Source: a virus. From it: DNA of 48,078 nt. The notes beneath the pieces were generated by a model that saw only the letters and a program-made list of their open reading frames with translations, made no database searches and was not told where the DNA came from. Of this stretch, positions 1 to 48,078 are shown one piece after another. How positions within the stretch are numbered: position 1 is the stretch's first letter; each line of letters begins with the position of its first letter. The position numbers and the translations under genes are program-made. The stretch spans positions 1-48,078 of IMG/VR virus record IMGVR_UViG_3300030103_001048. One strand, given 5' to 3'.

Positions 1-28
1 ATGTATTTTCCACGCCGCTCGATTAATA

Positions 29-190
29 TCACCGTTCAATTTTTATACACACCACTTTAGAATTTTGGTTAGTTACCAATACTTTAGCTTCTTTTTGTGA
101 AACTTTACAGGCTTCTTCACTAGAGTAACTACCTACGTGGTAATGGTCAAAGCTGCCACTAATTACCTGTAACCAGAGCAATACCCACAT
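29..190 (-). CDS. small hydrophobic-N-terminus protein (53 aa)
   Basis: Unrecognised small gene. Its ATG follows the stop of the upstream 158-aa gene directly (TAG-ATG), which implies translational coupling. The product starts with a short hydrophobic stretch (MWVLLWLQVI), then a polar part containing SSEEAC and a second Cys near the end. This could be a short signal or anchor sequence. A similar hydrophobic start followed by SEEAC occurs in the early protein at 19533-19766. It is the last leftward gene before the window edge. Function unknown; a role in the lysis or envelope stage is only a guess. Confidence 0.6.
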   Translation of the reverse strand: MWVLLWLQVISGSFDHYHVGSYSSEEACKVSQKEAKVLVTNQNSKVVCIKIER

Positions 191-667
191 CTACCACCTA
201 CCTTGCCACTTACCTAAATAGTAAAAGATAACAAACAAGATACCTCCACTCACTACGAATATTGCAGCGCCAATTGCAAAATTTATCATGGCGTCTATCT
301 GTTCTTGTTTTCTGTATAGCTCTTGTTTTCTTTTTCGACGCATATCTGCTTCTATTTGCAGGACTTCTTTCCAAGCACTCGGCCCATAGTTCCATGAGAT
401 ATGATCCTTGATCTCTGCTCTCATCTGTTCCATTTTCTTTTTATTTGCAAAAATTTCTAAAGCAGTTTCTTCGTCCGATCCCTTGAATGTTTTCTTCCAA
501 AACGGAGGGTTCTTTTCTCTTTCTTCTAAGTTACTAAAGTCAGAGAAAGCCTTGCCCCACTGGGACAAAGTTCCTGTCATGTCTTGAAGATCCTTGCCCG
601 TGCTTATAGCAGCTTTCAGCGTTTTATACGCCCCTGTCGCTAATGCAACGCAAGATACGGGATCCAT
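191..667 (-). CDS. late membrane-anchored phage protein (158 aa)
   Basis: Conserved-looking phage protein of unknown function, immediately downstream of the portal gene (its start touches the portal stop). Residues 1-25 are mildly hydrophobic, the middle (about 50-125) is charged and helical, and about 128-150 forms one strong transmembrane segment (NFAIGAAIFVVSGG onward). The short tail after it ends GKWQGRW. Topology and position would suit a virion membrane protein or a lysis accessory (holin/spanin-like), but no family motif was recognised. Expressed with the packaging genes on the late strand. Confidence 0.75.
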   Translation of the reverse strand: MDPVSCVALATGAYKTLKAAISTGKDLQDMTGTLSQWGKAFSDFSNLEEREKNPPFWKKTFKGSDEETALEIFANKKKMEQMRAEIKDHISWNYGPSAWKEVLQIEADMRRKRKQELYRKQEQIDAMINFAIGAAIFVVSGGILFVIFYYLGKWQGRW

Positions 668-3138
668 TATCCCCTCCGTTGCGCCGCCTGACGCTGCACG
701 TCAATGCGTTCACGATTTACATCATTACGATTCTGGGCAATCTCTTCTTGACTCTCCATACGAGCAGCATCTGTGGCGGCACGTTGCTGCATTTTCTGTA
801 ACTCAATCAGCAACTGACCTTGATCGTCTTCTTTCTTACGCTGTAAGTCTTCCTGTTTCAGTGCAAGCTCTTGCATACGGATCTGAACCAAAGGATCATC
901 CATAGGGCTGTTACCCGTTGGCAACAGTCCAGGTAAAACTTCAGCCATGAGTTTTTCCATTTGCAATGAAATCAACGACTCCATCTGCGCCGGATCCTGC
1001 ATATCTTGCTGCACTTGCATGATCTGCTGCTGTGCAGCCTGCGGATCTATAGCTCCACTTTGCGCTGCAAGTTCTGCTTGAGAGATTATGCTTTGTATCT
1101 CTTGCATGACCATATTTCTCGCTTTCTGAGAAACGTGTTCCATGATATGTGAGTAGAACGTACCCATAACTTGTGGCGAAGTCATGACAAGTGGTGTCTT
1201 CATAAACGCCATGTGTATACGGATGTGTATATCGTGATCTTGCTCTGGGAACGTATTCAAGATCTCGCCCATCAACGCACGGGCATTCTCAATGGCGGGG
1301 TCAAGTGGCTTCGGCTGCGGAGGTGGGGGTAGTATCTCGTCGATATTCTGGACTTCGAGCGCCTGATACATCCTACGATATGCCGAGTGCAGATTGTGCA
1401 ACTGAGGGTTAGATTGCGCAAGCTGCAACTGAGTCTGAGCCAACGTAACACGCTGCGCCATTGAGAATATATTCGGATCGCTGACAGGAATGACATCCAC
1501 GCGATTGTCAAAGTCTTCCGCCTTGATCATACGATTACCACCCTCAACATCATACGGGTACTCTGGGGGCAAGTTATCTTTGAAGATCCGTGCTAATACA
1601 CGAAACTCCTGACGTTGCGAATAGTGTAACCTTTTGTGTATCGCTGACATAACTTTCATGCCGCGCTCTAGCATAGCCACTGTAGTGCCCACAGGAGCCG
1701 CTGTGTTGCCATCCCCCGTTTGTTGGTCTGCTAGTGAAACAAAACGTCTTCCGCCCTCTATGAGTGCTCCTAGAAGCTGTGCGAGGGTTCCTGATGGTTC
1801 TTTGTACGGCAGCGGTATAATCGCATCCCGTATGTTGCCACCCGGTGCATCTATGTCCCGCCACTCACCCGGTTGTAACGGCTCGTCATCATTGCGAACC
1901 CTTACGCCCCTAGCCTTGAATCCTGCCGGGAGATTAGCAAGTGTACCCGCATCGATCAGTTGTCGAAGGATACTCGTTGCCGCACGACCAAGACCACCAA
2001 TCATGTGAATCAGACCAAAGCCATAAAAGCCCAGACCTGGCATAAACTTGTAGTGTACGAAGTATTGTATCTTTTTTGCTAACCCTGTGCCCTCTTCAAA
2101 GTTACGACGTATACCTAAAATCTTTCCAGATCCTTCATCAATCGTAACAATGTAAGGAAGTGCTATTCCTGTTGGCTCTCCGTTTGGAGACATATCCTCA
2201 AAACCCTCAAGGTCTAGATCGACATGCATCTCCAAAATAGTGAATACTTCGTCTGTGTATGTTTTAGATGTGCCTTGTATCTCGTCTATCTTCTGACGAA
2301 CCTCGTCTTCACCCTCTTCATACTTGCTTAGTTCTACATCCCTGTAGAACCCTGCGATTTGCATCTTACGAACTTCATTCGCATCCATGCGAAGAACATG
2401 CGTAACACGAGAAGCAGTCGCCAGATCCGATGCAGCATAAGGTACAACCAGATCCTGCGCCGGAACGAATTTAGATACAGCCCTTTGTTTCGCTTCGTCA
2501 AAATATACTTTCTTAAATGTAGAACCAGATAGCGGTAAATAGAATAGCAACTGATCCATGTCTGGATCAAACTCTTCCATGACCTCCATAATCTGGTAGT
2601 TCATGAAGTTTTTTACACGACTGGCTTGTTCTTCTCTTTCTGCGTCTTGTAAACCCAAGACTTGTGTTTTTACTGGACCACCAGATGGTAATAGTTCTTT
2701 GTAAGCTTGTGCTTGAAACTGTGTGACACTCTCTGCAATTAGCGGGTGCGTGACCCCAGAAGCGCCTTCAAACGGCTGACTACGCTCTTCATGCTTGACA
2801 CCAAGCTGATCCAAGCCTTTTGTATAAGTCTCTTCCCACTCAGAACGAGACTCCAAATCATCTTCGTAAGACCCTCTAAGATCCGACGAAATTTCTCCAA
2901 GATACCCATCATCTAATAACTCCGCTAAGTTAGCATTATGTGGAACCTGTGGTTCTTGCTGTGCGCCCACAAGAGCTTCTGCCAAAGCTTGCACAATCGC
3001 GCCACCTTGTCCATCAGGTATAACTTCTGCCCCTCCATCAAAGGTTTCAGGCTGTGGTACTGACACATTTACCGATGCATCTGTCGGTAACATGTCTTCA
3101 GGTTTTATTCCTGTATCTACAATCGGTGGCAATGCCAT
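667..3138 (-). CDS. portal protein
   Basis: Dodecameric portal at the unique capsid vertex through which DNA is packaged and ejected. The 823-aa length is typical of large podovirus-type portals. An acidic N-terminal region is followed by the conserved block around residues 95-150 (EDDLESRSEWEETYTKGLD, then GASGVTHPLIAESVTQFQAQ), characteristic of marine phage portals. The C-terminal third is Gln/Met-rich and helical (barrel/crown region). The ATG overlaps the TerL stop by one base (TAATG), so TerL and portal are coupled, the usual terminase-portal order. Identification rests on recognised family sequence and context. Confidence 0.9.
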   Translation of the reverse strand: MALPPIVDTGIKPEDMLPTDASVNVSVPQPETFDGGAEVIPDGQGGAIVQALAEALVGAQQEPQVPHNANLAELLDDGYLGEISSDLRGSYEDDLESRSEWEETYTKGLDQLGVKHEERSQPFEGASGVTHPLIAESVTQFQAQAYKELLPSGGPVKTQVLGLQDAEREEQASRVKNFMNYQIMEVMEEFDPDMDQLLFYLPLSGSTFKKVYFDEAKQRAVSKFVPAQDLVVPYAASDLATASRVTHVLRMDANEVRKMQIAGFYRDVELSKYEEGEDEVRQKIDEIQGTSKTYTDEVFTILEMHVDLDLEGFEDMSPNGEPTGIALPYIVTIDEGSGKILGIRRNFEEGTGLAKKIQYFVHYKFMPGLGFYGFGLIHMIGGLGRAATSILRQLIDAGTLANLPAGFKARGVRVRNDDEPLQPGEWRDIDAPGGNIRDAIIPLPYKEPSGTLAQLLGALIEGGRRFVSLADQQTGDGNTAAPVGTTVAMLERGMKVMSAIHKRLHYSQRQEFRVLARIFKDNLPPEYPYDVEGGNRMIKAEDFDNRVDVIPVSDPNIFSMAQRVTLAQTQLQLAQSNPQLHNLHSAYRRMYQALEVQNIDEILPPPPQPKPLDPAIENARALMGEILNTFPEQDHDIHIRIHMAFMKTPLVMTSPQVMGTFYSHIMEHVSQKARNMVMQEIQSIISQAELAAQSGAIDPQAAQQQIMQVQQDMQDPAQMESLISLQMEKLMAEVLPGLLPTGNSPMDDPLVQIRMQELALKQEDLQRKKEDDQGQLLIELQKMQQRAATDAARMESQEEIAQNRNDVNRERIDVQRQAAQRRG

Positions 3139-4601
3139 TAGTAATACTCCCGTTTAGGACGGTACTCGTCGTGTTCATCGTTTTCTCCTTGCAGAGATAT
3201 AAACCCGCCCTGCCGAAAACGCATTAATGCTAACGTCATACTATCACAAAAGTCATCATGATCGCCATTAGGAAATGAAACTACTTCTTCTATAACTTCG
3301 TCAGCAAATTTTTTGTCTATTGGTGCCCATACTACACCTGCTTCGAACAATGGTGCAACCATGTGCATTCTGGTTATTTTATCCTTACCTTTGCCAGGTG
3401 AAAAGCCAAGTGCCGGAATACCGCGTAGCCGCAACTCGTCAATGAGCGGTGTACCCGTCGCTTTCGCTTCGACCACAACCATGTCTGGCTCCCAGTATTC
3501 GTGTTCTTCATACGCCACCTCTTTAAGTTCAGGAAAATTCCACCGCCCTCGCCGTGCGTCCATCAAAATCAGATTATCTGCCCCACCTTCGTCTGGTTCA
3601 AACACGCCCCATGTCGTAATCGCGCTGTAATCGGCGGATTCTTTCTTGGAAAACGCCGTATCGTAGGACTGTATGATGTATTTTACAGGGGGAATCTCTT
3701 CTTTTTCCCACGGTTGCCACCAATCCCGCTTGATAATCGCAGAATCAGAACTTGTTGGCGTTTGTTGCCACTGTGCGTTCCATTTTTGTACAGGCAACGA
3801 CGCTTTGATAGACAACAATGCATCTTTTTCCCAGAACTCAGGCCACAATGGTTCGTCTGACGGCATAATTGCAGGAAATTCCACCACTTCCCACTGATCT
3901 GCCATGACATCACCGCCCTGTGCAGCCATTAAACGGCCTGTCAAGTCCTTTTTTCCCCATCTTGTCATAACAATTATGATCGCACCGCCCGGTTGGAGAC
4001 GCTGACGGGGACCAGAAGTGTACCATTCATACGCATTATCGAACGCACTGTCGCTCATAGCGTCTTGTTCCGAGTGTGGATCGTCAATAACAAACAAATC
4101 CGCACCACGACCAGTAACCGCAGCACCTACACCCGCAGCAAAATACTCGCCACCCTTGTCAGTTTGCCACTTTCCTGCTCCTTTGTTGTCTTCTTTGAGG
4201 TTCGTATCAGGAAAAATCTCTTTATATGCGGGATCATCGATTAAATCTCGCACTTTTCTACCAAATCTAACCGCCAACTCCGTGTTATGAGTGGCCTGAA
4301 TGATTTTCAACTTAGGATTCTTGCCCAAAAACCACGCAGGCATCAGAAAACTAGCGAACTCAGACTTAGAATGACGCGGTGGCATGTTGATAATCAACCG
4401 TTTCAACTTACCTTGCGCCACCTGTTCGAGCTTTTCCGCTATAATTCGGTGGTGCCTACCCTCAATAAAGTTCTCATAAACGTGATGCGCAAAGGGCATG
4501 AAATATTCTTGCGCTTTTTCCCTTAAATCTAATCTTTTCTTAGCCTCAGTCAGTGCTAAGATTTCTTTTAACGCTTCTTCAGGAAGTGTTTGTAGATTCA
4601 T
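3138..4601 (-). CDS. terL: terminase large subunit (TerL)
   Basis: ATP-driven packaging motor and headful or site-specific nuclease. 487 aa, full length. The ATPase domain has a Walker A-type loop MPPRHSKSE (residues about 73-81) and Walker B DLFVIDDP (about 168-175). The C-terminal RNase H-like nuclease domain shows acidic residues in QSYDTAFSKKESADYS (about 311), VVVEAKATG (about 378) and HDDFCDSM (about 449). The stop overlaps the portal ATG, and its own ATG overlaps the stop of the 1555-aa gene (ATGA). The small subunit is not next to it but about 8 kb away at 12699-13268, also on the minus strand. Confidence 0.95.
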   Translation of the reverse strand: MNLQTLPEEALKEILALTEAKKRLDLREKAQEYFMPFAHHVYENFIEGRHHRIIAEKLEQVAQGKLKRLIINMPPRHSKSEFASFLMPAWFLGKNPKLKIIQATHNTELAVRFGRKVRDLIDDPAYKEIFPDTNLKEDNKGAGKWQTDKGGEYFAAGVGAAVTGRGADLFVIDDPHSEQDAMSDSAFDNAYEWYTSGPRQRLQPGGAIIIVMTRWGKKDLTGRLMAAQGGDVMADQWEVVEFPAIMPSDEPLWPEFWEKDALLSIKASLPVQKWNAQWQQTPTSSDSAIIKRDWWQPWEKEEIPPVKYIIQSYDTAFSKKESADYSAITTWGVFEPDEGGADNLILMDARRGRWNFPELKEVAYEEHEYWEPDMVVVEAKATGTPLIDELRLRGIPALGFSPGKGKDKITRMHMVAPLFEAGVVWAPIDKKFADEVIEEVVSFPNGDHDDFCDSMTLALMRFRQGGFISLQGENDEHDEYRPKREYY

Positions 4602-7600
4602 GAGCCATCCATCAAGTTTTCAGAAGGTAACTTCTCGGCCCCCGTGCCTTGAATCTCGGCTAATCTTCTCAAATACTCAAGCTCTGCATTCGGAGCAATG
4701 TACCCATACCCATACTGTGGATTTGCTGTAGGTGCCAAGTAAGACGTTGGATCTGAAAACACTGGACCCGCAGGAACAACCTGAGTAATTCCCGGTTGTG
4801 GTGTGTAAAAAGAGTATTCTCCTGTTTGTTGCGGTTGATAATACGGTGCAACCGTAGGTCTCGCTCCAGATAATCCCGCTATTCCAGACGTGTACCCCGG
4901 ATCTTGTTCACCAACAACGGTATCATCACCTGTTGTTGTGTCATCGTCACCGCCATCGCCACCGCCATCGCCACCAGGTGTGAATGAAGTTGTTGGTATA
5001 AACACTGTTTCGGCACCTGTAAAATTAACCTCTGGTTCTTCAACTGTAGTAACCGTGGTTACTTTGTTGTCCGTGGTAGTCGTATTATCTGTCGTTGTCG
5101 TATTATCTGTCGTTTGTGTGGTTGTTCCGTTTGTATCCGCGCTAATGTTAACTGTTGAGTTTCCATTCGTTACAGAAGTTGAATCTCCCACCGCCACATT
5201 CGTAATCGTATTTTCTCCAGTAACATTATTTGTTGTGCTAACTGTCGCGTTTCCATTTGAGTCTGTTACAGTGACAATTGTAAGATCCCCACTTGTACTG
5301 GTGCTTGAATCTCCAACAAGTGTTAGATTTCCAGTTGGCGTACCATCACCAGTACCACCACCTTGTATCACTCCTGTAATCCCTGTTCCCGAAACATCAA
5401 CACCAGAAACATCATCTGTACCTGTAGCAGCAAACACAGCTTGTTCATCATCACCTACAACCGTTAAATCAGCCGCACTCGTTGGAATAGTGTCTTGGTC
5501 AATAATTATATTTAAATCCCCAATTAAACTTTCATCAAAGACCACCACGCTGTTTGGGTCGCCCGACTGACCTGCGCCCGTGTCCGCAACCCCTAGAACC
5601 CCTGTAAATCCTGCATCAGTAAGAATATTTTTTAAGTTTTGTGTGTCTCCGTCCTGTTCACTTTCAAGAACCAACCCTTGATCATCTGTAGCTAAAGGGT
5701 TCTTAATGTTTTCTGAAATCAAGTTTACATTCTGGAACACGTCTGTTGGGTTTGTCGTGTCTATAACTCTGGTAACAGTCCTATCTGCTACACTTTCTCC
5801 TGCAAAAGAAGACCTACGAACATACGAAACTGTTATGTTGCCTGTCCCACCATTCCATTCAACATTGAGGTTGTTACCCTCACTGTCCGTTCTTGAAGAC
5901 AAGGAGTTAACCAATCCGTTGACTTGATTCAACGTTAGCTCTTTGTTGTTTTTTGCATCCAACATGTTCGACGTATCGATCTCAGCACTCATCAAGCTTC
6001 CTTCACCACCAACATAGTCAGAAGGATAGGTTGTATCCAACGACCCGTAGAAACCAGGACCAAATGCTCCCATATTGGAATAGTAATTATCGCCTTTCGT
6101 AGGATCAAACTGTGTAAATGGCTCACCTTTCGTAGCGTGGTAAACCGTTATAAGTTCAGAGGTGTCCGCATCGTCACCACCATTAAGTAAACTTTCTCCC
6201 CCACCTATAGTGGCATCAGAAACATCATCTGTACCTGTGGCTTTTAAAACTTCTGTGTCATCTACGTCGTCTACGTCGTCACCATTAAGTAAACTTTCCC
6301 CTCCACCTACAGTAACCTCAGAACCAGGACTTAACGTACTAACATTCACAGTGTTCGAGTTGTTTGTATTCGTACTGTCCACAAACACACTGGTGTTAGC
6401 CCCCACACTAACAACGTTAACATTTCCATTTGAAACATTCGTAGTTTTTGAAGTGTTCGTATTTTTATTCGTAACCGTAACCGAAGTGTTTCCGTTCGCA
6501 TCCACCGCTGTATCCACGAGATAAACAACACCGTTACTGTCCGTAACCTCGTTGCTTTCAATCGTATTCAATCCTTGTGCAGCAATCAGATCCGTCGCTG
6601 CGTCTGCATTTGGGTTGTTCGCATCAGATCCTATTGCACCTGCACCTTGAGTACTTGCCCCAACATCTACATTACCCGCTGCGTTAGCAGTCAAAGCAGC
6701 CCCACCTGCTGCGCCTGTCGCTCCAAACATTTCAGACCATGCTGCGTTAAACGTACCGTTTAATAAATCGGCACCATAATCTTCAGGGTTCAATCCTTCT
6801 GCTTTCATGGCAGAGATAATCGCTTGGTTCACACCCGCTTGCTCTGCACCACCCGCAACAAACTCGCTTCCAAGAATCCCTGCAACCCTCGTTAAAACTT
6901 TAGGCATAGCTTTTATAAGAATCTTTGGAGCACCCAAAGCTAGTCCCGCTGTCATCGTGTCAACAACACCACCTGCTAAACCAGATGTGTAAAAACCCTG
7001 TGTCATAGCAGATTGTTTGAGTTCGTTAAATTCTTGGTCCGATAGACTTGCAAAAGCTGTGTCACGAAGAGCATCCATCTCCGCTGCAACGTCATTTGAT
7101 GCAGCAGCCCCTGCCTCCGCTACGTTTTGCTGCAAGGCTAAAGGAACACCAATCACAGGATTTAAAGCCAACGCTGCAACGTCTATCCCTAAACCCCCAA
7201 GTTCTTGAATAGCCGTATCCGCCATCCATAGGCTAGGGTCCGTGATCCTACGACCATCAACCGTGTAACCCGGATTATTTGGATCAGGCATACCATTCAG
7301 AACTGCTTGTTTGTACTCATCCGACTGCAACGCAAAAGCACCATCAGACTTTTCGTTTAAATAATCTACAACTCCAGAAAGACCTTCGCTTACAGCAGTA
7401 ACATTTACTTTGTCTCGAACCTTGCCATCTAAATCAACTGTGACTAACTCGCCTGTTGCAGGGTCAATAAGCTCATACTGATCGAAATTGTATGAAGCTA
7501 AGATACTCAAAGCATCATCAGCCATCTTCCCAGTGCCTTGTGTCCGAAGAGCAAGCTCCTCAAGAAAGCCACCTACACCTGAATAACCAAGTCCCGCAGC

Positions 7601-9265
7601 CATTTCTGCCAAGGTAAGATCAGGGTTTCCTTTCACAAACTCCAACATATTCGCATACTTTTGTATCGTGCCTGGAGCCTCGGCTAACGCACCATATTTT
7701 TCTAGGTTCTCTGCAATCTGTGCTTCCGTAAGACCTGTTGCAGGTAGACCCTGTTCAAAAGCTGCAATCTCTTCAGCAGTAAATCCCGCTGCATCTAAAT
7801 CGTCAGCCGTATAAATACCCTGGTTTCTTTGCAATATCTCAACATACGACTCAAGTTCAGCAAGTCTTTCAGGAGTGATTGACGGGGCAACGGACGTGTC
7901 TTCGTCGTATATAAATCTAGGTTCAAGGTCAGAAAATGAAGTACCCTCCATCGCATCGTAAGTGTTCATTATTGCTCCGATGTCAAAATCTTCTCCAGTA
8001 GCCGTGGTGGTGTAATCTACATCTGAAATGTCGGTCCTTAAATCATCCAGTCCCGCTTCCTCTAGCTGTGCCGCTAACTCCGCCGCCGTAGGTGTATAGT
8101 CCTCACCTTCAATAAGATCCGTCGTAACCTCGGGTATATCCAAGTCCCCAGGTTGAGCGATATCTGTTTCAGTAACAACAGGCTTGCTATACGTCCCAGT
8201 TGCAGCATCATAGCCCAATGAATCTACGTCCGTGTCCTTGAATATATCTTTGATACTACCCGTGTAATCCGAAGATCCACCCGCCGCAGCGACCTCGTTA
8301 GGAAACATCTCCTCTATATCTTTCGATACATTCCCACCGAACGTCGGTCCTTTGCTATCGTCCTTCGGATCAATGCTGTAATCTCGACCCGTTGCATTTG
8401 TGCCATCTATCTCCGTTACCGCGTACCAGTCTCCATTCTCGTCCTGCTTCACGGTCCCAGGTGCGTTGCCTCCACCACCAAAGATCTGGTTGTGTATCTC
8501 AATGGCACTCGGTCCGTCGTCCGACTTCTTTTCTAAATACTTATGGTAATCAAGATCTGACTGCTCTCTCAAAAGAGTCGCAGCAGCACTCTCCGCTTCC
8601 TGTATCCTATCCCGATCATCACGATCAAAGTTGTCATCCCCAGGCATCTTCAATCCCAACGTCTCAGCAATAGGAGTCCCGTTATCCTCAAACTCTTGCT
8701 GCGCCAATAAAAGGTTCGTGTTTCGAGTAGCATTAGACAATAACTCATTTCTCTCAGAACCACTCATATTAGTCTCGCCCGGTTCTAAAGAAATATACCT
8801 GCCACCTCTAATAATCCCTTTTCCATCAGGTGCCAAAACAGGAGAACTGCCCTGCCCATAGTCTGCTAAATCACTCAAATCTAATTCGCCACCCGCAAGC
8901 TCAACCGTCGCGTTAGCTTGGTCGTCAATATACGTCTCTATCAAATCAGTGACACTCGCCGTGCCCCCCGCATCTATGTTCTCTTGAACCAAACCCTGAA
9001 TGATTTCGTTAGTGTCTTCACCAGTAAAACGATCCACCTCCGCTAATCCCGCCGCCGCGTCATTTATCGCTGACATCTCATTCAATACCGCTTCACTACC
9101 TTCAGAAGTAAGATCAACTCCAGTGCTTTCCAAAATAGTATCGTCCGCCATCACATCCAATAATGTAATAAGCTCCTTGCCCTCCGCCGCTCTCTCAGCG
9201 TTCAATGCTGCTAACTCAGAAAGCTGCTCGTCCGATATAAGATTGGTGAAATCTAAAAAGCTCAT
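4598..9265 (-). CDS. giant virion protein with ADP-ribosyltransferase-like domain (1555 aa)
   Basis: Very large late protein immediately upstream of TerL. Residues 1-450 are acidic and mostly Asp/Glu/Thr-rich. Around 690-830 are hydrophobic Ala/Gly-rich helices that could insert in a membrane. About 850-1030 is low-complexity Asn/Thr/Val with repeated GGGESLLNG and ATGTDDVS. Residues about 1040-1245 resemble the ART fold of phage polyvalent proteins: VYHATKGEPFTQFDP, then GPGFYGS, and finally VVVFDESLIGDLN. The tail is Thr/Asn-rich, then Pro/Tyr/Gln-rich. Family knowledge suggests a protein packaged in the capsid and ejected with the DNA to modify host targets; this is inference. The 'virion protein' assignment comes from late-module context and size. 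Confidence 0.7.
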   Translation of the reverse strand: MSFLDFTNLISDEQLSELAALNAERAAEGKELITLLDVMADDTILESTGVDLTSEGSEAVLNEMSAINDAAAGLAEVDRFTGEDTNEIIQGLVQENIDAGGTASVTDLIETYIDDQANATVELAGGELDLSDLADYGQGSSPVLAPDGKGIIRGGRYISLEPGETNMSGSERNELLSNATRNTNLLLAQQEFEDNGTPIAETLGLKMPGDDNFDRDDRDRIQEAESAAATLLREQSDLDYHKYLEKKSDDGPSAIEIHNQIFGGGGNAPGTVKQDENGDWYAVTEIDGTNATGRDYSIDPKDDSKGPTFGGNVSKDIEEMFPNEVAAAGGSSDYTGSIKDIFKDTDVDSLGYDAATGTYSKPVVTETDIAQPGDLDIPEVTTDLIEGEDYTPTAAELAAQLEEAGLDDLRTDISDVDYTTTATGEDFDIGAIMNTYDAMEGTSFSDLEPRFIYDEDTSVAPSITPERLAELESYVEILQRNQGIYTADDLDAAGFTAEEIAAFEQGLPATGLTEAQIAENLEKYGALAEAPGTIQKYANMLEFVKGNPDLTLAEMAAGLGYSGVGGFLEELALRTQGTGKMADDALSILASYNFDQYELIDPATGELVTVDLDGKVRDKVNVTAVSEGLSGVVDYLNEKSDGAFALQSDEYKQAVLNGMPDPNNPGYTVDGRRITDPSLWMADTAIQELGGLGIDVAALALNPVIGVPLALQQNVAEAGAAASNDVAAEMDALRDTAFASLSDQEFNELKQSAMTQGFYTSGLAGGVVDTMTAGLALGAPKILIKAMPKVLTRVAGILGSEFVAGGAEQAGVNQAIISAMKAEGLNPEDYGADLLNGTFNAAWSEMFGATGAAGGAALTANAAGNVDVGASTQGAGAIGSDANNPNADAATDLIAAQGLNTIESNEVTDSNGVVYLVDTAVDANGNTSVTVTNKNTNTSKTTNVSNGNVNVVSVGANTSVFVDSTNTNNSNTVNVSTLSPGSEVTVGGGESLLNGDDVDDVDDTEVLKATGTDDVSDATIGGGESLLNGGDDADTSELITVYHATKGEPFTQFDPTKGDNYYSNMGAFGPGFYGSLDTTYPSDYVGGEGSLMSAEIDTSNMLDAKNNKELTLNQVNGLVNSLSSRTDSEGNNLNVEWNGGTGNITVSYVRRSSFAGESVADRTVTRVIDTTNPTDVFQNVNLISENIKNPLATDDQGLVLESEQDGDTQNLKNILTDAGFTGVLGVADTGAGQSGDPNSVVVFDESLIGDLNIIIDQDTIPTSAADLTVVGDDEQAVFAATGTDDVSGVDVSGTGITGVIQGGGTGDGTPTGNLTLVGDSSTSTSGDLTIVTVTDSNGNATVSTTNNVTGENTITNVAVGDSTSVTNGNSTVNISADTNGTTTQTTDNTTTTDNTTTTDNKVTTVTTVEEPEVNFTGAETVFIPTTSFTPGGDGGGDGGDDDTTTGDDTVVGEQDPGYTSGIAGLSGARPTVAPYYQPQQTGEYSFYTPQPGITQVVPAGPVFSDPTSYLAPTANPQYGYGYIAPNAELEYLRRLAEIQGTGAEKLPSENLMDGS

Positions 9266-9333
9266 GGCCCATGCTCCGTTGTTACAACGCTACTTTACAA
9301 TAAACCCAAATGAAAATACACCCGGAATTTTTT

Positions 9334-9588
9334 TCAGTGGATTTGTGCCTTCTTCGCCCGTCTCGTCCGCTTGAAACTACGGTTCTTGCTTCTAGACAAC
9401 ACTCCCAAATTACTGGCTCCGTTGTTTCTTGGATTACCATCCTTGTGCGTCACGTCCTTACCATCACCCTTCTTGACCCTTTTTTTCTTGATCATAGCTG
9501 CACGGGCCGCGTTCCTCGCTGCTCGGTTCTTTTTCTGTTTTGGGGACGAATGGTAGTTGTCGTACTCGGACCTGTAGTTACGAGCCAT
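9334..9588 (-). CDS. small basic HNH-like protein (84 aa)
   Basis: First gene of the leftward module. Strong Shine-Dalgarno (aaggag, 8 nt before the ATG). Very Lys/Arg-rich. The C-terminal half carries DVTHKDGNPRNNGASNL, which matches the core of HNH nucleases (usually vHHkDGnpxNNxxxNL), but the first His of the HH pair is Thr. It may be an inactive or alternative nucleic-acid-binding derivative. Similar small proteins occur in marine phages. Its role is unknown; DNA binding is likely from charge and motif. Confidence 0.65.
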   Translation of the reverse strand: MARNYRSEYDNYHSSPKQKKNRAARNAARAAMIKKKRVKKGDGKDVTHKDGNPRNNGASNLGVLSRSKNRSFKRTRRAKKAQIH

Positions 9589-9616
9589 GGGTGTTCTCCT
9601 TACGTTCTCAAACGGT

Positions 9617-9645
9617 ATTATACACGAATGAATTTACAAAACCAA
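9617..9645 (-). promoter_or_regulatory. sigma70-like promoter for the leftward module
   Basis: On the minus strand a perfect -10 box TATAAT (9617-9622) lies 17 bp from TTGGTT (9640-9645), 29 bp upstream of the HNH-like gene ATG and its ribosome binding site. A second TATAAT is at 9647-9652 without a clear -35. Placement at the start of the leftward module fits a late or constitutive promoter recognised by host RNA polymerase. Confidence 0.5.
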
Positions 9646-9680
9646 CATTATAGGACGCACACACAGGAGACGTATCACAA

Positions 9681-10560
9681 ATAAGGGGGTTGTGGGGGTT
9701 CGGTCCCTGCAAAATGTTGTTCCGTTTTTGCAGCAGTAACCCCTATTGCCTGTAGTTTACAAAGGCATCTTGCTGTCTCAGTCCTATGTCCTGGGCAAGC
9801 TGTTTCTATACCCCCGGGGGGTCTAGGATTATCCAGAAAAGTTTTGGTTTCGACCTTTTGTTTTTCTGGGCGTCCGAGTCGGCTGTCGTAAATCGAGCCT
9901 GTAGTCTCGACCCTTCGGGCTTCCATCCTGACGCAACGGTCCTTCGGCCCGTGTCTGTATTCCAACAGACAATGGACCAACGGAGACATCCGTTGGATCG
10001 ATGTTTACTGAACGGCGAATCATGCCACACCTGACGCCGTCGGGTGGAACGTGGCGCACTCGACGAGCTTACAGGCGGACAGGATTCGCCGTGTCGATGC
10101 GTCGTTGTTCACTTCCTTACTCCAGAAATCTCCCTGCATGAACCGTTTCATCGTCTTTCGCGACGCTCACAGGGGGGTACAAGCAGTATTGTTTGAGAAG
10201 TTGTACCCCGACTGCACCGCCACTCAGACGATGAAGCACCCCAACGACGCTCCCGCTTTTGTCGTTTAAAATCCTTTTAGGATAACCAGAATAGAGAATT
10301 ACAAGAATTTGGGTGCATTGCCCTTGCGCCACACCTTACCAAATATCGCGGAATAGATTTCGGGTCGGGGGAACACCCCGACTGTTAACCGAAATCACTC
10401 GGACTCAAGCATCTTCAAAATGTCGTAACGTAACCGCACTCGGTGTAGTGCCGACCAAAGAGGGTCGGCGCATTTTTATTGTTCCGAGATGACTTGGTAA
10501 CGTAACGCCATTTTGAATCCCGCGTGGCGGTTCTTTCAGAATCCTTGAGTCCGAGTCCGC
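9681..10560 (+). ncRNA. candidate giant structured ncRNA (GOLLD/ROOL-like, class unassigned)
   Basis: About 900 nt without a credible gene but full of perfect helices: 9695-9700/9738-9743 enclosing 9707-9714/9726-9733; 9833-9840/9862-9869; 9952-9957/9966-9971; 9977-9983/9990-9996; a 9-bp long-range helix 10013-10021/10083-10091 enclosing an 8-bp hairpin 10028-10035/10039-10046; 10099-10104/10161-10166; 10174-10182/10201-10209; 10243-10248/10261-10266; and 10356-10363/10389-10396 enclosing 10364-10370/10376-10382. UUCG loops appear near 9915 and 9942. A terminator-like hairpin with a T tract on the plus strand (10450-10480) suggests rightward transcription. Size, density of helices and phage location resemble GOLLD and ROOL RNAs; the family was not verified and the ends are approximate. 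Confidence 0.65.
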
Positions 10561-10571
10561 GATATGGACTC
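10397..10571 (+). promoter_or_regulatory. nested inverted repeats with mutually exclusive pairing upstream of early operon
   Basis: A perfect 13-bp inverted repeat ACTCGGACTCAAG (10397-10409) / CTTGAGTCCGAGT (10544-10556) encloses a second one, TTCAAAATG (10414-10422) / CATTTTGAA (10509-10517), and two direct copies of GTAACGTAAC (10425-10434, 10497-10506). The right arm also contains GAGTCC (10553-10558), which can instead pair with GGACTC (10566-10571). The two folds exclude each other, as in an RNA switch or attenuator. This may be the 3' domain of the ncRNA or the leader of the early operon that starts at 10623. Confidence 0.5.
10450..10480 (+). terminator. rho-independent terminator candidate
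   Basis: A 7-bp perfect stem GCCGACC (10450-10456) / GGTCGGC (10463-10469) with loop aaagag is followed by catttttatt. T-rich sequence follows only on the plus strand. It could end the structured ncRNA or attenuate read-through into the early operon. It sits inside the larger inverted repeats 10397-10556. Confidence 0.5.
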
Positions 10572-10622
10572 CTGTAAGTGTATCAAGAGATACGAAATGA
10601 AAACACTTAAAAGGAGGCCATC

Positions 10623-10874
10623 ATGGCAAAACTATCTTACACTAACACCCAGATCACAGGTGAATTTGCTTTCGGACAAGAGGATCTTGATATCTGTATC
10701 GAGGCTATCATGAAGACTGGTCCACATAGTGAATACTCAGCAGAGCGTAAGTTGTTGAACCAACTGATCACAGGGCGACGGGTCATGATCCAAGAAAGCC
10801 TGAACCGTGTTGAGAATCGTTCAACGTACACGGATGACACGATCAGGTATCCAGAAGTGAAGGAGGCTTCTTGA
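10623..10874 (+). CDS. early hypothetical protein (83 aa)
   Basis: First gene of the rightward module, with a very strong ribosome binding site (aaaaggagg, 5-6 nt before ATG). The product is soluble and probably helical, with a basic ITGRRVMIQESLNRVENRS stretch near residues 49-67. A small imperfect dyad (AAGTGT 10576-10581 / ACACTT 10603-10608) lies just upstream. No family recognised. Being first in the operon with a strong initiation site suggests an abundant early protein. Confidence 0.7.
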   Translation: MAKLSYTNTQITGEFAFGQEDLDICIEAIMKTGPHSEYSAERKLLNQLITGRRVMIQESLNRVENRSTYTDDTIRYPEVKEAS

Positions 10875-11032
10875 AGTATATCAAAACATTTCCAATACCC
10901 AAGTCTTGGGATGAGTTGCGAACGTGGATCACTCGCCACAAGGAGAGTGACAGACCACGGTTACGCGAAGCGGCTGCTAGGGGTTTCAACCTAGCAGTCA
11001 AACAGTCAACAGAGGAGAAATCAAATGACTGA
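10871..11032 (+). CDS. early small protein with TTG start (53 aa)
   Basis: Starts at TTG overlapping the previous stop (TTGA), with aggagg 6 nt upstream, and ends inside the start of the next gene. The product is basic and helical (begins MKYIKTFPIPKSWDELRTW; then RPRLREAAARGFNLAV). No ATG is available in frame. Coupling and codon continuity support it as a real gene. Function unknown. Confidence 0.55.
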   Translation: MKYIKTFPIPKSWDELRTWITRHKESDRPRLREAAARGFNLAVKQSTEEKSND

Positions 11033-11378
11033 CATTATCGAACGTTCACCAATGCACACTGAAGATCAACTGCTCAAGGTTGCAGATGTAATCATGGCTC
11101 TTATCGAACCACGCCTCAAGGAAAGGATGAAACAAATGATTGAGGAACACTCGGACGATATCGGCACCAGTGCGGATATCGACGAGCAGGTCACAGACTG
11201 GATGCGGCTCAACTTCGATATATCAGACTACTACGAGTTCGATATTTACGAACACGAATATGAGATCGGCAACATGGTTGACGGACGTATAGAAGAAAAG
11301 GAGGAGGATGACGGCAAGTTCAGAGAACGTGTCACCGATGTACTCAAAGACATCACCGTCGGTTTCGACATCAAGTAA
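11025..11378 (+). CDS. early acidic hypothetical protein (117 aa)
   Basis: Good ribosome binding site (gaggag). An amphipathic helix-rich acidic protein: residues 15-50 look like a helix (LLKVADVIMALIEPRLKERM), then aromatic/acidic segments (DISDYYEFDIYEHEYEIG) and a charged C-terminal region. No family assigned. Overlaps the preceding small gene by 8 nt. A UUCG-capped hairpin follows the stop. Confidence 0.65.
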   Translation: MTDIIERSPMHTEDQLLKVADVIMALIEPRLKERMKQMIEEHSDDIGTSADIDEQVTDWMRLNFDISDYYEFDIYEHEYEIGNMVDGRIEEKEEDDGKFRERVTDVLKDITVGFDIK

Positions 11379-11385
11379 CTCAACC

Positions 11386-11405
11386 GAGGGGGCTTCGGCT
11401 CCCTC
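11386..11405 (+). other. UUCG-capped hairpin after 11025-11378 gene
   Basis: An 8-bp stem (GAGGGGGC / GCTCCCTC, one G-T pair) capped by a ttcg tetraloop directly follows the stop codon. There is no T tract, so it is probably an mRNA 3'-end stabiliser or processing site, not an intrinsic terminator. Almost the same hairpin recurs at 12190-12207. Confidence 0.6.
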
Positions 11406-11425
11406 ACCAACTCTCGGAGGATAAC

Positions 11426-11602
11426 ATGACAAAGACAGTTGAAATGGTAGCAGTAGAGACTGATCAACCATCTGATACGACGCTCGGTAACAAGCTGAGG
11501 TTCAAACTAGAGTACATGATAATGATGATACACTCAGGCAGAAACGAAACAGCAGGTAAACTATACGATCAACTGATAGAGGAGTTTGATAAATTAAAAT
11601 GA
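11426..11602 (+). CDS. early hypothetical protein (58 aa)
   Basis: Ribosome binding site cggagg 7 nt upstream. The stop overlaps the next ATG (ATGA). The N-terminal 20 residues are polar; the remainder forms one or two helices (NKLRFKLEYMIMMIHSGRN, then AGKLYDQLIEEFDKL). Could be a small regulator or protein-binding factor, but no family is recognised. Confidence 0.6.
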   Translation: MTKTVEMVAVETDQPSDTTLGNKLRFKLEYMIMMIHSGRNETAGKLYDQLIEEFDKLK

Positions 11603-11991
11603 GAAAAGAAACATATAAAATCGCAAAGGCTTTTTACAACAGACGACCCGCTTCGGCTGCTCGTACCAGAACCAACGGTGAAGTTGTTTGGCTACATGAC
11701 AACTGTATCGCATGGCGCACACTCGATGGCGACATTGGCTTCAGCTTGAAAGGTTGGCCCACCGTCACCACACGAGATCGTATCAACGGTATCCTATCAG
11801 TCTTTGGATACGGACGATGGGGCGTGGCACAACGGAAAGGAGAACAGTATCTCGTGCAAGGTGCAGAAAAGATGACAACTATTGGCGATCATGAACACTT
11901 TTATATTAGCGACTTGAAAGGAATGGAGAATACAGAAGATCCATATCACACATTCCGTAATAGTGGTTATGCAAGATGGAGGACTACATAA
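11599..11991 (+). CDS. conserved phage accessory protein (130 aa)
   Basis: Resembles small phage proteins of unknown function that carry a TRTDGxxxxLHxNxIA-type motif; here TRTNGEVVWLHDNCIAW at about residues 23-39, then a Trp/Gly-rich half (DIGFSLKGWPTVTTRDRING, GYGRWGVAQRKGEQYLV). Probably a small beta-rich fold. Linked to neighbours by ATGA and TAATG overlaps, so it is one polycistronic unit. No function can be inferred. Confidence 0.65.
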   Translation: MRKETYKIAKAFYNRRPASAARTRTNGEVVWLHDNCIAWRTLDGDIGFSLKGWPTVTTRDRINGILSVFGYGRWGVAQRKGEQYLVQGAEKMTTIGDHEHFYISDLKGMENTEDPYHTFRNSGYARWRTT

Positions 11992-12185
11992 TGACGATAG
12001 GTGGTTATACAATGAAAGATCTTGGTTGGGCACTTGAAGTTCACGAGTACGAAGCAGGTTGGTCATTCGCCCTACAGGGAGATGATGCTCAACAGTTTCG
12101 TGACGAATGGAAACTCGCACAAGAACACGACATACCTTTTGGTACGTTCCTACGCGACCATGAATACAACACATTGTTTCAATAA
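11991..12185 (+). CDS. early hypothetical protein (64 aa)
   Basis: Start chosen at 11991 because its ATG overlaps the previous stop (TAATG); an in-frame ATG at 11976 would add five residues. Acidic, aromatic product (GWALEVHEYEAGWSFALQGDD) with a helical middle. Last gene before a hairpin and the first minus-strand island. Function unknown. Confidence 0.6.
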   Translation: MTIGGYTMKDLGWALEVHEYEAGWSFALQGDDAQQFRDEWKLAQEHDIPFGTFLRDHEYNTLFQ

Positions 12186-12189
12186 GGAG

Positions 12190-12207
12190 AGGGGGCTTCG
12201 GCTCCCT
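12190..12207 (+). other. second UUCG-capped hairpin
   Basis: AGGGGGC / GCTCCCT stem with a ttcg loop, nearly identical to the 11386-11405 hairpin and in the same place, just after a stop codon. No T tract follows. Likely protects the 3' end of the upstream transcript or helps it stop before the convergent gene. Confidence 0.55.
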
Positions 12208-12269
12208 ACTTCACTACTATCATAATGTGCGTCCGCCATAGCGGATCGCATTCCGCGTAATGACGCGGT

Positions 12270-12292
12270 AAAAAAATTGTGTCGCAAGCGAC
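12270..12292 (-). terminator. rho-independent terminator of the TerS/VRR-NUC island
   Basis: On the minus strand the stem GTCG / CGAC (12281-12292, 4-nt loop) is followed by acaattttttta. It lies just past the stop of the VRR-NUC gene (12299). A further hairpin CCGCGT / ACGCGG (12253-12268) follows and may add to bidirectional termination between the convergent genes. Confidence 0.55.
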
Positions 12293-12298
12293 CCAGTT

Positions 12299-12778
12299 TT
12301 ATTGTAGCTCGGCTCCCTCGTTCCTCGGTCGCCTCGCCTGGGAAAAAGCGCCGCGTGGGGCCGCAGGGCTTGGCTCGAGCTTCAAGATACGCGCCGCGTG
12401 GGGCCGCAGGGCTTCGAACAATGACCCAAGATCCTTGAACCTATGACCCTCCGCTCCCTTGATCCCATGCTCCGCTAAACTCGGTCCTTGGTTGCCTTCA
12501 AACAAAAGTATGTCTCTTGTAGAGAGGCACTTAACTAAGTAAAAATTTGCGCCACCTCGTGCCCAATATGCCATATTCCAAGCGATTTGATGAGGCGAGA
12601 GATTTAACTTATTGCTTTTGGTTGCCTTCAGTTCGCACCAGAACGGAACACCATCAGCGACTATGTGAACGTCTGGGACACCGCCCCCATGCTTGTTTTC
12701 AATCCGCGTTGCGAACCACTTCTTCGGTAGGTTCTGACGTATCGAGTTCCAAAAGTTCGCCTCTGGTCCCTTGCTCAT
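12299..12778 (-). CDS. VRR-NUC-like PD-(D/E)XK nuclease (159 aa)
   Basis: Small restriction-fold nuclease. N-terminal core: E..FW..IRQNLP, TRIENKHGGGVPDVHI (GxPD around residues 32-37) and FWCELKATKSN (ExK around 49-51), with LSPHQIAW after it. This is the order seen in VRR-NUC/Holliday-junction resolvase-like nucleases of phages. It could resolve branched DNA before packaging. The C-terminal 40 residues are low-complexity Ala/Pro/Arg and carry two copies of a dispersed GC-rich repeat (12348-12414), so they may be an added extension. The first 80 bp overlap the 3' end of TerS in another frame; ribosome binding site aagga. Confidence 0.8.
   Translation of the reverse strand: MSKGPEANFWNSIRQNLPKKWFATRIENKHGGGVPDVHIVADGVPFWCELKATKSNKLNLSPHQIAWNMAYWARGGANFYLVKCLSTRDILLFEGNQGPSLAEHGIKGAEGHRFKDLGSLFEALRPHAARILKLEPSPAAPRGAFSQARRPRNEGAELQ
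12348..12414. repeat. two 24-bp direct copies of a dispersed GC-rich repeat
   Basis: Identical 24-bp copies at 12348-12371 and 12391-12414 (43 bp apart) share the core CGTGGGGCCGCAGGG. They fall in different reading frames of the VRR-NUC gene. The same 15-bp core is at 20255-20269, and near copies are at 19133-19147 and 20866-20880. It looks like a small dispersed element. Confidence 0.6.
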
Positions 12779-13268
12779 TGGTTATGTCCTTGTACTCGCC
12801 CTCGATCTGAAAAGCCTGTGGGTATTGTTTTTGTAATGCTGCCAAACGTGCTGTAATCTCGTCCCTCGATAGTTGGTCGATTGTATTTATCGTCTCCCTC
12901 CTATCGATGGTCAATCCGCCAAGGGCTGACCGTATCTTCTCCGCGTTGATTGCTGCTGAAAAATGCCCTGCTTCCTCGGCCCCCTTCGATAGCTCGTACA
13001 ATCTTTCAAGCTGACCAATAGTTGTAACTCCGTACCGCCTTTCGCGTTCTTCTCTCAACTCCTCGATGTACTCAACAACGTGTGGATAGTCTCTTCCATT
13101 AAGCAGACGAGAAGCGTGTTCAACAGCCAGATCAGACTTAAACCCTGCCTTACGAGCGCACTCCGCGTTGCTGTAAATACCTTCAACAACGTATCTTGCA
13201 AAACTCATCTGTCTGTTTGTTAATTTACGGTCATGTTTGTCTTCGACCTCTGCCTTGATACTGGGCAT
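12699..13268 (-). CDS. terS: terminase small subunit (TerS)
   Basis: DNA-recognition subunit of the packaging terminase. 189 aa. The N-terminal region has the Terminase_2-like pattern LTNRQMSFARYVVEGIYSNA then ECARKAGFKSDLA (residues 17-46), a helix-turn-helix-type DNA-binding segment. A helical oligomerisation region follows (EYIEELREERERRYGVTTIG), then an acidic tail. Ribosome binding site ggagag. It is separated from TerL by about 8 kb and by the divergent hub, but is on the same (late) strand. Overlaps the VRR-NUC start by 80 bp. Confidence 0.8.
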   Translation of the reverse strand: MPSIKAEVEDKHDRKLTNRQMSFARYVVEGIYSNAECARKAGFKSDLAVEHASRLLNGRDYPHVVEYIEELREERERRYGVTTIGQLERLYELSKGAEEAGHFSAAINAEKIRSALGGLTIDRRETINTIDQLSRDEITARLAALQKQYPQAFQIEGEYKDITNEQGTRGELLELDTSEPTEEVVRNAD

Positions 13269-13403
13269 ACGTTTCTCTCCGTTGTTTTTTCCGACAATAC
13301 ACCGAATATTTTTGATTTGTCTATAAACAGAAAATGCCCCCTCCTTACCGAAAAAGTTTATTTTTTATTTTTATTGATGGCTTGATCGAGGCAAATAGGG
13401 CTC

Positions 13404-13513
13404 TTGAGTACGGTCAAGTGTACTCTGAGTACATCAGTGAGTACGGTGCAAAACTACCTTATCTTATTGTATACAAACACTTTTTCAGGATTGAGTACGT
13501 TGAGTACGGTCAA
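13404..13513. repeat. GAGTAC iteron cluster
   Basis: Five copies of GAGTAC (13406, 13427, 13439, 13493, 13502). Two are parts of an identical 14-mer TTGAGTACGGTCAA (13404-13417, 13500-13513) with TTGA/TCAA dyad arms; CTGAGTACATCAG (13425-13437) is a variant. The cluster sits in an AT-rich gene-free stretch (13269-13654) between divergent genes, a fitting place for regulator-binding iterons or a replication origin. Spacings are multiples of three, so a coding explanation cannot be fully excluded. Confidence 0.55.
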
Positions 13514-13594
13514 AACGTGTTTTTGAAAAAAAAAAAAACAAAGAGGGGGCAAATCCCTTTTTAAGAAAAAATTAAATTATTTTCGTTCTGCCTC

Positions 13595-13623
13595 TTGTAA
13601 TGATGCTATCTGATATTATATGG
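13595..13623 (+). promoter_or_regulatory. possible promoter for the 13.6-20.1 kb operon
   Basis: TTGTAA (13595-13600) is followed after 16-17 bp by TATATG, with further AT-rich sequence (tttataag) before the ribosome binding site gaggag at 13641. The match to sigma70 is weak. The position, downstream of the iterons and upstream of a long gene string, is sensible. Confidence 0.3.
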
Positions 13624-13654
13624 TACTTTATAAGACAACATGAGGAGATTTAGA

Positions 13655-13993
13655 ATGTCTTACAATTTATCAGAAGAAGCCTACGAAATCGCTGATGAGG
13701 CGTGGCAAGAAACCAAGGACCGAGATGCGGCAATCGAGTTTATTTATGAAACGTGTGACGGTCATGAGCTATCGATCTACTACGGCAAGGCGATAGATTT
13801 CTGTGCCAACAACGACACCACTTGTGGCGAGGAATATCTAGAGGAGCTTGGTGGTATCTCACAAGAGGTCAACGATACGTTTGGAGCTATTGCTTGTCGT
13901 ATTGCATACGCTTGTTTGTTGTCTGCATCGATGGCTTGTCTTGATGGGATCATTGACGAGGATGAAGAAGAGGAGGAGTTAGAAGATGCTTGA
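13655..13993 (+). CDS. early acidic helical protein (112 aa)
   Basis: Start at 13655, since gaggag lies 8 nt upstream; an upstream in-frame ATG at 13640 would contain the ribosome binding site. Helical acidic protein (EEAYEIADEAWQETKDRD, then CDGHELSIYYGKAIDFC) ending in an Asp/Glu run. Similar small proteins occur in other phage early regions. Three Cys-containing segments, no metal motif. Function unknown. Confidence 0.65.
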   Translation: MSYNLSEEAYEIADEAWQETKDRDAAIEFIYETCDGHELSIYYGKAIDFCANNDTTCGEEYLEELGGISQEVNDTFGAIACRIAYACLLSASMACLDGIIDEDEEEEELEDA

Positions 13994-14192
13994 AGGATGG
14001 TTTGAAACGGACAGCGGCATGGAGCCGTTTATAATCGAGGAGGCAACTTCTTTTGTCGAGGCGGTGAAAGAGATGGTTGCATATGACCCAGAGAACTTTG
14101 GCTTCACGGACATGGAGATCGAATGGAATGGCGAGGACGTAACCAAGTTGGCTTATGACACAGTAGAGGAGATACATAATCAAGATGGGTAA
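13986..14192 (+). CDS. early hypothetical protein (68 aa)
   Basis: Overlaps the previous gene's end (ATG at 13986, 8 nt overlap) and the next gene's start. Acidic, two probable helices (IIEEATSFVEAVKEMVAYD). The ribosome binding site gaggagg lies within the upstream coding end. Unrecognised. Confidence 0.6.
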   Translation: MLEGWFETDSGMEPFIIEEATSFVEAVKEMVAYDPENFGFTDMEIEWNGEDVTKLAYDTVEEIHNQDG

Positions 14193-14511
14193 AAAGCTTA
14201 TCATAAATTGTTGGGAAGAGGGATCGATGGTCTTGGACTGGGATCCCAAGGCATACAAGACCAAGGCAGGGGCGGCAAAGTCTTTGCACAAGGCGCTATG
14301 CAAGTGGTGCGAACAGATAGGAATGGACCCTAAAACTGAGTGTCATATTTGGACACCAGAAGAAACAGACAACAGAGGATACGGCAAGTACTGGTCTGTG
14401 AGTTTAGAGGGAGGGCCGTTTGAATGGGCCATTCGTGCCTCTGATGTTATCGACAATCCTAATTGGTATGTCGAACCGTATTATTCTTTTAATTTACATT
14501 TTGTCGAGTGA
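14185..14511 (+). CDS. early hypothetical protein (108 aa)
   Basis: Trp- and Cys-containing small protein (KAGAAKSLHKALCKWCEQIG; GYGKYWSVSLEGGPFEWAI), likely an alpha/beta fold. Overlaps its upstream neighbour by 8 nt. No family recognised; presumably an accessory factor of host takeover by context only. Confidence 0.6.
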   Translation: MGKKLIINCWEEGSMVLDWDPKAYKTKAGAAKSLHKALCKWCEQIGMDPKTECHIWTPEETDNRGYGKYWSVSLEGGPFEWAIRASDVIDNPNWYVEPYYSFNLHFVE

Positions 14512-14520
14512 GGAGGGATC

Positions 14521-14883
14521 ATGAGATTATATACAAACAACCAAGGTTCGTGGGTCGGGACGCAAGCAGATGCGAAGCGTGAGTTCGGGAAGGACTGGAG
14601 CGAGGTCGGAGTACCAACGAGCAAGGACGAGCTACTAGAGTTTTTAAACTTTAATTCAGTGGGTGGAGAGAAGGTTGAACCTATTGTGGCTGACACGCCA
14701 CGCACTGCCCCTCGAGCACATGGACAGAGTTGTTCGGGAAACAGGGATGTTCGTGAGGCCGCAGCACTCAATCGATATGATGTGAGGGATGTAGTGTTGA
14801 ACTGTCCGAAGGAATATTTAGGGGGCGCATTGAGCGCGATAACAACAAGAATTTATGACATGGAGGATGAACTAAATGCCTAA
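14521..14883 (+). CDS. early hypothetical protein (120 aa)
   Basis: Ribosome binding site gaggag. N-terminus RLYTNNQGSWVGTQADAKR suggests a short beta hairpin then helix, with a tryptic-like polar linker (residues 55-80) and a helical C-terminal part (VLNCPKEYLGGALSAITTRI). The pattern TQADAKREFG resembles other small phage proteins of unknown role. Overlaps the next gene by 8 nt. Confidence 0.6.
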   Translation: MRLYTNNQGSWVGTQADAKREFGKDWSEVGVPTSKDELLEFLNFNSVGGEKVEPIVADTPRTAPRAHGQSCSGNRDVREAAALNRYDVRDVVLNCPKEYLGGALSAITTRIYDMEDELNA

Positions 14884-15361
14884 TCATTGCTATCAACAAG
14901 TATCTATCAAGGGGCCGAGCAAACTGGTCCGACACCTGTACGCAGAACTAAAAGAGAATAGCCGTTTCTGTGATGTGGTTGTGCCTATGCCATTTGAGTT
15001 GTGGATCGCGCCGGACATAGAGGTCAACAAGTATGGTTTCGAGAGCACAAGTCCGCAGTGGTATGAATGGCGGTATGACAATTGGGACACCAAGTGGGAT
15101 GTCTGTGATGTCGATGTGCATGGGGATCTCGAGACGGATGGGAAACACGCATACGACAACGATTGCACTGCATGGTTTAGTTTCAATTGTTGGACCGCAT
15201 GGGGGCCACCGTTGAACGTGTGGAACAAGTTGGTTGATCTGGGCGTTGAGGTAAACGCTGACTACCAAGACGAGTGCGGCAACTTTGAGGGCGAGTATCG
15301 CAATGGTGACAACGAGAGTTGGGAGCCAGAGGACGAAGAGGAGGAGGAAGAGAATGCGTGA
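14876..15361 (+). CDS. Api92/YubB-like ferredoxin-fold protein (161 aa)
   Basis: Starts MPNHCYQQVSIKGPSKLVRH, followed by PMPFELW, WYEWRYDNWDTKWDV and WFSFNCWTAWGPP. This is the layout of the DUF1281/Api92 ferredoxin-like domain of phages and plasmids (first strand NxC, then W-x2-NWG/WGTKWD, then aromatic-rich strand). Family function unknown. Ends in a run of Glu. Coupled to neighbours by short overlaps. Confidence 0.75.
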   Translation: MPNHCYQQVSIKGPSKLVRHLYAELKENSRFCDVVVPMPFELWIAPDIEVNKYGFESTSPQWYEWRYDNWDTKWDVCDVDVHGDLETDGKHAYDNDCTAWFSFNCWTAWGPPLNVWNKLVDLGVEVNADYQDECGNFEGEYRNGDNESWEPEDEEEEEENA

Positions 15362-15551
15362 GGGACTTAGACGAGACATAAAGACAATGCTGTCTGCTTA
15401 CTATGGCGATGTGGATTATTGGCTTCAGACGATGGAGGCCAACAACATCAACATGATTACCGCAGGGACACCGACTTTCGAATCGTATGAAGATGCGAGG
15501 GCATGGCGGACAAGGATCAAGTCAATACTGAGGGAGTTCGAAAATGACTGA
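15354..15551 (+). CDS. early hypothetical protein (65 aa)
   Basis: Start at 15354, where ATG overlaps the previous stop region and gaggaggaag lies upstream; the open frame extends to 15285 but without a site. Helical small protein (GLRRDIKTMLSAYYGDVDYW; ARAWRTRIKSILREFEN). Unrecognised. Confidence 0.6.
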   Translation: MREGLRRDIKTMLSAYYGDVDYWLQTMEANNINMITAGTPTFESYEDARAWRTRIKSILREFEND

Positions 15552-15777
15552 GGTAAGTATAGATACGATTGCCTACGTGGAAGAAGAAGGTAAATGGGCA
15601 CACGTTATCGCTACGTTTGAAGATGACAGACTGTTTGCTCTGTGTGTACCCATGATAAAGAAGTACATCGACAAATACTACAACGAGGATGCGCAACGTG
15701 CTGATCAATACATACTCACCGAAAGTTGTGGGTTAGGCATAACAATACCTGACGTGGAGGAGTTCGAGAATGACTAG
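15544..15777 (+). CDS. early hypothetical protein (77 aa)
   Basis: Overlaps both neighbours by 8 nt; ribosome binding site agggag. Mixed alpha/beta, acidic, ending EEFEND, very like the end of the preceding gene's product (REFEND). The overlap sequence is shared because each 3' end embeds the same ribosome binding site. Function unknown. Confidence 0.6.
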   Translation: MTEVSIDTIAYVEEEGKWAHVIATFEDDRLFALCVPMIKKYIDKYYNEDAQRADQYILTESCGLGITIPDVEEFEND

Positions 15778-16009
15778 CGTTGATCCGATGGAGATTATGT
15801 TGAGCGATATCTTTAACAAGGTATTCTACAACGAGGACCGAGAACCGAGCCGCAAGGTTTGCGAAGACTGCGACGGAGTTGGGTGGGTTGAGGCGGAGTA
15901 CGCTCGACCACAAAACTTTGACAGGGACGTTGGATATCTGGATACTAAACGAGTGGATTGTGAGGAGTGCGGTGGCACTGGAGTTATGGAGGTTGAAGAT
16001 GAAGACTAA
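15770..16009 (+). CDS. DnaJ-type zinc-finger small protein (79 aa)
   Basis: Contains two CxxCxGxG-type knuckles: CEDCDGVGW (residues about 31-39) and CEECGGTGV (about 64-72), the four-cysteine arrangement of one DnaJ zinc-binding module. Probably binds one zinc and partner proteins. No J domain is present, so a chaperone role is not implied. Located in the run of small accessory genes; ATG overlaps the previous stop. Confidence 0.7.
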   Translation: MTSVDPMEIMLSDIFNKVFYNEDREPSRKVCEDCDGVGWVEAEYARPQNFDRDVGYLDTKRVDCEECGGTGVMEVEDED

Positions 16010-16205
16010 AGTTTACGAATGCTTGAATACGTTCAACGAGCGTGAGTGGAACGTGTTGCATGTAGCGTTGGATCATATGATCGAACGCCTACGAGATTGC
16101 ATCCGAGATGAGAGTGATGTCTGTGATGACGATGGCGAGTATTTATTAGAACAGTGTGAGAGACTTGTGTCTGCAAACAAACTGAGGAACAGATTAAATG
16201 ACTGA
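15999..16205 (+). CDS. early hypothetical protein (68 aa)
   Basis: Start taken at 15999 (ATG inside the end of the zinc-finger gene, with ggagg 8 nt upstream); the frame is open further upstream but overlaps that gene wholly. Helical (REWNVLHVALDHMIERLRDC). Overlaps the next gene by 8 nt. Unrecognised. Confidence 0.55.
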   Translation: MKTKVYECLNTFNEREWNVLHVALDHMIERLRDCIRDESDVCDDDGEYLLEQCERLVSANKLRNRLND

Positions 16206-16386
16206 CGTTTATTTTCAAGAAGAGTTAGCCTTGGACCACGAGCCTAGTCTAAATCATTGGGCGCATCTTCTTGCTGAAGATGAGATGGAAAATGGCGGAA
16301 CAAATTACGATTATGAATATGAACAGGCGTGGCATTATTTAGATGCTGAGTTCAATTACACTTATGAGTATCGAGAGGTGGCGTGA
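16198..16386 (+). CDS. early acidic hypothetical protein (62 aa)
   Basis: Acidic, Tyr/Glu-rich protein (NYDYEYEQAWHYLDAEFNY). The stop overlaps the following ATG (TGATG). No family. Such acidic small proteins are sometimes DNA mimics or inhibitors in phages, but nothing specific supports that here. Confidence 0.55.
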   Translation: MTDVYFQEELALDHEPSLNHWAHLLAEDEMENGGTNYDYEYEQAWHYLDAEFNYTYEYREVA

Positions 16387-16664
16387 TGAGTGACGAGAGG
16401 ATACCCGAGGGGGCCAAGATTATTTCGAGGAAGGAACTGAGGAGGGCAATCAACTCTGTTTGTATTGTGTACAAGGATGGTGAGCACCAAGTTAAATGCC
16501 ACCTGCCTGACTTGGACAAGATCGTAATCAAGAACAAAGACTTGGATATGTTGTACTTACTGACCGAGGCACTGTCGGATGCAGCAAACGAGGCCGAGCA
16601 CCTAGAGACGAAGGGAGAACTTAAATTCTCGATTACAGACTTGAAGGGATCGAGCGATGGATAA
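16386..16664 (+). CDS. early hypothetical protein (92 aa)
   Basis: ATG at 16386 overlaps the previous stop (TGATG) with gaggtgg upstream; a GTG one codon earlier is possible. Basic N-terminal half (KIISRKELRRAIN), beta strands (SVCIVYKDGEHQVKCHL), then a helical half. Overlaps the next gene by 8 nt. Unrecognised. Confidence 0.6.
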   Translation: MSDERIPEGAKIISRKELRRAINSVCIVYKDGEHQVKCHLPDLDKIVIKNKDLDMLYLLTEALSDAANEAEHLETKGELKFSITDLKGSSDG

Positions 16665-16839
16665 CAGGGTATGTATGCACTACGTCTTGGATCGGTTGGA
16701 AGATATCATCGAGACCTATGAGAACAAGGATGTAACGGACGCCATCAGACGGGTCGAAGAGTTCAAACGGGAATGTATCTACAACTTGGGCGTCAATCTA
16801 CGCATCGATTACAAGGAGGTGCGTGATGAAAGCCTATGA
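16657..16839 (+). CDS. early hypothetical protein (60 aa)
   Basis: Small helical protein (MHYVLDRLEDIIETYENKD; AIRRVEEFKRECIYNLGVN). Starts within the end of the preceding gene and its own end contains the aaggagg of the next gene. Function unknown. Confidence 0.55.
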   Translation: MDNRVCMHYVLDRLEDIIETYENKDVTDAIRRVEEFKRECIYNLGVNLRIDYKEVRDESL

Positions 16840-17029
16840 AATAACGTGTGAGGGCATGGTCAGCAGGACCATTTATGTTGATGACGCTTCTAGTTTAGAG
16901 GACGCAATCAACTATGCTCGAAGAGAGTTTTCGCTCCTTGTGGGTGCGAGAGAAGAGGATGTCGAAATAGCTGACATCTATAGTGAACCAGTAAAATTAA
17001 AGGAGGTGAGTAATGAACCAGAAAGTTAG
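16826..17029 (+). CDS. early hypothetical protein (67 aa)
   Basis: Excellent ribosome binding site aaggaggt before ATG 16826 (an in-frame GTG at 16823 is closer). Predicted beta-alpha-beta fold (AYEITCEGMVSRTIYVDDA; EDAINYARREF). The 3' end overlaps the next gene. Unrecognised. Confidence 0.6.
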   Translation: MKAYEITCEGMVSRTIYVDDASSLEDAINYARREFSLLVGAREEDVEIADIYSEPVKLKEVSNEPES

Positions 17030-17525
17030 TCTAGTAAGTTTAGCGGTGGAGAAAGCGTGGTCAAATGCTGCCAATGCAACCGAAGCCAAGGACAGGTATC
17101 TCGAGATGTTGAAGACGGATGAAGCATTGCGGACGGAGGCAACGGCTCGATACCTAGAGAAGATCGCACGTTGGGATACAGTTGTACGTCCTAAATTAGA
17201 TCGTGCCATGTTCAAGAGGCACGTTCTGAGCAAGGGTCAGACATCGACACCGAATGTATCGCGCAAGAATACGATGAAGATGTACGCGAAAGATTTGTTT
17301 GAGACACTCAGGTTGCCGGAGACAGGTGTTAAACTTGGGCAAGCAACGCGTCAGGACTTGGACAAGGCTATCTCGTTTGAGAAGTCTAGGGCGCAGCACC
17401 ACACGCACCAACAGAGTTTTTGGTCTTCAATACAGAAGCGTCTTAAAAAAGACGATGCAATGGTCAAGGATGTTTGGACACCAGTAGAGATAGAGCAGAC
17501 ATACGAGGAGATATTGAACAAATGA
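17013..17525 (+). CDS. helical protein upstream of the TIGR-like array (170 aa)
   Basis: Basic, helix-rich protein of unknown family (SLAVEKAWSNAANATEAK; ATARYLEKIARWDTVVRPK; QQSFWSSIQKRLKKDDAMV), preceded by aaggaggtg. Its TGA stop overlaps the first base pairs of the repeat array, so the array lies in its 3' untranslated region and is probably co-transcribed. It could be functionally linked to the array or just be the upstream operon gene; the sequence does not decide. Confidence 0.6.
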   Translation: MNQKVSLVSLAVEKAWSNAANATEAKDRYLEMLKTDEALRTEATARYLEKIARWDTVVRPKLDRAMFKRHVLSKGQTSTPNVSRKNTMKMYAKDLFETLRLPETGVKLGQATRQDLDKAISFEKSRAQHHTHQQSFWSSIQKRLKKDDAMVKDVWTPVEIEQTYEEILNK

Positions 17526-18148
17526 TTAGTTATGGGAGCCGTCATGACTGCGCAGTAATGCCTATGGAGGACCGCTCCCACCAGTTAGGGGAGGGTCATC
17601 AATGCGGCGCAGCAATGCCCCCTTTCGGGCACCCTTCCCGATCAGTTTATGGAGGCCAAAAATCCGCCACAGGAACGTCACCCCGACACCGCCTCCACCA
17701 GTTAGGGGAGGGTCAAGCTATCGGCGCAGCAATGCCATTAGAGATCTGCCCTTCCCGATCAGTTTATGGGAGCCAGTCGCGTTACGCAGCAATGCCCTGC
17801 AACCAATTGCTCCCACCAGTTAGGGGAGGGTCACGAAGCCGTCGCAGCAATGCCCCTGTGAACACACCCTCCTCGATTAGTTTTACGGAGGCCAAAAATC
17901 CTCCACAGGATCGTCACACCGACACCGCCTCCACCAATTTACGAGAGGTCAGCTTCGATTCGCAGAAATGCCATTTATCGAACGCCTCTCAAGGGAAGGG
18001 TCAATTAACCATCACAGGAATGTCATAAGGAGAACACCCTTCCACCAGTTTTGGGCCACTCTTCTAACTCCGAAAGGACAAGACGCCGCCGCCCAATTTC
18101 ACCAGAGGCCAACATAAAAACGCAGCAATGCCAAAAGGAACCCGCCTC
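17524..18148 (+). repeat. TIGR-like array: 11 tandem dual-spacer guide-RNA units
   Basis: Eleven units begin at 17533, 17588, 17650, 17705, 17767, 17823, 17887, 17943, 17993, 18051 and 18105 (mean pitch about 57 nt). Each unit is: right arm of an outer stem ending GGTCA or GGCCA; exactly 9 variable nt; loop repeat CGCAGCAATGCC or variant (mini-stem closing a GNRA-type loop); 11-12 variable nt; complementary arm; linker such as CCAGTTA or GATCAGTTTAT. Outer stems change by compensation: TGGGAGC/GCTCCCA, GGGGAGGG/CCCTTCCC, GGAGGC/GCCTCC, GAGAGG/CCTCTC, GGAAGGG/CCCTTCC, TTGGGC/GCCCAA. The edge-spacer-loop-spacer-edge order matches TIGR arrays, whose processed tigRNAs are 36 nt (9+12+9 plus edges fits). 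It lies directly upstream of the Tas-like gene, same strand. Confidence 0.85.
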
Positions 18149-18167
18149 GCAACCAAGGAGATCCAAT

Positions 18168-18905
18168 ATGGATACAAGATATGAAGACCCGACTATCGCA
18201 CAAATAAACTACTACTGGCGTGACCGCCAGAACATGGTACGAGCCGACACCAAACTGGTGTTGCAGATTAAAGCCATGTGCCGATCTTTACGAGACGGTG
18301 ACAAGAAAGAAGGTGATAAGTTCTACAAAGAACTAAGCACTGGTCAGGCTACACTGATCGAATACTCACAGTTCAATGCGTTGTTCGAGGCACGTAAGCC
18401 AATACTGCAAGAGCGTAAGCGTCTTGAAAAACAACTAGCCAACTATGCCAAGATACTGCCTGTCTCAACTTTTGTAGACAAGGTAAAAGGTTTCGGGCAT
18501 CTTGGTCTTGCAGCCACTGTTGGAGAGATAGGCGACTTCATGGCCTATGACAAAGAACTTGACGGAATATACAAACGTGCAGGACTTGCCGTTATTGAAG
18601 GTGAGCGTCAACGCAAACACTCCAACAAAGACATGGCTATACTGCATGGCTACAGTCCATCAAGACACGCTGTATTCTGGACAATCGGAGACAGTTTGTT
18701 GAAAGCCCAAGGAAAAGAAGAGAACGCAGGTCCATACAGACAAATCTATGACACTCGAAAGTTGATGGAACGTGAGAGAGTTGAGACGGACGGACACGCC
18801 CACAACAGGGCACTGCGGTACATGACTAAACGACTGATTAAAGATCTATACATAGAATGGAAAGGAGTATCTGATGATCAAGGAGTTCTGGAAACGATTA
18901 ACTAG
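18168..18905 (+). CDS. Tas-like protein: coiled coil plus IS110/Nop-type RNA-binding domain (245 aa)
   Basis: Start at 18168 after aaggag; the frame is open further upstream but would enter the repeat array. Residues about 20-95 are a charged helical, probably coiled-coil segment (ARKPILQERKRLEKQLANYA). From about 106 the sequence KVKGFGHLGLAATVGEIGDF, then YKRAGLAVIEGERQR, and later RYMTKRLIKDLYIEW match the Transposase_20 domain of IS110 recombinases, structurally related to the Nop domain of box C/D snoRNPs and Tas proteins. No N-terminal DEDD/RuvC domain and no HNH, so no nuclease. Immediately follows the 11-unit array. By family knowledge it should bind processed guide RNA and use it to bind DNA; without a nuclease it may act as a roadblock or repressor. 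An IS110 remnant is the alternative. Confidence 0.75.
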   Translation: MDTRYEDPTIAQINYYWRDRQNMVRADTKLVLQIKAMCRSLRDGDKKEGDKFYKELSTGQATLIEYSQFNALFEARKPILQERKRLEKQLANYAKILPVSTFVDKVKGFGHLGLAATVGEIGDFMAYDKELDGIYKRAGLAVIEGERQRKHSNKDMAILHGYSPSRHAVFWTIGDSLLKAQGKEENAGPYRQIYDTRKLMERERVETDGHAHNRALRYMTKRLIKDLYIEWKGVSDDQGVLETIN

Positions 18906-19116
18906 CAAGCAGCAAACTAATCAGAAGCTGTCACGCAAGGAGCAGATCCTTGCTGAGTTGGAGAGAGGTCAGGGAACCGCGAGGCAACTATCGGATCGCA
19001 TGGGTTTGAAGCTCTCGATCATTCGACCACAACTATCGGCGCTGCACAACAAAGGATTAATTCGTGACACGAATGTAGATGCAGGGGCCGAGGGCGTATG
19101 GGAGGTGGTCAAATAG
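18874..19116 (+). CDS. winged-helix DNA-binding protein (80 aa)
   Basis: Begins inside the end of the Tas-like gene (32-nt overlap, ribosome binding site aaaggag). After a basic N-terminus, LSRKEQILAELERGQGTARQ then LSDRMGLKLSIIRPQLSALH and NKGLIRDT form the helix-turn-helix and wing of a MarR/IclR-like winged helix. Probably a transcription regulator or a partner of the Tas-like protein. The overlap implies coupled translation. Confidence 0.7.
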   Translation: MIKEFWKRLTSKQQTNQKLSRKEQILAELERGQGTARQLSDRMGLKLSIIRPQLSALHNKGLIRDTNVDAGAEGVWEVVK

Positions 19117-19322
19117 CTGCGAAGTTCTTAGGCGTGAGGCCGCAGGGCGAGAGGCGAGTAAGTCAACTTAACCTGCACTGCGGTCTATGTGGATGGATGT
19201 GGAGTCCGGCTCGATATCCAATGTCACTGGATCAATTAGAAGAAAGAAAAAATCAACCATGCGTTAAGTGCGGGAGTGCGGACGTAATGATATTTGAAGA
19301 GAGGATAGGATTGGATGATTAG
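19098..19322 (+). CDS. small zinc-ribbon protein (74 aa)
   Basis: Two CxxC knuckles: CGLC (residues about 28-31) and CVKC (about 55-58), with a Trp-rich linker between them, typical of a single zinc ribbon. Start overlaps the preceding gene by 19 nt; the N-terminal 20 residues cover a copy of the dispersed GC-rich repeat (19133-19147), so the true start could be later. Function unknown. Confidence 0.55.
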   Translation: MGGGQIAAKFLGVRPQGERRVSQLNLHCGLCGWMWSPARYPMSLDQLEERKNQPCVKCGSADVMIFEERIGLDD

Positions 19323-19533
19323 AGAAACTAGAAAACTTACATTAAGGGAGCATATAACTCTTGTTTACGATGAGGACATACCGATGCACTTAGGTATTCA
19401 ACTTGGAGACTATACAGAAAACTTTACTTTAGAGGAGGCTGAAAGAATTAAAAGTTTTGTAACCACGGCTTGTACTAAAATAAAAACTGAGGCGACAAAG
19501 CCAATCCCGAAACGATTAGAAAGTATTAAGTGA
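19315..19533 (+). CDS. early hypothetical protein (72 aa)
   Basis: Small alpha/beta protein (KLTLREHITLVYDEDIP; FTLEEAERIKSFVTTACTKI). Overlaps both neighbours by 1-8 nt. This segment is more AT-rich than its neighbours. Unrecognised. Confidence 0.6.
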   Translation: MIRETRKLTLREHITLVYDEDIPMHLGIQLGDYTENFTLEEAERIKSFVTTACTKIKTEATKPIPKRLESIK

Positions 19534-19766
19534 TGTTTAAATTATTTTACACGTTATTGATTATTGAATACGTGGTCGAGGACCAAGACGTATCGACCTC
19601 TGTTATTTTTCCTAGTGAAGAGGCTTGTTATGATGCTTTTGGTGATGGAGTTCTCGACAATCTGTACGATGTGCTTGCCGACACATATGGCAAGGAGATC
19701 ATGATGTACTGTAAGAAGACACCCTTCCCATCAAGCGAACCTACTAAACCACAGCCACGACCATGA
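19533..19766 (+). CDS. early protein with N-terminal hydrophobic segment (77 aa)
   Basis: Begins MFKLFYTLLIIEYVV, a likely signal or anchor segment, then an acidic domain with FPSEEACYDAFGDG and a second Cys (MMYCKKT), perhaps an exported disulfide-bonded domain. The SEEAC motif recurs in the 53-aa late protein at 29-190. A Pro-rich tail closes it. Start ATG 19533; a GTG one codon earlier exists. Function unknown. Confidence 0.6.
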   Translation: MFKLFYTLLIIEYVVEDQDVSTSVIFPSEEACYDAFGDGVLDNLYDVLADTYGKEIMMYCKKTPFPSSEPTKPQPRP

Positions 19767-19924
19767 AGAAGCCTAAACCAAGGATGAACAGATGGACCGA
19801 GGCACAAAAGGAATGGCTAGGGTACAAACGAAGGATGGCTACGCTTGACAAGAAAGACGTAAGCCTGTCCGAAGCTCCTTGGGAAGAGGAGCCAGAAGAG
19901 GAGGATGTAGACAATGGGGGATGA
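19763..19924 (+). CDS. early small protein (53 aa)
   Basis: ATG overlaps the previous stop (ATGA) and the end overlaps the next start. Basic first half (MKKPKPRMNRWTEAQKEWLG) and strongly acidic second half (WEEEPEEEDVD). Real by coupling and codon continuity; function unknown. Confidence 0.55.
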   Translation: MKKPKPRMNRWTEAQKEWLGYKRRMATLDKKDVSLSEAPWEEEPEEEDVDNGG

Positions 19925-20102
19925 GTCACTAAGCCCTGCACATAAGTTTGAGTATAGATTTCTGAAGCAACAGGTAGATAACCTTGAGGCGGAACAATAT
20001 CGATATGATGCTCGACCTAACGTGCAACAAGATTTGTTTCATGCTCGAAGGGATTTAAAAGAATTTGTTTCTAAACTTAGAATGAACGGAGTTAAGATAT
20101 AA
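19914..20102 (+). CDS. early coiled-coil protein (62 aa)
   Basis: Helical, probably coiled coil (FEYRFLKQQVDNLEAEQYRY; LFHARRDLKEFVSKLR). Last gene before a strong bidirectional terminator. Unrecognised. Confidence 0.55.
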   Translation: MGDESLSPAHKFEYRFLKQQVDNLEAEQYRYDARPNVQQDLFHARRDLKEFVSKLRMNGVKI

Positions 20103-20107
20103 AAAAT

Positions 20108-20128
20108 GGGGACCATTCTTTGGTCCCC
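20108..20128. terminator. bidirectional terminator
   Basis: Perfect 8-bp stem GGGGACCA (20108-20115) / TGGTCCCC (20121-20128), loop ttctt. On the minus strand it is followed by attttttata, a good intrinsic terminator for the helicase island; on the plus strand the tail (ttagtttg) is weaker. It separates the convergent small-gene operon and the SNF2 island. Confidence 0.7.
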
Positions 20129-20198
20129 TTAGTTTGCCGAGGCATCGAGTGGATAGGTATGGAGCAGAAACCCACCACAGGCAAGTACAGTCTATCGA

Positions 20199-20414
20199 CT
20201 ATTTCTTTTCGGTCAACTTTTTTCGAGGGTTTTCTTTTTTATATCCTCGAACCTCGTGGGGCCGCAGGGTTGACCATCCCCGGGCGAACGCCCTGGCAAC
20301 ATCCAGGTCAAGTCCAGTTAGCTCTGCTATTTCTTTTGCAGCAGTGGTTTCAGATGCGTACCCAACGCAACGCTCTTCGAGCAGCTTAGTTATTTTGGGG
20401 TCAAAGTTAGCCAT
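20199..20414 (-). CDS. small helical protein downstream of SNF2 helicase (71 aa)
   Basis: Starts inside the end of the helicase gene (25-nt overlap). Helical N-terminal part (KITKLLEERCVGYASETTAA; EIAELTGLDLDVARAFARGW) resembling a small helix-turn-helix or ubiquitin-associated-like bundle, then a basic tail. The LRPHE segment is encoded by the dispersed CGTGGGGCCGCAGGG repeat. Function unknown; operon partner of the helicase. Confidence 0.55.
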   Translation of the reverse strand: MANFDPKITKLLEERCVGYASETTAAKEIAELTGLDLDVARAFARGWSTLRPHEVRGYKKENPRKKLTEKK

Positions 20415-21853
20415 TGTTTTACTTCCTCACCAAGAACCTTTGCACCTAGTTCGATCTTGGCTTGCAAGGATCTCACAATCTTCTCGTCGATAGTGCCATC
20501 CGTTATTAGATCAATGTATGTCACGTTACTCTTCTGTCCAATCCTGTGCGCTCGATCTTCAGACTGCATCCGAGTTTCGAGGTTAAAGTCATTAGCATAG
20601 TACACCACGAGATTTGCCTCGGTCAACGTCAGACCATAGCCTGCGGTTGCAGGGTTGCCGACAAAGAACCGAAGGTTCGAGGACGGATCTTGAAACCTAT
20701 CGATGATCGATTGTCGAAGATCATCCGAGGTGTCACCATAGTAAGCAGCAGCGGATCCTTCTCCGAACTCTTTGTTCAGTGCGTCTGTGATTGTCTGGAT
20801 GTCATGACGGAAGCGGCTCCAGATTAGAGCTTTGCCATCATGCTCCTCGAGAATATCCGTAAGCGCGTTGGGCCGCAGGGAAGGAAACGTTACCATCTCT
20901 CCGTCGTCTGTCTTCAGGTGGCCCGATAGGATTTGCTGCAAGCGCAAAAGCTGTGTGATTACAGCAGGGGCCGTGGTCATCTCTCCATCCTCGAGCATGA
21001 CGAGTGCATACTTACGGATGGATTCGTACATAGCTTTCTGTTCTTTGGTCATCTCGACGTATCGAACAGAGTAAACTTTTTCTGGGAGATCGAGGCATTC
21101 TTTCTTGAGCACTCGATAGCTGAACCCGTCGATCTTTTTCGTAAGTTCTTCTATGTTTCGATAGCCTACGATCTGATTGAAAGACTTGGCCCCCATCTTT
21201 TGTTTGAACATGACTGCGTACCTGTGTTGAAAAGCATAGAACGAATCGTAACCAAGGATGCCATGTTGTAGAAAGTCAGCCTGTGCATATATATCGAGCG
21301 GACTTTTTGTTATCGGAGATCCAGTAAGCAGCCGTTTGAACTTGAAGCCCTGAGATATTTTGCATAAGTTCTTTGTGCGTTTGGCTGTATGGTTCTTTAT
21401 AGTGGTCGCTTCATCGATAGCAATCAGGCCATTGGCCCCAAACGCACGACCCAACCACTCTCCTGCCTGCTTGCCTTTCACTGTAGAGAAAGCCTCGACG
21501 TTCATGACAAAGATGGTAAGCCCATCGAACTTGTCTTTCACGGAGCGCATTTCCTCCTGTTGTTTCTTGTTGGGTCCACTGACCCACCGAATCACTCGAT
21601 GTGGCACATCACCCGACATATGTTCGGGGATTTCTTTGGCTACCCAGTTTCGATACACACCTTTTGGTGCGATGATCAGAGCGAAGTTAATCAATCCGGC
21701 GGCGTAAAGCATACCCATGTTGTCGATCAACACTTTCGATTTGCCTGTGCCCATCTCCATAAAAAAACCAAACGACGGTCTCTGTCCCGCTAGGTCCAAA
21801 GCAGTATTTTGATGTTTATATGGTTTTGTTTTAAATTTATACTTGTAATTCAT
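20390..21853 (-). CDS. SNF2-type DNA helicase/translocase (487 aa)
   Basis: Superfamily 2 ATPase. Start at 21853 is supported by aaggag 7 nt upstream; an in-frame ATG 15 codons earlier lacks a site. Motif I MEMGTGKSKV (residues about 32-41), motif II IAIDEAT (about 145), and motif VI region SEDRAHRIGQKSNV (about 425-438), with QSLR..DRFQ-type motifs of the second RecA domain between. RIGQ is typical of SNF2 proteins. Phage relatives take part in replication or recombination. Lies in a minus-strand island facing the rest of the replication genes; a dyad at 21880-21898 may be its operator. Confidence 0.85.
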   Translation of the reverse strand: MNYKYKFKTKPYKHQNTALDLAGQRPSFGFFMEMGTGKSKVLIDNMGMLYAAGLINFALIIAPKGVYRNWVAKEIPEHMSGDVPHRVIRWVSGPNKKQQEEMRSVKDKFDGLTIFVMNVEAFSTVKGKQAGEWLGRAFGANGLIAIDEATTIKNHTAKRTKNLCKISQGFKFKRLLTGSPITKSPLDIYAQADFLQHGILGYDSFYAFQHRYAVMFKQKMGAKSFNQIVGYRNIEELTKKIDGFSYRVLKKECLDLPEKVYSVRYVEMTKEQKAMYESIRKYALVMLEDGEMTTAPAVITQLLRLQQILSGHLKTDDGEMVTFPSLRPNALTDILEEHDGKALIWSRFRHDIQTITDALNKEFGEGSAAAYYGDTSDDLRQSIIDRFQDPSSNLRFFVGNPATAGYGLTLTEANLVVYYANDFNLETRMQSEDRAHRIGQKSNVTYIDLITDGTIDEKIVRSLQAKIELGAKVLGEEVKQWLTLTPK

Positions 21854-21879
21854 CTCACGCTCCTTATATAGTCTTATAT

Positions 21880-21898
21880 GTGGACCATGGTGGTTCAC
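21880..21898. promoter_or_regulatory. imperfect dyad in the divergent promoter region
   Basis: GTGGACCA (21880-21887), tgg spacer, TGGTTCAC (21891-21898): inverted repeats with one mismatch, between the divergent helicase and replication operons (start codons at 21853 and 21927). Plausible operator for both directions; no promoter was confidently placed. Confidence 0.35.
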
Positions 21899-21926
21899 AT
21901 TTCAACCCTGAAGAGGAAAAAAACTT

Positions 21927-22487
21927 ATGAGTGATTTATTTGAAGACTACTTCGATGATGGTGAGGCACTTGCCAAAGTCGATAGCGATACAGGAAAACA
22001 ACTAAGTGATCTTGTTCGCTCACTTCGTAACGTCGAAAAGCAAATCGAGGACGCGGAGATTCATCTGAAAAGTTTGAAAGCCGAGAAGCACAAGCTATCA
22101 GTTGAGAACATCCCTGCTCTTATGGATGAGATGGGTATGGAACGGATTGACGTGGACGGGTTGACCGTCGAGCGTAAGATGATGGTCCATGCTTCTATTC
22201 CACAGGATCGCAAGGAAGAAGCTTTCGCATGGTTGCGTGATAAGGGATTGGACGACATCATAAAGAACGATGTCACTTGTTCGTTTGGCAAAGGCGAAGA
22301 CAACATGGCAGGAGATGTAGTTGGCATGTTGAAAGAACGTGGGTTTGATCCAAAGACCAAGACCCATGTACATCCATCGACACTCAAGGCGTTCGTCAAA
22401 GAACGTGTCACGGATGGCAAACCAATCGACCTCGATATGTTCGGGGCATTTATCGCAAACGCAGCACAGATACGGAGGAAAGCATAA
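21927..22487 (+). CDS. conserved replication-region coiled-coil protein (186 aa)
   Basis: Ribosome binding site agaggaa. Residues about 25-65 form a coiled coil (DLVRSLRNVEKQIEDAEIHL), followed by VENIPALMDEMGMERIDVDG, a short beta region and a helical C-terminal domain. Genes of this look often sit just upstream of the SSB/primase block in marine phages. Its stop overlaps the SSB-like start (TAATG). Probably a replication or recombination accessory; this rests on context. Confidence 0.65.
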   Translation: MSDLFEDYFDDGEALAKVDSDTGKQLSDLVRSLRNVEKQIEDAEIHLKSLKAEKHKLSVENIPALMDEMGMERIDVDGLTVERKMMVHASIPQDRKEEAFAWLRDKGLDDIIKNDVTCSFGKGEDNMAGDVVGMLKERGFDPKTKTHVHPSTLKAFVKERVTDGKPIDLDMFGAFIANAAQIRRKA

Positions 22488-23290
22488 TGGCTAACGCAGT
22501 TGCAAAAGCAAAAGGTGTGGAAGTAAGCACAAACGTAATGGATGATATCCTAGATTTCGCAGGGGAGGGCGCAGTATTTGACAGCAGTGAAATGCAGATA
22601 CCGTTCTTGCGTATCGCACAGGCATTGTCGCCACAGCTTAACAAAAAGAAACCAGAGCATATCGAAGGTATTTCTTCTGGTGACATGTACAATACGGTGA
22701 CGAACGAATACTTTGATGGCGAAGAGGGCGTTACTCTCGTCCCTTGTTATCAGACTACAAAGTATCTTGCGTTTATCCCTCGTGAACAGGGCGGTGGCTT
22801 TCAGGGTGAGATACCTGCTAACGATCCAATCCTTACACGAACGGAGAGACAAGGTTCAAAGGAGATCCTACCAACAGGCAACGAGTTGGTTAAGTCTGAC
22901 CAACATTATTGTCTGCTGCTTAGTTCCGATGGTTCGTTCCAACCAGTTGTCGTGGACATGAAGTCTACACAACTCAAGGTCAGCCGTAGATGGAAGACAC
23001 AGATTGCGATGCAGAAGATACCGCATCCAAAGACAGAGAAGCTTATTACTCCTCCTGTGTTTGCCACCTCTTGGAAGTTAACAACTACCGAAGAAAGCAA
23101 TGACCAAGGTACATGGGCCAACTACCAAATTGCAAAGGTAGGTCTACTAGACAACAGAGATGTGTTGCTTGAAGCCAAAGCCTTCCGTGACAGTGTCGCG
23201 GCGGGTGAAGTCAAAGCGGTTAAAGATCCCGACCACGATCAAAGCGAGTCCCAATCCTCGATTGATCCAGAGAACGAAATACCGTTTTAG
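22487..23290 (+). CDS. putative single-stranded DNA-binding protein (267 aa)
   Basis: Central beta-rich region (GVTLVPCYQTTKYLAFIPRE; CLLLSSDGSFQPVVVDMKST) and an acidic C-terminal tail ending DPENEIPF, like the partner-recruiting tip of SSB proteins (DDDIPF). It precedes primase and polymerase genes and is followed by its own terminator, suggesting abundant expression. Identification as SSB is by tail and context; the OB fold cannot be proved by reading. The primase ends in a similar YDIPF. Confidence 0.6.
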   Translation: MANAVAKAKGVEVSTNVMDDILDFAGEGAVFDSSEMQIPFLRIAQALSPQLNKKKPEHIEGISSGDMYNTVTNEYFDGEEGVTLVPCYQTTKYLAFIPREQGGGFQGEIPANDPILTRTERQGSKEILPTGNELVKSDQHYCLLLSSDGSFQPVVVDMKSTQLKVSRRWKTQIAMQKIPHPKTEKLITPPVFATSWKLTTTEESNDQGTWANYQIAKVGLLDNRDVLLEAKAFRDSVAAGEVKAVKDPDHDQSESQSSIDPENEIPF

Positions 23291-23298
23291 TAACACGA

Positions 23299-23334
23299 GG
23301 GTGGCGGTTTCTCCTATGATCGCCACCCTTTTTT
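23299..23334 (+). terminator. rho-independent terminator after SSB-like gene
   Basis: Perfect 8-bp stem GGGTGGCG (23299-23306) / CGCCACCC (23321-23328) followed by six T. Strong intrinsic terminator between the SSB-like gene and the primase. Downstream genes need read-through or another promoter, so it probably makes SSB more abundant than primase and polymerase. Confidence 0.8.
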
Positions 23335-23346
23335 GATTGGGAGTTT

Positions 23347-24888
23347 ATGATGTCAGTAGCTAAAAGAATGATGTCCATTTTTGAGGGATCGAAGACTGGG
23401 TATCTTGTTACTAGGGTCAAGGGCAAAGGTCACAAGGGCAAGACTGAAGCAGAGTACAGAACTGTGCATGGTCAAGTTACAGAGAACATATTGCAGCAAC
23501 ATCTAGATGGAGACAGTGGTGTCGGTATTGTACCCATTGCTTCTGGGAATGTTTGTAAGTTCGGTGTCATCGACATCGATGTGTACGACCTAGACCACAA
23601 GACCTTGCAGGCCAACATACGGCGGTTGAAGTTACCGCTTGTTCATTGCCGATCTAAATCAGGCGGTGCACATTTGTATTTGTTTTTGGATGACTGGGAA
23701 TCCTGTGCATTGGTTCGAGAATCTTTGACAGAGATGCGGTCAGCGTTGGGCTTCAGCGGATCAGGAGAGTTGTTTCCTGCGCAGGAGATAATAAACGACA
23801 AGGATGGAGAAGTGGGCAATGGGATTAACATCCCATACTTTAACTCGGAGATGCCTACTCGATATGCGTATAACGAACGCATGGAGGCTCTCGAGGTAGA
23901 AGAGTTTCTTAGTGTGGCGGAGAAGATCAAAGTTTCTATGGCTGCTGTTCAAGAGATTGATTTCAGTGGGTCTCGAGAATACTTTGAGGATGGCCCCATT
24001 TGTTTGCAGATCCTTGCATCGATGGGCAAGGTTACAGAGAACAGAAACATCGTGATGTTCAATGTGGGTGTGTACTGTAAGAACAAGTGGCCCGACGATT
24101 GGGAAGAGCACCACGAAGAATACAACAGGCTGCTCTGTGATCCACCGTTGGGATCGAAGGAGATCGTCGATCAACAAAAGTCTCTGAAGAAAAAGGAAGG
24201 GTACTTCTACCAGTGCAATCAAACTCCTCTGAGGGACTACTGCAACAAGGCCAAGTGCAAGATGCAGAAGTTTGGCATAGGTTCGAGCACTGAGGATCAA
24301 GCGCAGATCAGTGGTATTACTATCATGCTCTCCGAACCGCGACTTTATTTCATGAGCGTAGAAGGGAAGAGCCTGACGCTTTCGACGGATCAACTACAGA
24401 ACCCAACGCTATGGCAAAAGGCATGTATGGAGCAATTAGATATGATGCCTCCAGTTCCAAAGCGTGGAGACTGGCAACAGTTAATCAACAGTATGTTGAA
24501 TACAGCAACGAAACAGGAAGTGGCACCAGAGCTTACAAGGGCAGGGCAGTTTCAAAACCTGCTGCGTAAATTCTGCACAAGCCATATCAGAGCCGTGGCA
24601 CCAGAAGAAGTTTTGTCTGGAAAACCATGGACGGACAAGGGGAAAACAATGTTTCGTATCGATGCATTGGAGAAGTTCTTACGCAACAATGATTTCACTC
24701 ACTTCACAACTGGGCGAATACAAGAACACATTCAGCGTTTGAACGAGGGGCAGGAGTGTCATGGGAAACTTAACTACACCAAAGAAGATGGTAAGCGTAG
24801 CACCACAAGGGTGTGGTGGGTTCCTGTGTTTGAAAACTTAGACGTAGATATCGATATCAAAGGAGAAAAATATGATATCCCATTCTGA
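23347..24888 (+). CDS. AEP-type DNA primase (513 aa)
   Basis: Archaeo-eukaryotic primase fold: metal-binding KFGVIDIDVYDLD (residues about 71-83) and the nucleotide-binding SKSGGAHLYLFL (about 103-114), then GSGELFPAQ and a GNGINIPYFN-type motif, the usual order in phage prim-pol proteins. A Cys cluster (CNQTPLRDYCNKAKC, about 297-311) may bind zinc. The C-terminal region is helical and ends YDIPF, like an SSB-tail peptide. Synthesises RNA/DNA primers for the family A polymerase. Starts at the first of two adjacent ATG codons; ribosome binding site ggga. Confidence 0.8.
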   Translation: MMSVAKRMMSIFEGSKTGYLVTRVKGKGHKGKTEAEYRTVHGQVTENILQQHLDGDSGVGIVPIASGNVCKFGVIDIDVYDLDHKTLQANIRRLKLPLVHCRSKSGGAHLYLFLDDWESCALVRESLTEMRSALGFSGSGELFPAQEIINDKDGEVGNGINIPYFNSEMPTRYAYNERMEALEVEEFLSVAEKIKVSMAAVQEIDFSGSREYFEDGPICLQILASMGKVTENRNIVMFNVGVYCKNKWPDDWEEHHEEYNRLLCDPPLGSKEIVDQQKSLKKKEGYFYQCNQTPLRDYCNKAKCKMQKFGIGSSTEDQAQISGITIMLSEPRLYFMSVEGKSLTLSTDQLQNPTLWQKACMEQLDMMPPVPKRGDWQQLINSMLNTATKQEVAPELTRAGQFQNLLRKFCTSHIRAVAPEEVLSGKPWTDKGKTMFRIDALEKFLRNNDFTHFTTGRIQEHIQRLNEGQECHGKLNYTKEDGKRSTTRVWWVPVFENLDVDIDIKGEKYDIPF

Positions 24889-25105
24889 TGCGGATAGTCC
24901 GCAGTTAATGAGGCTCAAGGACGTATGTTCGTTGTTGAGTATCTCAAAGGCCACTGTGTACAGGTGGGTCGATGAAGGAAAGTTTCCAGAGCCTGTGGTT
25001 CTGGGACAAGAAGAAGGAAAGCGTAGTGCTGTCCGTTGGTACATGACCGACGTGTTGAACTGGCTCGAGGCTCGTCCGAAGGGTGTGCAAAAAGATGATT
25101 CCTAA
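24872..25105 (+). CDS. AlpA/excisionase-type helix-turn-helix protein (77 aa)
   Basis: Overlaps the primase 3' end; ribosome binding site aaaggag. After a short polar lead, MRLKDVCSLLSISKATVYRW then VDEGKFPEPVVLG is the MerR-like winged helix of AlpA/HTH_17 proteins, with RWYMTDVLNWLEAR as the closing helix. With no integrase in the window, it is more likely a transcription or replication regulator than an excisionase. Confidence 0.8.
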   Translation: MISHSDADSPQLMRLKDVCSLLSISKATVYRWVDEGKFPEPVVLGQEEGKRSAVRWYMTDVLNWLEARPKGVQKDDS

Positions 25106-26636
25106 CTCGGAGTTGATCTTTGGTCCCCCGGGAACAGGTAAGACCTACACTCTGATCAAGGAAGTCGAGGAAGCCCTTGCAAAGGGGATAGCACCTGACC
25201 GCATTGGTTATGTGTCCTTTACCAAAAAGGCTATCCATGAGGCCATAGAACGAGCCTGCTCACAGTTCGGACTAGACCAGAAGCAACTGCCATGGTTTCG
25301 CACTCTACACTCGTGGGGCTTCAACGGTATAGGAGCAAGTTCCGAGGACATGATGGCTGCTGAAGACTGGGGCGTTCTCGGTAGAGAGGTGGGCATGACA
25401 TTCTCTGGAGCTACTCGCGTCAATCCTGACGACGGTGTTTTACTTCCTCCAGAACAAGAGTTCCAAAAGGGAGACGCTTACATTCGCATGATTGATCGAG
25501 CGAGGTATCGCATGGTCCCTGTCGAGACAGAGTTCAATGAGACAGAAGACTGGAGCAAGGACTTCAATATCCTGCGTCGGATCCAGAAGGAGTTTTCTTT
25601 GTACAAGTCGAAGATGAACAAGATCGACTTTGTAGATCAGATCGAGGTGTACATACAATCAGGCAACCCTCCACATCTGGATCTGTTGATTATCGACGAG
25701 GCACAAGACCTCACGCCGTTGCAATGGGAGATGGTCAGGACAATCGCACCGAATGCGGATCGTGTGATTATCGCAGGGGATGACGATCAGGCCATACACA
25801 GATGGACAGGCGTAGACATTCGATACTTCTTGGAATCCTCGAGCAATGTTCGGGTGCTATCCCAGAGCTTTCGTATGCCACAGAAAGTACACACGTTATC
25901 ACAGGATATCGTCAAGCGTATCGGGCTTCGGAGAGACAAGTTGTTCCATCCTACAGAAGAAGAGGGCGAGGTAGGTTGGCATTATCACCCAGACGAACTG
26001 GACTTGGACCATGGTTCGTGGACCTTGATGGCTCGAACAAACAACTTGGTTCGACAATGGGGAGATCGTCTCCGAGAACAAGGCTACCTGTATTCTTTCA
26101 AGGGCAACAGCAGCGTGAACCAAAAGGCTGCACAGGCTATGGAAGTATGGAACAGGCTACAGGGTGGTGAGGGCGTTGAGATAGGTTTGGTTCGAGAACT
26201 GTACAAGCATGTCAAGAAACGTGGAGATGACAAGGTCGTAAAGCATGGGGCTGCAAAGCTCCTCGATGCTGCTGCACCTGATGCGTGTCTGACATGGGAT
26301 AATCTAATGGATCAGTATGGCATGGTGGCAGAGAAGGGCAGAGATGCGTTCGATGTTGCAAGGTTCGGGGACGAAGAAAGATTGTATATAGAATCGTTGG
26401 TCCGCAGGGGCGAGGATGTTACTTCAAATCCTCGTATTAAGTTATCGACATTTCACAGCATGAAGGGTGGAGAAGATGATAACTGTGCGGTATATACTTC
26501 TGTGCCTCCAATCTGTGATCTTAGTAATACTAAGACTCCTGATGACGAGCACCGTTGCATGTATGTAGGGATAACAAGATCAAAACAAAGTCTACATATT
26601 ATCGACCCACCGGGGAGACATAAGTATGAGTTCTAA
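25095..26636 (+). CDS. UvrD/PcrA-like superfamily 1 helicase (512 aa)
   Basis: Motif I FGPPGTGKTYT (residues about 8-18), motif Ia region YVSFTKKA, motif II LLIIDEAQD (about 197-205), motif III IIAGDDDQAIHRW, motif V STFHSMKGGEDDN and motif VI YVGITRSKQSLHI: all core SF1A motifs are present in order. Shorter than host UvrD, so subdomains are reduced. Likely the replicative or recombination helicase partner of Pol A. Start at ATG 25095; a GTG at 25083 is an alternative. Its first bases overlap the AlpA-like gene. Confidence 0.9.
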   Translation: MIPNSELIFGPPGTGKTYTLIKEVEEALAKGIAPDRIGYVSFTKKAIHEAIERACSQFGLDQKQLPWFRTLHSWGFNGIGASSEDMMAAEDWGVLGREVGMTFSGATRVNPDDGVLLPPEQEFQKGDAYIRMIDRARYRMVPVETEFNETEDWSKDFNILRRIQKEFSLYKSKMNKIDFVDQIEVYIQSGNPPHLDLLIIDEAQDLTPLQWEMVRTIAPNADRVIIAGDDDQAIHRWTGVDIRYFLESSSNVRVLSQSFRMPQKVHTLSQDIVKRIGLRRDKLFHPTEEEGEVGWHYHPDELDLDHGSWTLMARTNNLVRQWGDRLREQGYLYSFKGNSSVNQKAAQAMEVWNRLQGGEGVEIGLVRELYKHVKKRGDDKVVKHGAAKLLDAAAPDACLTWDNLMDQYGMVAEKGRDAFDVARFGDEERLYIESLVRRGEDVTSNPRIKLSTFHSMKGGEDDNCAVYTSVPPICDLSNTKTPDDEHRCMYVGITRSKQSLHIIDPPGRHKYEF

Positions 26637-26793
26637 GTGGGATTTTTATTGGGCAGTAAGAGACGATGGACTGTATGTCTGGGACAAGGGAGAGCTAGTA
26701 GCAAAGATCCACCCAGATCATTACACAGCACTAATCGCAGAACTAGCGGAGCATGTTAGATGGCAAGAAACAAAGCAGACAAAAAAACCATAG
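26626..26793 (+). CDS. small protein between helicase and polymerase (55 aa)
   Basis: Overlaps the helicase end and the polymerase start, with ggggaga upstream. Sequence WDFYWAVRDDGLYVWDKGEL then IHPDHYTALIAELAEH suggests a small beta-alpha fold. Real by spacing and composition; function unknown, possibly a polymerase accessory. Confidence 0.55.
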   Translation: MSSKWDFYWAVRDDGLYVWDKGELVAKIHPDHYTALIAELAEHVRWQETKQTKKP

Positions 26794-28685
26794 CGTTCTT
26801 GGAGCGCATGGAAATGGACAATCCAGAACCAGATTGGAGTTGTCCTGCGGAGTATCCAGACCTGACGCAATACAAAACTATTGCTGTAGATCTGGAGACA
26901 AGAGACCCGAACCTTATGACCATGGGTCCAGGGTGGCCTCGCAAGGATGGTTTTATCGTGGGGATTGCAGTCGCTGCGGGGGATCAGACTTGGTACTTCC
27001 CTATTCGCCACGAGCATGGGCAGAATATGGACCCGAAGTTTACTCTCAAGTGGCTCAAGAAACAGATGGCAACGCCACACATCGACAAGTTGTTTCACAA
27101 CGCCACGTATGATGTCGGTTGGTTGTTGGCAGAGGGGATCGAGGTGCAAGGACGGATCATCGATACGATGGTGGCTGCGCCTCTCGTGGACGAGAACAGG
27201 TTTTCGTATAGCTTGAACAACTTGGGCAAGGATTATGTAGGAGAGCGCAAGAGTGAGAGGGTGCTACGTGCAGCAGCCAAAGACTGGGGCATCGATCCAA
27301 AGGGTGAGATGTGGCGGCTCCCTGCAAAATATGTAGGTGACTACGCAGAACAGGATGCTTCGTTAACATTACGATTGTGGGATCGTATGAGGAGCGAAAT
27401 CAACGAACAAGATCTGCACCACATCTTCAATCTAGAGACTAGCTTGATACCCTTGATGGTCAAGATGCGCAGCAATGGGGTCCGTGTGGATCTGGACAAG
27501 GCGGATCGTGTAAAGAAAGAGCTAGGGATCAAGGTCCAAGAACTGAAGGACGAGATCAAACGTCGTACCAGTGTGGACCTAGAACCATGGGCCAGTGCGT
27601 CTGTGGCGAAAGTCTTTGAAGCTTTGGATCTAAGCTACCCAATGACAGATGCAGAGAAGCCTGTGCCATCCTTTACCAAACAGTATTTGAGTTCACACCC
27701 ACATGAAGTTGCACAGATGATTGTGAAGTTGCGCGAGTTTGACAAAGCCAGTGGGACATTTGTGGACTCGATCCTACGACACGAGCACAAGGGACGTATC
27801 TATACAGAGTTTCACCAGTTGCGGAACGATGATGGCGGTACGGTTACAGGACGGTTTTCATCCTCGAACCCGAACCTACAGCAGATTCCTGCACGAGATC
27901 CAGACATCAAGACCATGATCCGTGGACTGTTTCTGCCAGAAGAAGGGACCAAGTGGGGATCGTTTGATTACTCGAGCCAAGAACCAAGGCTCTTGGTGCA
28001 CTTCGCCTCGTCCATGCCTGATGCTATGCGACACCCGATTGTCGATACGATTGTCGAGGAGTATCACAAAGGAGACGTTGATCTACACCAGATGGTGGCT
28101 GACATTGCAGGAATCAATCGTAAGGAAGCCAAAGTGGTAAACCTTGGGATTATGTATGGAATGGGCAAAGGTAAACTAGCCGCGCAGCTAGGGATTTCTG
28201 AGAGCGAAGCCGCAATGCTGCTGACAACGCACGAGCAGAAGGTTCCGTTCGTTCGACAACTGGCAAAGGTTGCTAGTCAAAGAGCCGAGGAGTTTGGACA
28301 GATACGAACACTGCTCGGAAGGGTGTGTCGGTTTGATAAGTGGGAGCCAAAAGGTTTTGGTTACAACCAACCGTTGACGTTGGAAGAGGCCAACAAAAAG
28401 TATGGAGGTGTTAATCGATTGAAAAGAGCGTTTACTTACAAGGCGTTAAACAAACTGATCCAAGGTTCAGCAGCCGACCAGACCAAGAAAGCTATGCTCG
28501 ATTGCTACAACGATGGATTAATTCCCTTGCTTACTGTTCACGATGAGTTATGCTTTTCAGTAGAGGGCGACGATCAAGCGCGACGCATCAAGGACATAAT
28601 GGAAAACGGGTTGTCGGATGTCTTGAAAGTCCCCTCTAAGGTAGACGAAGAATACGCGGATGACTGGGGCGGTATCAAAGGATGA
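26760..28685 (+). CDS. family A DNA polymerase with 3'-5' exonuclease (641 aa)
   Basis: Replicative phage polymerase. Exonuclease motifs: Exo I DLETRD (residues 44-49), Exo II HNATYDVGW (about 112-120), Exo III YAEQDASLT (about 195). Polymerase motif A DYSSQEPRL (about 403; the canonical form is DYSQIELR), motif B RKEAKVVNLGIMYGMGKGK (about 457; R, K, Y and G present), motif C TVHDELCF (about 590). All catalytic Asp residues are present, so it should be active and proofreading. No 5' nuclease domain and no DnaJ-like insertion. Followed directly by the small zinc-ribbon gene. Confidence 0.95.
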   Translation: MARNKADKKTIAFLERMEMDNPEPDWSCPAEYPDLTQYKTIAVDLETRDPNLMTMGPGWPRKDGFIVGIAVAAGDQTWYFPIRHEHGQNMDPKFTLKWLKKQMATPHIDKLFHNATYDVGWLLAEGIEVQGRIIDTMVAAPLVDENRFSYSLNNLGKDYVGERKSERVLRAAAKDWGIDPKGEMWRLPAKYVGDYAEQDASLTLRLWDRMRSEINEQDLHHIFNLETSLIPLMVKMRSNGVRVDLDKADRVKKELGIKVQELKDEIKRRTSVDLEPWASASVAKVFEALDLSYPMTDAEKPVPSFTKQYLSSHPHEVAQMIVKLREFDKASGTFVDSILRHEHKGRIYTEFHQLRNDDGGTVTGRFSSSNPNLQQIPARDPDIKTMIRGLFLPEEGTKWGSFDYSSQEPRLLVHFASSMPDAMRHPIVDTIVEEYHKGDVDLHQMVADIAGINRKEAKVVNLGIMYGMGKGKLAAQLGISESEAAMLLTTHEQKVPFVRQLAKVASQRAEEFGQIRTLLGRVCRFDKWEPKGFGYNQPLTLEEANKKYGGVNRLKRAFTYKALNKLIQGSAADQTKKAMLDCYNDGLIPLLTVHDELCFSVEGDDQARRIKDIMENGLSDVLKVPSKVDEEYADDWGGIKG

Positions 28686-28855
28686 ATTGTTGGCACTGTA
28701 ATGCTTCTCTCATATGGGGAGGAGACCATGATATTGAAGACGATAACTACATGTCTGAAGAATATCTTATGGAGACAAATCTTTCCTGCCCAGACTGCGG
28801 ATCTTTTGTTCTAGTTTATTATCCGAAACAAGAAGAAGATCTATACTCTTCCTAA
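28682..28855 (+). CDS. zinc-ribbon protein (57 aa)
   Basis: Starts MNCWHCNASLIWGGDHD and continues to LSCPDCGSFVLVYYP: two CxxC knuckles, with an acidic linker between them. Its ATG overlaps the polymerase stop (ATGA) and its 3' end overlaps the convergent 1490-aa gene by 15 bp. Similar small zinc ribbons follow replication genes in marine phages. Role unknown. Confidence 0.7.
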   Translation: MNCWHCNASLIWGGDHDIEDDNYMSEEYLMETNLSCPDCGSFVLVYYPKQEEDLYSS

Positions 28856-31800
28856 AGACTTAGCCAAAGCTTGTGTTGCGGGATCCCCACCTAGAAGAGT
28901 GGGATCTACTTGTGTGTTGGAAGCTGTAATAGTCGGGGCCGTTGGCACTGTAGGAGGAGCTATAGGCACGGAGAGAGAACTCTCATCCAAAGTTGGAATA
29001 AGATCATCAAACGATGGGATGTTAGAGGGAATAAGATCATCAAACGATGGGATCTTAGAAGGAACCGTGGCCCGAGGTGCGTCACCTGGGGAATCAAGAG
29101 ACAAAGGCTGACGCTTACGATCCCTTGACCGTTGATTAAAAGGAGAGAAGTCAGACATGTCTGTTATAAACGTGCGACCTTCTGCTTTTCTTGCAGCAAT
29201 AAGATCTTTCCACAACTCTTTACTTGCGTCCGTGGGCCAGAACTCACCGTTCATTATAGCGTTAGCTTCTGCTTTACCTAACTTTGCGCCCTTTGTTAAA
29301 TTTTGACGGATTATTGTGTCTTGTCTAGACTTACTCAATCCGGGCATTAACTTTCTGGCAGCTTCGATGTCTTGATACAGATTACTTTGTTCACGATACA
29401 GATTGTCTAGGTAAGTGTCCCAAGAGGTAAGCATATCCTCCATTGTGAGATTGCCTTTTTTCATATCCCTTTGAGCAGCACTCTTTGCTTCTGTACGACG
29501 GGGTGTATAAGCTTTTCCTGCAAAAGCGAAATCATTACGAATGTCCAAGGTCATAGGTGTAAAACCCGTGACTAATCGTGCACCTTCTTTAAAGGGTTTG
29601 TACTCTTCTCCTCGACCCCCAGGTGCACCTGTGATTGATCGAAGTACACGACCTTGGTTGAATGTTTCTCTAACAGCTTTACGCAAGTTTCCTGTTTTTG
29701 GTACGTCTAACGCAGAAAAAGGTCTGTCAACTTCACCAATTAATTGAGAGTATGCAGGTATGACACCGTTTAATAAATGGCCCGTAGCTTTATCGATTTT
29801 ATCTCCAATAGAATCGGTGCTGTTATATACAGGCACACCATTTTCTGTTTTGCCACCACGACCAACAATCGATAGAAGTGGAGCATCTTTGGATGGAAGC
29901 ACATCTCTCAGTCGTTCATAAATTAAAGATTCTTCACCAAATGGTTCCGCAAACATAGTCAATCCACGCAAGGCTCCTGAACCAATGCGTTCAACCTGAC
30001 TTTTATCTAACTTACCCTCTCGTTTGTATATCTCCAAGGCTGCTCTCGCAGGATCAAGAACAAAAGCATAAGGACTTACATAGCTCAAATCAATGTAGTC
30101 CACCTTACCTTTTTGATCATTAGACAAGATTAGTAATTGATGTCCATCCATGTAACGAGGAAGTTGACTTTTTAGGGCATCGTATTGTTCTTGTGTTGTG
30201 CCAGTTGCATACATTGTAGCCTTTACAGCTTGACTAGGACCAATAGTTGCCACTGCTGTGTAAGACATCAATCGTTGTGCACCCTCACCTCTTATCTGCC
30301 TTTCAAATGCAGAGGCTGCTTCTTCCCCAATCTGCTGTCTAAGTTCTGGCGGGATTGTAAAAGACATTTCTTTCAGACCACGTCCCAAGATGTTTGCTGA
30401 ATTACGAATGTTTTCTGAGGCAAAAGATGTAAAGTTACCGATCAAAGGAAAGACATCTAGTGCTCTTACTGCTTTACCAATACGAGGATATATTGGCATC
30501 GTGTCTTTTACTGCGTCTGCTGCCATAACCTCGTAAGGCAGTAGGTCTGAGGACGCATCTCCAAACTCCGTGACTGCACTTTTGTATCGTTTCGCAAGAC
30601 CTGCGTCCATTAATGCTTGATATATACGCTCATCATCAGGCTCTAAACCTGCTGCTTTGAATGCGTTTAAGATCTTTTTCTCTTCTCCGAGAAGGGCAAG
30701 ACCTTTAAAGAAGGTGTCTGATTCACCGTATACTTTCTCAAAAGTCTGCATAAAAGGAATCTTATCCGTCCACATATCAATAGTTTTAGCAACCTTCGCA
30801 GTGTTACTTGTGAGATCTTCTCCTGCTTTTCCAAAGTCTCTTAAAGCCCGAACAACTAAACTGGTGTCCTCAACACCAGACAAAGATATTTTCTTTGCTA
30901 AACGAGTGAGTCCTGCTTCGTCTAAGTCTGCAACACTAGCAGTAAGAACCTTAAACATGTCGCTGAAATCTGTTTGCCGACCCAGATTAGCATTGGCTCC
31001 AAGCATCAAAAAGTTACCTGCAATGTTCCTAACCTGTGCTCCGGGATTTGGTACGATTGTCATCTTTTGAGACAAAGAACGAAGTTGAGACAATACCCCT
31101 GCGGCCTCACCCAATACAGTGTTGCTTCCAAACTTCAAAGGGGCAGTAATAGCACCATATGTTTCTGGAGAAACCAATCTACCTGTGAGATCACCATAGG
31201 CACCACCAAACACATGTTGGATGTCTCGATTATCTCCAAGAGCTTTGTAGCCTTTCAGGTTTATTAGATCTGCACGATATTGTTCAAGTAACTCTTCCGC
31301 AGGTTCTTTCGGAGAGACGGTTACGTTTCCTGCGTCATCTACCACTTCTCCCCTTTTTATGCCTCGTTGTCTAACAATCTCTCTGAAAGGCTCCATGGCA
31401 TTCTGGTATTGTTCATCCGTCATACGAAGTTTATCAGGTATATCTATGATTGCAGGGCGACCACCTTGGTTCAGTAGTTTCATCCCCTCGACTGCATCCA
31501 CAGCAAGACCTTGATCAATCATCCCCCGATACATGTCTGCTGCTGCATTTGCTTGAGCCATGTCGGATATAGTTTTTTTGTATACCTCTTTTGGATCTGT
31601 CATTAGCCCTTTTAGTCTTTGGAGTTTGGGACTCTTATCAACCAAAGGTTCACGAGCTATAAACAGATCATCCATGGCAGTTAAAACAGGACGATCTCTT
31701 GCAACAAGACCTGTTTTACCCCCTTTAGCTTCTCTGGTGACTTGTTTTATTTTATCCTTCAACACAACTTCTGGGGAAACACCTGTTGTTGTGTACAAGC

Positions 31801-33313
31801 CTAATGTATCCAAAACTCTTTCTTTGGCTAGTGCACGAATGTTGTCATCAACACCCTGACCTGAAGGAACAATAATATTTGCGACTTCATCAACTGCTTC
31901 GTCAAATTCTTTGGAGGAAAGATCTAGCCCTTTGTAAAAGTTTATCGGATTGATGTATTGATTGAACTGACGACGTAAGTAACCAACCTGATTCTTTTGG
32001 TTTTGCAACATCTCTTCTAAGGCTTTAGCTGCTTTTTGTTTTGCAGGAGTATCAGGAGTAAGTAGTTTACCGTCAGCGTCAACACCAACTTCTGTTTGTA
32101 GTTGTCGGATTAAATCATCTTCAAGATTAGCACGAACATCGATCATAGCGTCCGCAGCCTTTATCATTTGTTCAGAGCCAATCGCTTCAAGCTGTTTGCG
32201 GTCTCCTAAAAGAAACTTGTTGAGTGCTGCTTCTACTCTCTGTGCGTCTACGGGAGTTTCATCTTTTAACTTTGAGGCTTTCAAAAACTTCTTGGTTGCT
32301 TTATCAAAGTCCTCTGCTGCTTTCACGCCCATGCGTTCTGACATGTCAGCTACGGCACGAGCATCTTGAACTGTTTCATACAGTTTAACATCTGCTCCAC
32401 CAGACGCTGTAAAGTATTCTCTAAACAAATCTCTTGCACCTTTGGCCTTGTCGTTAACTGCGCCCATGCCAATAGCATCGAAACCTTTAGCCATACCTTC
32501 TGCAACTTTGCTAGGAGCCTTTATTACGGCCTGTGCTGCTTTCGCTCCTCGGTCAGTTCGACCAACGGCTCGTATTCCTGCCCCTCCAACAGTGAGAGCG
32601 GTATCAACTGCACCACTCAAAAACATATCTTCTACACCAGAACGAAGTTTATTACGAAACCTACGCGCTGCTTCTTGACGACCTGTTAGACCTGCGTCTT
32701 CTTCTGTCTCTAAAGCATCAGGAAGAATTTCAAAGTTGTCCGATAAGGTTGTTCGACCATCACTAGCAACGGCTGTGCTATAACCCAATGCTCCTACAGC
32801 AGTAGATCCGATCATCCCAGGACGAGAACCCACAAGAGTCTGACCAACCTTTGACGATCCAAAATCTATCGCTGATCTACCAAACTTTGTTCTACCCGCT
32901 TTGGATAATTTCTTACCTGCCTGCACCGCTTTTGCTGCTTGACCCGCTCGACCAAGCCACCCAACGACGGGTACGAACCCCACGCCAAAGGCTACAAGAT
33001 CTTCGGTTACATCTCCTGCTGTGCCCATTTCTGGTTTAATGTATTCAAAAGCGTCAGTAACAGCAGACGCAGTGTTCGTGTTTAAAGCACCGTCTACAAA
33101 AATTGCACCAAGTTCCAAGATTCCTTGTGGAACAGATATGACGCCAGAATATATACCTTTGCCTATATCTTCTGCTACATCAGGCACGAGTCCTTGATCG
33201 CCAGAAAGATAAGATCCTTTTTCTTTTTTTTCTGGAGTCAAATCGTCAAAAGAAACTTCGTCAGACTTGGAATCACTTTTTGGAATCAAGTCATCGAACG
33301 AAATATCAACCAT
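28841..33313 (-). CDS. giant virion/ejection-type protein (1490 aa)
   Basis: Last late gene in the leftward direction. Two SFDDL-type motifs near the N-terminus (ISFDDLIP, VSFDDLTP) and two near residues 1422 and 1433 (PSFDDLIP) frame the protein. Residues 100-130 are hydrophobic (DLVAFGVGFVPVVGWLGRAG), followed by long Ala/Lys/Glu-rich helices and many charged segments; the C-terminus is Pro/Thr-rich. Size, helical content and position after the tail genes fit an internal capsid protein ejected with DNA, as in other podoviruses (T7 gp16-like role, not sequence). No lysozyme or other enzyme motif was recognised. Confidence 0.65.
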   Translation of the reverse strand: MVDISFDDLIPKSDSKSDEVSFDDLTPEKKEKGSYLSGDQGLVPDVAEDIGKGIYSGVISVPQGILELGAIFVDGALNTNTASAVTDAFEYIKPEMGTAGDVTEDLVAFGVGFVPVVGWLGRAGQAAKAVQAGKKLSKAGRTKFGRSAIDFGSSKVGQTLVGSRPGMIGSTAVGALGYSTAVASDGRTTLSDNFEILPDALETEEDAGLTGRQEAARRFRNKLRSGVEDMFLSGAVDTALTVGGAGIRAVGRTDRGAKAAQAVIKAPSKVAEGMAKGFDAIGMGAVNDKAKGARDLFREYFTASGGADVKLYETVQDARAVADMSERMGVKAAEDFDKATKKFLKASKLKDETPVDAQRVEAALNKFLLGDRKQLEAIGSEQMIKAADAMIDVRANLEDDLIRQLQTEVGVDADGKLLTPDTPAKQKAAKALEEMLQNQKNQVGYLRRQFNQYINPINFYKGLDLSSKEFDEAVDEVANIIVPSGQGVDDNIRALAKERVLDTLGLYTTTGVSPEVVLKDKIKQVTREAKGGKTGLVARDRPVLTAMDDLFIAREPLVDKSPKLQRLKGLMTDPKEVYKKTISDMAQANAAADMYRGMIDQGLAVDAVEGMKLLNQGGRPAIIDIPDKLRMTDEQYQNAMEPFREIVRQRGIKRGEVVDDAGNVTVSPKEPAEELLEQYRADLINLKGYKALGDNRDIQHVFGGAYGDLTGRLVSPETYGAITAPLKFGSNTVLGEAAGVLSQLRSLSQKMTIVPNPGAQVRNIAGNFLMLGANANLGRQTDFSDMFKVLTASVADLDEAGLTRLAKKISLSGVEDTSLVVRALRDFGKAGEDLTSNTAKVAKTIDMWTDKIPFMQTFEKVYGESDTFFKGLALLGEEKKILNAFKAAGLEPDDERIYQALMDAGLAKRYKSAVTEFGDASSDLLPYEVMAADAVKDTMPIYPRIGKAVRALDVFPLIGNFTSFASENIRNSANILGRGLKEMSFTIPPELRQQIGEEAASAFERQIRGEGAQRLMSYTAVATIGPSQAVKATMYATGTTQEQYDALKSQLPRYMDGHQLLILSNDQKGKVDYIDLSYVSPYAFVLDPARAALEIYKREGKLDKSQVERIGSGALRGLTMFAEPFGEESLIYERLRDVLPSKDAPLLSIVGRGGKTENGVPVYNSTDSIGDKIDKATGHLLNGVIPAYSQLIGEVDRPFSALDVPKTGNLRKAVRETFNQGRVLRSITGAPGGRGEEYKPFKEGARLVTGFTPMTLDIRNDFAFAGKAYTPRRTEAKSAAQRDMKKGNLTMEDMLTSWDTYLDNLYREQSNLYQDIEAARKLMPGLSKSRQDTIIRQNLTKGAKLGKAEANAIMNGEFWPTDASKELWKDLIAARKAEGRTFITDMSDFSPFNQRSRDRKRQPLSLDSPGDAPRATVPSKIPSFDDLIPSNIPSFDDLIPTLDESSLSVPIAPPTVPTAPTITASNTQVDPTLLGGDPATQALAKSLGRV

Positions 33314-34515
33314 TATAACCCTCCCGGGTCGATCCCTGCTTGTTCTAAACGTTCTATAACTTTATCTCGTGGTGCACCTTGTTCAATCGCTTTTCTAGCT
33401 TTATCTAATGCTGTCATGGGAGCAGGATCCCCTGTAGGAGCATCAAAGCTACCGCTTCTCAAGAACTGTAGTATTTGAGTGCCTGTGTTGTCTCCGTATT
33501 GTTCATTAAAATTCTCAGCAACTTTAGACATATCTTCGGTCTCTGCTCTTTTTGCAAAGATTTTAACAAGTGTATCTAAGTTTGGTGGTAGCTTCGTTGT
33601 CTTAGCCCTAGCTGCAATATTAGCCTTTGCTAACTCTGCTTCTTGCTTCGCCCTACGTGTTTCTGTGTCACGAGAAACCATCAAGCTATCTGCTACTGCG
33701 GAGGATATACGTGCCCCTGCTGTCGGCCTGATTGCCTGCCCTGTGTTTGGATTGACATAGTTCCCTGCCAAGGCAGCACCTAGCTTCGCTCCTGCAATAG
33801 CTTTGTTTATCTCATCTATCTCAGCTTCTGCGGGAACACTCTCTATACCAAGGTTTGTGGCAGCAGCTATAAGATCTTTCTTTGTATCTCCTGTTTGATC
33901 TTTTTCAGGAAGTTCAGATTTAATGATTTTTTTAGAAACATCTTTTTGGTCTCCCTCTAAATCTTTTTTAGTGAGTTCTGCTGCCTCTACCGGGATTCCA
34001 AGTTCTGCTGCCCCTTTTGAAGTCAAAGCTTTTTGCCCTAACTTAAAAGCTTCATTAAACAAAAACGCCGGACCCATGGGTGTTGCTACGTTAAGAGGAA
34101 GATCTCTAGGAAGACCACCATCTCTAAGTTTTTTAACAGGAGGCTTTTGAGCCATGGGTTTAGCCATGGGCCGAGGTACTTGAGCCATAGGTTTAGCCAT
34201 GGGCTGATTCATCTGTTGTATCCCTGCAATATTAGGGATGGGCTGTGATGGAGGGAGCATGGGTCGCTGATCTTGGGCCGCAGGCATTGGCAAAGACTGA
34301 TTAGTTTTTGGAAGTACAACAGGACGTGGTAGTGCAGCAGCTTTCATAAGATCTTGAGAAGAGGCCATAATACCGCCTGCCATAGGTTGTTTGGGTGCCT
34401 GAGTCATAACTTGAGGTTGTGGCATTGTTGCAATACCGCCCATCTGTCGTAGTTTGTCTCGTGCTTCCGTGGCTTTCTTAAACAACCGCCTGTTATTAAC
34501 GTTTTTGTTTTCCAT
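33313..34515 (-). CDS. virion protein, Pro/Met/Gln-rich (400 aa)
   Basis: Residues 30-130 are low-complexity Met/Pro/Gln/Ala with repeated PMAKPMAQ; residues 140-400 are Lys/Glu/Ala helical. Its TAA overlaps the ATG of the 1490-aa gene, so they are coupled and probably act together, for example as an ejection complex or scaffold. No family recognised; major capsid identity is unlikely because no HK97-fold pattern is evident. Confidence 0.55.
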   Translation of the reverse strand: MENKNVNNRRLFKKATEARDKLRQMGGIATMPQPQVMTQAPKQPMAGGIMASSQDLMKAAALPRPVVLPKTNQSLPMPAAQDQRPMLPPSQPIPNIAGIQQMNQPMAKPMAQVPRPMAKPMAQKPPVKKLRDGGLPRDLPLNVATPMGPAFLFNEAFKLGQKALTSKGAAELGIPVEAAELTKKDLEGDQKDVSKKIIKSELPEKDQTGDTKKDLIAAATNLGIESVPAEAEIDEINKAIAGAKLGAALAGNYVNPNTGQAIRPTAGARISSAVADSLMVSRDTETRRAKQEAELAKANIAARAKTTKLPPNLDTLVKIFAKRAETEDMSKVAENFNEQYGDNTGTQILQFLRSGSFDAPTGDPAPMTALDKARKAIEQGAPRDKVIERLEQAGIDPGGL

Positions 34516-34521
34516 GCTTAC

Positions 34522-35724
34522 CTACCTGTTAAACATACTACCGAGGATCGATTGTCCTCCGCCATACTGTTGCTGATATGAACCAAGTCCCATGGCTGTA
34601 CCAATGGTGCTTCCTAAAACATTCTGTCGTGGCGCAGATCCTATCGATAGAGATTGCTGTGTAGATGGAACTCCACGGAAGATATCTCCCATGTAACTAA
34701 ATCGTTGGAACGGCTCATATGCGGTTTCGATAGCAGACTGACGTTGTACATCATACTCAGCTTGTCTTTGTTGCTGCTCAATGCCACCGACGTTCATCAG
34801 GTTCTGCACGTCTTGATAGCCAAGATTCTGGGCCAACTGACCAAGTCCTGCCTGTGCAGTTCCCAACCCTTGGAAAACTTGTGCTCCCGACTGACCGCGT
34901 TTCATCTGGTTCTCAAACGCAGATTGAGCTTGTTGTTGTGCACCAGTAAACGCTTGTGATCGCAACTGTGCCCCTGTTCTGGCCTTTCGGTCATCTGCTG
35001 CACGTTGTATTTCTTGTTCTGCTATTTCAGCACGAGATCCGCCAAAGGCTCCTGCGCCAACGGCTCTAGCTGCTTGTCTTGCTCTTTCTTGTGTAGCCTG
35101 TCTCTGTATATCCTGTTCAGTGGTATCTATAACCTGCTCTACAAATGGATCGTAGAAGTCTTTGTATCCACCAACCCTGCGCACTGTAGATGCTCCTGTC
35201 TCTGGATCAACGTCCATAATAGGTTCGCCATCATACCCATAAACAATTTGACCACGAGGATCGAACCTACCTAGAGAACCCTCGAGGGTTCCAACACCAG
35301 ATTCGTAAGTTCCTTTTGCCTCTTCCATCAAAGGGGCATATGCGCCTATACCCTGTATACCAAGCTGTATTGCCTGCTGTTGTGCGGGAGTAAGAGGCAT
35401 AACATCAGGTCGAGGAACGCCACCTTTGACTTCTTGTATTGGTTGACCACGAACATCAAGGATCAAGTTTCCTGATTGGTCCCTTCGATAGATAGGGTTT
35501 CCCTCTTCATCAAACTGAGGCTGTCCAAGGAGCGGGGACATAGATGCAATCCCTCGCGGGACTGATTTCATGACAGGATTACCCTCTGCATCTAAAACAG
35601 GGTTTCCTTCTTCGTCTAACTCAGGGACTTGCTCCGTGCGATAAACATTAGCAAGAAGGTCTTTTAGGTATCGCTCCTGATACTCAGGAAGAAGGGTTAA
35701 CCCTTGTTGTTGGATTACGTCCAT
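34522..35724 (-). CDS. virion protein, Gln/Ala-rich (400 aa)
   Basis: N-terminal part carries repeated DEEGNPVLDAEGNPVMK-like turns (four (D/E)xxGNPxxD-type loops between residues 35 and 85), which may bind metal or form beta turns. Residues 180-340 are Arg/Gln/Ala helical (AARAVGAGAFGGSRAEIAEQ). Its ATG overlaps the end of the upstream gene. Probably a tail or ejection protein; a receptor role is not supported. Confidence 0.55.
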   Translation of the reverse strand: MDVIQQQGLTLLPEYQERYLKDLLANVYRTEQVPELDEEGNPVLDAEGNPVMKSVPRGIASMSPLLGQPQFDEEGNPIYRRDQSGNLILDVRGQPIQEVKGGVPRPDVMPLTPAQQQAIQLGIQGIGAYAPLMEEAKGTYESGVGTLEGSLGRFDPRGQIVYGYDGEPIMDVDPETGASTVRRVGGYKDFYDPFVEQVIDTTEQDIQRQATQERARQAARAVGAGAFGGSRAEIAEQEIQRAADDRKARTGAQLRSQAFTGAQQQAQSAFENQMKRGQSGAQVFQGLGTAQAGLGQLAQNLGYQDVQNLMNVGGIEQQQRQAEYDVQRQSAIETAYEPFQRFSYMGDIFRGVPSTQQSLSIGSAPRQNVLGSTIGTAMGLGSYQQQYGGGQSILGSMFNR

Positions 35725-36485
35725 TACGCCATCCTCTCAAACCTGTTCATCATCTTATACATTTCCGCAGCCCCCTTCGCTCGATTGCCGCCTCCTGCAC
35801 CTTTGACCGCATCCGCCGTCATAACAAACTCACCATCCGAGAGCCGTGCTTCTTGGACCCTACCACCGTTTTGATAGATCGCTGCGGGTATAGAATCGCT
35901 CTTGCCTGTTCCAGGACCAGAGATCATACCACCGACGTTCATGAATCTTGTGTCCGCAGCAGCAATCCCTTGATAGTCAGGGGCTCTTTCTCCTGTGTCT
36001 CGTTGTCTTTGTTGCAGTGGTGTCAACGGTATTGGTTTTGGCTCTCCTGCTTGGATCAATCCTGCTAGGATTAGGTTGTCCATCATGCCACCACCGAACA
36101 ATCCCGATCCTACTGTTGCATTTGCAGTTGGAGCACCACCTGCGCCTGCTGTCACACCTGTTCCGATCTTAGAAATAGCGTCTCCAATTGGGGCAGTAGC
36201 TTTCATTAGGCCAGGAGCCACCTTACTCAACGCTGCTTGTTGTGCGGTTTGTTGTGCTGCATATTGACCTGCGAGACCCTCAAGCCCTAATGCACCCGCG
36301 CCTTTTGCTGCTAAACCAGAAACTCCTGGGAGAGAACCAATTCCGTATCCCATTATACCAGATTTCAATGCGTCCCCTATATCGCCACCAGATGCAAGAG
36401 TCCCGATCCCAGAACCAAGGGCCGCGCCCATTGGACCGCCAAACGCTAGTCCTACTAAACCTCCGATTGCAGATAATAAACTCAT
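35724..36485 (-). CDS. Gly/Ala-rich virion protein (253 aa)
   Basis: N-terminal 60 residues form Gly/Ala hydrophobic helices (GGLVGLAFGGPMGAALGSGI) that could penetrate membranes. The C-terminal domain (GPGTGKSDSIPAAI, then ARLSDGEFVMTADAVKGAGG, then MYKMMNRFE) is a recurring module in marine podovirus virion proteins. Coupled to the 400-aa gene downstream. Fits an ejection or pore-forming internal protein; inference from composition and position. Confidence 0.6.
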   Translation of the reverse strand: MSLLSAIGGLVGLAFGGPMGAALGSGIGTLASGGDIGDALKSGIMGYGIGSLPGVSGLAAKGAGALGLEGLAGQYAAQQTAQQAALSKVAPGLMKATAPIGDAISKIGTGVTAGAGGAPTANATVGSGLFGGGMMDNLILAGLIQAGEPKPIPLTPLQQRQRDTGERAPDYQGIAAADTRFMNVGGMISGPGTGKSDSIPAAIYQNGGRVQEARLSDGEFVMTADAVKGAGGGNRAKGAAEMYKMMNRFERMA

Positions 36486-36712
36486 TATGCTTCTCCTGAA
36501 ATAGCTTCTGGGGCCGTTACACTAATACTTGTGCTGCGTTTTTCTTTTCCTGTCCAAGGTTTCCCACAATCAGGGCAATTCCCATCGGGGTAACTCGCAA
36601 TCTCTTCGGGTGTGTCAACTGCGTTTTCACAGTTTACACAATGCACTGTATCAGAACTTGTTGAAGGTTTCCACTTCGATCCGTCCCGCATTGTAATAAT
36701 AGTATCACTCAT
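36485..36712 (-). CDS. small zinc-ribbon protein in late module (75 aa)
   Basis: CVNC (residues about 25-28) and CPDC (about 46-49) give a four-Cys zinc site with a short acidic linker; the C-terminus is Ser/Thr/Ala-rich. Lies between the gp10-like tail region and the ejection-type proteins; overlaps both neighbours by 1-4 nt. Function unknown. Confidence 0.6.
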   Translation of the reverse strand: MSDTIITMRDGSKWKPSTSSDTVHCVNCENAVDTPEEIASYPDGNCPDCGKPWTGKEKRSTSISVTAPEAISGEA

Positions 36713-37005
36713 GATGTTGTCACCGTTACTGTGCCCACTGTGCCTGTTCCTACGGAACCACGGACGTGTGGGGAGTTAATTAAAGTTATCTTAACAAAAC
36801 CTGACTGTTGAAACAATGCCCCTGTTTCAAGGCCACTGTCGTCTGTTTGTAGGTTCGTTAAAACAAGTTCAGTATTACGTCCTTGTCCAGGGTTTTGTTG
36901 CTGCGTTAAATATACCGCAAAAGAACGAACCAACTCTGCAAAGTATTGTTGGCTGTATTCCCCCGGAGGAACAGCAAAAAAAGGAAGAGTTAGATTTCGG
37001 GACAT
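36709..37005 (-). CDS. small tail/virion protein (98 aa)
   Basis: Starts MSRNLTLPFFAVPPGEYSQQ, then a helix and a beta-rich C-terminus (SGFVKITLINSPHVRGSVG, GTVTVTT). Similar to small proteins next to tail hub genes in marine podoviruses. Its start overlaps the gp10-like stop. Probably structural. Confidence 0.55.
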   Translation of the reverse strand: MSRNLTLPFFAVPPGEYSQQYFAELVRSFAVYLTQQQNPGQGRNTELVLTNLQTDDSGLETGALFQQSGFVKITLINSPHVRGSVGTGTVGTVTVTTS

Positions 37006-38921
37006 CAGCGCCTCCCGTCAGGTCGTATGTCCACTCTGGGGGAACCTAGTCGCCATGTCACTCCGGCGGCGTCTGACTCAACTCTAAAAGCAAAGCTGCG
37101 CCCACGTAATCGTACATGTGCATCTTGTGTAAACTGCTCTACAGGAACTGTGGCAGTCTTTGTCACCGTAGAATTGGTTGTTTGTAGATAGTTGCCACCA
37201 GGGAAGTTCCTTGCTTTTAGCGTCATAGTGGCAGTAGGGTTGTCTGCGGTGGAATCTCTAAAGGTAAGATCTGGGATCAAACGACGGATAAACGCAAAGT
37301 TATCGCCATCTCCTATATCAATCTGACTAGATTCAATGTGCGCGGTAAGAGCACTTGCAGGCGTAGTCTCACCGTTATCAAATCCATTTTCGTGACGATA
37401 CAGATAGTTACCTGGACCCGCAGCCAAAGGAAACTCTCTAATTCCTTGATCGAGCCACGCTGAACGGGTCAAGTTTCCATAGTACCAAAGTTTTTGAACA
37501 TAGTTGTATACAACATACCGATCATTTTCATTACTGTTTGCAGAAGGATAGAACCACCAGATCTCTCCAAACAATGTATTCACACCCGCAGTGACTTTTT
37601 CTGCTTGTGCTTCATTAAAATCAGAAAACACATAATCCCGAACAGAGCACTGAATACGTTGCACTGTACCTGCATAAGCATAGAACTCACGTTTGCCCAT
37701 CCAAAATACGGTGTCTTCCACAGCAACCGCAGCCATTGGACCCCTTATAGTAAGGTTTTCAGAGATAAGATTTGCACCAAAAGTAAACGGTGGGCCAAGA
37801 AACTGCATCGAATACAAGCTAACATCTGTAAATACTACGATCTCTTGCCGAGTTTCTACGGCTGTAATGATCTCTGATCCAGAACCGAGACGCAACTCTC
37901 CTGCTGTGTTGGTCGCTGTGGATGCCCAGTCGGTTAAAGATTCTTGATCCGAGAACCGAATAAGCAATGGATCCTGAGTACCAAGGCTATCTTCACCGTC
38001 ACATCCAAACGCAAGAACGTGGCGGTCTCGATCAGATACAAGAACCTGTTTTGCAACAGTCGGAGTTTTATCTGCATTTGCTAATCCAGATAGTTCTACC
38101 GCTCGTGTGCCTACACCATTTGTTGCGTCCCAATAATAAATCCCACCGTCGCGTACATTTATTAAAAGATCTTCGCCAAAGTTATCGTGAGACCAAATAC
38201 GCAAGGTATCAGTAAGAACCGTAATTGTAGCTGCTTCGCCCCAACCATTTCTTCCCCAAGTACCTGCGCCCCAACCATTACCAAGAACAGTGGTATTTAG
38301 CCCTACGTTGATTTGATACACGCCTACAACAGAGGAACCACCGTTACCTGTATCAGAAGAATTTGCAGTTACAGTCGTTGGAGTATAGACCCCATCCACT
38401 GTGATGTTTTCTAAAACAGCAACTTCTCTTGCAAGAATGATGTAGTTGTTGTCGTCTACAAGTCTATTTATCTGATACTCTTGATTCAAAACAGCGGCGG
38501 TAATGTTACCGCCCAGTGTCGCTGCACCAGAGAAAGTAACAAAGTCGTTTTCCACTGCGCCGTGAGCGGCATCTGTTACTTGTATTTCGTTTGAACCGTT
38601 TGTTGCAGTAAAAGTAACGTCTCCCGCAGCAGTTGTTACACGAATCGGAGTGATGTCGTTATACCCACCGCCCTGATTTATGTAATATTTAAACGCGGTT
38701 CCTACACCTAAAAACTCATCTAGATTCAAACTAACCCAAGGATGCAATGCACGGGCAGTGCCAAGAAACGAAATATCTGAATCTTTAATCCATCCGCCTA
38801 TTTTTTCAGCATATCCAAATCGAAACCTGACTTTGTCCATATCAAACCAACCGCCCTCATTGGAGTATGAAGTAGTTTCTTTGTTGATCCCTGGTTTAAA
38901 CTGAAGCTTGGTTAAGGGCAT
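37005..38921 (-). CDS. tail hub / P22 gp10-like protein (638 aa)
   Basis: Starts MPLTKLQFKPGINKETTSYS then GGWFDMDKVRFRFGYAEKIG, a hallmark N-terminus of marine podovirus tail proteins comparable to the P22 gp10 tail hub. The middle is repeated beta (VTFTATNGSNEIQVTDAAHG; propeller-like), and the end RSFAFRVESDAAGVTWRLGS binds partners. With the gp4-like genes it would close the portal and carry fibres. Homology to gp10 is judged by family look and context, not alignment. Confidence 0.65.
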   Translation of the reverse strand: MPLTKLQFKPGINKETTSYSNEGGWFDMDKVRFRFGYAEKIGGWIKDSDISFLGTARALHPWVSLNLDEFLGVGTAFKYYINQGGGYNDITPIRVTTAAGDVTFTATNGSNEIQVTDAAHGAVENDFVTFSGAATLGGNITAAVLNQEYQINRLVDDNNYIILAREVAVLENITVDGVYTPTTVTANSSDTGNGGSSVVGVYQINVGLNTTVLGNGWGAGTWGRNGWGEAATITVLTDTLRIWSHDNFGEDLLINVRDGGIYYWDATNGVGTRAVELSGLANADKTPTVAKQVLVSDRDRHVLAFGCDGEDSLGTQDPLLIRFSDQESLTDWASTATNTAGELRLGSGSEIITAVETRQEIVVFTDVSLYSMQFLGPPFTFGANLISENLTIRGPMAAVAVEDTVFWMGKREFYAYAGTVQRIQCSVRDYVFSDFNEAQAEKVTAGVNTLFGEIWWFYPSANSNENDRYVVYNYVQKLWYYGNLTRSAWLDQGIREFPLAAGPGNYLYRHENGFDNGETTPASALTAHIESSQIDIGDGDNFAFIRRLIPDLTFRDSTADNPTATMTLKARNFPGGNYLQTTNSTVTKTATVPVEQFTQDAHVRLRGRSFAFRVESDAAGVTWRLGSPRVDIRPDGRR

Positions 38922-38930
38922 GTTTAACCT

Positions 38931-39995
38931 TTAATTTAATGTGTAACTACCAACACCACTGAATCCTACATCCGTGGATGGAAAGGCTCTTCCTGCCCCC
39001 CAAAGGATTCGAACAACACCTTGACCGCCGCCTCCTCCATAGTTGGCGGCACCACCGTTCCAGTAATTAGCTCCGGCACCGCCGCCAAAGGCACCGCCGC
39101 CTCCGCCAGAACCATAGCCGCTACCAGTGTATGTACCACCTAGACCACCAGCTACTGTGACGCCACTTGTAATAGTAAAGGCACCACCGTTATCAGCTTG
39201 ACCGCTGTTAGTACGACCGCCATCACCACCATTTGACCCGCCGCCTCCGCCGCCTCGACCATCGGGAGAAGTAACATTTACACCTGCGGCACCATTACTA
39301 CCTTGACCAAAAATACCAGTACCGCCGCCGCCTGCGGCACCTTGACCGCTACCATTATCAAACATGCCGCCGCCACCGCCTCCGGCAGATCCCGCTGTCG
39401 GGTTATTAACTGTAACTCCGTCAGACGACATGTACCCTGCGTCTCCTCCTGCGCCGCCATATCCTCCGGCTCCACCACCTGCGCCTGGTCTCGCAGCATC
39501 TAGAGAACGACTTACACCACCTGCTCCGCCGCCAGTGCCATTGTAACCGCCGCCGGAAGAGGTTCCAGATGACCCACCGCCGCCACCACCGCCGCCATAG
39601 ACAACACCCGTGCCAACAAAACTAGAATTACCACCATCATTATTTGTGTTTCTAGCACCTCCCGCACCAACGGTTACAGCATAAGTATTACCTGGAGTAA
39701 CAGAATAAGCGTTTAGGTAACCTAAACCGCCGCCTCCGCCGCCACGTTTCTTGTTTGATTGTGTGTTATTACCTCCGGCTCCACCACCACCAATACAAAG
39801 AACGCAAACTTCTGTTACTCCATCAGGACATGTCCATGTATGACCTCCTGTGTTTGTGTAGATGTGTTCTCCTGGCGCAGCGCTGCCGCCGCCAGGGTTA
39901 AATCCCCGAGCGGAGCCGCCACCAAATGTAGCAAGCATTGGGGCAAACAAACGTTGTTTAGGTACTAAAACACCATTCTTCTTCGTATAATCCAT
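38931..39995 (-). CDS. glycine-rich tail-tip adhesin (354 aa)
   Basis: After an N-terminal segment (YTNTGGHTWTCPDGVTEVCV), residues 75-330 are dominated by Gly runs (GGGGAGG, GGGGGG) separated by short variable loops, as in polyglycine-sandwich adhesins (glycine-rich receptor-recognition domains of T-even-like gp38 type and Gly-rich phage fibres). The loops are the probable host-range determinants. Lies between tail fibre and tail hub genes. Gly runs also make this DNA repetitive. Confidence 0.75.
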   Translation of the reverse strand: MDYTKKNGVLVPKQRLFAPMLATFGGGSARGFNPGGGSAAPGEHIYTNTGGHTWTCPDGVTEVCVLCIGGGGAGGNNTQSNKKRGGGGGGLGYLNAYSVTPGNTYAVTVGAGGARNTNNDGGNSSFVGTGVVYGGGGGGGGSSGTSSGGGYNGTGGGAGGVSRSLDAARPGAGGGAGGYGGAGGDAGYMSSDGVTVNNPTAGSAGGGGGGMFDNGSGQGAAGGGGTGIFGQGSNGAAGVNVTSPDGRGGGGGGSNGGDGGRTNSGQADNGGAFTITSGVTVAGGLGGTYTGSGYGSGGGGGAFGGGAGANYWNGGAANYGGGGGQGVVRILWGAGRAFPSTDVGFSGVGSYTLN

Positions 39996-40011
39996 CTGTT
40001 TACCCCTTTAA

Positions 40012-41274
40012 TTATGCGAACTGCGTCTGACTAGCTAGAACTGTGAAGGTTGCATCCGCTGTTTTAATGATCGTAAACGTATATACATCTAAGCTTGATG
40101 CGTTACCCGCGCTTGGCGCTGTTCCACCAGACCACTTAGGCGTGACCGTCGAACCATCGACTTGATAAGCATTCAGGTAATAAGCTGAACCACCTTGAGC
40201 CATTACAAGAGTACAAGTCATACTTTGACCTGTGTCCATGGTGTTGTTTAGCGTAGTAGAACTATCCCCACGGAAGTTAATTGTACGGTTTGCTGACTGG
40301 TTTGCCGTGTAGTTTTGAATTGCTTGTTCCGCCATGTTAAAGTTAATCGTGCCAGTTGTAGAAGTAGCTGCGGATACTTTTTCTTTAACTTCCTCAATGT
40401 CCAACGGACCATCAACAGTAACGCCGTCAGTGAGTGCAACGCCTGTTATGTCTACACCTGTTGCGCTTGTGGCAATTTTAGCAGAGTTATCGTGGTACAA
40501 AGTTACTGCGCCGTCAGGTATAGCAACAGCCATATCTTCACCAGTAGATTTTTGAATTTTAATAGCAGCGCCATTTGATTGTATCAATAAATCACCAGTA
40601 CCACCCTCATAAATCTTACTATCTGATCCATCATGATAAATTTGTAGATCAGAATCCGCACCAAACCTAAGTATTTCACTATCAGGGAACTTAACATCGC
40701 CATTCGCATCAGCCGTAACTGTCTTAGATGCCTGAACAGTACCCAACGTCGTAACGTCGTTGTAGTTCAACTCAGCCGCTGTTGCCGTTACACCAAGGTT
40801 TGTCAACGCTGTCGCTGCACTTGCCAAATCAGATAAGTTGTTTGATGCTATTAGTGCGCCAAAGTTAGATGAAATATCTATCACAGCGGCACCAGATCCG
40901 GCACCATCACAGTAAATCATAGCTGTTTTGCCATTCAATACACTTACATTGGCACCAGAACCTTGTGAAAAGGTTGCAGTCTGACCAGAAGCATTTCTAA
41001 CAACATACATTCTTTTCGCGTCATTAGGCGCAATCGTAATAGTATTTGTTCCAGAAGGAGAACCTCCCAGATTTAAAACATGAAACTGACCATCAGAAGC
41101 AGAACCATCTGAGGTTGTTAATGTGTGCGTCGTACCTGAAAGAGTAATATCTCCCACACCCACTGCTAAACGGTCAATAATATCAAAGTTAGTATTTGTG
41201 GACGTGCCCCATGTACCAGACTCGTCTCCTGTGGCGATCTTTTTAATACCGCCGTTTGTTGTATAAGTAGCCAT
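40012..41274 (-). CDS. tail fibre protein (420 aa)
   Basis: Begins MATYTTNGGIKKIATGDESG followed by TWGTSTNTNFDIIDRLAVGV, the common N-terminal attachment motif of marine phage fibres. Central beta repeats (DGTVTLYHDNSAKIATSATG-like; ILRFGADSDLQIYHDGSDSK) are fibre shaft or T4 gp10/cyanophage fibre-like. The C-terminus YQVDGSTVTPKWSGGTAPSA resembles fibre tip domains. Host-recognition role by family. Confidence 0.75.
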   Translation of the reverse strand: MATYTTNGGIKKIATGDESGTWGTSTNTNFDIIDRLAVGVGDITLSGTTHTLTTSDGSASDGQFHVLNLGGSPSGTNTITIAPNDAKRMYVVRNASGQTATFSQGSGANVSVLNGKTAMIYCDGAGSGAAVIDISSNFGALIASNNLSDLASAATALTNLGVTATAAELNYNDVTTLGTVQASKTVTADANGDVKFPDSEILRFGADSDLQIYHDGSDSKIYEGGTGDLLIQSNGAAIKIQKSTGEDMAVAIPDGAVTLYHDNSAKIATSATGVDITGVALTDGVTVDGPLDIEEVKEKVSAATSTTGTINFNMAEQAIQNYTANQSANRTINFRGDSSTTLNNTMDTGQSMTCTLVMAQGGSAYYLNAYQVDGSTVTPKWSGGTAPSAGNASSLDVYTFTIIKTADATFTVLASQTQFA

Positions 41275-41284
41275 ATCGTTTCCT

Positions 41285-42160
41285 TTACGCTGCTATTTCT
41301 GTCCAAACGACGGTTGCGTCTGGATCGATCCTATCCCAAACTAACACAGAACCGACTTCTCCGCTAGTCCCTAGTCCAGTGACGCTTACACTCGCATCAC
41401 CACTCACCGCAGGCACCGTAACTTGGCCTGTTGCGGAAAGCCCAGTCAAGTTTACTTTTGCAATACCCTTGGCTGTAACTGTTCCGACTTGTCCTACTGG
41501 AGCAATGCCTGTCACATTGACATTGGCATCACCCGTCATTGTTATAGAGCCTACAGAGGCTGTGACCCCAGGACCTGTAACATTCGCATCAACACCTGTT
41601 CCAGTCGTTATAGAAACAGTGCCAACATTTCCAGTAGCTGCAATACCTGTTGTTGGTACGTCAACACCACCAACATAACTAAGTTGACCAACTTGCCCTG
41701 TCGCAGCAAGGCTTTGACTTACGCCCCAACCTGCTTCGCCCCAACCTGCACGACCCCAACCATCAAACCTAACAATGGTTCCAGAACCAACACCTGGAGT
41801 AAGAGTGCCAACCTGACCTGTGGCTTCTAAACCTGTTGGCGGAACATCGGCTCCTGCTTCCGCTGTAACTGAACCAACACTTGCCGTAGCCGAAACACCC
41901 GTGACTGAATATTTCACAACTACGTTTACTGTGCCTACATTACTTGTAAGTTCTGGTGAAACAGAATTTCCCCATGAACCTGTACCCCAAGTGCCGCCAC
42001 CCCAGTAACCTGCGACTGAAGCCGTTGCACCTTGACCTTCGACTACAGTAACTGAGCCAACTTGCCCTGTCGCAGATGGAACAGAGTTAGCTACTCCAAA
42101 ACTGCCACTACTCCACGTTCCTCGGCCCCAACCTTCAAAGATTACTGTGACGTTGGTCAT
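41285..42160 (-). CDS. repeat-rich beta virion protein (291 aa)
   Basis: About ten repeats of the pattern TGxxATGQVGTVTxxxxAxVxVTG run through the protein, with Trp/Gly insertions (GWGRGTWS; GYWGGGTWGTGSWG; GWGRAGWGEAGWG). A beta-solenoid or Ig-like string is likely. Between the tail fibre and a small virion protein, so probably a fibre or capsid decoration. No enzymatic motif. Confidence 0.65.
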   Translation of the reverse strand: MTNVTVIFEGWGRGTWSSGSFGVANSVPSATGQVGSVTVVEGQGATASVAGYWGGGTWGTGSWGNSVSPELTSNVGTVNVVVKYSVTGVSATASVGSVTAEAGADVPPTGLEATGQVGTLTPGVGSGTIVRFDGWGRAGWGEAGWGVSQSLAATGQVGQLSYVGGVDVPTTGIAATGNVGTVSITTGTGVDANVTGPGVTASVGSITMTGDANVNVTGIAPVGQVGTVTAKGIAKVNLTGLSATGQVTVPAVSGDASVSVTGLGTSGEVGSVLVWDRIDPDATVVWTEIAA

Positions 42161-42175
42161 AAAATTGTCCTAGCT

Positions 42176-42349
42176 CTATTCTGGACGAGGTTCACCTCGA
42201 TACCCTGCATTATAGGCGTCTAGTTGAGCTTCCGTAGTTATGTTAGTCCATGGAAGTAGATCATATGGACCTATAGGGTTACCATTAGCCGCGTCATATA
42301 CCCCTTGATCGTAGGGATCTGTAGGAAGTGTTTCATCTGATTCCGACAT
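42176..42349 (-). CDS. small late protein (57 aa)
   Basis: ATG at 42349 preceded by aagagg. Acidic, Pro/Tyr/Asn-rich product (TDPYDQGVYDAANGNPIGPY then LPWTNITTEAQLDAYNAG) with no obvious fold. Fits exactly into the gap between the two flanking late genes, which supports it. Function unknown, probably virion. Confidence 0.55.
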   Translation of the reverse strand: MSESDETLPTDPYDQGVYDAANGNPIGPYDLLPWTNITTEAQLDAYNAGYRGEPRPE

Positions 42350-42363
42350 GTGAACCTCTTTAT

Positions 42364-42810
42364 TTAGGCGATACGAATAATTGCGTTGGAGGCGTCCGCA
42401 GCGGGAAATACGATTTGAAAGTCGCCAGATGTTGAGGTTTTGTTAGAACCAAAATCTAAGACAACAACCGTATCTGTTGTTCCAGAACCACCTGCTGTTT
42501 GCGTGTTATAAATTAATGCACCACGAGCAGTAATTGTTGCCGATGTAAACGTAATGTCATCAAAGTCTGTAAACGCTGTGGTTCCAGAGGTTGATGGAGT
42601 CACGTTTGTTAATACACCGCCTCCCGCAGAATACGAACCAGACGCCGAAACTTCGTTAGAAGTCGTATACGCCGTTGTCGCCGCAGTAAATGTAGCACTG
42701 TTGTCGTACAACGCGATCTTAAATTGATCGTTTCCGTTTGTAAAATCGTGACTTCCTGTAAGCAATTCCTGCTTAAAAGACGTACACATGAAGTTTCCGC
42801 TGAAAGCCAT
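42364..42810 (-). CDS. beta-rich virion protein (148 aa)
   Basis: MAFSGNFMCTSFKQELLTGS then FKIALYDNSATFTAATTAYT are typical of a small structural protein widespread in marine phages. All-beta composition with Thr/Ser/Ala. Too short for a standard HK97 major capsid protein; a decoration or tail role is more likely. Strong ribosome binding site ggag. Confidence 0.65.
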   Translation of the reverse strand: MAFSGNFMCTSFKQELLTGSHDFTNGNDQFKIALYDNSATFTAATTAYTTSNEVSASGSYSAGGGVLTNVTPSTSGTTAFTDFDDITFTSATITARGALIYNTQTAGGSGTTDTVVVLDFGSNKTSTSGDFQIVFPAADASNAIIRIA

Positions 42811-42811
42811 T

Positions 42812-43111
42812 TTAAAGTCTCCTTATAAGTTCAGCCAGTTGAGGATGTCCCGCATCTTTTAGTGCATTATACACAGTTGTGCGGTCACTGTGAATAGCCT
42901 GTCTCATGTAAAATGCAACGAGCTTTTCGATGTGCTTTGAGTAAGCACGAGCTTGGTCCCTAATACCTGGATGAGTATTATCGGAGACCGATACTAATTT
43001 TTCTACACAACGCTCTGCAAGTTCATCAGGAGTAAAACCTCGATTCTCTGTTGTGTTTACCTCTACCACTGATTCATGTTGTGGTACACTTACATCTATT
43101 TTAAACATCAT
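42812..43111 (-). CDS. late helical protein (99 aa)
   Basis: Begins with two Met codons; the start overlaps the stop of the gp4-like gene. Short beta start (FKIDVSVPQHESVVEVNTTE), then helices (PDELAERCVEKLVSVSD; IEKLVAFYMRQAIHSDRTT). Recurs in marine phage late regions. Function unknown. Confidence 0.6.
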   Translation of the reverse strand: MMFKIDVSVPQHESVVEVNTTENRGFTPDELAERCVEKLVSVSDNTHPGIRDQARAYSKHIEKLVAFYMRQAIHSDRTTVYNALKDAGHPQLAELIRRL

Positions 43112-43758
43112 GTTTTCTCCCTAAGAACTTTACCACGTCTATATTCATCAGTGGTTTCTTTTGCTTCACCCAATTGTTTTAGGCCAAGTAAAGATTCTTG
43201 AAATCGTTTATTATACATTGTCATAACGTCCTGTTCACCCTTCATATAGATGTACGACTCTACTAACGCCCCATAAAGAAGAGTCATTTCGGCGTTTTCA
43301 CTCAACCATGTTATTCCGCTATCGGACAACTCTGTCAAACTTTGAGGTCTATAATAATAATGAAGTTCAGAAGCGTAGGCACTGTTAGGCGTAGGCGCAA
43401 CTATGAAATTATCTACATCAAATATAGCATAGTATTGAGGTTCTCCTGTCGTGGTTTCATCAGGAGTATACATCTGCAAAAAACTTACATCTTTAAACTC
43501 CATGAACTCTTTGTCTCCATTAGTTTTAATAAAGGCCATAGAAAACGGAGCAAGAAAGTCGGAAGGACATGGTAAATACTTTTTACCAGAAATAAAATTT
43601 GTGGTCGCATTTTTACGAAATAAACTTAATTGCACATTTTTTAAAATACGTTCCTCTGCTATCCGTATAAACAATGGAATATTCGTCACAAAAGACGTTT
43701 CGTCATTTTCTGTATAGTCTTGTATAGCTGTTTTTAATTGTCCGTATGTAAAGCTCAT
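43108..43758 (-). CDS. head-tail adaptor-like protein (216 aa)
   Basis: MSFTYGQLKTAIQDYTENDE, then NIPLFIRIAEERILKNVQL, LPCPSDFLAPFSMAF and LHYYYRPQSLTEL are the pattern of small marine podovirus adaptor/tail accessory proteins (P22 gp4-like organisation, like the gene at 44821-45486). Ring-forming connector beneath the portal is the likely role. Confidence 0.65.
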   Translation of the reverse strand: MSFTYGQLKTAIQDYTENDETSFVTNIPLFIRIAEERILKNVQLSLFRKNATTNFISGKKYLPCPSDFLAPFSMAFIKTNGDKEFMEFKDVSFLQMYTPDETTTGEPQYYAIFDVDNFIVAPTPNSAYASELHYYYRPQSLTELSDSGITWLSENAEMTLLYGALVESYIYMKGEQDVMTMYNKRFQESLLGLKQLGEAKETTDEYRRGKVLREKT

Positions 43759-43762
43759 TTCG

Positions 43763-44413
43763 TCACACTATTGTTATGTTTCCTACCATAGCACTATGAT
43801 TGGTGCATTGATACACTAGAGATGTGTCACTAGGTTCATGTGGCACAATAAACTGTGTCAATCCTGTTGTTGAGTTATAATTTTCTGTCACACCTGTCGT
43901 AAAAGCAGAGCCGCCATTAGATGTTCTAATCTGCAAAGGATGACTTCCTACGTTTGCTGTGTTGTCTATAAGATAAGTATGACCTTTATAGAAAGTAAAG
44001 TTTGGGTTGTTTCCAGAAGTAGCGCCAGGGCCAGTAAAAGTGTACGCCGAAGAACCATTTGTTCCCGCTGTATACTTTGTTACAGGGCCAGTTGTTTCAT
44101 CATTAAGTCGAATCCACACTCCTCCGTGCGCAAAATACAAACCCCCAGTTGCATGAACGTGGGCTACCGCACCATGATATGTAGAAGCACTTGGAAGATC
44201 ACTTAAAGCTGCGTAGTAAAAAACAATTTTGTTTGCACCAGAACTAACGTCCAGTAGTCCATTTGAGTCTATGATATCTGTTAAGGTTGTACCATTACCT
44301 AAAGCTGCATAAACTTCATTAAAGTTGTCGTTAATCTTATCGGCACCTACACGAAGAGTATCACCAGTTCCGTCATTTGCAGAAGAACCTATACCTACTG
44401 TTTGTTTTGCCAT
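43763..44413 (-). CDS. fibre-type virion protein with cupredoxin-like C-terminus (216 aa)
   Basis: N-terminus IGSSANDGTGDTLRVGADKI then NDNFNEVYAALG is a common phage fibre/baseplate attachment motif. The C-terminal 100 residues (FTFYKGHTYLIDN; SHPLQIRTSNGG; FIVPHEPSDTSLVYQCTNHS; MVGNITI) follow the cupredoxin strand order with potential type-1 copper ligands: His in SHPLQI, Cys and His in QCTNH, and Met in SAM. Copper binding is inference. Role likely in adsorption or stability. Confidence 0.65.
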   Translation of the reverse strand: MAKQTVGIGSSANDGTGDTLRVGADKINDNFNEVYAALGNGTTLTDIIDSNGLLDVSSGANKIVFYYAALSDLPSASTYHGAVAHVHATGGLYFAHGGVWIRLNDETTGPVTKYTAGTNGSSAYTFTGPGATSGNNPNFTFYKGHTYLIDNTANVGSHPLQIRTSNGGSAFTTGVTENYNSTTGLTQFIVPHEPSDTSLVYQCTNHSAMVGNITIV

Positions 44414-44416
44414 GTC

Positions 44417-44821
44417 TTATCCCTCATCGAATGTATCTGTTGTTGAGTCTAAAGTAATAGACGTGCTATCAAATCTCGGTGCTTGTGTAGTTGGTGTAGA
44501 AATAACTATAGAAACTGTTCCAACTCCACTTTCTGCAACTAAATTATTCGGGGGTGTTATACCCGGTATATCTCTAAAACCAACAGGATTAAAACCATGT
44601 TGAATAGCTCTCTGTTCTGGTAACTCTGTCTCTGGTCTGGGACCACGTAGTGCCTGTGGATCTGGAAACGCTCTTGGTGGAAATAGTTGTGGATGCTTTG
44701 GCTCAAACTCATCAGGACCGACCTTTGCGCCAGTCCATTCTGTCTTCATCTCACGAAGACGGTAACGGCGACCTGACCGATCAGATATACCATAAGCATG
44801 TTTACCACTGGCGTATGCCAT
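44417..44821 (-). CDS. virion-associated protein (134 aa)
   Basis: MAYASGKHAYGISDRSGRRY, then LREMKTEWTGAKVGPDEFEP and KHPQLFPPR closely resemble a small protein found in many marine cyanophages and pelagic phages (Gly/Tyr start, DRSG, KHPQLFP). The second half is Thr/Ser/Asp-rich beta. Its start overlaps the previous gene's stop by one base. Structural role presumed. Confidence 0.7.
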   Translation of the reverse strand: MAYASGKHAYGISDRSGRRYRLREMKTEWTGAKVGPDEFEPKHPQLFPPRAFPDPQALRGPRPETELPEQRAIQHGFNPVGFRDIPGITPPNNLVAESGVGTVSIVISTPTTQAPRFDSTSITLDSTTDTFDEG

Positions 44822-45486
44822 TAGACCCTCAGATAACTCAAGCTAGGCTGCAACTTCAAAGGTGTTCGACCTTGATCCTCGTCCGCTGCACGTTGGAACT
44901 CTTCTTCATAAACTGATTTTAACATCTGAATACGATCTGGTGCTCGTTTCATAGACATGTAGTATGCTAACCCCGCCACCATACAAGGAAAAAAACGAAA
45001 AGGCATATCAGTAGTATTAACAAGAGTGTCTGCATCTTCTATCCTGCGTACATAATAATAACGGACCTGGTCCGTAGAGTTTTCAGGAGTAGACCATAGG
45101 TACATTACAGGAGTGATCTGCCTATCTAAATAATACTGACTAGGTCTACCCTGAGTTGATTTATTTGGAAGTGTTGCATAGTCGCTACGACTTATTCTCT
45201 GAACTTCAAAGTCTGTGCTGTTACGTCTAATCACAACATCTAATACATCAACCACATCAGCAGCTAAACTATAAGAAGACGTTCCTTGAGTGACCGTAAA
45301 GTTTGCTTCTTTTACTGTCCACAAGTTAAGACCTCGATTAGCCCAGTCTGCAAACATCAGGTTCATAGACCTACGTGCCGTCTTAGCATCGTAGCCTGTG
45401 CGAACCTCTAATCCGCATCTTTCATATGCCTCTTCGATTACCTCTGCTACATCGAGGTTGAAGTCTCTTGATCCTGATGTTGTCAT
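44821..45486 (-). CDS. P22 gp4-like tail accessory protein (221 aa)
   Basis: VIEEAYERCGLEVRTGYDAK, then RSMNLMFADWANRGLNLW, SRSDYATLPNKSTQGRPSQ and PVMYLWSTPENS match the family of P22 tail accessory factor gp4/head-completion adaptor (helical start, LWxxTP beta middle, helical end). It would bind under the portal and receive the gp10-like hub. Full length. Confidence 0.8.
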   Translation of the reverse strand: MTTSGSRDFNLDVAEVIEEAYERCGLEVRTGYDAKTARRSMNLMFADWANRGLNLWTVKEANFTVTQGTSSYSLAADVVDVLDVVIRRNSTDFEVQRISRSDYATLPNKSTQGRPSQYYLDRQITPVMYLWSTPENSTDQVRYYYVRRIEDADTLVNTTDMPFRFFPCMVAGLAYYMSMKRAPDRIQMLKSVYEEEFQRAADEDQGRTPLKLQPSLSYLRV

Positions 45487-45490
45487 AGCA

Positions 45491-45649
45491 TCAACTCATA
45501 TGTGGTTTCTGGTTCGTCTTAACTACGACTGCACCACCGTTTTTATACCCTATGTTATCCAATGCCTTTTGAGCATTAGGATTTGTTTTGGCCTGCTCTC
45601 TCAATGCTTTTATTCCTTCATTGGGAGCTTTCTTCTCAGAGTTATCCAT
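45491..45649 (-). CDS. small late protein (52 aa)
   Basis: Start at 45649: aggagg lies 6 nt upstream, and codons further upstream would contain the site. Helical N-terminal half (EKKAPNEGIKALREQAKTN) and GYKNGGAVVVK, a KNGG motif also seen in other small late proteins of this genome (46334-46624, 47301-47570). Virion-associated by context. Confidence 0.55.
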   Translation of the reverse strand: MDNSEKKAPNEGIKALREQAKTNPNAQKALDNIGYKNGGAVVVKTNQKPHMS

Positions 45650-46328
45650 CGTCATCCTCCTGATTATAAAGGTTATCAAACACTCTATTCACATCTAGTG
45701 TATAGTCTAAATCACTTTTTGAATAGTGTATATGTTGTGAAGGTCTGAAGTCTGGTGCACCCTCACCCACTGCAAACCAAGCAGGATGTGTCACCCTCAC
45801 TCGATTATTTGGTAACGCTACTATGTTCCCTGTCCACTCTCCTGCGTCCAACAACTGCATCACATGGCTTTGTTTGTGTTGTGCCGGATCATCTGCAATC
45901 TCGCTGTTGGTGTAGTCTACAGTGAACAAATATTTAGCGGGAAACATCTCGCCATTTATTTTAGCTAACCAAGGACATGGTGTAGCTCTGTCTAGTGTAT
46001 ATACTGCATGATGATGTGAAGAGCAGTCCCAAGGCTGCGCATCATGTGTTGCCATGGGTTCAGGCCACTCTTCGAGTGGGATGTCTGCAACCAGTGCCGT
46101 GATAGGCATTCTTGCCCACATCGCACCACCGTGAACGGTATCCTCTTCTTCATCTTCAGCTTCACAACCAGTAAAGATAACTTGAAAACTAAGAGACCGA
46201 TTTGGAATTGTGGTTACAGCAACAACCATAGCATGCAAAAATTCGCCGTGATACTGTTCATGATTATGAGTGTATTCACGACGAACCCATGCTTTGAAAT
46301 AAGGGATGTTACTTTGTAAATATGACAT
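45642..46328 (-). CDS. conserved marine-phage protein (228 aa)
   Basis: MSYLQSNIPYFKAWVRREYT, then QPWDCSSHHHAVYTLDRATP, AKYLFTVDYTNSEIADDPAQ and GEGAPDFRPSQHIHYSKSDL are highly characteristic of a protein shared by many marine phages and of unknown function. Rich in His and Trp; clusters HHH and HIH could bind metal. Located among virion genes. Overlaps the next gene by 8 nt. Confidence 0.75.
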   Translation of the reverse strand: MSYLQSNIPYFKAWVRREYTHNHEQYHGEFLHAMVVAVTTIPNRSLSFQVIFTGCEAEDEEEDTVHGGAMWARMPITALVADIPLEEWPEPMATHDAQPWDCSSHHHAVYTLDRATPCPWLAKINGEMFPAKYLFTVDYTNSEIADDPAQHKQSHVMQLLDAGEWTGNIVALPNNRVRVTHPAWFAVGEGAPDFRPSQHIHYSKSDLDYTLDVNRVFDNLYNQEDDDG

Positions 46329-46333
46329 TTGGC

Positions 46334-46624
46334 TTAGAAGATTCCTTTGAATCCTGAGCCTGAAACCTGCGCTCCACCAACTCTACCGCCTTTAGCCATT
46401 CCCTTGGGCTTGACCTTACCGCCATTCTTCATCCCTTTGGGCTTGACCTTACCGCCATTCTTCATCCCTTTGGGCTTGACCTTGCCACCGTTTTTCATCC
46501 CCTTGGGCTTGACCTTACCGCCATTCTTCATTCCCTTGGGCTTGACCTTACCGCCATTCTTCATTCCCTTGGGTTTTACTTTGCCACCGTTACGATAGCC
46601 TTTCTTCTTCTTTTTCATAGCCAT
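46334..46624 (-). CDS. basic repeat protein (96 aa)
   Basis: Start at 46624 (aaggag upstream; an upstream in-frame ATG would include the site). After MAMKKKKKGYRNGG there are six copies of the 11-residue repeat GGKVKPKGMKN, then GGRVGGAQVSGSGFKG. Very basic and probably disordered, presumably binding DNA or packaged in the capsid. The underlying DNA is a 33-bp tandem repeat whose copy number could change by slippage. Confidence 0.7.
   Translation of the reverse strand: MAMKKKKKGYRNGGKVKPKGMKNGGKVKPKGMKNGGKVKPKGMKNGGKVKPKGMKNGGKVKPKGMKNGGKVKPKGMAKGGRVGGAQVSGSGFKGIF
46396..46593. repeat. 33-bp tandem repeat (six copies)
   Basis: Six near-identical 33-bp units encoding GGKVKPKGMKN. Differences are mostly synonymous (ttgggc/ttgggt, accgcc/gccacc), so the protein repeat is older than the last expansion. 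Lies wholly inside the 46334-46624 gene. Confidence 0.8.
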
Positions 46625-46637
46625 GTGAGTTCTCCTT

Positions 46638-47021
46638 TCAAAACTGTCTAACGGCACCTTTAGTTCTTTTACGACGATCAGGCATAATCGCCCCGCAACC
46701 TTTAGCCACTGCTGTACCTTTTTTTGATTTACCTCTAAAAGGTCTTTTTGGCTTAGTTGTTTTTATTTCCCCTCCATTTTTTAAGTTTTTAACTTCTGCT
46801 TTTTTGGTGTTTTTAACGACTGTTTTTCCTTTTGCTCCAGCTTTTTTCTTTTTCTTTGCAGTCGCAGCTCTATCTTTTTTAGAAAGAGAACGTGCCTTAG
46901 ACCTTGGAAGGCATCTGTCAGGGTTCTTCTTATCTTTTGAAGTACCGCAGGGACCTTTAATCTCACCATCGGTTCCTATCCTTACCCAATCTTGTTTCAA
47001 CCATTTTTTAAGTTCACCCAT
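46638..47021 (-). CDS. DUF5872-like basic protein (127 aa)
   Basis: ATG at 47021 overlaps the end of the previous gene (8 nt). LKKWLKQDWVRIGTDGEIKG then PCGTSKDKKNPDRCLPRSKA and RSLSKKDRAATAKKKKKAG follow the pattern of the DUF5872 family of marine phages (W-x-x-I-G, CG, CLP-x-x-KA-x-x-L). Lys/Arg-rich C-terminal half. Possible DNA-binding virion protein. Function not established. Confidence 0.65.
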   Translation of the reverse strand: MGELKKWLKQDWVRIGTDGEIKGPCGTSKDKKNPDRCLPRSKARSLSKKDRAATAKKKKKAGAKGKTVVKNTKKAEVKNLKNGGEIKTTKPKRPFRGKSKKGTAVAKGCGAIMPDRRKRTKGAVRQF

Positions 47022-47301
47022 TAGATTTACCGCGCTTTTTTCTAATTGCTTCTTTACCCTTTTTAGCAATTTGAGCTTGTTTTAGTTTTCCCGCTACCTT
47101 TGCTCTTTGTTCTAAAACTGTCAATATTTGTATCTTTCTAGCAAAAGGCTTCTTTATTCTTTTTACTTTTGCGACTGTATCTCTGGCATCTTTTTCTGTC
47201 GCATATTTTATAGAAACAGTGTCTTTAGGATTTTCATCCGTATAAAGCCTACGTCCACTTTTTCTAGGCTTTTTACCAGTCCCCTTTTTAGGATCAGCCA
47301 T
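47014..47301 (-). CDS. basic late protein (95 aa)
   Basis: MADPKKGTGKKPRKSGRRLY then TDENPKDTVSIKYATEKDAR resemble small cyanophage proteins with the KKPxGSGRRLYTDE motif; the second half is Lys-rich helical. Its start overlaps the next upstream stop by one base. Probably virion-associated or DNA-binding. Confidence 0.65.
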   Translation of the reverse strand: MADPKKGTGKKPRKSGRRLYTDENPKDTVSIKYATEKDARDTVAKVKRIKKPFARKIQILTVLEQRAKVAGKLKQAQIAKKGKEAIRKKRGKSNG

Positions 47302-47570
47302 TACCTACCCTTACGTTTACCACCCTTTGATTTTTTAGCATAATTTGGATCCTTACAATATTTGGAGGCGGCTAGATTTGCATAAGCTGAAGGATATGTA
47401 TCAAAGGTTCTTTTTGCCCAAGCTTTACCCTCTGGACATATCTTACTACCTTTAGATTTAGCAGAAACTTTTCCACCATTCTTGTAGTAAGTTAAACCTT
47501 TCGGAGTTCTCTTACTCTTTTGAGGCGGCTTGGAAATCTGCTGTCGCATCTGTGCCCTGGACATTGCCAT
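47301..47570 (-). CDS. basic late protein with CPEGKAWAKR motif (89 aa)
   Basis: Contains ICPEGKAWAKRTFDTYPSAY then ANLAASKYCKDPNYAKKSKG, a motif shared with many small cyanophage proteins. Two Cys flank the conserved core. Basic ends. It overlaps the GTG-start gene upstream by 59 bp. Function unknown; late expression and charge suggest a capsid or DNA-binding role. Confidence 0.65.
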   Translation of the reverse strand: MAMSRAQMRQQISKPPQKSKRTPKGLTYYKNGGKVSAKSKGSKICPEGKAWAKRTFDTYPSAYANLAASKYCKDPNYAKKSKGGKRKGR

Positions 47571-47748
47571 ATCTTATCTCCATTTGCGTTTTCATAAAAT
47601 CAATTTGTGAGGCCATGACCTCTGTTCGTTTATCTACAGCGATTAGAGTCTTCGTTACCCAATCAGCCCAACTATAACCAACACCCCCAACACCAAGGAT
47701 GAAAGCTGTTACAACAGTTATCGTTACTTGTTTGTTCAACACTTCCAC
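47512..47748 (-). CDS. small membrane protein (78 aa, GTG start)
   Basis: GTG start preceded by aaaggt. One N-terminal transmembrane helix (TVVTAFILGVGGVGYSWADW), then a helical region (VDKRTEVMASQIDFMKTQM). The single-helix topology plus coiled coil is like small holin or i-spanin proteins of marine phages, but no lysis gene neighbour is recognised. Overlaps the following gene by 59 bp and the preceding by 13 bp. Confidence 0.55.
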   Translation of the reverse strand: MEVLNKQVTITVVTAFILGVGGVGYSWADWVTKTLIAVDKRTEVMASQIDFMKTQMEIRYGNVQGTDATADFQAASKE

Positions 47749-48023
47749 CTTTTTCTAGCTTGTCTCAATCTTGAGTTTGGATCTTTAGCTGCTTTAGGAA
47801 ATTTCTTCATTTGACCCGCAGATCGAGCACAAAAAGACTTGCGTCTCTTTGCATCTTTACTTCCCTTTTTTACTTTACCAGTTACAGCCGTTTTTAATTT
47901 AGATCCTGGGTTCTTACGACGGTATGCTTTTACACCCGCTTCAGTCATTCCCGCCCCTTTTTTTGTGGGGCGGAAATTTTTCTTGTTTCTTTTTGGCATC
48001 TTATCGCGTTTACGCTCTGCCAT
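47736..48023 (-). CDS. DUF6321-like basic protein (95 aa)
   Basis: Start ATG 48023; an upstream in-frame TTG at 48056 is possible. KKGAGMTEAGVKAYRRKNPG then SKLKTAVTGKVKKGSKDAK and RRKSFCARSAGQMKKF match the DUF6321 pattern (KGAGxTxAGxxAYxRxNxGSxL ... KRRKSFCARxxG). Very basic. The family is widespread in marine phages; function unknown. First late gene seen at the right edge of the window. Confidence 0.75.
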   Translation of the reverse strand: MAERKRDKMPKRNKKNFRPTKKGAGMTEAGVKAYRRKNPGSKLKTAVTGKVKKGSKDAKRRKSFCARSAGQMKKFPKAAKDPNSRLRQARKRWKC

Positions 48024-48078
48024 TGTGCTACCCAAAGAATCCAGTGATTGAGTCAATGTTGGTAAGTGTTACATGACA

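What the first reader, a model, noticed from the sequence alone, without database searches (positions are those of the whole stretch)
17524..18905. TIGR-Tas-like locus: 11-unit dual-spacer guide-RNA array next to an IS110/Nop-domain protein
Seen: 11 tandem units on the plus strand, each made of conserved edge, exactly 9 variable nt, conserved 12-13-nt loop repeat, 11-12 variable nt, and edge; then a 245-aa protein with a coiled coil and IS110 Transposase_20-like domain (VKGFGHLGLAATVGEIGDF, YKRAGL). Known: TIGR-Tas systems of phages and parasitic bacteria pair a tandem interspaced guide RNA array (edge-spacer A-loop-spacer B-edge, processed to 36-nt tigRNAs) with a Tas protein whose Nop domain is related to IS110 recombinases. 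Inference: this is a nuclease-less Tas with its array, possibly used for competition between mobile elements or for gene regulation.
Basis: partly seen in the sequence, partly recalled or inferred. Interest (0 to 1): 0.97.

Follow-up and report, generated by a model that had tools for sequence, protein, structure and literature searches.

The report
Phage hairpin guide-RNA array with TasA
A marine phage carries 11 small hairpin guide RNAs in front of a nuclease-free RNA-guided DNA-binding protein (TIGR-TasA), and two of the guides exactly match a bacterial phenylalanine-tRNA gene that integrating mobile elements use as a landing site, which would be one of the first natural targets proposed for this kind of system.

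Summary
In detail: eleven dual-spacer units (17533-18148) lie just before a 245-aa protein (18168-18905). The protein matches NCBIfam TIGR_Tas_endo (1.8e-21, below that model's cut-off) and solved TasR 9mty (1e-11) and lacks a nuclease domain, so it is TasA. The array is not dual-repeat: the 'edges' are covarying hairpin stems (stem-CA-N9-C-loop-CA-N9-C-stem), the stem-loop TIGR architecture of Faure et al. 2025. The kind is known.

New here: (1) about 60 related phage contigs share the layout, and arrays turn over fast (at 97-99.5% tas identity about a quarter of units are shared). (2) An undescribed protein gene, 17013-17525, lies directly upstream of the array in all related loci with enough sequence, including distant rhizobial prophages. 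(3) Units 3 and 7 and a sister unit match tRNA-Phe genes 18/18, only in the contiguous A + reverse-complement-B geometry deduced from TasR biochemistry; in two alphaproteobacteria that site is duplicated as the att core of an integrated element.

No targets were found for the other units, nor in the phages' own genomes. Processing, binding and function remain untested.

The parts
17013..17525 (+). Partner gene candidate, 170 aa, ends at the start of the array; homologs in the same place in all related loci with enough upstream sequence
   Evidence: no Pfam match, no significant PHROG/NCBIfam/PADLOC match
17533..18148 (+). Stem-loop TIGR array, 11 dual-spacer hairpin units, unit = stem-CA-N9-C-10-nt loop-CA-N9-C-stem (first A not invariant)
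17533..17580 (+). Unit 1: A TCATGACTG, B ATGGAGGAC
17588..17639 (+). Unit 2: A TCAATGCGG, B CCTTTCGGG
17650..17697 (+). Unit 3: A AAAATCCGC, B CCCCGACAC; A + rc(B) = AAAATCCGCGTGTCGGGG, exact in tRNA-Phe genes of IMG/VR contigs
17705..17756 (+). Unit 4: A AGCTATCGG, B TTAGAGATC
17767..17815 (+). Unit 5: A GTCGCGTTA, B TGCAACCAA (12-nt B side)
17823..17874 (+). Unit 6: A CGAAGCCGT, B CTGTGAACA
17887..17932 (+). Unit 7: A AAAATCCTC, B CACCGACAC; A + rc(B) = AAAATCCTCGTGTCGGTG, exact in many bacterial tRNA-Phe genes, including SAR116
17943..17990 (+). Unit 8: A GCTTCGATT, B TTTATCGAA
17994..18043 (+). Unit 9: A ATTAACCAT, B TAAGGAGAA
18051..18096 (+). Unit 10: A CTCTTCTAA, B AGACGCCGC, divergent loop TCCGAAAGGA
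18105..18148 (+). Unit 11: A ACATAAAAA, B AAAGGAACC; last unit, GAGGC/GCCTC stem kept in most relatives, tas ribosome-binding site just 3' of it
18168..18905 (+). tasA, 245 aa, Nop/IS110-type C-terminal domain, no nuclease domain

Best explanation
This is a stem-loop TIGR-TasA system of a marine tailed phage. The array is transcribed with tas (inferred) and cut between hairpins (inferred). Each hairpin is held by a TasA dimer (inferred from TasR). Its two 9-nt spacers read the two strands of one contiguous 18-bp site, so that the top strand reads spacer A followed by the reverse complement of spacer B. TasA has no nuclease, so the complex most likely acts as an RNA-guided roadblock that opens and bends DNA without cutting. 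The array is a fast-changing list of sites that lie outside the phage. Two of the eleven guides are aimed at tRNA-Phe genes, at the stretch that forms the core of the attachment site of elements integrating there; their most likely job is to block integration or excision of rival elements at that site, or transcription of the tRNA gene. Shown: protein family, hairpin geometry with covariation, conserved layout, turnover, exact tRNA-Phe matches in the expected geometry, att duplication at that site in two bacteria. Inferred: transcription, processing, DNA binding, blocking, and the benefit to the phage. The confidence given is for the RNA-guided, non-cutting DNA-binding reading; that the tRNA-Phe match is a real target I hold at about 0.8, and the integration-control purpose at about 0.3.
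For: Homology to TasR 9mty 1e-11 and to TIGR_Tas_endo 1.8e-21. Stem-loop unit with covariation, the same in distant relatives with a 6-nt loop. Faure et al. describe TasA with processed stem-loop arrays and two-strand targeting. Units 3 and 7 and one sister unit match tRNA-Phe 18/18, only for A + rc(B) with gap 0 among 32 arrangements; permuted pairing gives 0.06. Sampled alphaproteobacteria: 18 of 67 with an exact site, 0 in the reversed-pattern control. Site duplicated as 60-bp and 47-bp att-like repeats around stretches holding a tyrosine integrase gene. No self-targets. Fast unit turnover.
Against: No expression, processing or binding data. TasA matches the NCBIfam model below its cut-off. 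No target was found for the other nine units of the window. Only one unit lineage of about 180 points to a tRNA. The tRNA set is enriched in tRNA-Phe genes fetched with a pattern built from the units. The host is unknown, so whether its own tRNA-Phe matches is untested. Single spacers are exchanged between units, which would break paired targets unless new pairs are selected.
Confidence: 0.8

Rival explanations
1. Host take-over: the guides silence host genes (tRNA-Phe, and for other units ribosome-binding/start regions) by blocking their transcription during infection, rather than policing an integration site.
For: The tRNA-Phe gene itself is the exact site. Window units 1, 9 and 11 read as Shine-Dalgarno...ATG on the B + rc(A) strand; over all units 5 cases against 2.3 in permuted pairs, p about 0.06.
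Against: Weak statistics for the start-site reading. Units 9 and 11 were not found in IMG/VR, unit 9 not in 385 alphaproteobacteria, unit 1 not in 369 gammaproteobacteria. Fast turnover is not expected for conserved host genes.
Confidence: 0.25
2. The guides act on RNA, as box C/D guide RNAs do, pairing with tRNA or mRNA rather than DNA.
For: Two spacers between paired box motifs and a Nop-type protein, as in box C/D RNPs; single spacers reassort, which suits independent halves.
Against: In the tRNA-Phe match the two halves lie on opposite strands, so only B could pair with the tRNA itself. TasR did not act on RNA substrates. No fibrillarin-like gene was seen among the ORFs annotated; not searched systematically.
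Confidence: 0.07
3. The tRNA-Phe match is coincidence and the array addresses only unknown rapidly changing rivals.
For: One unit lineage in about 180; five units were scanned through IMG/VR. No other unit matches tRNA or rRNA.
Against: Exact 18/18 in the single predicted geometry; three sister variants all match natural tRNA-Phe variants while their loops differ more.
Confidence: 0.15
4. A degenerate IS110 element with remnants of its bridge RNA.
For: Shared domain: IS110 model 1.4e-5, PHROG 'transposase' 2.7e-15.
Against: No N-terminal catalytic domain; TIGR_Tas_endo scores far better; eleven hairpins; conserved partner gene and layout in all relatives.
Confidence: 0.02

Closest known systems
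TIGR-TasA with stem-loop array (Peromyscus leucopus gut contig; Faure et al. 2025, PMC12045711)
   Same: Solo Nop-domain Tas, tandem hairpins with palindromic variable stems, two short spacers per hairpin, no nuclease
   Different: Here strict 9+9 spacers with a loop of fixed length, array in the tas leader, a conserved partner gene upstream, and a tRNA-Phe target candidate. Whether these contigs are in that paper's tables could not be checked (supplements not available).
Dual-repeat TIGR arrays with TasR/TasH/TasA (Faure et al. 2025)
   Same: Two spacers of about 9 nt between box motifs (CA / CCA); two-strand target geometry fits units 3 and 7
   Different: No constant edge repeat; stems vary and covary; no nuclease
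IS110 recombinase and bridge RNA
   Same: Homologous C-terminal domain; two guides per RNA loop (literature)
   Different: No catalytic domain, many separate hairpins, no element ends seen
Box C/D snoRNP (Nop5)
   Same: Nop-type fold and paired guides between box motifs (literature)
   Different: No Rfam match in the array region; DNA-type two-strand geometry in the tRNA-Phe match

Membership tests
TIGR-Tas | Tas protein with Nop/IS110-type RNA-binding domain | tested here: met
   9mty 1e-11; NF052498 1.8e-21 though below its cut-off
TIGR-Tas | Adjacent tandem array of dual-spacer guide units | tested here: met
   11 units; about 60 related contigs
TIGR-Tas, dual-repeat type | Two alternating constant repeats (edge and loop) | tested here: not met
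   Loop near-constant, edges are variable covarying stems
TIGR-Tas, stem-loop type | Palindromic variable stems in place of edge repeats, two 8-12 nt spacers between box motifs | tested here: met
TasA sub-type | No HNH or RuvC nuclease domain | tested here: met
   Only the C-terminal part of TasR is matched; no nuclease family found
TIGR-Tas | Array processed to small RNAs bound by Tas | not testable with these tools
   Needs RNA co-purification
TIGR-Tas | Spacers A and B read the two strands of one contiguous site | tested here: inconclusive
   Fits exactly for units 3 and 7; no target found for other units
IS110 | DEDD/RuvC catalytic domain with a bridge RNA at an element end | tested here: not met
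   Catalytic domain absent; multi-hairpin array
CRISPR | One constant repeat of about 25-36 nt between spacers | tested here: not met

The most novel reading that the evidence does not exclude
A phage-borne, two-protein stem-loop TIGR system (partner gene + hairpin array + TasA) in which guides aimed at the tRNA-Phe attachment core stop integrative elements from entering or leaving that site: RNA-guided, nuclease-free policing of a chromosomal integration site.
Probability: 0.25. Interest if true: 0.92.

Novelty: new variant of a known kind. Interest (0 to 1): 0.72.

Why it matters
The natural targets and role of TIGR systems, especially of nuclease-less TasA, were stated as open in the founding paper. 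A conserved guide that exactly matches a tRNA-Phe integration site in the biochemically expected geometry gives a concrete, cheap test. The fast unit turnover, the swapping of single spacers, and a conserved partner gene bear on how such arrays change and on whether the system is really a single-protein one.

Tried and rejected
Dual-repeat reading of the array: rejected, because stems covary. Self-targets and targets in related phages: 29 contigs (0.74 Mb), 80 terminase-relative loci, six rhizobial-type phage contigs plus RHph_X2_25; nothing above permuted pairings. Two 17/18 hits at gap 2 did not survive a non-redundant permutation test. IMG/VR scan of the TTGTTACCA/ATCATAGAT unit: only unrelated matches with gaps 1-4. 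IMG/VR scan of unit 1: one gap-0 hit, in a phage gene start, at chance level. Units 9 and 11 as 18-mers: absent from IMG/VR; unit 9 absent from 385 alphaproteobacteria; unit 1 absent from 369 gammaproteobacteria. Host identification by terminase in 369 and 385 genomes: only 42-45% identity hits. rRNA targets: none in E. coli rRNA. Integrase or attP in the window: no match to the tRNA-Phe 3' part with fewer than 8 of 24 mismatches, and no integrase among the ORFs scanned. TasA in genome contigs: none. TasA structure model: low confidence. Partner protein fold: no PDB match. Mycobacteriophage Omega record: not held under the accessions tried.

Full report
OBSERVATION. The window is a 48,078-bp IMG/VR virus record, 46% GC. 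Its packaging, DNA polymerase and structural genes are closest to phage 023Pt_psg01, Pelagibacter phages HTVC023P/027P and gammaproteobacterial phage DSL-LC04, at up to about 60% protein identity. Eleven units lie at 17533-18148, 19 nt before the start codon of a 245-aa ORF at 18168-18905. A strict geometry (5-bp stem, fixed distances, loop closing pairs) gives 11 hits in the array region against 0.04 on average in 2000 Markov shuffles. Read from the stems inward, every unit is stem-C-11 nt-10-nt loop-C-11 nt-stem, with one exception (12 nt on the B side of unit 5). The stems differ between units but always pair. Units collected from 48 related loci and the window by loop motif alone gave 289 distinct sequences. 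Stem pairs 1-5 form in 91-94% of them, their Watson-Crick share exceeds all 1000 column shuffles, and the loop closing pair switches between G-C and A-U. Positions 1 (A, 80-83%) and 11 (C, 87-95%) of each 11-mer are conserved and positions 2-10 are free, so there are two 9-nt spacers per unit.

WHAT IT IS. The protein matches TasR (PDB 9mty) at 1e-11 (profile 1.2e-11), the NCBIfam model TIGR_Tas_endo at 1.8e-21 (77 bits, below its cut-off of 100) and IS110 more weakly. Only the C-terminal Nop/IS110 part is present, so it is a TasA. A low-confidence AlphaFold model (pLDDT 59) has TasH and then an IS110-family recombinase as its best PDB fold matches, none significant alone. Faure et al. (PMC12045711) describe two array architectures, and this is the second: tandem stem-loops with palindromic stems and two 8-12 nt spacers between box motifs, shown with a TasA to be processed into single hairpins.

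RELATIVES. Fifty-three viral loci came from one scan and more distant ones from a profile scan, down to 30% identity. The latter include rhizobial-type phage contigs; the isolated phage RHph_X2_25 belongs with them. The distant loci have the same unit with a 6-nt loop, stem-CA-N9-C-G....C-CA-N9-C-stem, with stems up to 12 bp. Proteins are 69-100% identical in the main marine group, but arrays are not conserved. At 97-99.5% tas nucleotide identity only 26% of units are shared on average (ungapped identity, so approximate). Shared units sit in different orders. Some units share one near-exact spacer while the other is unrelated (15 A-only and 11 B-only pairs against 4.2 and 3.4 in column shuffles), so spacers are also exchanged singly.

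PARTNER GENE. The ORF 17013-17525 (170 aa) lies directly upstream of the array. Homologs occupy the same place in the marine loci with enough sequence and in the distant loci. The marine profile finds L404 (2.8e-11) and L407 (0.0045). The rhizobial profile finds L410 (3.8e-4) and L407 (0.0058). Marine and rhizobial profiles align at P = 2.9e-4. There is no Pfam match and no significant PHROG, NCBIfam or PADLOC match. In 50,697 phage records the rhizobial version occurs once, in the only record that also has this TasA; the marine version occurs in none. The predicted structure (pLDDT 81) is mostly helical, with no PDB match and two fold-level matches among viral proteins, one from mycobacteriophage Omega (probability 0.99-1.00, E 0.008-0.02). 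I propose it as a component of this TasA clade; its role is unknown.

TARGETS. TasR cuts leave 8-nt 3' overhangs, which by the 'C - 5' rule means the target top strand reads spacer A followed directly by the reverse complement of spacer B (my deduction). With that order and a free gap of 0-3, IMG/VR was scanned for unit 3. Five of seven hits had gap 0: four lie in tRNA-Phe genes (near-identical contigs) and one in a tRNA 3' fragment (ARAGORN). Spacer A covers tRNA positions 35-43 and B positions 44-52. Against 266 tRNA genes, only A + rc(B) with gap 0, of 32 arrangements, gives 18/18 matches (three sister units; a fourth scores 16/18). Permuted A/B pairings give 0.06 on average. Many of these tRNA-Phe genes were fetched with a pattern built from the units, so this is not an independent tRNA sample. 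The four sister units are window unit 3 (also in L003), window unit 7, one in L002, and the 16/18 one in L036/L041. The three exact ones differ only at positions where natural tRNA-Phe genes also differ, while their loops differ more. In 67 alphaproteobacterial genomes 18 carry an exact site (one of them the pattern-selected centre of the sample) and none does at either strand by the reversed control. Two genomes carry the site twice, as 60-bp and 47-bp direct repeats bounding 34-kb and 11-kb stretches with a tyrosine integrase gene inside, in one case 95 bp from the repeat. The site is thus within the core of an attachment site that integrative elements share with the chromosome.

WHAT WAS NOT FOUND. 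No tandem target stood out in the phages' own genomes, related phages or rhizobial-type phages, in E. coli rRNA, or for units 1, 9 and 11 in the sampled collections. The window shows no integrase among the ORFs scanned and no tRNA-Phe-like attP. The host could not be named.

JUDGEMENT. Membership in TIGR-Tas (stem-loop, TasA) is secure on sequence evidence. That TasA with these guides acts as a non-cutting RNA-guided DNA roadblock is inferred from TasR. That two guides really address tRNA-Phe I hold at about 0.8. That the purpose is control of integration at that site, rather than silencing the tRNA gene or something else, is open, at about 0.3.

Noticed in passing
window units 1, 9, 11 (17533-17580, 17994-18043, 18105-18148): Spacer B followed by the reverse complement of A reads like a Shine-Dalgarno plus ATG start (e.g. 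TAAGGAGAAATGGTTAAT). Over all units 5 cases against 2.3 expected, p about 0.06.
   Followed up: partly
window:18105-18167 and the same place in relatives: The last hairpin before tas nearly always has the stem GAGGC/GCCTC, with the tas ribosome-binding site just 3' of it; a possible leader for self-regulation by TasA.
   Followed up: no
L413, L415, L071: Hairpin units overlap the N-terminal extension of the annotated or open tas reading frame (L071 units at 3814 and 3869 inside CDS 3746-4801), so the RHph_X2_25 start codon is probably set too early.
   Followed up: partly
L411:1153-1653, L412:1542-1664, L415:1791-1981: In rhizobial-type phages additional hairpin units lie outside the main array, on the far side of or just after the partner gene, making sub-arrays.
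   Followed up: no
many marine arrays: Single spacers are shared between units whose other spacer is unrelated, as if recombination happens in the loop.
   Followed up: partly
window:18874-19116: An 80-aa winged-helix (ArsR/FaeA-like) protein overlaps the end of tas, but only in the window's closest relatives L002 and L003.
   Followed up: partly
partner protein, window:17013-17525: Fold-level match to an uncharacterised protein of mycobacteriophage Omega (Q854P2) and to A0A2U8UKM3; whether those phages have Tas or hairpin arrays was not checked, as the record could not be fetched.
   Followed up: no
window:46397-46591: Five to six tandem copies of a 33-nt repeat in the late region.
   Followed up: no

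What the first reader, a model, noticed from the sequence alone, without database searches (positions are those of the whole stretch)
17533..18148. Compensatory base changes across array units prove a selected RNA hairpin
Outer stems differ between units yet keep pairing: TGGGAGC/GCTCCCA (units 1, 5), GGGGAGGG/CCCTTCCC (2, 4), GGGGAGGG with CCCTCCTC (6), GGAGGC/GCCTCC (3, 7), GAGAGG/CCTCTC (8), GGAAGGG/CCCTTCC (9), TTGGGC/GCCCAA (10), GAGGC/GCCTC (11). The inner mini-stem also covaries: GCA-GNAA-TGC (1, 2, 4, 5, 6, 8, 11), ACA-GGAA-TGT (9), TCC-GAAA-GGA (10). Pairing across each spacer-loop-spacer unit fits all units; pairing within the linker fails for units 8-10. G-T wobbles occur, favouring RNA over DNA structure.
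Basis: seen in the sequence. Interest (0 to 1): 0.75.

Follow-up and report, generated by a model that had tools for sequence, protein, structure and literature searches.

The report
Phage array of two-part guide-RNA hairpins
A probably marine phage carries eleven RNA hairpins, each holding two short interchangeable guide sequences, next to a gene for a TIGR-Tas protein; base changes that preserve pairing show the hairpins are real, and the two guides appear to read one DNA site that overlaps by a single base pair.

Summary
Window 17533-18148 holds 11 tandem hairpins. I recovered related arrays from 51 loci (449 units). Picking units only by their inner-loop sequence, the outer stem pairs 89% Watson-Crick (mean Z about 10). 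On 56 diverse units the covariation score is 0.55, against 0.23 shuffled and at most 0.18 slid. G-U exceeds A-C mismatches 39 to 12, so the structure is RNA of the + strand.

It is a TIGR stem-loop array (Faure et al. 2025). Each unit is stem, box C (CCA), 9-nt spacer A, CG-CA-GNAA-TG-CCA loop, 9-nt spacer B, box D, stem. The next gene (18168-18905) is a nuclease-less TasA (TasR 9MTY, E=5e-14; NCBIfam TIGR_Tas, E=2e-21).

Two things go beyond the published description. (1) The last bases of spacers A and B are complementary in 50% of units against 25-29% expected (Z about 7; hold-out P=0.004), implying guides that share one central base pair. TasR spacers were reported not to covary; IS110 bridge-RNA guides overlap on a 2-bp core. 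(2) An orphan 170-180-aa gene precedes the array in every testable locus (58/58), while outer neighbours differ.

Natural targets were not identified. The array itself is a new member of a known kind; the two features make it a variant.

The parts
17013..17525 (+). companion gene ('geneX'), 170 aa, orphan family, directly upstream of the array
   Evidence: found upstream of the array in 46/46 tasA loci with enough sequence; 58/58 geneX loci with more than 35 bp downstream carry the array; no Pfam/PADLOC/NCBIfam/PDB match
17533..17580 (+). stem-loop unit 1 (stem TGGGAGC/GCTCCCA; A=TCATGACTG, B=ATGGAGGAC)
17588..17639 (+). stem-loop unit 2 (GGGGAGGG/CCCTTCCC; A=TCAATGCGG, B=CCTTTCGGG)
17650..17697 (+). 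stem-loop unit 3 (TGGAGGC/GCCTCCA; inner stem imperfect)
17705..17756 (+). stem-loop unit 4 (GGGGAGGG/CCCTTCCC; A=AGCTATCGG, B=TTAGAGATC)
17767..17815 (+). stem-loop unit 5 (TGGGAGC/GCTCCCA; A=GTCGCGTTA, B=TGCAACCAAT)
17823..17874 (+). stem-loop unit 6 (GGGGAGGG/CCCTCCTC; A=CGAAGCCGT, B=CTGTGAACA)
17887..17932 (+). stem-loop unit 7 (GGAGGC/GCCTCC; inner stem imperfect)
17943..17990 (+). stem-loop unit 8 (GAGAGGT/GCCTCTC; A=GCTTCGATT, B=TTTATCGAA)
17994..18043 (+). stem-loop unit 9 (GGAAGGG/CCCTTCC; loop CACAGGAATGTC, the A-U version of the inner pair)
18051..18096 (+). stem-loop unit 10 (TTGGGC/GCCCAA; divergent inner loop TCC-GAAA-GGA), missed by the motif parser
   Evidence: folds as described
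18105..18148 (+). stem-loop unit 11 (GAGGC/GCCTC; A=ACATAAAAA, B=AAAGGAACC), last unit before the tasA ribosome-binding site
18168..18905 (+). tasA: 245-aa solo Nop-type Tas protein, no nuclease domain
   Evidence: 9MTY TasR E=1e-11 and 5e-14 by profile, aligned to TasR residues 138-291; NCBIfam TIGR_Tas_endo 1.8e-21 but 77 bits vs cut-off 100; 53 homologous loci

Best explanation
The array is a TIGR stem-loop array and the gene after it is its TasA effector. Shown from sequence: each unit is a + strand RNA hairpin with a covarying outer stem, a box C/box D pair at its base, two 9-nt variable spacers and a constant GNAA-capped inner hairpin carrying a second box C/D pair; TasA is homologous to the Nop part of TasR. 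Inferred: one transcript carries the array and tasA and is cut at the linkers into ~46-56-nt tigRNAs; a TasA dimer grips the two box C/D elements; spacer A pairs with one strand and spacer B with the other strand of one DNA site of about 17 bp, sharing the central base pair. Because TasA has no nuclease it would bind and bend or block the site, probably on competing mobile DNA. The upstream orphan gene is a likely third component.
For: Covariation. Geometry: 431 of 449 parsed units have 9+9-nt spacers (the parser mildly favours 9). Boxes: CCA/TCA and CG/CA/TG at both ends, each box C/D pair covarying. Protein homology; the low-confidence TasA model has TasR and TasH as top PDB matches. Published kind: stem-loop arrays with 8-12-nt dual spacers flanked by box C/D, palindromic edges and TasA, processed into single units (PMC12045711). 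Shared base pair: A9-B9 complementarity 50% vs 25-29%, Z 7.3, the only outlier of 81 position pairs; holds under within-locus permutation, strict redundancy removal (50/103 vs 26, sd 4.3) and hold-out arrays (12/23, P=0.004). Companion gene.
Against: No transcription, processing or binding data for this phage. TasA falls below the NCBIfam cut-off and has no Pfam match. The AlphaFold model of TasA is poor (mean pLDDT 55). Only about half of the units show A9-B9 complementarity, so the overlap rule is partial. No natural target was found in the window, in relatives or in annotated phages.
Confidence: 0.88

Rival explanations
1. The hairpins act as DNA (single-stranded recombination or replication sites like integron attC, or protein-binding inverted repeats) rather than RNA.
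For: Tandem imperfect palindromes with conserved short motifs resemble recombination sites at first sight.
Against: Mismatches in the stem are G-T rather than A-C, 39 to 12 on the + strand, and 22 to 1 at the box pair; a DNA structure has no such polarity. Array and tasA lie on the same strand in every locus. The box C/D layout matches TIGR guides.
Confidence: 0.04
2. An IS110-type system: a recombinase with bridge RNAs multiplied into an array.
For: TasA gives a weak IS110 hit (NCBIfam E=1.4e-5); the dual-guide loops resemble bridge-RNA loops, and guide overlap at a core is an IS110 feature (PMC11208160).
Against: The protein is 245 aa and aligns to TasR only from residue 138 on, leaving no room for the DEDD domain; there are about 10 single-loop units rather than one two-loop RNA; NCBIfam TIGR_Tas scores far better (1.8e-21).
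Confidence: 0.04
3. Sub-rival to the shared-base step only: complementarity of A9 and B9 is a base pair inside the free guide RNA, not a shared target base.
For: Excess includes G-U combinations (62% with wobble).
Against: Only about 50% of units obey it, while true structural pairs reach 75-97%; a shared target base explains a partial signal, because spacers may decay or leave a gap (TasR tolerates 1-2 bp gaps, PMC12045711).
Confidence: 0.25

Closest known systems
TIGR stem-loop array with TasA (Peromyscus gut contig; Faure et al. 2025, PMC12045711)
   Different: Here the inner loop is constant (CG-CA-GNAA-TG-CCA), spacers are almost always 9+9, spacer ends covary, and an orphan gene is always upstream; this lineage is phage-borne.
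TIGR-TasR / TasH dual-repeat arrays
   Same: Box C/D-bounded 9-nt spacers A and B; homologous Nop domain.
   Different: They have constant edge repeats without long stems and a nuclease domain; TasR spacers were reported not to covary and not to overlap.
IS110/IS621 bridge RNA
   Same: Two guides in an internal loop closed by helices, pairing to opposite strands and overlapping in the middle of the target (2-bp core; PMC11208160).
   Different: One RNA with two loops, plus a DEDD recombinase; overlap 2 bp rather than 1 bp.
Box C/D snoRNA with Nop5
   Same: Box C/D pairs anchoring guides to a Nop-domain dimer.
   Different: K-turns, L7Ae and RNA methylation targets; none seen here.

Membership tests
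TIGR-Tas stem-loop system | Tas protein with Nop domain homologous to TasR/TasH | tested here: met
   9MTY E=5e-14; TIGR_Tas_endo E=1.8e-21 although below curated cut-off
TIGR-Tas stem-loop system | Tandem units with variable but palindromic edges forming stems | tested here: met
TIGR-Tas stem-loop system | Two 8-12-nt spacers per unit, each flanked by box C (CCA-like) and box D (UG-like) | tested here: met
   9+9 nt in 431/449 units; CCA/TCA and CG/CA/TG boxes
TIGR-Tas stem-loop system | Array next to the tas gene | tested here: met
   array ends 20 nt before tasA in the window; arrays directly upstream of tasA in 50 of 51 loci, the exception having only 48 bp of upstream sequence
TIGR-Tas stem-loop system | Transcribed and processed into single-unit RNAs bound by Tas | not testable with these tools
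   needs RNA-seq / pull-down
TIGR-Tas stem-loop system | Spacers guide binding to both DNA strands | tested here: inconclusive
   A9-B9 covariation fits one shared dsDNA site, but no target confirmed
IS110 transposon | DEDD recombinase domain N-terminal to the Nop-like domain | tested here: not met
   245 aa only; homology to TasR begins at TasR residue 138
IS110 transposon | single bridge RNA with target and donor loops | tested here: not met
   8-13 one-loop units in most arrays
CRISPR array | identical repeats of 25-36 nt separated by spacers | tested here: not met
   repeat scan gives a 13-nt loop repeat and unit-sized near-copies with variable stems, no constant 25-36-nt repeat
Known Rfam RNA family | match to a covariance model | tested here: not met
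   no match in the window at gathering thresholds

The most novel reading that the evidence does not exclude
Stem-loop TIGR guides read a single ~17-bp DNA site in which both spacers pair with the same central base pair, a state between TasR (no overlap) and IS110 bridge RNA (2-bp core overlap). They work with a dedicated third protein encoded just upstream of the array that is not ParB-like in any search made here.
Probability: 0.5. Interest if true: 0.75.

Novelty: new variant of a known kind. Interest (0 to 1): 0.6.

Why it matters
What TasA systems do, and how their spacers choose targets, are stated open questions (PMC12045711). The 51 parsed loci give a comparative data set that fixes the unit structure, shows a spacer-to-spacer rule that can guide target searches (17-bp site, shared centre), links stem-loop TIGR guides to IS110 bridge RNAs, and names a candidate third component to test.

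Tried and rejected
Inter-unit (linker) hairpins: rejected. Self or relative targets: no exact 17/18-bp match beyond chance in about 0.95 Mb of window and relatives; the 8 exact hits listed come from contigs fetched by that very pattern. Codon-phase variation of spacers as a sign of coding targets: not significant (0.28 vs 0.25). A collagen-repeat lead: two different shared-centre 17-mers (CTACAGGTGCAACTGGT and CACAAGGTCCRACAGGT) have at least 120 hits each in viral contigs, where others had 1 and 9; inspected hits of the first mostly encode collagen-like G-X-Y repeats. Collagen-like 17-mers are not clearly more frequent among true A/B pairs than among mismatched pairs (3 vs 1.6), and the second pattern was chosen after the first result, so this stays a lead. 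BLAST of six window targets against annotated phages: no match, though 17-mers are at the limit of that search. TasA in bacterial genomes: none found; plasmids: none. GeneX fold: moderate model, no PDB match. The 184-aa ORF through the array (17474-18028) is taken as a mechanical ORF.

Full report
WHAT WAS CHECKED. The sequence shows exactly this. Within the window, own arms pair 91% Watson-Crick against 62% (sd 6%) after shuffling arms among units. The loop motif occurs 8 times in 48 kb, all in the array and on one strand, against 0.24 expected. The window is itself a virus record.

RELATED ARRAYS. The protein after the array (18168-18905) has 53 related loci in viral contigs. Arrays lie just upstream of it: parsing gave 449 units from 51 loci. 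To avoid circularity, 119 non-redundant units were chosen only by the inner-loop sequence, and all left/right offsets were then tested for pairing. One offset stood out (mean Z 10.2, 89% WC; the next best offset had mean Z 2.0). Position by position, Z is 6-13 for the six core pairs, with C-G/T-A/T-G and G-C/A-T/T-A versions. On 56 diverse units, 92.7% of cells are paired and the covariation score is 0.552, against 0.233 shuffled and at most 0.178 when slid; RNAalifold gives the same two helices. These counts are of sequences, not of independent events, so the exact significance is approximate.

RNA, NOT DNA. In the outer stem 39 mismatches are G-U and 12 are A-C on the + strand; at the pair next to the spacers U-G occurs 22 times and A-C once. 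This fixes the strand as +, the same as tasA. Pairing between neighbouring units is no better than between distant ones.

ANATOMY. Unit = stem (5-9 bp) + YCA + 9 nt + CG-CA-GNAA-TG-CCA + 9 nt + YR + stem. The Y of YCA pairs with the R of YR (C-G 160, T-A 65, T-G 44 of 282 distinct units), and the same pair inside the loop covaries (G-C 213, A-T 29, G-T 27). The tetraloop is GAAA or GCAA in most units. In PMC12045711 the Tas guides have box C 'CCA' and box D 'UG' with paired inner bases; here the boxes are CCA/TCA and CG/CA/TG, with the same pairing logic. Single-sequence folding supports the outer stem in all 11 window units (z from -1.1 to -4.2) and the inner hairpin in units 1, 8, 9, 10 and 11.

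WHAT IT IS. The downstream protein matches TasR (9MTY) at E=1e-11, or 5e-14 with a profile, from TasR residue 138 on, so it keeps the Nop part and lacks the nuclease part. NCBIfam's TIGR_Tas model hits at 1.8e-21, below its curated cut-off. A low-confidence model still ranks TasR and TasH structures first. The TIGR-Tas paper describes 'stem-loop arrays' with TasA: dual 8-12-nt spacers, box C/D, palindromic edges, processed into single hairpins. This array is of that kind.

NEW FEATURE 1. The two spacers are not independent: the last base of A and the last base of B are complementary in 50% of 167 non-redundant units, against 25-29% expected, Z 7.3, and no other of the 81 position pairs stands out. 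It survives within-locus permutation (0.497 vs 0.287, sd 0.029) and is raised in all five clades (39-63%), survives stricter redundancy removal (50/103 vs 26, sd 4.3), and repeats in arrays not used before (12/23, P=0.004). The simplest reading is one dsDNA site of A followed by the reverse complement of B, sharing one central base pair. [quoted passage not shown] The stem-loop guides here would sit between them. A pair formed within the RNA is the main rival.

NEW FEATURE 2. A 170-180-aa gene lies directly upstream of the array in all 46 tasA loci with enough upstream sequence. Searching for that gene found 60 loci; all 58 with more than 35 bp downstream have the array. In a sample of 12 divergent loci the other neighbours are not shared, apart from one small ORF at 19533 in some, while geneX (36-52% identity) and tasA (69-76%) are. 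It has no known family and no fold match. The paper's known partner gene is ParB-like; nothing here suggests ParB.

TARGETS. None found with confidence. Searches of relatives, of the phage itself and of annotated phages were negative. Two shared-centre 17-mers hit very many viral contigs, and the inspected ones mostly encode collagen-like repeats, but the mismatched-pair control makes this no more than a lead.

HOW IT PROBABLY WORKS. One transcript, processed at linkers to single hairpins; a TasA dimer binds the two box C/D elements; the spacers open and read both strands of one site; without a nuclease the complex would block or bend DNA. Only the RNA structure, box layout, protein homology and linkage are shown; the rest is inference from PMC12045711.

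VERDICT. Observation confirmed; interpretation correct; the array is a new member of TIGR stem-loop systems with two features not described in the main text of that paper. Literature coverage was limited to open papers held here, and the paper's supplements could not be read.

Noticed in passing
window 17013-17525: Orphan 170-aa gene that always precedes the array (58/58 testable loci); candidate third component of the system.
   Followed up: yes
L099 2841-3222 and 4310-4490: Cultured Sinorhizobium phage RHph_X2_25 has a TasA homologue (31% identity) with several 7-10-bp stems around 30-44-nt loops on both sides of it; probably a stem-loop TIGR array in a phage that can be grown.
   Followed up: partly
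window 46334-46657: Small ORF made of repeated PKGMKNGGKV-like units, lysine- and glycine-rich, on the - strand.
   Followed up: no
window 26760-28685: DNA polymerase A closest to unclassified phage 023Pt_psg01 and Pelagibacter phages HTVC023P/HTVC027P (49-53% identity), hinting at a marine host group.
   Followed up: no
L047 and L049 near 6451: The loop motif also occurs once inside tasA coding sequence of one clade, without a flanking stem; probably chance.
   Followed up: partly
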